A DNA stretch of 64,000 nucleotides, from the NCBI RefSeq assembly GCF_040054535.1, contig NC_090787.1, forward strand, positions 21,076,001 through 21,140,000. The letters run 5' to 3'. The stretch comes from Antennarius striatus. Its lineage: Eukaryota > Chordata > Actinopteri > Lophiiformes > Antennariidae. The notes beneath the pieces were generated by a model, which was given only the letters and a program-made list of their open reading frames with translations, ran no database searches and was not told the DNA's origin. Of this stretch, positions 1-64,000 are shown one piece after another. Both the position numbers and the translations under genes were made by a program. Every line of letters begins with the position of its first letter. Position 1 is the stretch's first letter.

Positions 1-459
1 CATGCCACTTAATGAGTGGGAGGTTCGCTGCTGTGATCTAGGTGGATGATGGACAGACCAGTCACTGATTGTGTAAAATGATTTACAATGTAGAGGAGTC
101 TCCTGAGAAATATATGTAAGAGTCTATTTTCTAGTATGTCTCTTTGTTATTGATGATTATCTTTAAAAAAGTAAGCATTATCAAGCAGCTCCTGCGAGAC
201 TTTTCTGGTAGGACCTTAATACAGATGGACTTGAGAAAAGTGTTGAAACAGAAACAAGATGAACCGACTGTAAAGTCATCCACAAAGAACTGCTATAACA
301 TGTCAAAGGACCACCACCTGAGGGAAACATGAACGTCTGGCACAGGATCCATTTGGAGATGTTCAGATTTCATGAGATGCTTTTAGAATGAATCCATCAG
401 TAGGAACCAATGCTGTCACAGACTGCAAACACTCCTGCGACACCCCTGAATTCAAAATT
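1..459. other. Unassigned sequence at left edge
   Basis: Short open frames only. No similarity to a known gene or element was recognised. Confidence 0.3.
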
Positions 460-469
460 TTACCCCTCC

Positions 470-690
470 AAAAGCATGCATTTCAGGTTGATTGGCCATT
501 CCAAATTGCCCGTAGGAATGAGTGTGTGTGTGCATTGTTGTATGTCTTTGTGTGTGGCTTCGCAGGGCACTGGCATCGTGCCCGGAGTGTCCCCCGCCTC
601 ACGCCCTATGCCGCCAAGATAGGCTCCGGCTCCCCGTGACCCGCTGCGGCGGATACAGCGGTGGTAATCTGAAGATGACTGACTGACTGA
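470..690 (+). mobile_element. SINE family B, 3' part
   Basis: Contains 'ttccaaattgcccgtagg', 'cggagtgtcccccgcctcacgcc' and 'gataggctccggctccccgtgacc' and ends in a (GACT)n tail. Confidence 0.7.
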
Positions 691-1040
691 CCCTGACCTA
701 CTTGCATAGGTCAAAGATCAAAGCTAGAACTCTGACCTACTGTCACTGATCAAAGCACCAGCTTTGATCTATGGTCTTACTCACACTGGCCTTCTCCCTC
801 TTCTTTCTATCTTATCCGGTTGTAGAGTGTACAAAAGTTGAAATTTGACCTAGTTTTCTCAAGGTCAAAGTCATCATCTCATTTTCATCCCCTTTGCTGC
901 CTGAGTAATGTGCTTTTTGTTTCATCATTCTATCTGCAACGGTTGTGAAGATATTTGGTGGACTAACAGACAAACGAACACACAAACACTGACAATTACA
1001 ATACATTGCCGCTCCCCGGGATGTATTATCATAATTATAG
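660..1040 (+). repeat. Dispersed repeat with TGACCT/TTGACC motifs, copy 1
   Basis: The opposite orientation of the repeat at 23140-23560. It shares 'ttgaaatttgacctagttttctcaaggtcaaagtcat' in part and 'caacggttgtgaagatattt'. It has at least five GGTCA/TGACC half sites. Confidence 0.7.
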
Positions 1041-4000
1041 GCAGCGGGTTCATGCATTGTGTACACACATGCACAATATTTATACATAGTACACAATTAC
1101 GGAACACAAAGAAAGACATGATTTAAACTGGGAGCATGAACTACAACCTAACAACATAGTGAGATGTATGAGAGGAGATGTATTGTGTATTTACAGTATG
1201 TTTTGTGTATCATTCAATATCTGTATATGGCTTTGGTTGTTCTTTGGCTGTATCATATAAAAGCTTTGTTCAGCAGTCTTCCAATTATGGCGAAAAAAAT
1301 ATGTGCAGTTTTCCGTCTTTTGTCTGTTTGATATCCGTGCGTACTGGAGACTGTCTGAGTGAAGATGACCCACTGACTGGATGAATATACAGTCGGTTTG
1401 TTCCGTCGATCCTGACAAAAAGCAGACTCAGAAGCAGACAGAGGTCACAGTCGGATGAATGAAATTACATTTACGGCCACTTTCCCCCAGCCTGAACTCC
1501 GTAAACACTCCAGCTGAGCCGAAGCACGAAGCTCCAGCCGGCTGATAGCGATCAGTGCAAACAGCTCAACAGCGGCGTAGCATAGCCCATTTACGTCATC
1601 ACACTGTAGACAACACACTATAATTGAAACCGAACAAAGGTCTTTGTACTTTAGAAGTACTTGTTCGATGTACTTAAGTATTTCCATTTGCTACTGTAGG
1701 TTAACTCACATTAATTTGCCCCAACTAAAACTCTCTTAACTCTCCGGACTCAAACTCCTTCCATCCTGATGGGAGACCACTTGTTCATGAACTCGCAAAA
1801 ATGCTCTCAAGATTGGACAGAACCTCAACCTGTCTGAAATACGGCTGGAATGATTCATTGATCAATCCATTGACGAAAAAAACCTAATAAGCAATCAGTC
1901 ATTACCGTCATTTCTTAAGCAAACACAGATACTCTCTGCTCCCAGATCACAAATCTATGTGACCTTTCATAGTGAAGTGAATAACTATACAATGCTGTAT
2001 AATATACTGTATTATATAATACTGTATAATATACACTGTATATACTGTACAATGCATTAAAAGTAAACAAAAAACTGATGCATTAAACTGTTTTTTGTCG
2101 ACTATTGTCAGCAGCCACTTGATTAATTCATTCAATCATTTTTTTTTACGACTGAATCCAGTTATTTTAACCAGAAGACATAAATAACCTTGTAAGAGAT
2201 AATGATATAGCCATACATCCATACATCATACAGATAGTATGTATAAAATAAGTACACTGTGGTCTATCACAGACGACTGATACACAGCAGTGTTCCTTAT
2301 GAACCAAGCAGTGAAAACGTGGAAACATTACGTGTCTGACTTTATTCGCCTTAGGCCACTGCATGTCCTGCGATGTTGACTGTTGCAAATATAAACATCA
2401 CATGTTGCCTCTGATATTATCTGCGATAGCTTGAGTGACAATCATTCAATAATGTCACACATGATTATGGAGCTTCATGGACAATTTGGGGGTCTTCTTC
2501 CAGCTCAGTGACTTTAACAGCCCTGCGGGGTCACTGGGGGCCCGCCTCAGAGAGGATGACATGTGTGCAGGAAGAGGAAGGAAGAGGTGACGTTACAGAC
2601 TGAACATAAAAGACATCTAAAGCAAAGCCAGGGTAAATATTAGAAGAATATTCACATCATACTGTGAGTTAAGGAAAAAGAAGCGACATGAACACACGAC
2701 AGGCTACTATCAGTCCAACACGTCTTGTATTGGTAAAAACTACAGTATAAAAAAAAGGTCTAATTCCTGTGATCACTAATAATTCATAAGTTATAAGGTC
2801 AGTATAATACCTTGTCCAGATTTTTTAAAAAAGATAAAAAGTTTAAATCATAAATCTCTGTCCAATTCAACATCCAGATCCAAAAGTATTTTTACAGAGA
2901 GCAGTCTCTTGCAGAACAGCCACACTGGCTGCTTTATGATCATTTATTACTACTCACGTATTAACATGTGAGCAGTGCTTTTATTGTAGAGGTGCAGCAG
3001 TTGTGATTACTTGTTGATTGCTTCATGCCTGACATTAGTAGAGAGGAAACACAATGCAGTGTACGAGTTAAGCAGCTGAGTCAGTGAACTGAGTCCACCT
3101 CCATCCCGTCACACTTCACTGTTTCTGCTGCTGCAGCCCAACATTTCCCAAGAAACCAAAACCACTTCCCTGAAAGTTAGGTCGATGATAAAGGAAATCC
3201 ACAAAGTCAAAGCAGTTTAATGCTCATCAAATGCACCAACTCAGTTAGGAATTAGTGTCTCAAACTGCTGGGGAATATTTTGTTTACTTTCAGATTCTGC
3301 ACCGTTGTTCGAATTGTTCATCCAAGTTCTGGTACGATTCAATTTTACTAGTAAGTGTTAACGATGCTGTTGAAAATAGAAGATGATAAATTTGCAACTT
3401 GAGCCAGGTTTTGTTATTATTAAAGAATGCAGGGTATGGCTGGAGGAGATGACCTAATATCAATAAAATGGTTATTTCAAATTCTGATCAATTATAATGA
3501 ATGAACAACTGATAATTTCATGAGCTTGTCTTCATATTTGGCAATGTGATGGTGCTTAACTAAACAATTGTCGTTAGTTACTGGACTTCATTTTTCCTGT
3601 AGCGTTTACATTTGACCTCTCTTTGTTCAGTGTCATCTTCACTGAATCCAGCTTTGGTTCAGATCTGAGCTCCTCTGGATACAACCAATTTTTGGCTCTG
3701 TTTTGGCTGTTTTCTGTGTCGTCATCCATACGGCTGGGCATGCAGCTTTGTTTTGAATGAACACAGAATAACGTTAGCTGGACAGGGTGGAGGCATGAGA
3801 ATGACACATTATTTTTGCACGTGAATTAGTAAGCATCCATTAAAAAGAGCAGCATTATTAGAGGAGCTTTTATTACTTATTCAAATAATTTCTCAGCCCT
3901 AATGCAGAATACGATGAATATTAAGTCCTAGAAAATCATCTTATTTTCAGAATCACTGTCTAGATTTTCTATTCCTTTACCAGTAATTGTCACGCTTTCG

Positions 4001-4599
4001 TAAGAGTGGTACTGTAGCACAGCACTAACCTTTATGCTCAAAGAGGGACATGGATAGTGATGCAGCCTTCTGTCTATTTTGTGAAAGATTCCAGACAGAA
4101 AAACTGGAACAGTACAATCGGACATCACTGAAGAAGTCGCCAAAATTTGATCAAGACACACCAAATGTCTACAAAGACGAGGTGTTTAATAGTACCGCAG
4201 ACCACGTTTACCATTTGTTTATTGTTGAATGACAAGGTGGAATACCACAACTGCTATGTCAACACTTTTGATGTTGAGATTTTGACTCTTCACTGCCCTC
4301 TTGTGCAGGAACCAGGAACAGAACCGACTCAGGCGCATTAGCGAACCACAACAGCTTTGGACCCTCGAGTGCTACAATTATTTAAAGTGTTTATCTTTAT
4401 TCACTCTTGATCCACTTTGAAAACTTCTTAAATGTTCCTCGGATTTGTTTAATTTAGGATTTATTTTTACCACCGCAATTACTGCAAGGAAAAGAAGACG
4501 GTCCACATAGGTTTGACTTCCTCTGTAATGGATTTTTTTTTTATTTTTACCAAGAGTAATTTAAATGGTTAAAGTTGCTGTAACACAATGCCATGTGGT
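1041..4599. other. Unassigned intergenic sequence
   Basis: AT-rich with scattered short frames. 1600-1690 resembles a fragment of a dispersed repeat ('gtactttagaagtacttg'), and 4020-4240 has a short frame with FCLFCERFQ that I could not place. No gene is supported. Confidence 0.3.
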
Positions 4600-5089
4600 T
4601 TATGAATGATCGTATAGGGGTGGTGGGGGGGGGGGGTCACACCTGATGTGCCCGGGGCCCCTGGAGATGCTCGGACCGGCTCTGACCAATAGCGCCGTGA
4701 AGGAAGCGTGGAAGGACGAGGGTGTTGACAGACGCATCTTTAGAACAGGACGAAATAATTTCACATGCAAATGGAGTTTAAATAAGCCTTTCAGGCCAGT
4801 GAAAGACACGTCACACATTTAAAGATAACTTTGATTTCAGAAATGAGGAGATTCCTGTCCGGGAATGGCCTCGCTAATATTAAAAGTTTAAGACCCTGAA
4901 GTTGAAGAACCTGCAGTCTTCAGCCATGACCCCCCAACATCAGCCCAATACGAACACTGTACACCCCCTGTGTCACTTGTCGGGTCAGACTACGTTGTTG
5001 ATCCTGTTCGGTTCTGTTTCTCACGGGTCAAACTGTCAGCAACAGCAGGAATAAAACGTCTATGTACTCCCAAAAGTACCAAAAAGTAC

Positions 5090-5340
5090 CAAAAAGTACC
5101 CCCGCCGAACAGTCCGCCGCATTCAAGGACAAAACGAGCAGAACGACCCGCCGTGCCGTCACCAACTCACCGTCATCTCCTTCGCAGTTCGCCTCTCCGC
5201 TGCCAAACTGTCAAACTGGTCCAAAGTTCTGTGAAAACATTCCTGCTTCCGCTTCCTGAAACCAGCGGCGTTAGGGCACGAGACAGCAGAGGAGGAGCGT
5301 CGCTCCCCAGCGCAGCGGGGAGGCAGTGACACCTGCTGGA
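5090..5340 (-). promoter_or_regulatory. CpG-rich candidate promoter and first exon (minus strand)
   Basis: A locally GC- and CpG-rich block in AT-rich surroundings. On the minus strand it has adjacent ETS-type sites (TTTCAGGAAGCGGAAGCAGG), then about 80 bases later GAAGGAGATGACG|GTGAGTTGG, a strong splice donor right after an ATG. In mammals itprid2 (SSFA2) is the next gene, divergent from NEUROD1, which fits this strand and place. No downstream exon was found, so the identity is a guess. Confidence 0.35.
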
Positions 5341-5501
5341 CCAGTCTGGTACTGCAGCCAGCGCAGGGGCGCTGCCTCTGACAGAGCTCTACTGGGGAAA
5401 GACCACATTGTTCAAACTACAGTTGCTGTTTCTCTCTGTCTGCTGTGTGTATATTGTGTTTTACAATTAGAGCGTCAAAGTCAACTTTATTGTCAAATAA
5501 A

Positions 5502-5800
5502 CGTCGGGTCGTCCAATGTTTTAAGACTGGCGGTTCAATTCCCGCTCCCGCCCAAAAACAATACCCGCAGGTGCAGTGGGAGGTGTCAGCTCACCTCCGG
5601 ACCACTGCCAAGGCGCCCTTGAGCAAGGCGCCGTCCCCCTACAAGTTGCTTATTTGGGCTCACAACAAAGAAGCTGCCCACCACTCTACCTCCTCTGCAT
5701 GCGTACGGGCCCCCTGTGTGTCTCTGTGTGTTCAGGGCCTGTACACACATATACTGTATATGCAAGATTTAAAACTAAGTAGAGTGTAACACTAACTTCC
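5502..5800 (+). mobile_element. tRNA-derived SINE (family A), 5'-truncated
   Basis: GGCGGTTCAATTCCCGC is the B box. It is followed by 'ggaggtgtcagctcacctccgg', 'aaggcgcccttgagcaaggcgcc' and 'gggcctgtacacacatata', all shared with the copy at 28305. Confidence 0.7.
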
Positions 5801-6179
5801 CTGTGGAAATTAATGGAAATATTTTTAAAAAACAAACGTGCACAACATACAGCACAGATGAAATTGCAGTCCTCTCAGACCCACGGGCAGTATAACACAG
5901 GCAGTGCAACAGGTAGTACAACACAAAGTATAAAACGAAACACAAAAGGACGGTAAACTGGGTTCACTTGGAAAACCTGTTATTATTGTCACTGAAAAGG
6001 TGTTTGCCAGTGTATATCAATCACTAGAAAAAACTTTTTCAACACATTATGAAAATTCTCAGAAAGAATCGCTGCCTGTTAAAATAGACAACACTGAATG
6101 CAAATTCCACCAAGGCTGCTCCGTGTCCCCATTATGCTAGCAGGATAGTCCTGTGATAGAAGAGTTTCAGCTAAAAGGA
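5801..6179. other. Unassigned intergenic sequence
   Basis: No feature recognised. It contains a few CACAGG-type imperfect repeats near 5890-5920. Confidence 0.3.
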
Positions 6180-6182
6180 AAG

Positions 6183-6650
6183 GAAAGGTGTACAAAACTG
6201 TGGTGAGACCAGCGATGTTGTTTGGTCTAGAGACAGTGTCACTGAGGAAAAGACAGGAGACAGAGCTGGAGGTAGCAGAGATGAAGATGCTGAGGTTCTC
6301 TCTGGGAGTGACCAGGAAGGATAGGATCAGGAATGAGTACATCAGAGGGACAGCACATGTTAGAGGTTCTGGAGATAAAGTCAGAGAGGCCAGACTGAGA
6401 TGGTTTGGACATGTCCAGAGGAGAGATAGTGAATATATTGGTAGAAGGATGCTGAGTTCTGAACTGCCAGGCAGGAGGCCTAGAGGAAGACCAAAGAGGA
6501 GGTTTATGGATGTAGTGAAAGAGGACATGAAGGTAGTTGGTGTGAGAGAAGAGGATGAGAAGACAGGGTTAGATGGAGGACACTGATTGGCTGTGGAGAC
6601 CCCTGAAGGGAAAAGGTGAAAGGAAAAGAAGAAGATTCACTTCTTATTTG
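6183..6650 (+). mobile_element. Non-LTR retrotransposon 3' fragment (RTE-like)
   Basis: An open frame of 132 codons, YKTVVRPAMLFGLETVSLRK, then VAEMKMLRFSLGVTRKDRIR and RLRWFGHVQRR and RRPRGRPKRRFMDVVKEDMK. This is the thumb/C-terminal part of a LINE reverse transcriptase, followed by 'tggagacccctgaagggaaaagg' and an AAG-rich tail. The catalytic domain is absent. Confidence 0.75.
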
Positions 6651-6768
6651 TCTTTATCATGTGAGGCTCGATGAGGCTCTTGTAAATCTGGTGGTTAAAG
6701 ACCCGCAACCTTTTTCCATCGTGGATGACTGTGGTTTCAAGGAGTTTGTGGGATTGCTTGATCCCCCA

Positions 6769-8372
6769 TAGACTCAACAAAAATATAAACGCAACACTTT
6801 TGTTTTTGCTCCCATTTTTCATGAGATGGACTTAAAGATCTGTTTTTCATTCCAGATACACAATATTACCATTTCTCTCAAACATTGTTCACAAATCTGT
6901 CTAAATGTGTGATAGTGAGAACTTCTGCTTTGCTGAGATAATCCATCCCACCTCCCAGGTGTGACACATCAAGATGCTGATCTGACATGATTAGTGCACA
7001 GGTGTACCTTATACTGCCCACAATAAAAGGCCACTCTTAAATGTGCAGGGTTTGTTTTTGCTTTATTGTGGGTCTGGGGACTCAGAACCAGTCAGTATCT
7101 GGTGTGACCACCATTTGCCTCATGCAGTGCAAGACATAGAGTCCATCAGATTGTCAATTGTGGCCTGTAGAATGTTGATCCACTCCTCTTCAACGGCTGT
7201 GCGAAGTTGCTGGATATTAGTGGGAACTGGTACACGCCGTCTTATACCCCGGTCAAGCACATCCCAAACATGCTCAATGGGTGACATGTCCGGTGAGTAT
7301 GATGGCCATGCAAGAACTGGGACCTTTTCAGCTTCCAAGAATTGTGTACAGATCCATCACGTGGGGCCGTGCATCATCTTTCTGAAACATGAGGTGATGT
7401 TCATGGATGTATGGCAAAACGATGGGCCTCAGGATCTCATCACGGTATCTGTGCATTCAAACTGCCATCAATAAAATGAACCTGTGTTCCTCGTCCATAA
7501 CAGATGCCTGCCCATACCATAACCCCACCACCATGGGCCACTCCATCCACAACACTGACATCAGCAAAGCGCTCACCCACAGTCTGCCATCTGCCCTGAA
7601 CAATGTAAACCCAGATTCATCCGTGAAGAGAACACCTCTCCAACGTGCCAGACGCCATCGAATGTGAGCATTTGCCCACTCAAGTCTGTTACGGCGACGA
7701 TCTGGAGTCAGGTTAAAACCCCGATAAGGACCAGCATGCAGTTGAACTTCCCTGAGACGGTTTCTGACAGTTTGTGCAGAAATTGTTTGGTTATGCAAAC
7801 CAACTGTTTCAGCAGCTATCTGAGTGGCTGGTCTCAGGCGACCTTGGAGGTGAACCTGCTGGATGTGGAGGTCCTGGGCTGGTGTGGTGACACGTGGTCT
7901 GTGGTTGTGAGGCTGGTTGGATGTACTGCCATATTCTCTGAAACGCCTTTGGAGACGGCTTACAGTGGAGAAATGAACATTCAATGCATGACCAACAGAT
8001 CTGGTTGACATTCCTGCTGTCAGCATGCCAACTGCACGCTCCCTCAATGCTCGTGGCATCTGTGGCATTTTGCTGTGAGACAAACCTGCACATTTCAGAG
8101 TGGCCTTTTATTGTGGGCAGAATAAGGTACACCTGTGCACTAATCATGATGTCAGATCAGCATCTTGATGTGTCACACCTGTGAGGTGGGATGGATTATC
8201 TCAGCAAAGCAGAAGTGCTCACTATCACACATTTAGACAGATTTGTGAACAATGTTTGAGAGAAATGGTAATATTGTGTACCTGGAATGAATTATAGATC
8301 TTCAAGTCCATCTCATGAAAAAAGAGCAAAAACAAAAATGTTGCATTTATATTTTTGTTGAGTGTTCAAGTA
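6769..8372 (-). mobile_element. Tc1-like DNA transposon, inactivated
   Basis: About 1.6 kb with long inverted repeats of roughly 260 bp: 'actcaacaaaaatataaacgc' at the left and its complement at the right, and 'cccacaataaaagg' matched by 'ccttttattgtggg' at the inner ends. TA dinucleotides flank both ends (6769-6770 and 8371-8372), the Tc1/mariner target. The central region codes for a broken transposase on the minus strand. Confidence 0.88.
7120..8083 (-). pseudogene. Tc1-like transposase, frameshifted
   Basis: The N-terminal two-thirds (7457-8083) has a paired-type helix-turn-helix (AVGMLTAGMSTRSVGHALNV, FSTVSRLQRRF) and the first catalytic aspartate in LFTDESGF. A small deletion follows near 'GRLWVSA'. 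After a frameshift near 7457 comes DEILRPIV and the second aspartate in QKDDARPHV. After another near 7340 comes WPSYSPDMSPIEHVWDVLDR with the catalytic glutamate. All three DDE residues can be found, but in separate frames, so the gene is dead. Confidence 0.85.
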
Positions 8373-12429
<4,057 letters not shown>

Positions 12430-12519
12430 GAATGCTCACAACAGTCCCGCACAGTCACGCAAGGACACACATAGAGCGCGCGGGATGCGTGCAATCTGAC
12501 GGATTAAATCTCATCACAG
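12430..12519 (+). other. neurod1: neurod1 non-coding first exon (inferred)
   Basis: TATAAAA lies at 12399-12405, so transcription should begin near 12430. A clear donor, ACAG|GTGAGTTTGG, lies at 12520. The acceptor at 13951-13954, ten bases before the start codon, closes a 1.4-kb 5' UTR intron. A non-coding first exon followed by the coding exon is the usual NeuroD1 layout. The exact start is an inference. Confidence 0.6.
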
Positions 12520-13954
12520 GTGAGTTTGGTTTCATTGTAGCTTCATAATAACCAGCAGTTACCTGAAGGAGGAATTCTTCCTTAGATGCCTGAATAATCA
12601 TTGATTTTCCCTGTTGAATAATTAATTATTTGTTAAGAGAGAATCAATTCTTTGGGGATAATTTGTCAGTAAAATAAATCAATATAGTATACGAAAACAA
12701 TCCCGTTTGCATTTCATTCATTTATTTATTTGTTCAAACTTTTTAAAATTAATTTGTTGCTCGTTTTCTGAAAATTCGTTTTACTTTTAATAAATAATTA
12801 TTAAACATCATTAGGGTGTTTAGGCATAAATTTCTTCTTTATCTTTGTGATTTTACTGTGTCAGAGAAATCTTTTCTGTTATTACTTTAAAATAAAAGTC
12901 GTATTTGTGTCTCTTGTCGGTCACGTTGATGATGTCCGTCACCGGAATAACGGAATAACGGAATAACGGAATAACGGAATAACGGAACCACTCAGTGGAA
13001 ACACGACTGAGAGAAAAGAAGCGATTTCTGCTGGATTTATTGATCAGGTTCAGATCAGATTTAACGATCAGGTTATTGTAGTTGTTCAATGAAGTGAGTG
13101 GGAATAATTTCATATTCTATTTTATTAGCAACATTCTCATTTTACTGTTCACTATAAAGACATGACGCGGAAACTGGCATTTTTACTAACTCAAATAAAA
13201 TGACCAAATTTTGCGGAATTCTTCTCTCAAAATCCAGATATCTCCTCCGACGGACTAATGTCTATTTCACGAGAAAGGTCTCATTTTGAGAAGGATTCTG
13301 TGTTTTCGAACAGTTATTCATCGAATGGATGTTGTAGATATTTAAACTGAGATTTTTCTGTAACCATAACTAAAGTTTAATTTGACACCAACCTCCTGAA
13401 TATCTCAACAGTCTTCCTCCGGAAGAGTTTAATGTTTTATATCTTACTCGCTTTTTAGTTTTAGTGTAATAAACACACTTTGACTCATTTATTTAGTTTC
13501 CTGAATCAGCGCGATATCAAAACACGACCTATGGAGTTATTAGATTTTAAAATGACTTTAACCAGAAAAAGGCCTATTATTGAAACATTTTAGAAATGTT
13601 GGAGAGAAAAAAACTTATTTGAAATCTTTACTTTACCGTCATGTCTTTTTTTTTAATTGAAATTAAATTACATCGGAAATCCACTTAATTTTGAAGGAAA
13701 TAAAAATTACAGCATCCATTCAACACACATCTGAATACAATGCTGAATGATTTCAGCAGAAAAAAAATTCAATGCTCTAAATATAATCTGATTAAAATAG
13801 AGATTTTCATTATCATTTTCACACGTTTTTATCTGGTTATTGATGTTAATGCAAATTCAAGATCAGCTAAACTAACTTTAATAACGTAAAAATTTAGAGG
13901 AATTTTTTACATTATTTTTTGGCAGAAATATCTTCTTTTTTTTTACTCCAACAG
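12520..13954 (+). other. neurod1: neurod1 intron 1 (5' UTR intron)
   Basis: AT-rich with no coding signal. It holds an octanucleotide array, five copies of CGGAATAA with a partial sixth, at 12943-12986. No other element was recognised. Confidence 0.6.
12943..12986. repeat. Octanucleotide array (CGGAATAA)5
   Basis: Five perfect copies and part of a sixth inside neurod1 intron 1. Confidence 0.9.
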
Positions 13955-13964
13955 AATCAGCATC

Positions 13965-14209
13965 ATGACCAGGTCTGTCCACGAGGATCCAGCATCTGAG
14001 GACTCAGAGGAACAGCAGGAGCTCCACAGCCCCACCGATGGGGAGACAGAGAGGGGAGATGGGGGGGAGGAAGTTCACCTTCACCACCTAGACGAGGGAG
14101 AGGAGGATGACGATGAGGAGGATGAAGAGGAAGAGGAGGAGGATGGGGAGATCAAACCCAAGAGGCGAGGACCTAAGAAGAAGAAGATGACCAAAGCTCG
14201 TATGCAGAG
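13965..14209 (+). CDS. neurod1: neurod1 coding exon 1
   Basis: Codes for residues 1-81 plus two bases of R82. The ATG follows a splice acceptor (ACAG at 13951-13954) by ten bases, which fits a short 5' UTR carried from a separate first exon. The protein is acidic, with a glutamate/aspartate run at about residues 44-61, then KPKRRGPKKKKMTKAR, the basic stretch found next to the NeuroD bHLH. The donor AG|GTGACG at 14210 is placed because the next exon continues the family sequence [10 protein letters not shown] exactly. Without splicing, the frame stops three bases later. Confidence 0.88.
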
Positions 14210-15679
14210 GTGACGCCATGATATTTTTCCCTGAATTATAAAAAGTATTTTCATTGGATAAAAAGCAAATAGAAGTAGTTTCCTGCGTGCAGAAGAATTA
14301 TTCAAACGTACGCTTCATCCTCTGAGGAGCATAAGGATCAGTGAAAATCAAGGAAATTGTTTTTTATTGAGTGTTTTGTGGGGAAATCAAGGAGCAACTG
14401 AATCCATGGTCAGTTACCCTCGACTGGCTGTGGATGGGCAGATGAATTTGTCGCATTTCTTGGTCTGCACAAATTTAAAAGATGTAACATTTGAATCAAA
14501 ATTCTTCAAATCAAGTTACTAATTGTAATTTTGCAAAAACTCAGAACCAGAAGAATTAAACTTTCTGAGAAGATGATCTAAAAAGTTTGAATTTTTTTAG
14601 TTGATTTAACGAAATGTAAAAATAAGAGTTCCAATCTGAACAATTACAAAGTTGACCATCAGAGTTTCATCACCAGGAAGTCTCAGTAGATCACGTCCAA
14701 TCAGGAAACAGCAGAGACCATCACCTTCTCTCAAAGGCAGGATCTAAAACATTCTCCCTGTCTTGTTTCTAAAGCTTTGCCAGTCGTATAATCCGTGCTT
14801 CCTACATTAAGTTTAATTATATAAATATCTGATTTGCACTAAAGTTAAAAAGAAAGTTAAATGAAGTATTTTTATATTCCGTATACATATGCTACTTTTT
14901 AATCAGGGGTCTTTGTTGTTTGGATAAAAGTGTATAGAATAGCTAATACTGATATTGATGACAGAATGACAGCAGATTCAACAAGTAATCAAATAATTCT
15001 ATTTTTTATTACAGACAGTTGAATATGAGGTTAGACTTTGTTCAGTGTCTTCAGCACCATGGATAGCGTGTTCCAGTGTGCATGCGTTTTAAAAATACAC
15101 AGAACGCCAAGAGCAACAAAGTGTTTGAAGAGTCTTTGTTTTTACATCGGTAGATATCTGGAAACTAATAAAAACTTCCAGTGCAGCAAGAATAATCATA
15201 TCGTAGTAAGAGCAGAAGATGATGCTCAGATCATATGAGTCATTTTTAATACTCAGGCTTTTGCTCCAATTACATTTGGTAATGATGATGACTGACCTTT
15301 ACGTAGGTCCTCTGAAATGTCCTCTGAATTGGAAGATGTCAAAGAATCTTTGCTAAAGATGAACCTCTATTTGGACCACAAACTGCTGAAGAGTAATTGC
15401 CACTTTTGGGATTAATAAAGTTTATATTAATTTTAAAAAAAACAACCTGTCCTCCCATGAAAGTGATTCTGATTTGTAAAGATCTGATCATTTTGATTTC
15501 ACCATCCTCAAGAAATCAGATTTGTGTCACACTGAGACATCTAATGACTGTAGTCTGTGTGGATGAATGTAGATACATGTGACACTGGGCATCCTTACAT
15601 TCTGATTAACTGATTAAAATCTCCTTTGAAATGTTTCCCTCCCTTGTTTTTTTCTAACAAAAGATCTATTTTTTTCTAG
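14210..15679 (+). other. neurod1: neurod1 intron 2 (within the coding sequence)
   Basis: A 1,470-bp GT-AG intron splitting codon R82 after its second base, just before the basic region. It includes a short retroposon-end fragment near 15390-15440 (GGGATTAATAAAG followed by an A-rich run). Family members as I know them have no intron here. Confidence 0.75.
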
Positions 15680-15909
15680 GTTTAAGGTTCGTCGAATGAA
15701 AGCTAATGCCCGTGAGAGAAACCGCATGCACGGGTTGAACGACGCCTTGGAGAGTCTAAGAAAAGTTGTCCCTTGTTACTCAAAAACCCAGAAATTATCA
15801 AAGATTGAGACACTCCGCCTCGCCAAGAACTACATCTGGGCTTTGGGTGAGATCCTTCGCTCCGGCAAAGCGCCAGACCTCATGAGCTTTGTCCAGGCTC
15901 TCTGCAAAG
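15680..15909 (+). CDS. neurod1: neurod1 coding exon 2 (bHLH domain)
   Basis: Codes for residues 82-158 and one base of G159, and holds essentially the whole DNA-binding domain. The basic region reads [17 protein letters not shown], followed by helix 1, the loop with [18 protein letters not shown] and helix 2 with [14 protein letters not shown]. The H-G-L-N-D-A-L-E-S form matches fish NeuroD1. The acceptor is a strong polypyrimidine tract ending TTTTTTTCTAG, and the donor is AAAG|GTGAGC. The G at residue 138 replaces a serine that is near-invariant in the family as I remember it. Confidence 0.92.
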
Positions 15910-16749
15910 GTGAGCATCACAGTCCACAAACTGGATGGAAATGAAAAACAACAGCCACATAGCTGTGTAGGGAAAAATGAAGTGTGTTCCAAACCACTGA
16001 CTTCACCTTCATCTCATTTTCAACATGAACAACATCTGAAAAAATAGGGCTGACGGGCAGAAGCCTTCTGGTTTGTGTCGTTCCTAATCGAAACACTTCT
16101 GTCATCACAATGTTTTCAACCAATTCATTCACTTTGACTTAATATTAGAAATAAACGAACAGACAGAAATGAACAGTGATTTTTTTTCTAAAAGTTATTC
16201 AAAGTTGCTACTAGGTTTGTACTTCTAACATACTCTGACATACTGACATACACAGCTTTTACCAGACATCAATATTGAAGATTATTGATCCCCTTTGCAT
16301 TTAGCAGTACAGTAGATATGGATACAGGACTTTATTTAATGATTAACATGTATTAATATCGCATTTATGAGTTTGAGATGGTCGTTTTAAATGTTAATAA
16401 TAACTTTAACTTTAATAATTAATACTGGTAGAGTCAGGTGATATCCTTTTAGAGTTCCCATGAAATGTTAGTAGGCAGTCACGTGATACCGTACTCGCAT
16501 TCTATTGGCTGATGGCATCCTGAAGTGTGCTGCGTTCAGTGAGTCTCTGACTTCCGTGAGACACAAACGTGTTTTAAAGGTAATACAGATAGAAAGTGGT
16601 TTAATATCAGTATGGGGGGGTTCAGAAACGTTTAAACTTCCGTAAATAATAAAATAAATAGTTTGTCGCTCTATGGTTGTGAATCGCGTGTGGTTCCTGG
16701 AACGCGTTAACAACGGCGCAGTGCATTGATCTCTTGTCCGTGTCTGCAG
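15910..16749 (+). other. neurod1: neurod1 intron 3 (within the coding sequence)
   Basis: An 840-bp GT-AG intron splitting codon G159 after its first base, between the bHLH and the activation region. It contains a CACGTG E-box at 16480-16485 in the context GTCACGTGAT, the same as at the promoter. No repeat family was recognised. Confidence 0.75.
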
Positions 16750-17306
16750 GTCTGTCTCAGCCCACCACCAACCTGGTGGCCGGCTGCCTGCAGCTCAACC
16801 CACGAACGTTCCTTCCGGAGCAGACCCCCGAGCTGCCGGCTCATCTCCCCCCCACCGGGGCCGTGGCCTACCCGGGACACTTCTACCAGAGCCCCGGGCT
16901 GACGGCCGGTCTGCCCAGCCCGCCCTATGGCACCATGGAGCCCTCCCACATCTTCCACCAGGTCAAAGGTCAACCTTATGGCCCGCTTGAGCCGTTTTTT
17001 GATGGCGTTCTCGTAACGGACGGCCAAGCATTCGACCCGCCGCTCAGCCCCCCCCTGAGCATTAACGGAAACTTCTCATCCTTCAAGCAAGAGGCCGTCA
17101 CCGCCACCGAGTACGACAAGAGCTTCTCCTTCAGCGTGCACTACGGAGGAGGAGGACCTGGGGGGCACGCTGCCATGTATGGCGGCGGGGGGTCGAACCC
17201 ACGTTGCAGTGAGCTGCAGGTGGACGGGCTGTTGGGCTTTGATGGACATTCACACCACGAACGGCTGATGAACGCCCAGCTGAACGCCATCTTCCATGAC
17301 TCCTGA
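16750..17306 (+). CDS. neurod1: neurod1 coding exon 3 (transactivation domain)
   Basis: Codes for the rest of G159 to residue 343 and the TGA stop. It opens with [20 protein letters not shown], the block that follows the bHLH in NeuroD proteins, then [45 protein letters not shown] and the conserved [19 protein letters not shown] end. Small insertions (AGL within SPGL-LPSPP, and glycine runs near 285-300) are seen relative to the remembered family sequence. The acceptor GTCTGCAG|GTCTG gives a phase-1 junction. Confidence 0.92.
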
Positions 17307-17861
17307 GGGAGGGGATGAAGGACTGGGACTCTGATGCAGACAGACAGAGGGACGCGTGGAAACAGACTTCTGTTGTTTCACGGCTGTTTCTGCTGCCGTC
17401 TTTCCTTCTTTCTGTCTGCATCAGGCTCCATGAACCCTCAGTGAGGTCATGAATACAGACACGTCGATGACAATGTCATGTTGATGATGATGTAACCTTG
17501 TTCTAGCGTTTCATCCTGCAGGAGATTCTCTCTGAATGTCTCAATATTATCCATGTAATCACTTAAAAATAATCAAAAAGCAATAATTTGGAGGAAACTA
17601 TGCAATTTTGTTAAACCCTGAGCTTTGCTCATCTGATAATTCCAAATGTTGAATTAATTAAGATTTCTCTATTTTTGGGTGGGCGTGTGAGATGTTGTGG
17701 AGCTGGTGTTGGGTTCGGGTGCAGCCAACACCGCGCAGAAGTGTTCATGTTGTTCACGTGGTTTTTAACTTTGCTTTTTATAACTTTCCTGTAGCTTTCT
17801 GTTGACATTTCATGTGACTCTTCTTTATATTTTATATGATAGATGTTTATAAATGCCTTTC

Positions 17862-17867
17862 ATTAAA
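17862..17867 (+). terminator. neurod1: Probable neurod1 polyadenylation signal ATTAAA
   Basis: ATTAAA about 555 bases after the stop codon, followed by a GT-rich stretch (TCTGTCTGGTCCCGTTTTC) near 17905. It is the best candidate signal in the 3' UTR. Confidence 0.5.
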
Positions 17868-18559
17868 AGGAAATCAATGTCAATCACTTGAGACTCACAC
17901 CACCTCTGTCTGGTCCCGTTTTCTGCAGTCGCTTCTGGTTTGTTCAAAATAAGTTCAGGTTGTACGAATTCCCTTTAATTCATAATATTTAACAGGACAT
18001 TTATAGATAAACAGAAGAATATACACACCCATGCAATAAAAACTGAATCTGGTGGATTTGACCAGGTTTCTGTACAGTTTTGGGCAGATTAGATGATGAG
18101 TTCATCATTTGGGAAAGTCGCTATTTAACATCCAACACGCGTCTTTATAACTCATATCCTGATCCATTTATTAAATGTTTATATACTGCTTATAAATGTT
18201 TAAATAAATATTGGTGGGTTTACATAAAGAGATACTTATCAACAAATATAATCCGGTCTTCTCAGTCTTCTGAGACAGCAAAAAGAGTCTTCATAGACAC
18301 GTCGTGGACTCAACACATAATCCAGATTAGCCAACGGACTGATATAATTATTAATTACAACCCGTATTCTATAAATTTTGTCACTAAAAAGTAACTTAGT
18401 GAATATAAACAGTTGGTATGTGACCACAGAATTATTTAAAGTGGATTTTATTCCTTCAAGGATAAAAACACACAGAGAAAAATGGATCTCCTTTCAGAGA
18501 AAACCCTGTTAGTGTGTTAACACAATTATCACACTGGTGAAAGACAAAACCAGGATTAC

Positions 18560-18562
<3 letters not shown>

Positions 18563-18649
<87 letters not shown>
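18563..18649. repeat. (GT)n microsatellite
   Basis: An 87-bp pure GT tract in the neurod1-cerkl intergenic region. Confidence 0.95.
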
Positions 18650-18650
<1 letters not shown>

Positions 18651-18775
18651 ATGCACATGAAGGGCACAGATGTTCATTCTGCAGGCAAAATTTTAATTTA
18701 TGAAAATGATCTCATTTATGCATGAGAGCCCCCCTCAATATCCACTGATGTCCCGCTGTGTGTGTGCTGTGTATG

Positions 18776-18779
<4 letters not shown>

Positions 18780-18873
<94 letters not shown>
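18780..18873. repeat. (GT)n microsatellite
   Basis: A 94-bp pure GT tract, 130 bp from the previous one. Confidence 0.95.
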
Positions 18874-18874
<1 letters not shown>

Positions 18875-19739
18875 AGCAGGAGCAATGTGGCAGCCATATA
18901 GCACCATTTAGCTTCCTTCTTAAACTGGAAAAACCATGACAGAAAGTCAAACCAGACCTGCGTCTTCTTCAGAGATACTTTTGGATAGTATTTCCATAAT
19001 ATATCATAAATAAAAGACATTAAGTTTCCAAAATATCAAGTTATATATTAATAGCATAAAATCCTGATTAAATGTAATGGCTCAACTCTACAGATACAGT
19101 CCTGTGTTTCACTCTGCTGGCTGATCATAACACTGATTAATGCAGCTTTAACTCAGCCATCTGTCGTCAGCACACACACTGAGTGTGTTTCAGGTGTACC
19201 TGGGATGTAGTGTTGATACCACAGCCCACTGGGACCATCCTGTGTCCGTGTGTTTGGTGGGTTTCTGGAACAATTGAATAGGAGGGTGATTTCAATGATG
19301 AATGCAAATACCAACACCAAATAACTTTGACACCAGTGATATGATACATTATATACTGCTCCCATCAAGTTATATATTTAACATAATGGATATATATAAT
19401 GGATCCGGATCCATTGCCCTACATTATGGAACTTTTTCATTTGTTCTTGTTTTTTGATCGTCTCATGTTTGCAGCACATTGACAAATGTTAAAAAGAAAA
19501 GTCCCATGTCATAATACAGTAATGAAGAAAGTGAGAAACTGCTTAGGAAACAGAAAATGCAGCTTAGGGATGGAACTGCACAGCGTGAGCACAGAACGTA
19601 AATCATCACTTGATAAGATAATCTGATTTTTTTTAATTCTGAGAAAATAAATTCTTATTTTCGAGTAAAAAGACAGATTTTTAAATATTTTTCCGAATTT
19701 CTGTCATTATTCGGGCCTGATTCCGTAGTTAAAGGACAG

Positions 19740-20113
19740 TGGACTGATGGCTACCGCCGATCCGACGTCACACAACCAATCAGGATCCAATCAGGATGGT
19801 ATTTATCGATCAAATCGCCCCACACAGCACTACACTGCTCAACGTGGAGCGCGCATCCTTCTTTAGAGGATAGACGGGAGCGCGCATCCTCCACAGCGAG
19901 ACACGAGCCGGGCTGCCGCGCGCCCCACCGGGGTGACAGCTACAGCTGTCGCTATGGCAACGATACCCGGAAATACAAAGTCACCCGCCGCGTGATCAGC
20001 TTAGCGCGAGCCCGTCTGACGTGTAGTCAGTGAAGACAAACAAAGTCATCGGCATCGTTTGTGTTTGTTTGTTTGTTTGTTTGTTTGTTTGTTTTGTGTG
20101 TTTATTCGTAAAC
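19740..20113 (+). promoter_or_regulatory. cerkl: cerkl promoter and 5' UTR
   Basis: A CpG-rich stretch immediately before the first coding exon. It has a GACGTCA CRE-like site (19764-19770), two CCAAT boxes in near-identical context (19776-19780 and 19787-19791), and a direct repeat of GAGCGCGCATCCT (19847 and 19878). No TATA box stands at a useful distance. The 5' UTR ends with a (TTTG)n array at about 20057-20094, just before the ATG. Confidence 0.55.
20057..20094. repeat. (GTTT)n array in cerkl 5' UTR
   Basis: A tetranucleotide array ending 20 bases before the cerkl start codon. Confidence 0.9.
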
Positions 20114-20235
20114 ATGTCTGAGGAGGAGCCGAGAGGAGAAAACAGAAACACGAAGAAGAAAGAAAAACGAAGCGGAGTGAAGGAGGAGGAGGAGGAGGAG
20201 AAGCGGGAAGCAGATGGTCAACAACGGGCGGAGAG
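20114..20235 (+). CDS. cerkl: cerkl coding exon 1
   Basis: Codes for residues 1-40 and two bases of S41: MSEEEPRGENRN, a lysine-rich stretch, then a run of glutamates. ATG 20114 is the first in-frame ATG; the open frame upstream begins at a GTG and stops at 20024. The donor GAGAG|GTGAGT is strong. (GTTT)n arrays lie on both sides of this exon. The glutamate run is coded by a (GAG)n tract. Confidence 0.75.
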
Positions 20236-20242
20236 GTGAGTG

Positions 20243-20309
20243 GTTGTTTGTTTGTTTGTTCGTTTGTTTGTTTGTTTGTTTGTTTGTTTGTTTGTTTGTT
20301 TGTTTGTTT
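20243..20309. repeat. (GTTT)n array after the cerkl exon 1 donor
   Basis: About 16 GTTT units with one GTTC, starting eight bases into intron 1. It has the same unit and orientation as the array in the 5' UTR. Confidence 0.92.
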
Positions 20310-21075
20310 CAGTGACTACACTTAGAGAAGTCGTTAAGGGAAAGTGGAAATGAAAGACTGACTCATGAGTGTTGTGACTGGGGGCGCTGCTGTCACTGCT
20401 GCCTCATTTCATTCAGTTCTAATGTTTAGATGAACGTTTACAACACTCATGAAGACAAATCTCATTATTGTGCCCCCCCCCATCCTCTGCTGTTATGCAA
20501 ATATGAGCATTTTGTTGTGACAAGCACATCCATTCATTGGGGCTACAGTGACGATCATTTTCAGAATCAATTATTTTCTTGAATTAAGTGGTTTGGTCTG
20601 TAGAATTGTGAAATTACGATCCAAAAGAACCCAGAAATTATTTAACTTAATCTGCAACAACAAAATAAAATAATTTGGACATTTATAATTCAAAAATGTA
20701 TCCCAATTATTCATTTGTAGGTCAGAATAGTCAGTAATTTATTTAGGAGTCAGCAAGTAATCATAGTAATAATTGATGAAGTTGACTTGTTGAATGAGAT
20801 TTTCTTCTGCCTGAATTAGAATAATGTGATTATTGGTTTTCTTATCAGTATCAGCCATGAGAAGAAAGTGATTATTGGTATTGACTGAAAAAAATTAATT
20901 TCATCTACTTCCAGTTTTAATTATTGAATTTGCTTGAGATTCACCGACAGCAGTCAGAATCAGTGTGACAGACGTATTGTAGCTTTACTGATCAACAAAT
21001 TTGATCATATTTACTAAATATGAGAGTACCAGTGTTCTCGTAAGTATGCATCCTTACGTCTTTGATGCCCATTTT

Positions 21076-21120
<45 letters not shown>

Positions 21121-22625
21121 GTTTTATTTATATAGCGCTTAATCATGGCAACAGACATTTCAAAGCACTTTTTGACAGGGATACACGATTATCAGACAAC
21201 ATGTATAGTTGGGATGCAAGCTTACAATAAAAAAATCAGTGCTACCTTTTTTGGCAATATAATATTGGGAAAACATGCACTTCCATTTACTTCCAATTTA
21301 TCCATTTCTCCACTTAAATTTCGAACCCAAAAATTGCCATTATGTTTTGATCTCGTGCGAGTTTCTCGTCACGGGACTCACCTGCAGGATTCAGTCTTAT
21401 TAAAATCGACCAAATGGCAACACGACGTCTGCTCGTTTCACACGATGCAGTGAGAGAGCGAGGAGTTAGTCTTATATTATCACCATGCCTTCGAAAAAGA
21501 TTCAAAAGTTGGAGAAAAACATGTGATAATGGGTGCTTTCTTGAATAAAGAACAATCAAAAATCAATGAAGAAATAGAAACAGAAATTACTGTGGATAGT
21601 ACAGATAAAGACACAGAAGAAGCCAAGTGAAAACCAGCAAAATCCTAACATTTGTACCGCAAAGGAGGCGATTGTTTGGCACGGCTAAATGTCATACCCA
21701 AGCCACAATAATTAGAGTACAGTTTACAAAAATCTGTGTGGAGAAGGTTCTGTCAGCTTGGTGCAGTGTCCACAGGAGAGTATATGAATCAAAGGCAAAG
21801 AAAACCATAGAGTGAAAAACAAAAGTGAAAAAAAAAACATCTTTCTTTATTCTAAAACTGTTTTTTAAAGAATGACTACCAGGCTTTAACATTTTGATGA
21901 AAATAACATGTAATTCTACTCTTTTTTTTCTTTTTACTTAATCAGTTATGATGTCATTATTAATAAAATCATTAAATTTCACAGTTTGTTTATTTTTTTA
22001 TATTGTGCTATTGGCGAAACTCAATCCTTGTGTATGCTTCTACCGTATATTCTGTTATTACCGGTACTTTTGGGGTGCATAAACGTCATGTTGGGATGCA
22101 CAAATTTTATTGAAGTCCACCTCAGGTATGCACTACTTTCTTGTTTTAAAATGAACTCTGTGGTACTGCTTTTAATTAAGCTTTTCAATACTCAGTTTGT
22201 CTTTTTGCCATCACTTGGGGTTGCCACAAAAATATATGTCATAAGAATGGATTTAAGCAACCCACTGATTCATTGGAATAAAGTCAAATGAAATTACAGA
22301 CACATCTGTTCACGTCTTAATGATGGGGGAGTGATGTGTAGTGAAATCCATTCATTCATGTTCACATATTTACAATTTTAGCTATGGCCACATGCTGTGT
22401 TTACGGTGTAAAAAAACAACCGGACATCGATAAGGAGCTGAATCACATATTTTTGGAAGTTATTTATATACAAATAAAAGGACGTGATTCTTATGACTAT
22501 GAAAAATAAAGGCAGCTAAGAAAACTTGATCAGTGATGAATTGAAAACAGGCTGCTTGATCACTTTGTGAAGTTCTGCTGAACCAGACAAAAATATGTCT
22601 TTGTTCTCTTTTTTCTGTGTGTCAG
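20310..22625 (+). other. cerkl: cerkl intron 1 (remainder)
   Basis: No exon was seen. A retroposon tail lies at 21070-21200. Fragments near 21380-21830 have short open frames that I could not assign; they may be transposon debris. The rest is AT-rich unique sequence. Confidence 0.5.
21072..21200 (-). mobile_element. Retroposon 3' end with (GATT)n tail
   Basis: On the minus strand it reads AAGCGCTATATAAATAAAACTT followed by about eleven GATT units. This end is common to many dispersed fish retroposons. The body upstream is short and the family was not determined. Confidence 0.6.
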
Positions 22626-22735
22626 TGAGGGTGTCGTGCTACATGGGATCTTTAAATTGGGGAAGAAGAGTCATGACGTCCTGCTGACCCGAACCAGACT
22701 GACCTGGACCCCCATCAGACCAGAGACACCCACAG
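22626..22735 (+). CDS. cerkl: cerkl coding exon 2
   Basis: Completes S41 and codes to T77 plus one base of G78. The product EGVVLHGIFKLGKKSHDVLLTR aligns with the LLRGIFEIGRDSCDVVLS stretch remembered for human CERKL. Acceptor TGTGTCAG|T, donor ACAG|GTCAGT. Confidence 0.88.
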
Positions 22736-22764
22736 GTCAGTTCATGAGACGTTGTCATGGTAAT

Positions 22765-23045
22765 CAAGGCATCAGTAGCTCAGTACACTTGGGGACCGGA
22801 GGGTTGCCGGTTCAACCAAAAAGTATGGAGTGTGAACTGGTAGTTGAAGAGGTGCCAGTTCACCTCCTGAGCACTGCTGAAGTGCCCTGGAGCAAGAACG
22901 CATAGAACCCCCATAAGTGGTTTGTGTGGCTGCCTACCGCTCTACCTTCATTGTCTCCAAATTTGCATGCCTTGTGTGTGTGTGGTGTGTGTTTGTGTGG
23001 AAAAAATGATTTATTTACGGGGATTAATATAGTATATAAATTTTT
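22765..23045 (+). mobile_element. tRNA-derived SINE (family A), degenerate
   Basis: TAGCTCAGTACAC resembles a tRNA A box and GGTTCAACC a B box. The downstream body, with 'cacctcctgagcactgctga' and 'gcatgccttgtgtgtg', matches the copies at 5502 and 28305. Confidence 0.65.
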
Positions 23046-23139
23046 AAAAAATAAGAGTGTGCTTCCCACATCAATAGTTCTGATGATGTTTGGATTTTGA
23101 AAAGCTGTAATTGTTTTTATAATTTTTACATCCCGTGAA

Positions 23140-23542
23140 GCAGTGATGTATTGTAGTTGTCAGTGTTTGCGTGTTCATCCGTTACTCCACTAAATATCTT
23201 CACAACCGTTGCACATTGAAAGATGGGGGGAAAAAAGCACAAAGGGGATGAAAATGAGATCATGACCTTGAGAAAAATAGGTCAAGGTCAAATTTCAACT
23301 TTTGTACACTCAGGAACAGGATAAGATAGAAGGACGAAACAAAAGGTGTTATATTCAGGGAGGCAAGGGGATGAAAATCACAACCTTGATCTTGAAAAAC
23401 TAGGTCAAGGTCACATTTTCACTTTTATACCTCTTTAGGTACACATCTCTGAAGCCTCATGACAAACAGAATTCACCAGTATATGTTGGATAATGGGTCT
23501 TTTAATAAATGACCCTGACCTATGGAAGTAGGTCAGGGTAAA

Positions 23543-23560
<18 letters not shown>
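23140..23560 (-). repeat. Dispersed repeat with AGGTCA/TCAAGGTCA motifs, copy 2
   Basis: Reads in inverse orientation to the copy at 660-1040 and shares long blocks with it (ATATTTTCACAACCGTTG-like, 'ggatgaaaatgagat', 'ttgtacactc'). It holds TCAAGGTCA twice and further GGTCA half sites. Confidence 0.75.
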
Positions 23561-23573
<13 letters not shown>

Positions 23574-23812
23574 TGTATGATTGAAGTCAATCTGTTTTGC
23601 TATATTTCATCCAAGTTTTGTGTATGTGTGTATACATGAGTGTGTGTGGGGTGTGTGTGTGTGTGCTGGTGGCGGTAGGGGTGTTGGCAGTAGTATAGAG
23701 CAGTTGGTTCGATCCATAGGGGGTTATTAAAGTCTCTCAGTGTGAAGAGATTAACACAAACACACACACGCACACACATACACACACACTCAGTGAGCCT
23801 GTCAGCTATTGT

Positions 23813-23853
<41 letters not shown>

Positions 23854-24118
23854 GGTGACATATTTCTTTAGATACATCAGTTTATCTATACGCATGAATT
23901 CCTCCTCTCACACCAGCAGCCTGTCTCTCTGTTTGTCCAGGAGGCGAGACGTGAACCCCAAATAGATCAGTGGATGGAGACACAGTTTGGTGTCTGCACA
24001 GAGTCTCAAACATCATACCTGCAGTCTGACGTGGAAAAGACCCTTAAGAGTAAAAAAATCTTCTTCCTGTGGAAAACTCAAAATGTAGATTAGTAGGAAA
24101 AAATCCAAACATTCAATA

Positions 24119-24470
24119 GCACAGGCGGCACAGTGGCGCAGCACGTTGCGCCGTTGCCTCACATGTTGCGTCCCGATCTGTGTGGAGGTGGCATGTTCTC
24201 CCAGTGTCCGCGTGGGTTCTGTCTGGGTTCTCCAGCTTCCTGCCGCCTCTAGAAACATGCGCTTCAGGTGAACTGGTCAATTCCAAACTGTCGGTAGGTG
24301 TGAGTGTGTGTGTGTGAGTGGTTGTTTGCCTTTCACGTGGTTCTGCGATGCACCGGCGTCGTACCCTAAGCCCCGCCTCTGGCCTGTCAGTCTGCTGGGA
24401 TAGGCTCCAGCAACCCCTGTGACCCGTGAAAGCAGAAGTGGATAAGATGTATGAATGAATAAATAGCAAA
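24119..24470 (+). mobile_element. tRNA-derived SINE (family B), near full length
   Basis: Begins GGCGGCACAGTGGCGCAG (A-box-like), then the conserved body with GTTCTCCCAGTGTCCGCGTGGG and GGGATAGGCTCCAGCAACC, and ends GGATAAGATGTATGAATGAATAAAT. The short tandem tail and many partial copies in this window identify a retroposed family. Confidence 0.75.
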
Positions 24471-25479
24471 TGAAGAAAACAAAACAACCCTCATGAGGGG
24501 GAATTAAAGAGAAGCAGGACAAAGTGGCTGATGTAGCTTTGCTCTCATTTGTAACTTTTTGAAATGAATATTGAAAATATGTATTCTAAATTGACCTTTT
24601 AAACATTTCTTTAAAGAGATCTTATATTTTTACAGAAGTTATCAATTGTTTTGCTAATATAGATCCAGAATTTCCTACTTACCTACTTGTACAACCCACA
24701 CGTGTACATTTTTTGTTCCTGTTTTTTTATTTTGATAGGTTTGTATATTGATGAACTATTTGAGGTTTCATCTGACTGGTTGTGTTTTTGACTTCTGAAC
24801 CATTTGGCTGACTGTGTACTGCCCATGACAGTGCTCCTCTGTACAAAAACTAAATGACATGCAGTGGCTGCTGAGCTTCTACTGAGGTAAACATCACGGG
24901 TCATTGGGTGGTTTAGCCAAACACCACAGAACTGCTGTCAGCACAGATATCAGGCCAAATCAGAAACGAGAGCTCAATAACTTGGAGGTAAATATTTTTC
25001 AAACTGTGTTTCAAAACTGAAGTAATGAAAACAAAAGATACCACAAATTACAAAATGTTGCATGCAAGTTTGAAAAATATGAGAATTAATCTGTTGTTGG
25101 GGAGGTCAGAGTGTGAGCTGGATGTGTGGACATATGGACACCGACTGGGTGACGAGGGGAGGATGGATCGGATGTTCCGTATTTGTTAACAGCAGGAAAC
25201 GTTTTCAACAAGTGGTTCATTTCATCACAGGAAACTTTTTCTTGGTGGGTTTTTCCTTTCTGAGCTGTTTCTTCTGTCATACGCTTTTCAAAGTCCTCGC
25301 CTTTTTTATTTTTGCTGTTATTCTTTGATTACCAAATATTGAGAACAACAGCTTAAAATGTCATTTTGTAAATGTCTCATTCATACTGTCCTCTGCCTCC
25401 TCCCTTTCTTTAACACCGGATGGATAAATAATGAAAATCTGAGTGTTATTTCTGGTAATTACAGTCCATTGATTCAGTG

Positions 25480-25690
25480 GGTAGCCCTGCTGCTTCACAG
25501 CAAGAAGGTCCTGAATCCAAATCCACCTGGGACTTCTGTGTGGAACTTGCACGTCTCTGCTGTTCCTCCCACCATCATTTAAATTTGCTGTAGCCGTGAA
25601 TGTGATTGACTGTGTGTTTTTCATATGGCCCTGCAGTCTGGTAGTGACTTGTCGAGGTTGAAACCCCACCTCCTAAAGCTACCTCCTCCC
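25480..25690 (+). mobile_element. SINE family B, 5' part
   Basis: GCTGCTTCACAGCAAGAAGGTCCTGAATCC matches the tRNA-like head. A degenerate body follows. Confidence 0.6.
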
Positions 25691-27152
25691 ATGAGAATTC
25701 ACTGCGTTTGTCCCCTCTGAAGGTACTTTTTCCTCAAAATGTCAAACTACAACTATTATCTGCATTATCAATGAATCTGGTAATTCATTCACTGATAATT
25801 GTTTAATAATCAAGAAGTCTATAAATAAGGGAGTTGAAGTCAGACCGTGACAATCTCTGAGGTGACAATCTCTGGAGAAAAATAACAGAAAAATAGAAAA
25901 GAGAGTTTGAAATTCTCACATATCTGCCGCCGTAAATGTTTGAATTCTGTCAGGGAGAAATTTTCTGTGTCAACAGAAGGAGTGAGTCCATGACTGAGAT
26001 GAGTGCTGCAACTCAGACATGATTATAAAAACAAAATTACAAAGTCAGTGGGTCAGACTTTCTTCAGAAGAGAAATTAAAATGAGGAAATTGCTCTTGAA
26101 AAGCGTTATAAATATTGTCTTGAGGTCACTCAGTATCAACATCTTAGTATTAAACGTGTCCTGGATGGAATCCTGTGAGCAGGTTATGTCAGTCATACCT
26201 TAGCTGACGTTATCCTTAGAAGATTGAATGAATCATCTCAGATGGGCCAATCAGATTCCTCTGATTGAATGTCAGGTGCCGCTGTGTGTTCTGCTGATCG
26301 GTGGATTAGTCTGTAATACAGCTGATAACATTATGTAACACGAATGCAGGTGAACCAGTAGCAATGTGCTTCTGTTGGGTTTCACCGGCTGACCACGTGT
26401 GTGAACAAAACCATGAGGATAGCTCCTCTGTTTCAGCTCCTGCATGGTTCACAATGTCAACACTGTTCATGTTGTGTACGCTTAACAAAATGCTCTCACA
26501 ATATTTGCATGACTTCACACACATGCACTAACAAACTTGAACACGTCTCCCTGAGTCTGGCCCTACCTGTAGTCTGATGTCAGTTTGGAGCTGCGTTGTC
26601 CTGGAGACGTGTCTCATCTCACTGTCAATTCAAGAAGAAGTCCTGACTCAAAATTATAAGTACATACATCATCTTTAGCAATAAAAATATTTTTGTAACC
26701 TTTAACATTTACATTTTGTTGGTCTATTTGATAAGTATGACATTACCAGCTGACTGCTGAACAGCAGCACTAAAGAATATTCTTGGATTCATCTTGTCTT
26801 AAACAAAAAGCTATGTTAATTTCAGCATATATTAAATCAATAAAATAATGCCAAACTTTTGCAATCTGGAGCATTCTTTTTTAAATACGCATAGCAGGTG
26901 CCACTATAATACTGTATATAAAACAACAGTGCAAGTAAAAAGTCATTATCCAACTTTGCCTCTACATCCATCCTCAGTTGAAATTTTGAATGTGAATTTA
27001 ACTTACGAACTAATCAGGTGAAACTAATGACATTTTCTCCAGTTTTGAAATATCTTAAATGGTGACCACCCCTCTGTGTCTGCGAAGCATTAGTGTTTTA
27101 GCATTTCCTTGCAGGTGTTGCTTGGATTCTAATCCTTCCTGTTTCCGTCCAG

Positions 27153-27383
27153 GTAACATGTGTGTGCTGCAGCCAGGTGTGATGCTGCTGCAGGACGTGT
27201 ATGCAGTGAAGGTGAAGCGGCGGCGAGCGGTGGGCCAGCAGTCTGGGGGGGCCGTGCTTGGCGTGGCTCTGTTCTGCTGCAGGAGGAGAGGGAAGCGGCT
27301 GGAGGAGGACACCGTGCACCTCCACAACGCCTCTGCAGAGCACACACACACCTGGTACAACACACTGAAGGAGCTGCTCACAG
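27153..27383 (+). CDS. cerkl: cerkl coding exon 3
   Basis: Residues 78-154. The product runs NMCVLQPGVMLLQDVYAVKV, then KRRRAVGQQSGGAVLGVALF, and ends with WYNTLKELLTG. The VKVKRRR cluster occupies the place of the nuclear-localisation signal known in human CERKL. The window around it is GC-rich and coding-like. Acceptor GTCCAG|GT, donor ACAG|GTAACA. Confidence 0.88.
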
Positions 27384-27712
27384 GTAACATGAACTCAGAT
27401 GGTCGTGTTGAATGAAGTCCTACTTATTTCTGTCTAGTTTTTCTATTTTTAACCACATTGTGTCCCACAACAGATTAACAGCTCGCTAGCCGCTCACTAC
27501 TGCCTGACACTAGTACAATGAGCTGTGACCATCTGTTTTTACCTGTTCATCACATAGAAACATGAATAAAAGGAGGGTTGACTGTTTGCCACAGTGCAGA
27601 TTATAAATTCATTGTTTTCTATCATCCTCTTCCTCACTTAGTTTAATGAGGTGAGTCACAGTTACATCAGACAATACAGTTTATCTGCTAATCCACTGGA
27701 ACAAAGTGGCAG

Positions 27713-27714
<2 letters not shown>

Positions 27715-27772
<58 letters not shown>
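27715..27772. repeat. (CA)n microsatellite
   Basis: Pure CA tract in cerkl intron 3, followed by imperfect CA-rich sequence. Confidence 0.9.
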
Positions 27773-27780
<8 letters not shown>

Positions 27781-28109
27781 CACATGCAAACACACATGCA
27801 AACACACCAGGAGTGGTACACACAGATAGATTTCATCAGCTGGCTAACTGTACATGAGGCAAATTTGCCTAAATTTTCCTCAAACAAAAGTTAGCTCCCG
27901 GCCCAAATTGCACGCCACTTTTTTAACACCAAGACTCTATAGGAATCCTGAGAATTAGCTGTTAACACTGCAATCCAAGATTTGTGTGGATATCACAAAA
28001 AATGACAACGGAATCGGAAACTTTACTCCCCTTCTATTCGTTGGGAGACTCTGAATCCAGATTTAATTTTGGCTCCAATGGGAGAGACGAGTGGTTTTCT
28101 GGGTACTGG

Positions 28110-28848
28110 GAGGCAAATTTTCCAGGTGGCAGTGGATCAGGTGGTAGAGCAGGTCTTCCACTTGGGTTGACACTTTGAATCCCACGGTTCAACTTCCATT
28201 TTTTTGTCATTAGTCTTTGGGCAAGACAATTTACCTCCCTTGCCTTGACTTTGCTGATGTGTGATTGTTCCATTGGTGGTCGGAGAGGCTGTTGCCACAG
28301 ATTGGCTGGGGCAGCAGTGGCTCAGTGGTAGAGAGAGCGGTAGAGCGGGTCGTCCAATGTTCTCAGATCGGCGGTTCAATTCCCGCTCCCGCCCAAAAAA
28401 AACACCCGGAGGTGAACTGACAGTAGGAGGTGTCAGCTCACCTCCGGAGCACTACCGAGGTGCCCTTGAGCAAGGCGCAATCCCCCTTACAAGCTGCTCA
28501 TGTGGGCGCTCCACAAAGAGACTGCCCGCCACTCTACCTCCCATTGCATGCTTACAGGGCCCCTTGTGTGTGGTTGTGTTTATTACAGCGACCAGTACAC
28601 ACTAATATGCATGTGTGTGATTGATTAACAAAAACTAGAGTGTACGTTCTTAATTTCCCTTTGGGTATTATAAGAACGTATAAAATTAAAATTAAAAAAA
28701 AATTAAATGTTTCCGTCAGCCTGCCCCAGGGCAGCTGTGGCTACACATGTAGTTTACCCTCACCAAGTATGAATGAGGAGTGAATGAATAATGGCACCAC
28801 TGTGAGCACTTGAGAATGTACAAAAAAAAGATATATAAATCTAATCTA

Positions 28849-28850
<2 letters not shown>
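28110..28850 (+). mobile_element. SINE interrupted by a second SINE
   Basis: The outer element starts near 28110 (GGTGGTAGAGC A box, GGTTCAACTTCC B-box-like) and resumes at about 28712 with 'gggcagctgtggctacacatg', ending in 'gagtgaatgaataatgg'. The unbroken relation of these two halves can be seen in the related copy at 59826. The inserted element occupies about 28305-28700. Confidence 0.65.
28305..28700 (+). mobile_element. tRNA-derived SINE (family A), inserted copy
   Basis: GTGGCTCAGTGGTAGAG is a good tRNA-type A box and GGTTCAATTCC a B box at about 28372-28382, so RNA polymerase III promoter elements are intact. The body shares 'caccggagca' and 'gcccttgagcaaggcgc' with the copy at 5502. 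It ends in an A-rich tail near 28680-28705. Confidence 0.75.
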
Positions 28851-28886
<36 letters not shown>

Positions 28887-28898
28887 TAATGATGTTGA

Positions 28899-28942
<44 letters not shown>

Positions 28943-28971
28943 ATAATAATAATAATAATAATAATAATAGT
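28849..28971. repeat. Three-part trinucleotide array (TTA)n-(ACT)n-(TAA)n
   Basis: About twelve TTA units, a short spacer, about fourteen ACT/TAC units, then about ten TAA units. The first and last parts are reverse complements. Confidence 0.9.
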
Positions 28972-29033
28972 AATAAGCTTTGTTTCGGTCCATGTTTGTG
29001 TAGCATGCCTGTGTGTGCCTGTCCGCGTACAGC

Positions 29034-29043
<10 letters not shown>

Positions 29044-29070
<27 letters not shown>
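29044..29070. repeat. Short (CA)n tract
   Basis: About 27 bp of CA repeat in cerkl intron 3. Confidence 0.8.
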
Positions 29071-29075
<5 letters not shown>

Positions 29076-32000
29076 TGTTTCTATTTTATTTGCAGTTGCT
29101 TAACAGTATGAGTAAAGTGCAACATTGATACATACTTTACATACTTTGAAAAAGGGAACCCACTTTTAGTTATAGTTGTACTGCTCCAGAACAAAAAACA
29201 TTGTTAATGTCAGAATAAGAATTTAAGAATGAAGAGCTAAAAAGATAATGTAATAAATAGAGAATAGAATAGTATCCTAGCTTCCATTTGTTCTTCTCTT
29301 CACTGAGACATAAAGTTGTGTCAGTCACTGTTATGAGCACCTACATATTATTATGATTATATTTAAAGGGAGAGAAATTTGGGCTTAAATTTGAATACAA
29401 ACATGATTCCGAATGAATACTTCCTTTGTTTCGTGTCAGGTGGATAGATAGGGTAGCCCTCAAGATTCAACTGTTCAACTTATGAACATTCGGAGATACG
29501 AACAAACGTGAGCAGCCATATCTGACTGCTGTAATCAGCACTGCTGCATTCACACATCTCCGTTTGTTGTTGTGTCTGTGAATGTCTCAGAGCGTCAGCC
29601 TTCATACTTTGGATACTTTACTATTTATCATGGTTGATAAAGCAAAGAGAAGACAGTGGTAGTGGTAACCATCTCTCTGATGACAACTCTGCCCCTGACC
29701 AAGAATAACTCACTAAAAGTAAGCTACATGCTACATGCTACATGCCAAAGTACCATGCAGTGGAATTTTCAACATCAACAGCTGACTCTGGCTGTTGTTG
29801 TTGGGTTCACTTAAAAGCTGGTGAGGAGTTCCTTGAAGTGTTTCTTCTTCTCCTTATGCATTAAATTGTAAGGATCAAAATCTCACCTTAAACTAATGTA
29901 AATTGCTAACAGTCACATGAATTACGAGTGACGCTTAATGGTAGATACTGGAACTATACTTATGCATTTTAAAATTATTATAAGTTTTCAATCTTATTTA
30001 TTGTACAGTAACATAATATTGTAATAACCTGTGTTAATGTTACCCCAGCCTTACGCTGCTCATGTGTTAGGCTGTGGGAAGTTCACAAGACTTGGGAAAA
30101 GGACATGAGAGTTAGTGAGTTATTCACTAACAGGAGCCTGAATAAAGTCAGATAAAGCCTGTGTCTGCCCTTTACACCTTTACTGCAGTTATAGATAATA
30201 CAATATTATGTATTACAATATTATGTGCTTTCAACAGTTTCTTGGTGATTTTAAGAGTCCCATGTTTGTGGCGGACAGAAGAGTTCAGCTTACGAACAAC
30301 CTCTCAGACCCAACTGTGTTCGTAGGTTGAGGTCTACCTTAATTTACAAACATAGTTTTTATGAGTATTGTTTTTCCACTTGCCAGAATTTATGACACAA
30401 TTTCCTGTAAATTGCCTGCATTGTAGCTACTTTTCTCACTAACACCATTGAGTCCTCACAGGACCTTTACAATGAACGTCTGGATATTTTACTGGTGACC
30501 TAATTTTCCAGTGGTTTACCAGGTGCAATGTAGTGGGCGGGGTCAGGCTGACACTTAACACACAATAGAAATGTGTGTGTGGATTTAACTCTCAACAGGA
30601 ACTCTCCATTTCAGGTTTTCTGTTTGCTCCACGACGTTGAATCAAACTTAGATATTACAAGCGATGCATAAATGATGAGGTCAAAGGTGTCGCACACACA
30701 CACCACCATCGTTCTGTCACCATGGCATCGGTCTGACACATTATCGCTGGTCACCTGTCTGTCCGTCCATCTGTCTGTCTATCAAACCAGATTACTCAAG
30801 AGGCCCTGCAGCAAAATCACAACTTCTTTAAGTGTTGGCCTCACACTCACACACACGTGAATAGCTCACAGGTCGCGTGTCAACTCGCGTGGTCACACTG
30901 CACATCAAACCATGATGGCTTTTGTGACTTTACGCACCGCGACAGAGGAGTTTGCGGTGTGTTTGTCGAAGGTAAACGCAGTCTGTTTCTCCACTGCTGT
31001 GTGGACATTAAGCCTATTTTCCAGCCAGAGGTCAGCGTGAAAAGCGCATTGTTTTGTGAATGGTGGTGTTGCAGGGCAGGCAGTCCCACCACCACAACTT
31101 CTTAACCTTCAGGTCCAAACATTCTGCAGCACAATGGTGAGCAGAGAGCAGACACTTTCTGTTTCCAGAGCCTCATTCTGTCCTGTTTGCTGTGTGAAGC
31201 AGCTGCAGAACGCTGTGCAGGGAATGAATGGCAGTCAGACCGACAAAAGCTGTACAGTGGTGGTGTATAGAGTCTGTTTCTATGCACTATGGAGAAATGG
31301 ATTGCAGTTGTTTAACAGCACAACGGACTGACAGACAGACAGACAGACGGGCTCACTGGACGGCTGGACTGAGCTGGGACTGTTGGGACTCCTCCCCGGT
31401 CGATTGTCTTGTCAATCCAGTGTCAGTTTTCTGCTTACAGAGATGTTAGTTTGGGTTTACATGGAGACGTCATACAGCAGAAGCTCACAGCGATCAGATG
31501 GTGATACCATAAGGTCAGAATGAAAGATGCCACACATCATGTGGCCTGGAGCGATGTGGATGGATAGCATCCTGTTGAATTCAATTCCAAATATATAGAT
31601 TGATGAATGAATAACTTATTCAATGATGGTGTTACTGCTCCTGATGTGTCAACGGTCTGAGGACTCTATAAGTCTGAGAAGTCGGTGAGTGTATCCATAG
31701 CGACCTGATGAGAGGTCATTTTTTACAGTGAAGGTTTTATTCATTGGTCTGTGTTGTACGACACACAGTCGTCTCTTTCCCAGTTTATAAAAGGAGGCAA
31801 TTCAAAATAAAAAAATTTAAATAAAATTATTGTAAAATAAGAAAATAGTAAAAATATTCTCAGACACCTTTTATTTTTTTGTTGTTGAGAATCTATAATC
31901 TATATAACTGGATGTTTAAGATGCTTTCTATGTGCTACAGTTCACTAAACCCATTTGCAGTCTGCATTAATATGTAATTTGTTCTGAACAATATTCAGCA

Positions 32001-32339
32001 TCAATCTGCAGTCCTCTGTCAGAAACTCAATACGTTTTCCCGACAACACTGGGATTTTTTACCATGGTAACGGTCAGCAATGTGTAGCTGCCTGATGACC
32101 TGATGGATACTTGATCTCTACATCTGCCCGCCATCCCACCCTTTTCTGAGAAAAGATAGAAATAAATTAAACAATATGGCTTCTGATGAGATCGAGTTTG
32201 TGTGTAACTGAATGCATTTCATTACTTATTATGATTATTTTTTGGTATAAACCATTAATTTGTTTCTCCAGTAGTTGTCAGATGTCCCTGAAGCAAATAA
32301 TCATTTCCTGTTTTCTGGTTAAGTTCAGAGGTAAACATT

Positions 32340-32530
32340 GAGTTGAAGTTAGTGTAGGTGTGAGTGCATGCGTGCTTGTTTGTCTTGTATGTGGTGCTGC
32401 GGTTCACTGGCGGCACGCCCAGAGTGTACCCTGCCTCACGCTCCCAGTTGGCTGGGATGGAATCCAGCACCCTGGAACCTGCGACAGTGGATGAATCGGT
32501 TATGGAAAACGAATGAATGAATGAATGAAC
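32340..32530 (+). mobile_element. SINE family B, 3' part
   Basis: Contains 'cagagtgtaccctgcctcacgc' and 'ggctgggatggaatccagcacc' and ends in four to five GAAT units, the tail type of this family. Confidence 0.65.
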
Positions 32531-34584
32531 AGTCGAGTTTCACAGAACTGTGATCCTTAACCCAGGCTGGAGTCTTCCTTCAGCTCTCCCACCAAGTACT
32601 GGTTTTAAAACCTCCCAGTGTATTAAAATCTTTTTTCTAATATTATAGTATAATAATAATAGAGGACTTTCACCTTTGTTTTGGGTGTGATGGATGTAGG
32701 GATGAAGGGGGTCTTCTGATGGTTCTGAATCCATCACACCAGAGTTTCTGAATGACAGTTTTAATAACAGAAAAAATGTGTTGTTTTATTGTGTTTACAA
32801 ATTACACTTCACAACTCTTCGTGGTTATTTCATCTGTCATCTATCCATCCATGAACAGAAATATGCACAAGGGAATTCTAGTTCTTGAATGTTGGATCAG
32901 GGTTCTATCTAGAAGCACTGGTTAGTTCCCACTTCCCACCTCGTCTTGCTCATGTGGCGGGGGCTAGCTTGCAGCATTCTTCTCTCCTCCAGCTGCACAA
33001 CAGTATTTTGTAAGGCTGTCGTGGGGGTGTGAGTGTGATTGGTCCAGCCGGCGTCCGACATACCCTCAGTCATTTTGTCCTGGAGCTGGGCCCGAGATGT
33101 AGACAGGTTTAAGTTTTAGAACGGTTTAGTTAGATCACAAAGGAACGGCGTTGGTCTGAGTGAGGTTGTGCTCTACCTCATTGGGGGGCACCAAAACTGT
33201 CTGGAGCTTCTGGTGATGGTGGAGTCCAGTGGAGAGAAGCGGGGTGGGGGCTTTGGGGAGCCCCTCTCAGGAACTCCTGACAACCAGGTCATAGCTGTGA
33301 GGTGGGGAGATGGCAGGAGGTGCGCTGTGTGTGGGGTCATTAACGGGGCGAGGTCACAGCCTTTTGGGAGCAGATTATAGTAATGAGCTGGATAATGGAG
33401 CTGGAGTGTGTGTGTGTATTGATCTGTGCTGGTCTGTGGGGATTTATAATGCAGCCTCTAAATCTGCCTAATGATGGGCAGTACAGGGGGTCAGAGTGTG
33501 TGTCGCTGTGTTTGTATGGAGTCGATACAGTCTGAACACACACACATCCACTTGCTACTGATCTAACCAATAATTTGAATATTTAGAATCAGTCATCCCT
33601 CCTCCAGATGTTAGATTCAGTGATTAAGTTCTTATTTTTTGGTGATAAACAACATGACTGATCAAAACTAGCTTAACTCACTTAACCAGTACCTGACAAT
33701 ATAAAGATATTGCAGACACTTTGTTGTATCCTCAACAAATGGCTCAAAGAAGGGAAGCTCTAATGCCGTGACACTCAGAAGAGCCTCTGCCAAAGCCTAA
33801 CGGGTGCTAATGATTAAATTAATCCAAACCCCAGCCTAATGAAGCCATCTGTGTCATCACTGGATTACAGCGTCCACTGAGTGACTGAAATAACAACCAT
33901 TCATTCAGATCCTTTCTAACACGTTTAGTGAAAACCCATCAAGCAGATTTGTGTGATCCTGCTAACCGGAACACAACTGAAGTGATCAATTTACCTGATT
34001 GATAAATTGATAAACACGAACGCAAAATTCCATCGCAGGATGTCTATTGGTTGTGGAAATATTTCATTCTGGAACATTTCATTCAGTTACATATCAACTT
34101 ATGTCCACTTTAGAGAACACAGTTATATTATTACATTGAAACACAAGTTTAATGTGTTGTGTGACTGAGCTAGTGAGTTAAACAATTACCAATAACTAAA
34201 ATTATATTAATTTGTTCCAGCAAACAAAAATTTATGTTGTTTTTACATGATGTTTTTATGATGTTTTTTACATGATTAAGTATGAAAATAAAAACAAAAG
34301 TCACGAGAACACGCAGGCTGCATCTTTACCCAGCAGACGACACGTGGTAAAGAATGAGATGCGTTCTCAGCTGATGTTGTATCCATCCACCAAACAGCTC
34401 CTATCTCAGAATTTGTTTGTATGTTGAACAAAATATGGACAGAGCGACGGATCATATCTCAAATAACTCGCATGTTGAGCCGGTAGTGATGTCATGAAAC
34501 CACACTGATCCCTTTGTGTTTTTCACTTGTGGTGAGAAGTCATCAACGCCATCAAGAAAATGGTTTTAATATTTAGAGCTGCTC

Positions 34585-34586
<2 letters not shown>

Positions 34587-34680
<94 letters not shown>
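34587..34680. repeat. (TG)47 directly before the cerkl exon 4 acceptor
   Basis: A pure 94-bp TG tract followed only by TAACAG and then the exon. It takes the place of a polypyrimidine tract. Confidence 0.95.
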
Positions 34681-34683
<3 letters not shown>

Positions 34684-34686
34684 CAG

Positions 34687-34818
34687 GGTTCAGCACTCGT
34701 CCCAGGTACCTGAAGGTGTTCATCAACCCCAGCAGCCACAAGAAGGAGGCCGTTCACATCTACAGAGAACACGTGGCTCCGCTTTTCAAGATGGCCGACA
34801 TCCGCACTGACATCACCG
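34687..34818 (+). CDS. cerkl: cerkl coding exon 4
   Basis: Residues 155-198 and one base of 199. FSTRPRYLKVFINPSSHKKE is the first strand of the kinase-like domain and aligns with LKILLNPQSHKKEA of human CERKL. Acceptor (TG)n-TAACAG|GG, donor CACCG|GTCAGT. The frame closes on both sides. Confidence 0.9.
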
Positions 34819-35080
34819 GTCAGTCCCTCCACCTGGTTATTGATCCATTGATTATCAGCTGATAGTTGAAGATAATATTTTATACTCCAGAAGAGCAGTG
34901 AGCAGTTTCAGTTCATTCATCTCATGTGTTGTAATAAAGTCCTGTTGCAGAGAAGAACCTGAGATCTGTGTGTGGAGAAGGTCCAAAGGTCAGAGTTAAT
35001 GGCAGTCTCTGGTCGCTAAGTAACCTGATACAGGGGGAGGAGCTTAACCCATCTGTTGTGACAGAAGGAGACAACCTTCT

Positions 35081-35210
35081 CCTCTCCTCTCTTCTCCTCT
35101 CCTCTCCTCTCCTCTCCTCTCCTCTCCTCTCCTCTCCTCTCCTCTCCTCTCCTCTCCTCTCCTCTCCTCTCCTCTCCTCTCCTCTCCTCTCCTCTCCTCT
35201 CCTCTCCTCT
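35081..35210. repeat. Pentanucleotide (CCTCT)n array in cerkl intron 4
   Basis: About 26 units of a pure pyrimidine pentamer on the transcribed-sense strand, in a 611-bp intron. It lies about 220 bases before the exon 5 acceptor, and pyrimidine-rich sequence continues up to that acceptor. Confidence 0.93.
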
Positions 35211-35429
35211 CATCTTTTTCCCACTTTCTTATATTTTCTACGCTCCTCTCCTCCTCTCAACAGATGGTGTGATATCCATTGTCCCACTTTTTTTGGCATC
35301 CATCGAACACACACTTGCGTACATGTGACCACACACATGCATGAACACTATCTCTGTCCGTCTCAGTGTCGCTCCATCTGTTTCCCTCTGTTGTTCTCCC
35401 CTCTCCTCCGTCTCTGTTTCTCTCTCCAG

Positions 35430-35493
35430 TGACAGAGAGGAAGGGACACGCTCTGTCAGTGATGAAGGAATGCAAGCTGGATGAATATGACGG
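35430..35493 (+). CDS. cerkl: cerkl coding exon 5
   Basis: 64 bp coding for VTERKGHALSVMKECKLDEY and DG, residues 199-219 plus two bases of G220. It aligns with EGHALSLLKECELQGFDG of human CERKL. Acceptor CTCTCCAG|TG, donor GACGG|GTTAGT. Confidence 0.88.
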
Positions 35494-36944
35494 GTTAGTC
35501 ATCTTTTATCTCTTCTCAGTCCCTCTCTATAGTCTCCTGCCTGGGGACATAATATTTATAGTATCTTCCATAATTCCACAAGCAGTACATATTCAGACAT
35601 ATTCAGACAGATTATCAATAGAATGACAGGTAATTCAGCTCACCTTCATTTGGTTGCTTGATAAACCTTCTCCTGTTGAGTTTTATGAATGTTTTCAATG
35701 CTTATATTTTAAAATGATACCAGAATTTGTCTAACATTTGTACTTTGTACATCACTTGCAATACATAACTTGCTAATGGAGCCAACAAATTCATCATTTG
35801 ACAACAGAATATATTCAATACTGCTCTTTTTATATTTTAAAACAAAGCTAGTTAGCGCCAACATTGTATTTTTGAGAAGGGAAAAATACAATACTTATTG
35901 GGGCATTTTGTTTAGAACTTGGGCTATATAAAATAAAATAAACTTGAATATCAAACAACTCATTAATTCTATTGTGAACCTGCTTTGTTTACACAGACAA
36001 TCACATAAATGATTGTTTCTTTACATTCATGACATACAACACTGATGATGTAGTGCCCCTATGTAGTGTTTTGTTGTGAAATGGAACGTTGACGCAACCA
36101 TTAAAGCTACCGTTTTTTTCCACAGATTGCACAGATTCAAAGTTTCTGATTTCTGATACAGACACTTTTTCAAACTTTTTACAGTCTGTATCGCAGGCCA
36201 TCATCTCAGCCCAACAGTTCACCTCCAGAACTCTGACCATCAAACACATAATACATGTCTCACAACACTGGGAACAGTCAGACAATTATTGTATGACGGT
36301 ATTATATTTAGAGAAATTTATTTAAATTGCATTTCTGTTTTAATTTCTTAGTGATTTATAGTACTACAGTAACAAGTCTGAGTAAACAAACAAAAAAGAA
36401 AACAGATTCAGAGTTCCAGGGCAATACGAACAAATCACAGAGGTCAAATTAACAACATGTCATCTCACTCTGGGGTCGTCCTGCTTCTCATGTCTTCTGT
36501 GGCGACGCGTCATCAGAGGAACCGTTCAGAACGTCTAATCCAACCACAGACCTCCATGTTTTACAACATGCTCAATGATTGTGTTCCTGATCTCATCACA
36601 GACCACAGTTCTTCCTCTCTTTCCTCTTCTTCCTCACTTTCCTCTTCTTCTCTGACAGATAATTTTGGTAACTGTGATCATTGAACACATTTTGTGTGAA
36701 AGCAAAAGACTTCCGTTTCTTTCTGATTGTGTGAAACGTTCTGTTCATCTTCAACAGATGAATGTCAGCAATTGAAAAGGAAAAGCTGAATAAAGAGTGT
36801 TCATAAGGAGTGGAGTTAGTTTCTAATGTAATGTTAATGTGCTCTGCTGTAATGTGATGCTTCTGGAACAGATGCAGCTGAACCAGATAATTAAATAGCA
36901 GTTTACTGTTAGACACTGACACTAAAACACACTGACCCAGACTG

Positions 36945-37053
<109 letters not shown>

Positions 37054-37201
37054 TTAGGTGAGGTCACACTTTGACCCCTGACTGAACCTTAAACCTCACA
37101 AATGAAAACAGAAATGACAAAATGACATTTTCTCACAAGATACTGAAACAAGTATAATAAGAATGTCTGCAAAAATATTAAACACATCAATATGTGTGGT
37201 G

Positions 37202-37205
<4 letters not shown>

Positions 37206-37294
<89 letters not shown>

Positions 37295-37315
37295 CATGTG
37301 TGTGTGTGTGTGTGT
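37206..37315. repeat. (GT)n microsatellite, interrupted
   Basis: GT tract with single TATG, TCTG and GCATG interruptions, 155 bp after a CA tract, so the two can pair as an inverted repeat. Confidence 0.9.
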
Positions 37316-37391
37316 AAGCAGCTTTTGTGCTCAACCCTCATGAAGCTTAATGTGCTTAGAGAAGATAAGCTTTGTTGCTAAGCTAGCTGCT

Positions 37392-37393
<2 letters not shown>

Positions 37394-37436
<43 letters not shown>
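37394..37436. repeat. (GT)n microsatellite
   Basis: 43-bp GT tract in cerkl intron 5. Confidence 0.9.
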
Positions 37437-37437
<1 letters not shown>

Positions 37438-38745
37438 TGTTGTTCTCGTGAGGATTTGGTTGAAACCTACATTTGCCAATTAGTCCGACTGTCACCGTGG
37501 CGACCACAGTTTCAGGTAATCTCATCCACAGGAGGGGCGGAGCCTCAGAGTGTGTTTACCTTACATTTCCTGCAAACACAAACTCCGAAGATCAGTCTTC
37601 TCACTTTTTATTTAGGAACAGAGCTGATAAATGATGAGTTCAGATTGATCCATCAATATAAACTAATATTACTGCTAAAAGCCGCACAAAATCAAATCAG
37701 CGCATTAATCATGACGTGCAACAATGTTTAAACCAAAAACTGAAATGTGACGACAGCTTTATTTTGTTTAGTGTTTTCTCAACACTCATCTTTTAGTTTT
37801 TGTTTATCTTCTATTTTCTGCAGTTATCAAGGTTAGAGTTAGAAATTTGCAGAATCCCATCAATTTTGAGAAGTTATGAAACAAACTGCAAATCTTTGTA
37901 AAATTATGAAAACTTCAAACTTTCATATTTTATTAGACAATGCATAATTATATAGACTTACAAAGTCAGGCCTTTGATCCAAATTATATAACTAAAGATT
38001 GAGAGGCAGAGAATAGATCCTGTAGGTGTGTTTGACATGTTGTTGCTGACTCCAGGATACGTTTCAGGTGGTTTTACCGAGGATCCCAGTGACTACGACT
38101 ACCAAACTGGCCCCTCTCCTCACCTGGTGCAGGTGATCTGGCTCTAACATAACCTCACCACTGTCACTTCAGGGTGACCCAAACTCCCCTTGTGACAAAA
38201 ATGATGTGTGGCTCCTACACAAGATAAGATTATGATGACGATGCAACCCAGTAGTTTTGATTTTAGATCCAACACTTTGCTGCTAACTGAACGAGCCCAT
38301 TTCTGTTATCACTATAAAAAAAATCCACTCGACTAAAATATTTCAATTAATTTTAGAACCAAAGCCAGAACAATATTTAGAAAACAAAGTTTTACTTTCA
38401 GAAATCTAAACATATTTTTAGACTGAATATTTTTTTTGGAAGAGGCTGAGGCTACACATTTGATGACGCATTTATGGACCAGAATTACTTGCTTGATGGT
38501 TTTCAACAGTACTGTCGGTGCTACAGACATGTTTGTGTTGCTTTCAGAAAAATAATGAAGTAACTGATTTATTAGGGGAATTTAGAACTAAGGAACTCCT
38601 CAGCTATTGTACGTGGGGAAGCCGCACCCCCTGCTGGAGGTGTACATACTGGAGGAAACCTGTCCAAGGTGCTAGAAGTGAAATTTTTTCCCTGTCTGGC
38701 CGTCCACCTGTTCCCACTCTGTTCTTTTCTACGTGTGTCTGTCAG

Positions 38746-38876
38746 AGTGGTGTGTGTCGGCGGGGACGGGTCAGTGACGGAGCTGTGTCACGCAGTCATC
38801 CTCAGAGCTCAGATAGACGCTGGTTCTCCAGACAAACCAGTAAAAGCAGTGCTGCCCCTTGGAATCATTCCTGCTG
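38746..38876 (+). CDS. cerkl: cerkl coding exon 6 (GGDG nucleotide loop)
   Basis: Residues 220-263. It begins VVCVGGDGSVTELCHAVILR, the glycine-rich nucleotide-binding signature of the DAG-kinase superfamily, and ends with AVLPLGIIPAG. GGDG is intact at residues 225-228, so the nucleotide loop is not degraded. Acceptor CTGTCAG|A, donor GCTG|GTGAGA. Confidence 0.92.
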
Positions 38877-38988
38877 GTGAGAGTGGACCTACCCTCATAC
38901 AGGCCGAAGCATGTTGAATCTGATTGGACAGAGAACCTGACACATCCTCACGATGAAGAAACAAACTACTGTCTCCTCACCTTCACAG

Positions 38989-39063
38989 GTTCTACAGATG
39001 TGGTTTCCTGTTCTGTTCATGGAGTCAGAGATCCCGTCACTGCAGCCCTGCACATCGTCTTGG
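38989..39063 (+). CDS. cerkl: cerkl coding exon 7
   Basis: 75 bp coding for STDVVSCSVHGVRDPVTAAL and HIVLG. It aligns with [26 protein letters not shown], but the asparagine of GSTN is D here. A 112-bp intron separates it from exon 6. Confidence 0.9.
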
Positions 39064-39551
39064 GTACGTAGTACCTGCTTTACAGTATATTCTTTGATAG
39101 CTGTCAAGTCAACTTTTTTTATACAAAGAGAGGAAACCAACTGAACCTCCAAGAGTAATCATAAAGCAACAGTGACCAGGAGAAATTCCCCATTGGGGAG
39201 AAACGTTGGGCAGATCCTGACATTCTCCCATGACCGGTTGGGGTAAAAAAGGAAATTCAAAATTGTAGAGATGGAGACGGGTATCTGAGGTTATTCTGGG
39301 GGGGATTCAGGCCTACGTAGACAAAGAGCACAGCCAGTGGTGACTTCTAACATGGATAATCACATCCTGGCTTAGTCTTTAAATAAATCAGCTTGTCATC
39401 GACATACATGACTTAGTGGATCTTTGGTCACGCTATTCTAGGTCAGACCCAACTTTTGCAAATGTCTGTCGTCACGTCTACTTCACGGGTTCTATCTCTG
39501 CTCGTATAACATCCTAGGAGGGTTGTTTCTGTCTATGTCTGGATCTACAGC

Positions 39552-39581
39552 CACATTTAACTGGATGGGCAGTTAAATGTG
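39552..39581. other. Perfect 12-bp hairpin
   Basis: CACATTTAACTG and its exact complement are separated by six bases (GATGGG), in cerkl intron 7. Confidence 0.8.
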
Positions 39582-40039
39582 TTACCTGTACAGGTGGCTT
39601 CTGATACTTCTTAAGCTATTACCGTATAGTCATTACCGGTTCTATTTGTAACTGATCTCTACTGTGGTTTGGGGTTAATATTACCTAATCTGTCTATATT
39701 AACTTTCTTGTTGTTAATTTAAATATATTTCCTTTGAGCCAATCAGGAGCCTGTGTTCAAGTGAAGCTTGATTGTGAGTGGCTGATGTTAGCTTGATCAA
39801 ACACCTACATTTACGCGTGTCCTCAGTGACTGGAGTCAGGAGGGAGGATCAGGATCAGTTTCACCGTAAATCACAGGTTTCCACTGCTCAGCCTGCTGTA
39901 GCTCCGCCCCTTCACCTCACCTCACCTTTTCCCATGTAAAGCTCACAGCCAATCAGCAGGTAGCACAGGTAGCAAGGCCCGGCTCCTGTGTCTGAGCTGT
40001 GGTGAGATGGTGTTTAATTAACAGTAATTAAGACTGGAG

Positions 40040-40141
<102 letters not shown>

Positions 40142-40609
40142 CAGATGGGAGCATTCAGCCACACAAATAAGACTCATTACAGAACAATAAACAGTTCCCG
40201 TGGTGGGGGCTGTTCCCACGGACCTCCAGAACCAAGGTGATCATTTCAGAACATTTCCTGAGATCGTGCACTAATCTCACCAAGTCACAGGTGATGAGAA
40301 TTTCATTGATTATTAGTACCAGTAGAAGTCATTTGTTTGTCCAGTGGTGCTGACCGTACACAGATTAAATCTACATGATGTGATGGCTCCCTCCCCCTTC
40401 ACTCAGGAACTGGAGGAAGACTGAAAGCTCACCTCCACATGAGGACCCGTGTTGTAGTGACGCTCACCATTCCCTTATCTCAAGTGTCTCTGTCGCACGG
40501 GGACAACCATACATGAGAAGGTTGACCAACGGGAAGGTGATCCACGGCCAAAGACCAAAAATAAGAAACAAGATGCTTCAACAGAATTAACCTGTAATAA
40601 ATAAAACTA

Positions 40610-41120
40610 ATAAATAAATAAAATGAATAAATGTAACTCAATGTAATGTAACTAAATGTAACTACTCCTTAATGTAACTAATAAATGTAACTAAGTGTAA
40701 CTCAGTGTAATGTAACTAAATGTAACTACTCCTTAATGTAACTAATAAATGTAACTAAATGTAACTCAGTGTAATGTAACTAAATGTAACTACTCCTTAA
40801 TGTAACTAATAAATGTAACTAAATGTAACTCAGTGTAATGTAACTAAATGTAACTACTACTTAATGTAACTAATAAATGTAACTAAATGTAACTCAGTGT
40901 AATGTAACTAAATGTAACTACTCCTTAATGTAACTAATAAATGTAACTAAATGTAACTCAGTGTAATGTAACTAAATGTAACTACTCCTTAATGTAACTA
41001 ATAAATGTAACTAAATGTAACTCAGTGTAATGTAACTAAATGTAACTACTCCTTAATGTAACTAATAAATGTAACTAAATGTAACTCAGTGTAATGTAAC
41101 TAAATGTAACTACTCCTTAA
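40610..41120. repeat. 64-bp minisatellite, about eight units
   Basis: The marker ACTACTCCTTAATG recurs at 40661, 40725, 40789, 40853, 40917, 40981, 41045 and 41109, always 64 bases apart. Each unit is itself built of imperfect GTAACTAAAT sub-repeats. It forms the interior of the element that continues to 41515. Confidence 0.95.
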
Positions 41121-41515
41121 TGTTAAATAACTGAATTTCTGACTGATTCTAGTTCCAAACATTACAGTTAGACAGAAAAAACATGTTTGTTTGTTTCTCT
41201 GTTCTAACATAAATCCTTTTCATTTGTCAGGTTATTAAACCCACAGAACTCCATCAATCAAGGATCAAACTATCAATCAATAAAGAAAAATAACATCAGA
41301 CACAAGTTAGGACATGAACTTTGTTCAACATGTTTTTGTCAAAGTTGAAATGGGGTTACTTACTGCATTGTGGGAAATGTAGTTTGTGGTCAAAGCATAC
41401 TTTTAACCATTTATTTTTAGACACTCTGACCTTTTATGCTCTTGCGGGCCACAGAAATTGATGTGGAGGGCCAAATTTGGCCCCCGGGCCTTGAGTTTGA
41501 CACACGCGTTGTAGA
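40610..41515 (+). mobile_element. MITE-like repeat, copy with expanded internal array
   Basis: From 41120 to 41512 it is nearly identical to 44164-44555. It ends GGCCTTGAGTTTGACACACG, the terminal sequence of a common fish non-autonomous element. The left terminal inverted repeat was not found, so that end is truncated or replaced. Confidence 0.7.
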
Positions 41516-41791
41516 GGTCATCTTATTATAAACAGTGATGAAATTCGTTTGGGCTGTCTTTATGCTCAAGGTGGTTTTGAGAAGCATAGAGGTGTACACG
41601 CAAAATAGAAGAAGCCCATGTTTTAAATTAAATCATTCAGAATACGACATGCGGTGCTTTTTTCATAAAATAAATGTATTATATTTTTGTTCATGAGCTA
41701 TGTTGGCACATAGCGCTGCAGGTGTAATCAGGCACAGACTGTGACACTTCCTGTCTCAGTATTAAAGCTGAAATGGCCAGCCTAATTTAGG

Positions 41792-41792
<1 letters not shown>

Positions 41793-41828
<36 letters not shown>
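41793..41828. repeat. (AC)18 microsatellite
   Basis: Short pure CA tract in cerkl intron 7. Confidence 0.9.
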
Positions 41829-41830
<2 letters not shown>

Positions 41831-41953
41831 AATACCTGCCATATGGTGAGGAAATCAGATTCTGTCCAGAGAGACAGACAGGCTTGCTGTCAGACAGACA
41901 GGTGGGGAGACAGCAGTTCAGTAGGTTACAGCAGGTATGCGGCCAGATGGCAC

Positions 41954-41955
<2 letters not shown>

Positions 41956-42050
<95 letters not shown>

Positions 42051-42060
42051 GTGTGTGTGT
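41956..42060. repeat. (TG)n microsatellite
   Basis: About 105 bp of TG with one TTGC interruption near the right end. Confidence 0.93.
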
Positions 42061-42341
42061 TATTAAAAGCTTTTGATCGTGAAATGACTTTATTATTGTT
42101 GTCCCAGTTCCTTCCACTGTTTGTGCTGCGTTCACTGACTGTAGGAAAATTAACAGTCAACAGTCTCTGGTGCAGAAAATATCAAACTTTTGCGAAGCAG
42201 ACAGTCTGAACAGAGTTAATCTTTGTGTTTGTCTGAGCCGTTGCACAAATCAGCTAACGTGGAGGAGCATGAAACTGAGCCTCACATGGTGGGGGCGAGG
42301 TGGGGGGGGCGCTAAATGCTGAGCTCGACTAGTTCAGGGAA

Positions 42342-42430
42342 CATTCATTCATTCATCTTCAGTACCCGCTTCTCCCGCTGTCGCAGCTTCCTCTATCCTA
42401 GTCTATCTCTATCCTACCGTACATCTAGAG
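42342..42430 (-). mobile_element. SINE family B fragment
   Basis: Starts with (ATTC)n and 'agtacccgcttctcccgctgtcgcag', the inverse of the family's 3' end, in cerkl intron 7. Confidence 0.5.
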
Positions 42431-42842
42431 GTAACAAACATTCACTCTAAAACATTTTACTCAATGTCTGATTTGTCCTAGGAAGCAGCTATAACTGAAA
42501 ATAAATCTGAATCTGATTTATTGATGTGTTTATCGATGCCAATGGAAAGCCTCTCTGGGTCATTTCAAACCCAGCTTGTAAGTGTGACAATCTGGAGGCT
42601 GTCACATTTGAAGGTCATTTTTTTGCTTTGAAAAACATGAACAGGGACAGATTGTCATTTAACCTCAACATTATCATCCGCTGTAAATGGATGCTGCTGC
42701 TTCAGAGACGCACCGCTCCAGTCCAGCAGCAGGGCCAGGGACTGGAGGAACTGGACTAAAGAACCACCTGGGACTGGCCAAACTGGGGCAGGGACATCCA
42801 GACAGAATATCATACACACATTAAACTGAAGTTTATAGATAT

Positions 42843-42844
<2 letters not shown>

Positions 42845-42932
<88 letters not shown>
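42845..42932. repeat. (AC)44 microsatellite
   Basis: Pure 88-bp AC tract about 185 bases before the exon 8 acceptor. Confidence 0.95.
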
Positions 42933-42934
<2 letters not shown>

Positions 42935-43116
42935 CTGACCTCTTTCTGTAACCTCTGGAGTGCAGCTTCTCATGAATACTAATCTCAGTTTAGGATAATT
43001 TATCCTTCTTACAACCTATATGTGTGTTTCTGTTTACTTTTTTCTATTATTTTCTGTTCTATAAAATACAGTATATATATGTATATATATATGATATAAT
43101 GTGTGACCGTTGACAG

Positions 43117-43294
43117 GTCACCTGCTGCAGGTCGACATGTGCAGCTTCTCATCTCTCGGCCAGTTGGTCCATTTTGGATTTTCCGCCATGTTTGGCTTTG
43201 GCGGACAGACGTTGGCACGAGCAGAGAAGAAGAGGTGGATGCCTTCGTCACGGCGACGGGAGTACGCTCTGGTGAAGACACTGGCTAGGCTGAG
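43117..43294 (+). CDS. cerkl: cerkl coding exon 8
   Basis: Residues 289-347. The product starts HLLQVDMCSFSSLGQLVHFG and continues FSAMFGFGGQTLARAEKKRW; the FGFSAMFGFGG(R/Q)TLA block is characteristic of CERKL. Acceptor TTGACAG|GT, donor CTGAG|GTAGCA. Confidence 0.93.
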
Positions 43295-43380
43295 GTAGCA
43301 CACACACGTATGCAGGTAGACACACACACACACATAGCTTTGTGGTATTTATTCAGTAGGTTGATCATCAGGGTCATATA

Positions 43381-43483
43381 TACCGTATTTTCTGCACTAT
43401 CAGGCACACTGGAGTATAAAGCACAACGTTTTTGAGAAAATTAAAGGCCTTCAGCTGCGCCTTATAGTGCAGAAAATACTGTA
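43381..43483. mobile_element. 103-bp palindromic MITE
   Basis: The ends TACCGTATTTTCTGCACTAT and (inverted) TACAGTATTTTCTGCACTAT match at 19 of 20 bases, and the interior continues the pairing with GGC/GCC blocks. A related degenerate copy lies at about 9886-9995. It sits in cerkl intron 8. Confidence 0.8.
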
Positions 43484-43727
43484 GTTCAAATTTTAAAGTA
43501 TTCTATGGCCAAAGAGTGAGAAGTGACTTAAATCTAATTGGCTTGAACTATCATGAAAAAAAAGATATATTGGCATATTTGACAAAAGTAAATGTGCCGT
43601 TGTTTTGACAGCTTTACATTGTTAGCTTGTTAGCGGTAACATTTAGTTGGAGGCACGGCCTCACAGCCCCACCGTCATCTGCAGACTCCACCTCTGGGTC
43701 CTCACGTCTGTCTCCTGTGTCCCTCAG

Positions 43728-43793
43728 ACCAGAGGACTGTCAGCTGTCTTTCCTACCAGAGAAGAAGTCACAGAGGAATTTGTCTAAACATGG
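43728..43793 (+). CDS. cerkl: cerkl coding exon 9
   Basis: 66 bp coding for PEDCQLSFLPEKKSQRNLSK and HG. It aligns with AEDCEISFLP of human CERKL, after which the family is variable. Acceptor CCCTCAG|A, donor CATGG|GTGAGA. Confidence 0.85.
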
Positions 43794-44032
43794 GTGAGAA
43801 ACAAACACACATTTACACTAAAATAGATTGGTTTATGTGTGTTAGATTATCCCCTGGTATTGTTTCAGTGTTAACTGCAACGTTAAGTACCTGTGTGTAA
43901 TGTGTGATCCGTTGTGACAATTCCATGAAAGACCCTGTTCTGTTTAGTCTTTTATCACTTTACCCTACTGATTTAAGTTCTTTATACTCTTATTCCAGCC
44001 TAAAGACTTATTGGATTTTTGGATACTGTAGA

Positions 44033-44557
44033 TCAGGCGTGCCAAACTCGATTGCACATGAGGGCACATCAGCATATCAGCTGTCCTCAAAGGGCCTGAT
44101 GTAACTTATAAATGTAACTAAATGTAACTCAGTGTAATGTAACTAAATGTAACTACTCCTTAATGTTAAATAACTGAATTTCTGACTGATTCTAGTTCCA
44201 AACATTACAGTTAGACAGAAAAAACATGTTTGTTTGTTTCTCTGTTCTAACATAAATCCTTTTCATTTGTCAGGTTATTAAACCCACAGAACTCCATCAA
44301 TCAAGGATCAAACTATCAATCAATAAAGAAAAAAAACATCAGACACAAGTTAGGATGTTAACTTTGTTCACAACGTTTTTGTCAGAGTTAAAATGGGCTG
44401 AACTACTGCATTGTGGGAAATGTAGTTTTGGTCAAAGCTCACTTTCGACCTATTTATTTTTAGACACTCTGACCTTTTATGCTCTCGCGGGCCACATTAA
44501 ATAATGTGCGGGCCACATTTGGCCCCCAAGCCTTAAGTTTGACACGTGTGCTGTAGA
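44033..44557 (+). mobile_element. MITE-like repeat, copy with single internal unit
   Basis: The left end GCGTGCCAAACTCGATTGCACATGAGGGC and the right end (inverted) CACGTGTCAAACTTAAGGC are imperfect terminal inverted repeats. Only about one 64-bp unit is present (44104-44165). The rest matches copy 1 in cerkl intron 7. It lies in cerkl intron 9. Confidence 0.75.
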
Positions 44558-44655
44558 TAAAGATATTTGTGATTATACTGTACATCATTAGTCGTAATGA
44601 GTGTCTGAAGAATAAACACAACATTTGAAACAAAATGAATTCTCTTCTCCCTCAG

Positions 44656-44687
44656 AGCACCGGACCAGAAGTCAGAGTCAGAATCAG
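44656..44687 (+). CDS. cerkl: cerkl coding exon 10 (micro-exon)
   Basis: Only 32 bp, coding for APDQKSESES. It is supported by CCCTCAG|A and TCAG|GTGAGA sites and by the frame, which closes only with this exon included. This is the variable linker in the family. Confidence 0.75.
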
Positions 44688-44784
44688 GTGAGACTGTGAC
44701 TCGTGTGTCTTTAGATCCAAACCCTTCAGACTTTCTTTCCCGTCAACCAGCTACGTTCATTTTCTTTCTGATCGGTCTGTGCAG

Positions 44785-44893
44785 AGGATGAGGAGTCCTG
44801 GACAACCAATCAAGACCTGTATCTGAGCATCAGCATCATGTCCATCCCCTGTCTGAGTCCACATGCACCTCGAGGACTGGCCCCCAACACCAG
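44785..44893 (+). CDS. cerkl: cerkl coding exon 11
   Basis: Residues 381-416. LYLSISIMSIPCLSPHAPRG then LAPNT aligns with [24 protein letters not shown] of human CERKL. It is separated by introns of only 97 and 72 bp, typical of compact fish genes. Confidence 0.92.
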
Positions 44894-44965
44894 GTACATA
44901 CAGGGGGTGTGTATGATGAATATGTGATGTCATCAGTATGTTCCTTCACCTCCTGGTTGTGACAG

Positions 44966-45062
44966 GTTGGCAAACGGCAGCGCGGCGCTGATTGCAGTCG
45001 GTAACACCTCCAGATCAGAGTTCATCAAACATCTGAAGAGATACAGCAGCTCTAGTGGACAG
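44966..45062 (+). CDS. cerkl: cerkl coding exon 12
   Basis: Residues 417-449: [20 protein letters not shown] then [12 protein letters not shown]. It matches [28 protein letters not shown]. Acceptor GTGACAG|G, donor GGACAG|GTGAGA, ending in phase 0. Confidence 0.93.
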
Positions 45063-46149
45063 GTGAGAGCAGCGCCCAACCATCACCCCACAGCGGACTC
45101 CGACACCCCTTGTCTGAATGTATTAATGCAGGCCTTTATCCGTCTGAGAACCACCTGACCCCACACTTAAGGTTTTTTCCTGATTTAAGTTGTTAATATC
45201 TCTCAGCGTTGACTTTTCCATTCAGAGGGCTAAAAAAAACCTACTAAAACTAGTTAATGCGTAGATTAACCCGGTTCAGCCCGGCCTGTGAGACATCACA
45301 CTAACCCACTTTCTAAATATACTGACAGTGTGGCTTTTACTGTCCTGCAGGGCAAACAAGTTGTTTATTCTCTGACCTACATCCTGCCAGGCTTCACGCT
45401 GATGATTCTTGACCAATTTTATTTTATTTTATTAAAGTGAGAAATGCAATAAAATCCTTCCATTGATGCTTTCACACCCTATTTTTACTGAGCAACATTA
45501 AAAAAATTATAATTATTCGGTTTTCTGTGAGTCAAGACAATCAAAAGTGGAAAATTGTTGTGTTTGCCGTAAAGAAGCCTTTAGTTGATGGCATTTTTGT
45601 CATGAAAATTTCCCTTGGAGTTTAGCAGCTTGAAAAAAAGGATGAATAATCAGTGACTCATTAAAGCTTGAAAAAAAATTCTATAGTAACTTCCTGTACT
45701 TTTTTGTATTTTAAAAGCATTGTCCTGTATTTTGCAGAATCCAAATTTTAAGTAAGTCTTAATTAAAGTATCATACAGTACACACAAGTATAGATACCTC
45801 AAACATGTACATTGGAACGGTTCTTGAGTAAATAAATGTAATTATACTCAACCAGTGGATTATTGTTGAGAGATACACAAAATCAGTTTTACTTTTATAG
45901 AAAGAAGTCAGTCTGTCCTTCTGTGTTGGTCTCTGCTGCCCCCTGTTGGAGATTTATGGTGCTGCTGTAGAAACCATCAGAATCAGAAAAGCCTTACTGC
46001 CAAGCAAGTTTGCCCATACAAGGAATTTGTCTTGGTTTTTTTGGTGCTTTAACAATTAATATGGGTTGGAATACAAAATCAGAGTACAACTAAAAACAAG
46101 AATTAGGTAAATAAAAAATATATAAAATATAATACCAGAGAAATGTTCC

Positions 46150-46262
46150 TTCATCGTCTACCGCTTCATCTGCTGTGGCGGGGAGCTGGAGCTTATCCCA
46201 GCTGACTGAGGGCGTGAGGCGGGGGAAACTCCGGGCACGGCGCCGGTGCACCGCGGAATGAG
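46150..46262 (-). mobile_element. SINE family B fragment
   Basis: 'gagctggagcttatcccagctgactgagggcgtgaggcgggg' is the inverse of the conserved family body. Confidence 0.65.
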
Positions 46263-46369
46263 AGCAACAAAGAGAACAGGAAGAAACAGAAGTAGAAGAA
46301 GAAATTCACTTTAATAATCCCCTTAGGGAAATTATCTTTTCACTATATATTCCTATATATTAAACATGC

Positions 46370-46374
<5 letters not shown>

Positions 46375-46401
<27 letters not shown>

Positions 46402-46424
46402 GCGTGCGTGCGTGTGTGTGTGTG
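46375..46424. repeat. (GT)n/(GC) microsatellite
   Basis: GT tract with GCGCGTGCGTGCGT interruptions. Confidence 0.85.
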
Positions 46425-46484
46425 TACTTACACACCACAGGCCTGTAAGTATATTCAGTAGAAGGCAGACCAACAAGCAGCTGT

Positions 46485-46660
46485 TTCGAGGTGCACCCCA
46501 AATGAGCAGCTTGTGGGGGGATGCGATGCCTTGCTCATGGACACCTCAGCAGTTCTCAGGAGTTATTTAAATTGTATTTAAATTGCATGCTTACAGGCTC
46601 TCTTGTGTGTGGTTGTGTCTGTTTCAGGGGCCTGTACACACATAGAAATGCAAGTTTATA
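46485..46660 (+). mobile_element. SINE family A fragments
   Basis: 'gcagcttgtggggggatgcgatgccttgctc' reads as the inverse of the family body, followed by 'gcatgcttacaggctctcttgtgtgtggttgtg' and 'ggggcctgtacacacatag' in plus orientation. The mosaic suggests rearrangement. Confidence 0.5.
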
Positions 46661-46827
46661 ATCAGTATATGAGTGGAAAAAATCATTTCTCCAAAGTACA
46701 TTTGTTCTTCTCTTTTTCACCTAAACAGTTCACCCTCCCCTCCCCTGCTGACCTCGGACCTGCAACAAAAAAAACCCTCCTCTGTCTCTGATTGGTTCTT
46801 CTGTCTCTCTGACGGTACTGTTTGCAG

Positions 46828-47021
46828 TTCAGTTTCCCGTTTGTGGAGACGCACGCCGTGTCAGCGGTGAGGATCCGTCCACGGTCTCTCGTTGGCTTTT
46901 CAGAGGAGAGTGAGGAAGATGGTGACTCCAAAAGCTCGCCGATAATCCAGTCAGATGGAGCCACCTTCCCATGGAACATTGATGGAGAGTTGATCGAGAT
47001 TGGCAACGAAGTTCTCGTCAG
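46828..47021 (+). CDS. cerkl: cerkl coding exon 13
   Basis: Residues 450-513: FSFPFVETHAVSAVRIRPRS at the start and ATFPWNIDGELIEIGNEVLV near the end. It aligns with FNFPFVETYTVEEVKVHPR and [20 protein letters not shown]. Between them lies an acidic, serine-rich stretch, as in the family. Acceptor TTTGCAG|TTC, donor GTCAG|GTATGC. Confidence 0.93.
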
Positions 47022-47373
47022 GTATGCTTCTCTGTCACTCAACGAGATCCCAGAAACTAATTGATTAGGTGTGCTTACACTGATGGAACTCAAGTAATTG
47101 GTGTTACTGATCTCCCAATATCACCTCTTTCGTTAAATAAGGGGCATCACAAGGTTCTCTTCTTGGTCTTTGACATGCATATTAGCGCTGCAGTAGGTTA
47201 GGGTTATTTTAGCAGTTGCTTCATGTATCAAATATGTGTGTATGTCTGCGTGTCAAAATCACTTTGGAAACTTTTTCTGTGAAAAAAAATGCAAAAAAAG
47301 TTCATTTCAGTGCAAAAAAAACCCAAAACAAGATCAGGAGATAAATTTTTCTGTAACCTGGTCCTGCTGGAGC

Positions 47374-47721
47374 GTCAATCAGTAAATCACATCTACATCA
47401 ATCAGTGAATCATATGTACATCTATCAGTAAATCACATGTACATCTATCAATAAATCACGTCTACATCAATCAGTAAATCACGTCTACATCAATCAGTAA
47501 ATCACATGTACATCAATCAGTAAATCACATGTACATCAATCAGTAAATCACATGTACATCAATCAGTAAATCACATGTACATCAATCAGTAAATCACATG
47601 TACATCAATCAGTAAATCACGTCTACATCAATCAGTAAATCACGTCTACATCAATCAGTAAATCACGTCTACATCAATCAGTAAATCACATGTACATCAA
47701 TCAGTAAATCACAGCTACATC
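47374..47721. repeat. 23-bp minisatellite, about 15 units
   Basis: Tandem ATCAATCAGTAAATCACATGTAC units with ATG/GTC variants, occupying over a third of cerkl intron 13. Confidence 0.93.
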
Positions 47722-47874
47722 TCCATTGTCAGGTTAGAGATGTGAAACTGCTCATGAGGCTGTTTAGAATAAGAATATAACAGGATTTAAATTTGCACAT
47801 ATAACTCAAATGTTCCAAGACTGAAATTTGGAAACGCCTCTGACTGTTTGTTTGTGTTCAAACGGTGCGTTCAG

Positions 47875-47953
47875 GGTCCACCCCCAGCTCATCACTCTGT
47901 ACGGGGAAGACGTGGACGAGGCGGAGTCGACCGTCTCCTGCAGCTGCATCTGA
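47875..47953 (+). CDS. cerkl: cerkl coding exon 14 (C-terminus)
   Basis: Completes R514 and codes for VHPQLITLYGEDVDEAESTV and SCSCI, then TGA at 47951-47953. It aligns with RLHPRLISLYGGSMEE of human CERKL; the final residues differ. Acceptor GCGTTCAG|G. Confidence 0.9.
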
Positions 47954-48680
47954 TTCCAGCAGAGGGCGCTGCTGTGGGAATTGCGTGAATGGAATGGAAC
48001 GCATTGTCATCGTAAACCATGGTGACTCAACATTGCCTTCTACAGGTCAATGCTGTTTCCATGGAAACATGGAGGAATGAGCAACTTATAAAGGGGACGA
48101 TGCTTTGCTCAAGGGCACCTCATTAGTGCTCAGGAGGTGAGCTGGCACTTCTCCACACCCCCAAATTTTTGCCCAACATGGGTTTTGAACTGACCACCCT
48201 CTGGTCCCTTGTCCAAGACTTGGACTGAGCTACTGCCGCCCCAGTTTATTAATCTGTCTATTTATTTACTTACGTATGCCATAAGGTGTTCAGTTATGTA
48301 TTGTTCTTTGTAATATGGACATGTATGCACTATTTTTTTTTAAATTTAAAAACGAATGGATTTTTTTTTTTAAAAACAAGAAAAAAGGCTCTCTTCAAGT
48401 GGACCAAAAAAAACTGGGGTGTTTTCAGTCCCTTGAGAAAATTCTGTTAATTTTCTGTTAGTTCAGAGTTAATTATTGTTAGATCAGTGTAGATTGTCGA
48501 TGGCCAAGCAGCTCCAGTATCTGTACACATTATACCTCAGAACTAGACTGAATGAGATAAATATTCACAAAGACAGGAAATTCTGATCGGATCTATTTTT
48601 ACTTAATATTACTCTTTATTTTCAGAGGCTCCTTTAAGCTTCAGGTTTCAAATGGGAGCATTCACTTTGGTTTTAATAAA
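47954..48680 (+). other. cerkl: cerkl 3' UTR
   Basis: AATAAA at 48675-48680 is the best polyadenylation candidate. The UTR would include an inverse SINE copy. No microRNA or structural element was recognised. Confidence 0.45.
48085..48248 (-). mobile_element. tRNA-derived SINE (family A), in the cerkl 3' UTR
   Basis: On the minus strand it begins GGGGCGGCAGTAGCTCAGTCC (A box) and contains CAGTTCAAAACCC (B-box-like) and GCACTAATGAGGTGCCCTTGAGC. It is antisense to cerkl. Confidence 0.7.
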
Positions 48681-50940
48681 AAATGCCAGTAGAAATCACT
48701 GTTTAAATAGAAAATCCTTCATTTTAATAGAAACGTGTTGATAAAGGCAGTGAGACTCCAGTGCAGAATGGCTTCACATAAACACAAATAAGACACTCAT
48801 TTATTGAAACATTAAAAATATCTCTTCCTGTGTTGTGCATACTAAGCAGAATTAAGAAAAGCAACAGTTTTAAATACCTGCATTCACATAATACAAACAG
48901 AACAATGCTTTTAAATATCTTTAAAGTTTAAATCATATTTTCAGGTAGTCTTCATTCAACACTGTGGCTCACTGAGCTGCTTCTGTTCCATGTCCTACCA
49001 CTGACTCTTCTACTCACTCCTTCTCCGTCCATAGGTGAGGGCTAGCCTACAAACTGCAATGTTGACCACTAAATTATTTAATGTACTTACAATGCAACTG
49101 CTAAATTAAACTAAAAAAAATTAACATATTATTATATAACTTGGAATGACATTCAGGTGTAGATTATCCATCCCTGATGTCTGATATCGTTCAAGTCTTT
49201 CATTACGTGATATCTGTACCAAGAAGGATGAAGAGAGACAAACACTTTTCTGTCACGCCCACAGTAACACCAGAAGGCTCAGTATTTATTTAAGTTTTCT
49301 CCCCTTTCTCTGAATTTTATAATTTTTTTTGCTCCTAATAATGGTGGTCACTAAATAATTATAATTATAATTTTCTTATAATTATTTATTATATTATTAT
49401 ATACTATATTATTTTCTTATAATTTCTTATAATTATAATTCCCTTATAATTTTCTCCTTATAATATTTTTTTCTCCTTATAATGGTGGTTTGTCCAACTA
49501 AACAAGCAGAAGAAACTAATAGTTTGAAATCAGACTGACGGGTGAAGACATGGTCGTAACATGAAGCAGCACAACACAGTTCATGTGTGTGTCCCTCGGT
49601 TTCAGGTGTGTGTGACAGAGCGGGTTGCGTTTCCTTCATCCTGTGGTACAGATGGATATGAACACAGCTGGTTTATAATTCAGATCATATCACGCAGTCG
49701 TGTTTAGATTTTAGTGAGGCTGTTAATCACATTCACTCATCATATAGAATTATTATCCCTGATGATTCAAATCCTAAAAAAACATTATTTTCTTTTTATT
49801 GAACCAATAAAATGTTATTTCTGTTCCAACTTCACCTTTGTTTATTCAGGAAAACTTGCACATGGACAGTCCCATAATTAAAATTATTTGTCCTATGATT
49901 TTTTTTTCATATACTCAGCAGCTATAGATTTTTATCTTTATCATTATTTTTTCATGTATATTCTGCTTTTCATTAATAAATACTTTGTCTCTTGGTGTTG
50001 TTTCCTCTATAATCAAAAAATCTAGTCAAGCAGCAAAGCGCTCTCAATGCGTGAACTTACCAGAAATTATCTCTGATATTTGCTGACGAGCCTGGAGACA
50101 GCTGTGTCCTGCTGACTCCAGTCATCACAGTCAAGACCTTTTGCTTTGGTCAGACGTACATAAAGCTTAGAGACGTTGAGCAAAAAAGAAAATTCCTGCC
50201 TGTGAGTAGATCCACTGACCAAATAAACCCTGTTTTAAAATCCCTGGCTGGACTTTACAGGGAGAAAAGCTCAAGGAGAGGCTAAAGGATAAATACAGTT
50301 TGGTGATGACAGTTGGTATCCATGAAAACACCTAAAGAAATTATTCCACCCTGATTGTTTGCAGCATCAGCACCAGAACATCACAGCAGCTGACACTCGA
50401 CCACTTCTGTCTGGACAGCATCTGGTTTGTTCTACAGAATCAGCAAACTATCAGTGTGTGTGTGAGTGTGTGTGCTACGTACTGGTCAACAGGTAAACAC
50501 AAACGCACAGATTTTCAGACACTTAGAGGCCAGGTTTCCATCCCCTGAGAGAAGTTCATCAGAACTGAGCTCAATAACATGAGATCACATCCCAGAGAGG
50601 TCACATGATTATGTCAGGTCAACTTCCCTTTTTTATCTTCCGTTCTTTTTCAAGTCTTTAAATTATTTGCAAAGGTATACCGGGCAAGTGGTTGAATATT
50701 CACAGTCAGAACAGGTGTTGAGACATCCTGCGTCACACTCAGTCCGTGTTGAAGCCAGCTGCACTTGTTACGAGTGTGACACACAGCAGTGCCTGCAACT
50801 GTTTTGGACAAATTGGGTAGCCACACTTTCAGATATGGCGATCCATGAATTCATCCATCAGCACATGTACTTCCTTAAAACAGTTCCGCAATCAAAATGT
50901 GACCTTTGTCAGAGGTCAAGGCCAGAGGTGACTGTTGGGG
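48681..50940. other. cerkl-itga4 convergent intergenic region, including itga4 3' UTR
   Basis: AT-rich and without coding evidence. Minus-strand AATAAA signals (plus-strand TTTATT at 49796 and 49846) could end itga4. Near 49320-49460 a run of TTATAATT-type repeats occurs. 49860-50640 holds nothing recognised. Confidence 0.5.
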
Positions 50941-51042
50941 TTAGGAAGTGCTCTCTCTCTTGTCGCTTTTAGGTACGTAGTCCCAGCTGTCTCGCCGAAA
51001 CTCTTCCTTATTCTTCTGGAAGTCCCTTTTAAAGAAACCAGC
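50941..51042 (-). CDS. itga4: itga4 last coding exon (cytoplasmic tail)
   Basis: Codes for AGFFKRDFQKNKEEFRRDSW then DYVPKSDKRESTS and a TAA stop. GFFKR is the membrane-proximal motif that binds the beta tail. RRDSWDY keeps the paxillin-binding and PKA-phosphorylated serine context known for human alpha-4 (ENRRDSWSY). The residues after it differ from the mammalian tail. Acceptor GTCTCTCAG|GC. Confidence 0.93.
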   Translation of the reverse strand, partial: AGFFKRDFQKNKEEFRRDSWDYVPKSDKRESTS

Positions 51043-51757
51043 CTGAGAGACACGGAGACAGAAACGGTTTGATTACAACTGTCATCGACATTCTGTCCTT
51101 TACCGGTAGAATATATAGTTACATGTGTATAAAGTGGTTTAACGTTGTGCGATATTTTTTTCTAAATATAATAAACTTGAATCCAATGTGTATGCAACTT
51201 TGTTAGCAGCATCCTCGTAACATCGCGTGTATGATTGTTTTTTGTTCATTTCGCTACCTTAGGAGTTTCAATTTAGCAGTAATGTATTCTATGTTACCGT
51301 CTTCAGCGGCCCCTTTAAGAAGGTAGTCATGTGACTGAGGCAAGCATCTTGACTCGAGTCAAGAGTGACTCATAGACAGATGTGGAGGAGAAATTCTGGT
51401 CATTTTAAAACAAAATATTAATGAGAATAAATCAATGATAAATAAAACAGAAATAATGCGAGTTCTGTATTTGGGGGTTGGGGACCCCTGCTGTAGACGA
51501 TCAGTATCATCGTGTCTGTTGACAGCAGACCAGCAGAGGTGTGATGGTTTAATTACATTAAATGCGATACATTATTATTACTGTATTATTTTACAAACAG
51601 ACTATTGAGATCTGAGGCCTCCTGATGATCTTGGTTAATTTAATCCACAGATTTTATCTGTAAAATTATCTGAGCCCACCCTTCAAGGAGCATTCACACA
51701 TTTAATTATCACCCATAAATGTCATCATATAAAATATAATTTAAAGAAAATATTTAC

Positions 51758-51877
51758 CTTCCACATACACCAGATGAGAGCAGCCAGGATAATCAACCCC
51801 AAAATTAAGCTGATGACGATAATGAACACCTTCACCGTTGTTGAAGGTTTCTGGGTAAAAACAGCTTCGATCACGGC
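51758..51877 (-). CDS. itga4: itga4 transmembrane exon
   Basis: Forty codons in phase 0: AVIEAVFTQKPSTTVK, then the hydrophobic helix VFIIVISLILGLIILAALIW and CMWK. It aligns with LLLGLIVLLLISYVMWK of human ITGA4. Acceptor TTTCCAG|GCC, donor TGGAAG|GTAAAT. Confidence 0.93.
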
Positions 51878-51963
51878 CTGGAAATGCATCATATAGCAGA
51901 TTATTAGTGACACCTAGGATATGAATCCAAGTTGTTCTGGTTTGTATTCATGTAGTGTTGTAC

Positions 51964-52062
51964 CTGTGTCACAGGCTGTCTGTAGGTGATGATGGTGTGA
52001 TGGTCTTCTCTGGGATTGGTCATCAGGGCGGTACTCTCCATCCTCATGATGCCATGACGACC
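51964..52062 (-). CDS. itga4: itga4 coding exon (calf-2, membrane-proximal)
   Basis: 33 codons: GRHGIMRMESTALMTNPRED then HHTIITYRQPVTQ. It aligns with DETSALKFEIRATGFPEPNPRVIEL by position and by 'ESTALM'. Acceptor TTCCTCAG|GG, donor ACACAG|GTACAA. Confidence 0.85.
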
Positions 52063-52175
52063 CTGAGGAAGACACAGACATCAGGCTTACATGTGTGTTT
52101 CACTAAATGTTACGGGACCTGGTTTCAGCAGAACTGACAGAAAGAGAAGAAGCAACCAAGTTGCTCAACAACCAG

Positions 52176-52176
<1 letters not shown>

Positions 52177-52237
<61 letters not shown>
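52177..52237. repeat. (CA)30 microsatellite in an itga4 intron
   Basis: Pure CA tract on the plus strand, so TG in the itga4 transcript, about 30 bases downstream of an exon donor. Confidence 0.93.
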
Positions 52238-52239
<2 letters not shown>

Positions 52240-52266
52240 CTGATGAGACGTCTGTATTTGTGTTAC

Positions 52267-52392
52267 CGGAGCTTGCAGCAGTACAGCAGGGTTCAGTCTC
52301 ATCTCCATTTGGATTATGGCCTCTCTCCCCACCTCCAGGTTGCCGAGGCGACACAACAGCTGCTCACACAGCTCATCCCTCTGACCACAGAA
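52267..52392 (-). CDS. itga4: itga4 coding exon (calf-2, CxxxxxxLC motif)
   Basis: 42 codons: FCGQRDELCEQLLCRLGNLE then VGREAIIQMEMRLNPAVLLQ and AP. The C-x5-C-x4-C-x-(L/F)-G-x-(L/M)-E-x-G-(R/K)-E-A pattern matches human YCIKADPHCLNFLCNFGKMESGKEA. Phase 0 on both sides. Confidence 0.9.
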
Positions 52393-52568
52393 CTGCACAC
52401 ACAAAGTTCACGCACAATCAGACAACAGTAGTGAAGACGAGACAAACTCCTCAGGTCTTCAGTCATAAATCGTTAGCGATGCTAGCAGCGCGATTCATGA
52501 ACATGTTAACATTGTTCTTGTTGGCATGTTAGCATTTCACACGGCTTTAGATATCTAGACATTTCTCA

Positions 52569-52629
52569 GTGTATGTGTGTCTGTGTGTGTGTGTGTGTGC
52601 GTGTATGTGTGTGTGTGTGTGTGCGTGCA

Positions 52630-52675
<46 letters not shown>
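52569..52675. repeat. (GT)n microsatellite abutting an itga4 splice donor
   Basis: On the itga4 strand the exon end is followed by GTAC(AC)n for about 107 bases with a few CG/CAT interruptions. Confidence 0.93.
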
Positions 52676-52676
<1 letters not shown>

Positions 52677-52802
52677 CATTCTGCGGGTGGAGGAGGAGGA
52701 GAAGAAGAAGATGAGCTGTTTGATGAAGGAAGCTTGAGGGACGTCACAGTCGTCAATGACTGAAACTGTTTTGTCGCTGATTGAACACACACCGTGAGAC
52801 GA
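52677..52802 (-). CDS. itga4: itga4 coding exon (calf-2)
   Basis: 42 codons starting SSHGVCSISDKTVSVIDDCD and continuing VPQASFIKQLIFFFSSSSTR. It holds two cysteines at positions equivalent to ECHFENYQRVCALE of human ITGA4, then a hydrophobic segment. The donor is ATG|GTACACAC, with a CA repeat starting four bases into the intron. The (TCC)n serine run is a short coding microsatellite. Confidence 0.85.
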
Positions 52803-53010
52803 CTGCAGAGAGAGACGATACAAAATGTCACACACACTTTTCAAACTACAAAATTATACCTTGACTCTGACTGTTACTCTTATTCTTATTCTGATATTGA
52901 TTATGATTATTATTACTACTACTACTGTATTCACTGCAGCTACTAGTACACTTCTATCGTACAGTATTTAGCCATATAGCCATATATACTGTATATATAT
53001 TTATAAATAC

Positions 53011-54285
<1,275 letters not shown>

Positions 54286-54317
54286 GTGTGTGTGTGTGTG
54301 TGTAATTTCTATAATTT

Positions 54318-54600
54318 CATTCATTTTCATGTACTGCCGCTGTATCCGCCGCAGCGGGTCACGGGGAGCTGGAGCCTATCCCAGCTGACATAGGGCGTGA
54401 GGCGGGGGACACTCCGGCCACGACGCCAGCGCACTGCGGAGCCACATACAAAGACATACAAACACGCACACACACACACACTCACTCTTACGGGTAATTC
54501 GGGACTGGCCAATCAACCTGAAGCGCATGCTTTTGGAGGTAGGAGGAAGCCGGAGAACCCAGAGAGAACCCACGCAGACACGGGGAGAACATGCGTATTT
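54318..54600 (-). mobile_element. SINE family B, nearly complete body
   Basis: Reads as the inverse of the copy at 24119, with 'gggtcacggggagctggagcctatcccagc' and 'gggagaacatgcg' on the plus strand. It lies directly downstream of the R4-like fragment. Confidence 0.75.
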
Positions 54601-54713
54601 ATTTCTCTTTATTTTGTTTTTCTGTGCATGTGGCAGTATTCCAGTTTACAGTTGTAGTTTGTGTCGTTCCTGTTCCGATGCGGTGCGACTGCTGTTAGTA
54701 GTACGGGACATAC

Positions 54714-54821
54714 CTGCCAGTCCACCACCTGCAGCAGTCTGTGTCGGTACGGTGAGAGGATCTTAGGCAGAGAAATCTTCACCACAGTATCCACAGCCCT
54801 GCTGGGTCCAGAGTTTAACAC
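54714..54821 (-). CDS. itga4: itga4 coding exon (calf-1/calf-2)
   Basis: 36 codons: VLNSGPSRAVDTVVKISLPK then ILSPYRHRLLQVVDWQ. It aligns with VINTGNSMAPNVSVEIMVPNSFSPQTDKLFNILDVQ. The acceptor is GTGTTGAAG|GTG after a pyrimidine-rich stretch; this choice makes the protein continue NYTYK-VLNSG as in human NLTFH-VINTG. Confidence 0.85.
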
Positions 54822-54960
54822 CTTCAACACAGAGTGCGAACACACAACAGAACCAGAACATCCATGGTGAGAATAAAAGAGTTTCTGTTGCATTGATGCA
54901 CTTCATGAGTTCACTTTGTTCTCACATCTGGAAGAATGTCTGAACCACACTGATGTTTAC

Positions 54961-55048
54961 CTTATAAGTGTAGTTAAAGCGTTCGCTGTAACAGTCAACT
55001 GGGGTCAAGTCTTCATCTCCAAAGACAAACGAGGTGGGAGAGACAAAA
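54961..55048 (-). CDS. itga4: itga4 coding exon (PTSFVFG)
   Basis: 29 codons after one base: FVSPTSFVFGDEDLTPVDCY then SERFNYTYK. PTSFV(F/Y)G is a hallmark stretch of alpha-4 and alpha-9. Acceptor CCTTACAG|T, donor TATAAG|GTAAAC. Confidence 0.92.
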
Positions 55049-55481
55049 CTGTAAGGCGAGGCAGACATTCATCAACGACGGCTATGGGTTTTATGATTCG
55101 TTGTAGTCGATAGTTGGAGCTGACAATAGCTAGTACAGTATTGTGTTCATCTTGTTTAAAATTATCATTACGATATATTCATTCTTTCTTTCTTACATTC
55201 ATTCATTCATTTGTCCTATTGATCGACTGTCTGACAGCCTTAGCCAAACATTAATCTGCAGCGTTTCCAGATAAAGAGGAAAACATGAGCCACAAGTTAA
55301 ATGTTTGCCAAAGCTATTAAATGATATACATTTACTGTATCTGATTTTATTATTTCTTATTGAATTCCAGCATTGAAAGAAAATTTTAAAAAGGCTATTT
55401 AGGTTTCAAAAAGAAAGTTTTATTAATAATAATTTATAGAAGTAGTTAGTATTATAGTAATTTTAGTTTCTGCCCACTCAC

Positions 55482-55571
55482 CTGTGAATGTTAACGTTGA
55501 CACCATATTTGAGAGAAAGAGGGAGACTGAGGGAGTTGTCATGGAGATACTCCTCCCTCTCATAGTTGTCA
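55482..55571 (-). CDS. itga4: itga4 coding exon (calf-1)
   Basis: DNYEREEYLHDNSLSLPLSL then KYGVNVNIH, with split serine codons at both ends. It corresponds to the HSRVTVAIPLKYEVKLTVHG region of human ITGA4. Acceptor CTCTGCAG|T, donor TCACAG|GTGAGT. Confidence 0.85.
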
Positions 55572-56135
55572 CTGCAGAGAAAACACATTCACACATAATT
55601 AACCAGCAAACATCTCATCTTTATCTCAGTTGGAACTCCTCACTGTGAAGCAAGAAAGACAATTTTAAGATTATTTTTTTCACTGTTCAAATGTGCTGTT
55701 AATACTTTGCCATAATATTTTTTTAAGTTAAACTGCAAAACTAATACAGACGACAATATAACTGTCTGTATGTTGAGTTTTGGTAGTTTCTGTAGTTCTT
55801 GTAGTTTAATTAGTAAAACTGATAACATTGTGTTTTCTTAATGATAACATACTAAAATGATATGCATAGCAGATATTGACACTCAGAGAACAAAACCTCT
55901 TCTCAAGTCTTCAAAGCTCTGCACACAGATTTGGCAATTCAAAATTACACTTTTTAGTTGCTCTGAACAGTTTTGGTCTGATGTGTTTGTCACCTGGCCA
56001 AACACCTCAATGGTTAATGTTACCACTTCAATCAGGAAGAACTATGACAAGATCACAGGTGAGCACCTCTTTGTACTGCAATGGAAGAAGTTGCAGAGAG
56101 AGGAAGAGGGGTGAGAAGGAGGAGGAGAGGAAAAG

Positions 56136-56845
56136 TGAGAGGTAGCGGTAGAGATAAAGGTAAAGGTAGAGATAAAGGCAGAGGTAGAGGTAAAGATAAA
56201 GGTAGAGGTAGAGGTAGAGGTAGAGGTAGAGGTAAAGGTAGAGGTAGAAAGAGAGGTAGGGGTGGAGGTAGAGGTAGAGTGAGAGGTAGAGGTGGAGGTA
56301 GAGATAGAGATAGAGGTAGAGTGAGAGGTACAGGTAGAGGTAGAGGTAGAGGTAGAGGTAGAGGTGGAGGTAGAGATAGAGGTAGAGTGAGAGGTAGAGG
56401 TGGAGGTAGAGATAGAGATAGAGATAGAGGTAGAGTGAGAGGTAGAGGTAGAGGTAGAGGTGGAGGTAGAGATAGAGGTAGAGGTAGAGTGAGAGGTACA
56501 GGTAGAGGTAGAGGTGGAGGTAGAGATAGAGATAGAGGTAGAGTGAGAGGTAGAGGTGGAGGTAGAGATAGAGATAGAGGTAGAGTGAGAGGTAGAGGTA
56601 GAGGTAGAGGTGGAGGTAGAGGTAGAGTGAGAGGTTGAGGTAGAGGTGGCGGTAGATGTAGAGATAGAAGTAGAGGTAGAGTGAGAGGTATAGGTGGAGG
56701 TAGAGGTAGCGATGGAGGTGAAGGTAACGTGGAGGTAGAGGTAGAGGTAGAGGTGGAGGTAAAGGTAGAGTGAAAGGTAGAGGTAGAGGTAGAGGTGGAG
56801 GTGGAGATAGAGGGAGAGGTGGAGGTAGAGGTGGAGGTAAAGCTC
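56136..56845. repeat. (AGAGGT)n-type purine array, about 700 bp
   Basis: Hexanucleotide units AGAGGT, GGAGGT and AGAGAT in higher-order combinations. On the itga4 strand it is almost pure pyrimidine. Open frames across it on both strands (RGRGRG, LYLYLY, TSTSTS) are artefacts of the repeat. Confidence 0.95.
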
Positions 56846-57669
56846 GGTAGACTTCATGGCCAAAGAAGAAAACAACTTTCAACTTCAATCAGAGCAACCT
56901 TAGAGGATCATATCATCAACCGTGGGCTGACAATGTGAGAGGTTGGACAGAGTGCAGCTCAAACTGAGCCGTTTTACTGTCGCCTCTGTCACCTGGACAT
57001 TTAGCTTTGACTACAGTATGTAACCAATTAGTTCATTCTGCTGTGGGGAAATATCTTTAGGCTGAATTGTCTAAGCCATATTTTTTTGTTTTTTTGTTTT
57101 TCTAAAGGACTCAGAGACATAATTCCACATTGACTCTGTATTCTCAAGTGAAACCAAATCAGAATAAAACAATTTATGAGGTGCCTTTTGAGCAGAATCT
57201 GTCAAAGACACAAAAAGCTTAGAACAGCTTATATGGATATTTGCAGGGTGCCATTTATCAAATAAACTGAGGGGGATGTTTTATTTTAATCATGAAAAAA
57301 TAAGCAATAAATACGTGATCAATATGCCCTAAAATCCTAAACTCTGACCAGTTTAACATTCATATTTAATACAAACTTTAACACAAACTTTAAACGGCAT
57401 GAAACATTTAATTTTCTATGCCAGCCAGAATGTGGAAGATGAAGATGATCAAGATGTCCTAATCAGGCTTCAGGACGAGGATTTAGCCCCTTGTACCAAC
57501 TGAAAGGTGTAAGAACCAATTTCTGCCCAGAAGCATCAACAGTTTTGCGACCATTGAACTCTGAATGTTTTGCAGTTTCATCTTCCAGTATTGACTACAG
57601 TACACTACACACAAGCTTGCTTCCCAGCTAGAGTACTTTGTTTTCAGATCGTACTAGAAATGGTTGCTC

Positions 57670-57960
57670 ATGCAACCCCACAAGTTCATCTTTACAGATG
57701 AGGCTGGGCTCATCCTGGCAAAGACCAGAAGAAGGGGAAGAAACATCATTGGCCACAGAGCCACCATAGATGTTCCTGGCTAACATAGTGGGACCATTAG
57801 AATGTGTGCTGCCATCTCCAATAACCATGGTGTGCTCCGTCGCCAAGACGACCTTGGACCATACAACACAGCCCATATTCTCAGATGTTTGGACAGACTC
57901 CAGAACATTCTCATACCAGCAGAGCACAAAAATGATGCAGGCCATCAAGAAAAATGTTGT
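57670..57960 (+). pseudogene. DDE transposase fragment (IS630/Tc1-like, DDE_3 type)
   Basis: Translates as FTDEAGLILAKTRRRGRNII, then GHRATIDVPG, a stop, and GTIRMCAAISNNHGVL and LGPYNTAHILRCLDRL. The first catalytic aspartate context FTDEAG is visible, but the second and third catalytic regions are lost. A stop interrupts the frame. It is a remnant inside an itga4 intron. Confidence 0.6.
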
Positions 57961-58183
57961 GTTGAAGTATGTGATTGTTTCGCTCTAGTCTGTTACCAAA
58001 TGTTTGTAATATGAATGAATTGTGAGCCATGTGGTGCAAACTTTGGTGGTTTTGGTTGCAGCGCTTCATTTGCAGCATTTATGAGGTATTTTACAGTTAG
58101 GGTGTGTGATTTAGTGAATTAAGACCAGCCCAGTAAAATTGTGCTCTAGAAATTTGAAAATGTCTTGAATGACGGACTCTTAC

Positions 58184-58260
58184 CTGCTGGTGTTGATGTG
58201 AATCATGATGTCACCAGGGGTGCTGTTCTGGCTAACATCCAGGAGGAAGCTGATGTTCAA
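58184..58260 (-). CDS. itga4: itga4 coding exon (SFLLDVS)
   Basis: 25 codons and two bases: LNISFLLDVSQNSTPGDIMI then HINTS. ISFLLDVS is identical to the human alpha-4 stretch. The acceptor is TCGTAG|TTG, the donor AGCAG|GTAAGA. Confidence 0.9.
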
Positions 58261-58624
58261 CTACGACAAACAGGAAGTGTGACCTTTTCTGCAGGGGAAC
58301 TTCAGCACTTCAACATTTATTTCATAATATTTGCTCCAAATAACAACTGAGATGAAGGAAAGGCAAAAAATATCTGCTGATGAGACAAAATGTCCACAAC
58401 AAAAAGACTGGATGGACTAAGGAGCAACATAAGGTGTACTTTTAGCAGTACTAACAAGATGGATGTCGATGTTGTTCATGTTGCGATTTCATTTATGCTT
58501 TTGTACACTAATAAAATTCTACAAGACACTGATTGTACTTGCTTTATAATGTGATTTAAAATTAATGCTGAAATTCACACCACTAGCATAAGCTCATTTC
58601 AATAGCCCTGTTTCACTGGCTCAC

Positions 58625-58726
58625 CTGGGCGTGGGCTGACAGCAGGAGGCTCGTGACGCTGCAGTCAACACCTGCCATCGTACCGTTGACTTCCTGCATG
58701 ACATCACAACGGACGATGTTGTCTTC
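58625..58726 (-). CDS. itga4: itga4 coding exon (calf-1)
   Basis: 34 codons: EDNIVRCDVMQEVNGTMAGV then DCSVTSLLLSAHAQ. It aligns with EKQINCEVTDNSGVVQLDCSIGY, including both cysteines. Acceptor GTGTGCAG|GAA, donor GCCCAG|GTGAGC. Confidence 0.88.
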
Positions 58727-59301
58727 CTGCACACAGACATAATTTATTCGTTCATTAGAAGTGAAAAACAAACTTTTGTTAGACAGCAGATCAGTTTAGA
58801 ATTAATAATAATGTTAAATATTCATTTATTAATACATTTGTATTCCTTTATCAATATTTATTCATTATCAAGCAGATAAAGTTTTGCAGAGTCAGATTCA
58901 GATTGAGTCTCACGAGTTGATGGCAAAAGACAAATAATTAATGGTCATTTTATTAAAATGCAACTTTGATCTTCTGTTGTAATTGTGACACAACTGTCTC
59001 AGTGTCTGCTTGCTGTGTTTGTTATATTAAGCGTGATGTTCTCTTGTCAGTGACCAAAGGTGTCAGCTCAAACATGATTAAATACAGAACTTATATTATT
59101 TCAACTTTGACATAATTTTCACTTCCTTAGAGGTCCCATGTGACATAAAAAGCACTTTTTGTGGTTTTCAAGCAATAATATTTTGCCCTGACTTCTACAG
59201 ACACCCCAGACCAGAGAAACAACATCCTGCAGCCATGCAGTATATAAAATGGTTATAATAATGGACATTCAAGCTGTCCTATTAACATGATGTAAACTCA
59301 C

Positions 59302-59443
59302 ATTTTGCAATACTTTAATGTAGTGGATGTTGTTGGGGAAATTCAGCGTCAGTCGTGGCAAGAAGGCGTCGTCTCCACTGTTCACTAGCAAGGTTTTCAA
59401 CAAGACAGTCTGTCCTGAGCCGACGGCGAAGTACTCCTGCTGC
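59302..59443 (-). CDS. itga4: itga4 coding exon (NSGDDAF)
   Basis: Codes for QQEYFAVGSGQTVLLKTLLV, then NSGDDAFLPRLTLNFPNNIH and YIKVLQN. It matches TYLAVGSMKTLMLNVSLFNAGDDAYETTLHVKLPVGLYFIKIL. Acceptor GATGACAG|G, donor AAAAT|GTGAGT. Confidence 0.92.
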
Positions 59444-59825
59444 CTGTCATCAAGGAAACCAGGTTTAAAACAGTCAGAACACTGATAATTCAGTCAGAAA
59501 CAGTCCAACACAGATGCTTTTAATCAACTTATATCAGTTGATTAAATAAGAATAAGAAACAACATCTTTATTTAATAAGTACATGAACAAAAATGGTTAA
59601 AAAAAAAAGTTTTTGGTAGATGACTGAAAAATATCCTCTCCTTTCATTCTCAAAAAGAAGACTGAGTCAGCATATTTCCTGCCATATCGTCTTGAGAAAA
59701 AGACAACAGTGCAGCCCATAAAAACTACAATTAAACCACCGCAGCTGACTGAAGCGCTACATAAATCCGCTTTCATTTCTCAGCTAATTAGCATCATGTG
59801 TTCGCCTCTGTTGTAAACAGTTCAC

Positions 59826-60055
59826 ACAGTTGGCCCAGTTGGTAGGGCAGGTTGTCCAATGATCGGAGAGGCATTTGGTGCGGATTGGCTGCCCCATTTC
59901 CGTCAGGGCAAGGCACCTGTATGTGGTTTACCATCACCAGGTGTGAATATTGAGTGAATGAGTACCGGATCTATGTTGAGTGTCCAGAAAAGCACAATAT
60001 AAGACAGATGGATAGATAGATATATACTTTAATAATCCCAAGGGAAATTCGTAAA
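59826..60055 (+). mobile_element. tRNA-SINE-like repeat
   Basis: GGCCCAGTTGGTAGGGC resembles an A box. The body with 'ggattggctgcccc' and 'gtttaccatcaccaggtgtgaat' matches the outer element at 28110-28850. A retroposon end 'ctttaataatcccaagggaaattc' follows. Confidence 0.6.
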
Positions 60056-60201
60056 TGTAAGTTATTACTGTATTATTATCACATATCGTTTCTTATCTTG
60101 TACATTCAACACAATAGAATAGTATTAAAAATGAACAAATAAAAACAACTGGTGTTAATGGCGGTGCATGTGTGTGTGTGTGCTCGTGTGTGTGTTCTTA
60201 C

Positions 60202-60278
60202 TGCGGCAGCACCAGTTGAGCTGACAGCTGCATGTTTGTTGAACAGCTCACCAGAAAGCAGGATCGAGCAAACCGCGT
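60202..60278 (-). CDS. itga4: itga4 coding exon (thigh end)
   Basis: 25 codons and two bases: TRFARSCFLVSCSTNMQLSA then QLVLP. It aligns with INFARFCAHENCSADLQVSAK, with both cysteines conserved. Acceptor CTGTCAG|ACG, donor GCCGCA|GTAAGA. Confidence 0.9.
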
Positions 60279-60299
60279 CTGACAGAGTGAAAGTTAGAG

Positions 60300-61200
60300 T
60301 CAATAGTTAGTATGAATGAAGCAGTGCACAACAAATAACCTGACCTTTGACCCTGACCCTAGCCTTACAAATGGCAAATAATCTCCTAAATCCTTCCCAT
60401 ATGTTAAATCAGGAGCTGAGATGACTGATCTTTGTTAATGCGCTGCAGATGGAAATACATCTGGTTCTGCAGCAAGTCGTTTTGAGTATATGCAAGGGAC
60501 CACACAGATGTTCCCTCCCTTTAAATCAGTTTGGTGATGAACAGACTTTGAAGCAACAGCAAAGTGGTACTGAGCTGCATTTGATTTAGTGTATTGTTAT
60601 CTATAAATATGTCTTTAAACAGTTAAATGCATGAATGATGGCTCAGAAGCATTTCCATTCATAGCCTGTTGAAGTGTTGACCTCACTTCAGCTCATGTTG
60701 GTTGCACGCAGGTGTCTATGTTGGCATGCTTTGGCAAAAATGCTAGATCAGAACCCATCAGCTATAATCTGACAACGAATTTCAGCTTGTTACAGCTTTT
60801 TAACTTTTGAATTTACATGCAGATATCTGAAAGTGGTACAAGAGGGAGTTAGTGTGGTGCAGATTATTCATTATTTGAATGTCTACAACTTGGACACAAA
60901 ACATGACAAACACTGGGCACCCCAAATAACCGTCAGATAATAGCAAATGGGTTCTGAGATTGACAATTAATAACAATAAATATTGGATTTTTATTCAGCA
61001 CTCAAAAAGAGTTGTAATATTCAAAAATGTTAATTTGTCTGGTTGTCAGAAATGATGAAAAATAAGTTGCACTATCAGGTGCTATTTACTTTATTCATTG
61101 GTTTATTTAACAGAACATTTCTGTAAATGTGCCAGAGTTCACCCAGGAGCTCTTTTTCGTTTGGACAGGGTTGGTCTTACCACTAGTTGGTAACTAGCTA
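60300..61200 (-). other. itga4: itga4 intron, unassigned part
   Basis: AT-rich intronic DNA. No exon, element or repeat was recognised. Confidence 0.4.
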
Positions 61201-61220
61201 GAGACGTTACAGGTTGCTAC

Positions 61221-61420
61221 CTGGTTGGTGTTATCTCTAGCTTGAACATGGTTGGTGATATCTCTAGCTTCAACCTGGTTGGTGATATCTCTAGCTTGTA
61301 CCTGGTTGGTGATATCTCTAACTTGAACCTGGTTGGTGATATCTCTACATTGTACCTGGTGGTGATATGTCTAGCTTGTACCTGGTTGGTGATATCTCTA
61401 CATTGTACCTGGTTGGTGAT
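61221..61420. repeat. 27-bp minisatellite containing a 5' splice site
   Basis: The plus-strand marker CTGGTTGGTG (or variants) recurs at 61221, 61248, 61275, 61302, 61329, 61356, 61382 and 61409. Spacing is 27 bases, except 26 once. The last copy includes the end of the itga4 exon and its donor; the others lie in the intron. Confidence 0.93.
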
Positions 61421-61561
61421 AGTGTTCTGGTGCCCTCCACTCTGCTGCAGAATGGGTTTTAACGGGGTGAAGGTTTTAGATGAGCCTCTTTGGGTGTGTG
61501 TTTCTTTGTGACTGTAGGAAACTTCAAACTGGATTGGAGTAAAAATGTCCCTCACGTCTTT
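61409..61561 (-). CDS. itga4: itga4 coding exon (thigh; adjoins donor minisatellite)
   Basis: 51 codons: KDVRDIFTPIQFEVSYSHKE, then THTQRGSSKTFTPLKPILQQ and SGGHQNTITNQ. It matches KDVRDILTPIQIEAAYHLGP and PPLQPILQQ of human alpha-4. The HVISKR proteolytic site of mammals is replaced by ETHTQRGS. The chosen donor ACCAG|GTACAA is the first of about eight tandem copies of the same sequence, so the exon end is uncertain in vivo. Confidence 0.85.
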
Positions 61562-61704
61562 CTGTAGAAATAGGAAACAGGTACATACAATAAGTTAATA
61601 TTGTTGACAGCACTACAGCTAATCTAACTGTTTAAATGTACTTATTCTGAGTATATTTACTTATACTTATTTATATTATACTTTACTTATACTGAGTGTC
61701 TTAC

Positions 61705-61859
61705 CCTTTGGTAGGCAACATGTGTCGTACATGTGACCTGACCAGGACGTGCTCTAACACGCCCTCTTGTGCCATTGGATGATCCATTGCCATGGAAATA
61801 GAAACGATGAGGGAATGACGGTTTGTGGAGAAGGTCAGCTGTTAAATTATACTGGAGAT
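61705..61859 (-). CDS. itga4: itga4 coding exon (thigh)
   Basis: 51 codons after two bases: LQYNLTADLLHKPSFPHRFY, then FHGNGSSNGTRGRVRARPGQ and VTCTTHVAYQR. It aligns with LFYNMSLDVNRKAESPPRFYFSSNGTSD and NCRTHQAFMR. Two N-glycosylation sequons are visible (NLT, NGT). Donor AAAGG|GTAAGA. Confidence 0.9.
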
Positions 61860-62042
61860 CTGAAGACAAGAAGAAAAAAATGTAAATATAATAATAATAT
61901 AAATTACAATTTACTAAAGCCTTCCTAACAACAGCAATTGTCCAAACATAGCAACCATTATGAGATGCAGTGGGCCTGTGAAGTTTTTAATTTCAAAACA
62001 AAATTGTTACGTCACAATTTTAACATCTTTGGAAATGTTCTG

Positions 62043-63202
62043 AATCCGAGGAGGAGCAGTGTGGTTTTCGTCCCGGCCGTGGAACAGTGGACCAGCTCTA
62101 CACCCTCCAGAGGGTCCTTGAGGGGGCATGGGAGTTCGCCCAACCAGTCTACATGTGTTTTGTGGACTTGGAGAAGGCATTCGACCGTGTTCCTCGGGGG
62201 GTTCTGGTGGGGGGTGCTTCGGGAGTATCGGGTACCGAACCCCTTGATAAGGGCTGTTCGGTCCCTGTACGACCGATGTCAGGGTTTGGTCCGCATTGCC
62301 GGCAGTAAGTCGGATTCGTTTCCAGTGAGGGTTGGACTCCGCCAAGGCTGCCCTTTGTCACCAATTCTGTTCATAACTTTCATGGACAGAATTTCTAGGC
62401 GCAGCCAAGGGGTTGAGGGTGTCCGGTTTGGTGGCCTCAGTATTGTGTCTCTGCTTTTTGCAGATGACGTGGTGCTGTTGGCTTCATCAAGCCGTGATCT
62501 CCAACTCTCACTGGAGCGGTTCGCAGCCAAGTGTGAAGAGGTTGGGATGAGAATCAGCACCTCCAAAACTGAGACCATGGTCCTCAGTCGGAAAAGGGTG
62601 GAGTGCCCTCTCCAGGTTGGGGATGAGATCTTGCCCCAAGTGGAGGAGTTCAAGTATCTCGGGGTCTCCTTCACGATTGAGGGTACGATGGAACGGGAGA
62701 TGGACAGGCGGATCGGTGCAGCGTCTGAGTGGGTCGTGACCCAAAGAACGAGATCCCAGATACAAGCGGCCAAAATGAGTTTCCTCCGCAGGGTGTCCGG
62801 GCTCTCCCTTAGAGATAGGGTGAGGAGTTCGGCCATCCGGGAGGGACTCAGAGTCGAGCCGCTGCTCCTCCGCATCGAGAGGAGCCAGATGAGGTGGCTC
62901 GGACATCTGGTCAGGATGCCTCCTGGACGCCTCCCTGGTGAGGTGTTCCGGGCACGTCCTACCGGGAGGAGGCCCCGGGGACGACACAGGACACGCTGGA
63001 GAGACTATGTCTCCCGGCTGGCCTGGGAAGGCCTTGGGATTCTCCCGGAGGAGCTGGACGAAGTGGCTAGGGGGAGGGAAGTCTGGGCTTCCTGCTAAAG
63101 CTGCTGCCCCCGCGACCCGACCCCGGATAAGAGGAAGAGAATGGATGGATGGATGGATGGATGGATGGATGGATGGATGGATGGATGGATGGATGGATGG
63201 AT
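62043..63202 (+). mobile_element. LINE (L2/CR1-like) insertion with target-site duplication
   Basis: Encodes reverse transcriptase blocks QCGFRPGRGTVDQLYTLQ, VDLEKAFDRVPRGVL, VGLRQGCPLSPILF and the catalytic FADDVVLLAS, then a C-terminal region [20 protein letters not shown]. It ends in about 15 GGAT units. It is 5'-truncated, carries a frameshift near 62200 in a G run, and lacks roughly 35 residues after RRIGAASEW relative to the family as I remember it. AAATGTTCTG flanks both ends (62033-62042 and 63205-63214). It lies in an itga4 intron, antisense to the gene. Confidence 0.85.
62200..63098 (+). pseudogene. LINE reverse transcriptase remnant
   Basis: The longest frame of the LINE copy, read in a different phase from the GFRPGRGT segment just upstream. 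The FADD active site is intact, but the frameshift and internal deletion make it non-functional. The clade (L2/CR1 versus another fish LINE) was judged from motif memory and the short tandem tail only. Confidence 0.75.
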
Positions 63203-63204
63203 GG
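63144..63204. repeat. (ATGG)n array, LINE 3' tail
   Basis: About 15 tetranucleotide units immediately after the LINE 3' end. Confidence 0.93.
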
Positions 63205-63438
63205 AAATGTTCTGTATTAATAAGCATGCAACTCAATGACGTACGTTACATAGGTCTACTGGATTTAAAGCAAAGATGTCATCTATGAAAACTTTAACTG
63301 CCGCCAGTGGATAAGTGTATGAAAAAGACGACTAATCAAGTCTTGCTTTCTCCCAGAAAGGGGTAATGTGATAGGAACACAAAGAGTCAGGTGCACAACC
63401 AATGAGATTCATTCAGGAAGTGAGCACATTTATGGTAC

Positions 63439-63593
63439 CTATAGCTCCTTTGAACTGTCTGGACCTGACGCTGAAGCAGACTGTAACACTGAAGCAGACT
63501 GTTGGCATCTTGTGTTCTTGACACAGCGCCATCTGGTGGTCAATCTGATCAGGCAGAGGAAGAGACGCCTTCACCTGAACCACGGGTCTGGTC
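63439..63593 (-). CDS. itga4: itga4 coding exon (propeller end to thigh)
   Basis: TRPVVQVKASLPLPDQIDHQ, then MALCQEHKMPTVCFSVTVCF and SVRSRQFKGAI, with split codons at both ends. It aligns with TRPVVIVDASLSHPE and CVENGWPSVCIDLTLCFSYKG, including the cysteine pattern. Acceptor GTTGTAG|G, donor ATAG|GTACCA. Confidence 0.9.
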
Positions 63594-63819
63594 CTACAAC
63601 ACACAGGACACATTCAGAGAAGTCGTTAGTATATGCTGTCTGTACAGAAGAAGAACACAACAATACTTTCCACCACGTTTTGGGATGTCCTGCTCCTCAT
63701 GTAGCGTTGTTCCCTCCTAAATCAGCTACAATAAGGAATCCATGCACTTCAGTGACAATGTGCAGAACTAGCGCTGAAATGTCTGTCGGTGTTTGAACAG
63801 CTGAGGGCCTCGGTCTTAC

Positions 63820-63865
63820 CTGAGAACAACAGCTGAGTCTGAGAGAAACGCACCAATCGCCACAT
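63820..63865 (-). CDS. itga4: itga4 coding exon (short, propeller blade 7)
   Basis: 46 bp coding for VAIGAFLSDSAVVL, with split D and R codons. It aligns with DVAVGAFRSDSAVLLR of human alpha-4. Acceptor TTCCTGCAG|AT, donor CTCAG|GTAAGA. Confidence 0.92.
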
Positions 63866-63973
63866 CTGCAGGAAAAAAGAGAACTTATTCCGGCTTAAAG
63901 CAGATCTAACATGAAGATTGATAAAAACTACGGTTATGTTTCATATTGTGGTTGTTGAGACAGAGACAGTTAC

Positions 63974-64000
63974 CCTGGTAGCCATTATGATCAATGTCAA
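63974..64000 (-). CDS. itga4: itga4 partial exon at the window edge
   Basis: Codes for DIDHNGYQ and one base of D. D-x-D-x-N-G-Y-x-D is the calcium-binding loop of an FG-GAP repeat and matches DIDNNGYVD of human alpha-4. The exon continues beyond base 64000. Confidence 0.85.

Follow-up and report, generated by a model that had tools for sequence, protein, structure and literature searches.

A 27-bp minisatellite spanning a 5' splice site of itga4 in Antennarius striatus, with apparent relatives at the corresponding junction of other fishes

Minisatellites bearing the donor of an exon are already known from human ABCA7, where such an array has been linked to disease risk. According to the available part of the study, the VNTR in ABCA7 intron 18 consists of 25-bp units, takes in the donor of exon 18, and ranges from ~12 to 427 units in length (PMC5954066). 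The cryptic donor residing one unit into the array is used, retaining one 25-bp unit; the skipping of exon 19 depended on array length, whereas the retention of the unit did not (PMC5954066).

The array in itga4 of Antennarius striatus belongs to the same donor-including type, since it spans (61421–61221) the own donor of its exon (61408). As in the ABCA7 description available, a short-unit array includes the donor of the exon, and a donor copy opens each unit. To this type, the itga4 case adds coding bases in the repeat (13 of them, whereas the ABCA7 array starts at the GT), a frame kept at the second donor (the unit is 27 bp long, whereas the retained 25-bp unit of ABCA7 shifts the frame), and apparently related copies in other fish orders, a feature distinguishing it from ABCA7 as described. 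At the same time, length variation and RNA effects have been documented for ABCA7, whereas the itga4 array is known here from the sequence of one assembly. The array is real and was well described by the initial annotation, whose status of a VNTR and whose suggestion that array length could alter integrin isoforms between individuals are putative; still, the view of a splice site within a VNTR as “rarely described” needs qualifying in light of this close precedent (PMC5954066). What is new is the comparative trace of this junction that the predicted peptides suggest for other fishes.

Other documented systems are more distant. The dual-specific splice-site arrays of UBC resemble the itga4 array in having AG/GT at unit boundaries and in that a variable unit number could be kept; as far as the source describes them, the UBC intron is a multiple of the unit with both its ends in the array (PMC10809524), whereas the modelled itga4 acceptor (60279) lies outside. 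A tandem duplication over an exon–intron boundary copying a splice signal is reported in PMC4974935, the part available dealing with an intron 1/exon 2 boundary where a new intron was made; in itga4, it is the donor that has been copied, without implying the gain of an intron. VNTR6-1 in TERT intron 6 is likewise an intronic VNTR tied to alternative splicing, an effect which in itga4 is putative. Unlike the itga4 array, it is situated ~3.5 kb upstream of exon 7, is proposed to act via G-quadruplexes, and the accessible portion of the report mentions no splice site in its unit (PMC11830802). A literature search for itga4 splicing in fishes, with most subscription papers outside its scope, returned nothing on that subject.

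The window, i.e., the whole 64-kb stretch of DNA analysed, originates from a 548-Mb assembly of A. striatus (42 contigs). On its minus strand lies the 3' part of itga4, modelled as 17 exons (the first one clipped at the window edge) that join into a single ORF of 596 residues ending with the stop codon at 50943–50941 (−). The top solved relative of the predicted product is human integrin alpha-4 (9p95, E 7e-101; 3v4p was also matched), and its Pfam matches comprise three integrin Ig-like domains (PF08441, PF20805, and PF20806). The nearest named orthologue among the 120 listed (of 334 found) is Brachionichthys hirsutus, the spotted handfish (89%). Since the alpha-4 structure, the Ig-like domains, and the alpha-4-named orthologues all agree, the predicted product identifies the gene as integrin alpha-4; this is in line with the initial assignment of gene and thigh exon. 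The modelled acceptor before exon E5 is separated from the end of exon E4 by an intron of 1130 nt. The features of the locus are collected in Table 1.

Table 1. Features of the itga4 exon end and its minisatellite (window positions), and conceptual peptides following the homologous exon in sequences of other fishes
Feature	Positions	Strand	Donor G	Remarks
Exon E4	61409–61561	−		153 nt, phase 0 to phase 0; C-terminal part of thigh domain, end ...GHQNTITNQ; assigned from translation, alpha-4 matches, continuous ORF
Partial unit 0, exonic	61409–61421	−		TATCACCAACCAG; 13 nt, 0 mismatches to unit 1; likeness lost just upstream
Donor 1	61408	−	61408	CAG/GTACAA; ancestral junction by orthologue alignment
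Unit 1, 27 bp	61382–61408	−	61408	would read VQCRDITNQ upon use of donor 2 (61381)
Unit 2, 26 bp	61356–61381	−	61381	begins with donor 2, CAG/GTACAA; one base short
Unit 3, 27 bp	61329–61355	−	61355	same sequence as unit 1
Unit 4, 27 bp	61302–61328	−	61328	CAG/GTTCAA
Unit 5, 27 bp	61275–61301	−	61301	CAG/GTACAA
Unit 6, 27 bp	61248–61274	−	61274	CAG/GTTGAA; final bases CAT
Unit 7, 27 bp	61221–61247	−	61247	translation VQARDNTNQ
Array end	61161–61220	−	61220	CAG/GTAGCA at 61220; decayed unit ~61193–61161; GTG/GTAAGA at 61180
Exon E5	60202–60278	−		starts TRFARSC; supplies last residue of junction N-Q-T sequon
P0127, post-exon peptide				VLTNSNTS; no NQ copy
P0128, post-exon peptide				VLLRSSIRW LPASADVNQ LPANAETNY; 9-codon spacing, doubled
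P0129, post-exon peptide				VMASANSNQ F; 9-codon spacing
P0130, post-exon peptide				VPSRRNITS; no NQ copy
P0131, post-exon peptide				VPTGTSDTNQ LLTLNQ; first NQ at codons 9–10
P0132, post-exon peptide				VLTLADVTDTLVLTINQ VQAS; first NQ at codons 16–17
P0133, post-exon peptide				VITSTNTNQ NTITNQ VITSTNTNQ NTITNQ ELSSANTNQ; repeats VITSTNTNQNTITNQ

Exon E4 terminates inside the minisatellite: its last 13 bases lead into seven full units, all of 27 bp except for a single 26-bp one, that extend to 61221. TRF reported the array at 61218–61421 with a period of 27, 7.6 copies, and 88% matches; together with the seven full units and the decayed one, this bears out the initial count of about eight repeats into the intron. 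The claim that the 27-bp unit lies across the exon end and its donor holds insofar as the array covers both, but the exonic share amounts to only 13 nt and not to a whole unit. The units differ by up to five bases from each other. The score of the decayed unit was reached by 2 of 500 dinucleotide shuffles with unit 7 as the probe and by 17 of 500 with the consensus. Owing to the presence of this decayed unit beyond 61220, the array is apparently fresher near the exon and older farther away.

Seven of the eight unit boundaries carry CAG/GT and one carries CAT/GT, so that the AGGT typical of UBC-type arrays is found here as well. The row of CAG/GTACAA or GTTCAA donors reported initially was confirmed for five boundaries, i.e., CAG/GTACAA at four (61408, 61381, 61355, and 61301) and CAG/GTTCAA at one (61328), but not for the remaining three (CAG/GTTGAA, CAT/GTTCAA, and CAG/GTAGCA). 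Donors 1, 2, 3, and 5 possess an identical 9-mer, CAGGTACAA, with a U1 duplex energy of −7.1 kcal/mol computed from the U1 sequence; the donor scores were based on donor frequencies. The modelled donor of itga4 exon E14 is the same 9-mer.

Donor 2 (+27 nt) is the sole inner unit-boundary donor keeping the frame, and the translation agrees with the 27-base in-frame insert VQCRDITNQ predicted for it from the outset. Because unit 2 has 26 bp (61381–61356), every unit boundary from +53 on (up to +188) is out of frame, as had been recognized, and the respective donors lead to stops at codon 206–251 of the partial CDS, far before its end. The predicted outcome for most donors in the array is a premature stop and not a new isoform. 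A weak site, AAT/GTAGAG at +60, is in frame, too. The E4 frame itself stays open until the TAG at 61219–61217, i.e., as far as the initial annotation had stated. The predicted insert would fall at residue 178/179 of the partial protein, near the end of the Pfam thigh match (25–183) and before calf-1 (190–325); it would add one cysteine while the N-Q-T sequon across the junction is retained. An N-x-S/T sequon at the E4/E5 junction is present in 108 of the 119 listed orthologues possessing this region.

The highest score among the 15 donor-like sites tested belongs to GTG/GTAAGA at 61180; this site was discarded as a true donor since the exon-frame stop precedes it. Masking of the donors by RNA structure was too weak a signal to be used (z −2.08; 5 of 200 shuffles fold equally well).

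Searched against its own 548-Mb assembly, the stretch of 341 bp yielded a single match, and so did the 261-bp array, the latter in a comparison scoring only the best candidates and skipping very common words. A 24-base unit pattern allowing up to 3 mismatches had five matches in the assembly, all within the array (reversed control, one). The minisatellite is confined to one locus rather than belonging to a dispersed family: an origin from a transposon or a dispersed repeat was rejected because the unit pattern has no match beyond the array in its own assembly, where the array matches once. A search for relatives of E4 in viral and prokaryote contigs found none. Other arrays with a period of at least 10 make up 2.4% of the window; therefore, of the 32 splice sites modelled for itga4, an accidental overlap would be expected at 0.76, and the overlap of a minisatellite with a splice site alone is not in itself improbable. 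Chance does not account for the copying of the coding end of the exon together with its donor, nor for the apparent presence of similar copies at this junction in other fishes.

Comparison of the exon end in related species, proposed initially as a check, displayed the donor-1 junction in most of them. In the listed set (120 of 334 proteins, clustered at 90%, which can hide isoforms), the junction region is present in 119 (P0115 lacks it), and 117 of these have no insert at the donor-1 junction as read off the alignment, most of them exhibiting NTITNQ/T or a close variant. Judged by this alignment, the junction at donor 1 is the ancestral one. The possibility that the exon normally ends at a later donor was discarded, the donor-1 junction being common to the orthologues. 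The listed set includes 12 ‘lgn’ orthologues (other species), which are probably transcripts since their contigs are only 2.6 to 5.6 kb long, and all of them display the donor-1 junction; this finding speaks against a frequent use of inner donors.

The two exceptions are P0062 from Etheostoma spectabile and P0081 from Scomber japonicus. The gene model of the former, a darter, reads VTNQ[VQASANTNQLPANANTNQ]TSF, the insert consisting of two 9-residue units that resemble the window units and sit exactly at the junction; the model of its congener Etheostoma cragini (P0030) has no insert there. This insert is only suggestive as a sign of inner-donor use. A search centred on it (14 proteins at E <= 0.1 among 131 candidates) revealed no second protein with such an insert, and the four proteins newly listed by it lack it. 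In S. japonicus, the extra LPSFF at the E4/E5 junction probably reflects an upstream acceptor or a gene-model error; it is taken as an acceptor-side shift because it reads like a pyrimidine tract.

Further traces came from a read-through query extending from the exon into the array, which gave, out of 350 candidates, 10 short frames with E <= 0.01 (P0127–P0136). Peptides of this kind display exon-frame copies only. Seven of the frames have percomorph-like exons and three outgroup-like ones, a split which, as all lineages of these sequences, was guessed from exon peptide identity alone. The exon of P0129 is identical to that of Xiphias gladius in 51 of 51 positions, P0131 matches Scophthalmus in 50 of 51, and P0133 matches Pleuronectes platessa in 46 of 51. 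The flatfish-like P0133, residing in a 32.5-kb contig, has its own 15-residue (45-bp) unit, VITSTNTNQNTITNQ, containing the exon end and a possible donor.

A copy of the terminal NQ within 25 intronic codons occurs in 5/7 percomorph-like and 0/3 outgroup-like frames (null, 167/5966; binomial 3e-7), NQ at codons 8–9 in 2/7 and 0/3 (10/5973; 6e-5), and NQV, a possible second CAG/GT donor, in 2/7 and 0/3 (11/5966; 7e-5). These figures are only a guide, because the motif was picked after seeing the data, the null frames were drawn from the window rather than from the species concerned, the query included the array, short frames favour stop-free introns, and copies outside the exon frame escape notice. 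At its minimum, the coding distance to the window units amounts to 2/27 for the first darter unit (to unit 7), the null minimum being 6 with none of the 5973 frames reaching 2. It equals 5 for the second darter unit, 6 for P0129 and two pieces of P0133, and 7 to 11 for the other percomorph-like pieces, of which the 11s (P0131 and P0132) and the 10 (first piece of P0128) are not unusual; the outgroup-like frames yielded 12 to 14. Unit 7 was the closest, alone or tied, of six window units to 11 of the 12 percomorph peptides, in a comparison run without the 26-bp unit 2, the decayed unit, and two re-cut peptides.

Taken as peptides, these traces suggest copied exon ends in the darter model and in billfish- and flatfish-like sequences in addition to the window, so that the duplication seems to be either an old or a repeated event among percomorphs. 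The shared 9-codon spacing favours one old duplication, and the differing units and spacings of P0131–P0133 favour recurrence. The age is not proven by either, since copies of one exon end look alike even after independent duplications.

The explanation we favour as a whole, with confidence modestly above even, is that the minisatellite was born at the itga4 locus by an early percomorph duplication and that donor 1 operates as the main site with some leakage to donor 2. Its groundwork, i.e., the anatomy of the array, its single place in the assembly, the identical donor 9-mers, and the reading frames, was observed directly. The last 13 coding bases and the first 14 intronic bases were presumably duplicated in tandem, giving a row of copied 5' splice sites. 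We infer that donor 1 stays the main site, given its status as the ancestral junction and the coding constraint on the exon end. Through leakage to donor 2, VQCRDITNQ would be placed in frame at the thigh/calf-1 border, with an extra cysteine and the junction sequon kept. The donors farther in give premature stops, so their products would probably be subject to RNA decay; by analogy with ABCA7, mainly donor 1 use, some donor 2 use, and decay of the rest are to be expected. The first duplication is probably older than the split of several percomorph orders, and the arrays may have re-expanded or decayed later lineage by lineage. Against the whole explanation stand the nearest named orthologue, B. 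hirsutus, with no insert at the junction, P0127 and P0130 lacking the NQ copy, and P0131 and P0132 with copies at other spacings.

Several alternatives deserve consideration. An essentially neutral intronic minisatellite, with donor 1 nearly always used, the inner donors silent, and the product unaffected, is a substantial possibility that we place somewhat below even chances: the uniform junction of the ‘lgn’ orthologues is in its favor, as is the abundance of minisatellites in the window even without counting the itga4 array. It is harder to reconcile with donor 2 equalling donor 1 in its 9-mer and computed U1 pairing energy, with the insert in the E. spectabile model, and with the use of the second-unit donor in the comparable ABCA7 array, as described in the available part of that study (PMC5954066). 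The exon end may also be a hotspot inherently prone to tandem duplication, so that the arrays arose independently in several fish lineages; this idea, to which we give about one chance in three, accommodates the 45-bp unit of P0133, the deviating NQ positions of P0131 and P0132, and the absence of the E. spectabile insert from the E. cragini model. It sits less well with the 9-codon spacing recurring in the window, P0062, P0129, and P0133 and doubled in P0128, or with the closeness of the first E. spectabile unit to unit 7 of the window.

It is improbable, in our opinion, that the choice of donors is regulated, with array length or inner donors tuning itga4 dosage via decay of frame-shifted transcripts. 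That +27 alone among the inner unit-boundary donors keeps the frame and the others run into early stops would suit such a role, but the retention of the VNTR unit in ABCA7 was, in the available description, independent of array length (PMC5954066). Tandem repeats misassemble easily; still, the divergence between the units and the similar copies at the same junction in sequences of other sources make an assembly artefact very improbable. A broader extension of the favoured explanation is speculative and rather unlikely: a splice-site minisatellite might have persisted or re-formed at a single 5' splice site throughout the radiation of the percomorphs, often in steps preserving the frame (only in-frame copies being visible), and might feed variable linkers of 9 or more residues to the alpha-4 thigh/calf-1 border in several lineages.

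The itga4 array could serve as a natural test of donor choice by the spliceosome where identical donors lie at growing distances, and of whether an intronic repeat is maintained by coding constraint on the end of an exon. Elsewhere in the gene, at 52569–52676 (−), the modelled E12 donor ATG/GTACAC runs directly into a long CA microsatellite and is therefore a second itga4 donor adjoining a tandem repeat. The intron between E8 and E9 harbors an (AGAGGT)n hexamer array at 56138–56839 (117 copies, 79% matches by TRF). Downstream of itga4, TRF also revealed minisatellites at 47375–47721 (23 bp x 15.1, 94% unit identity) and at 40621–41123 (64 bp x 7.9, 98% unit identity).
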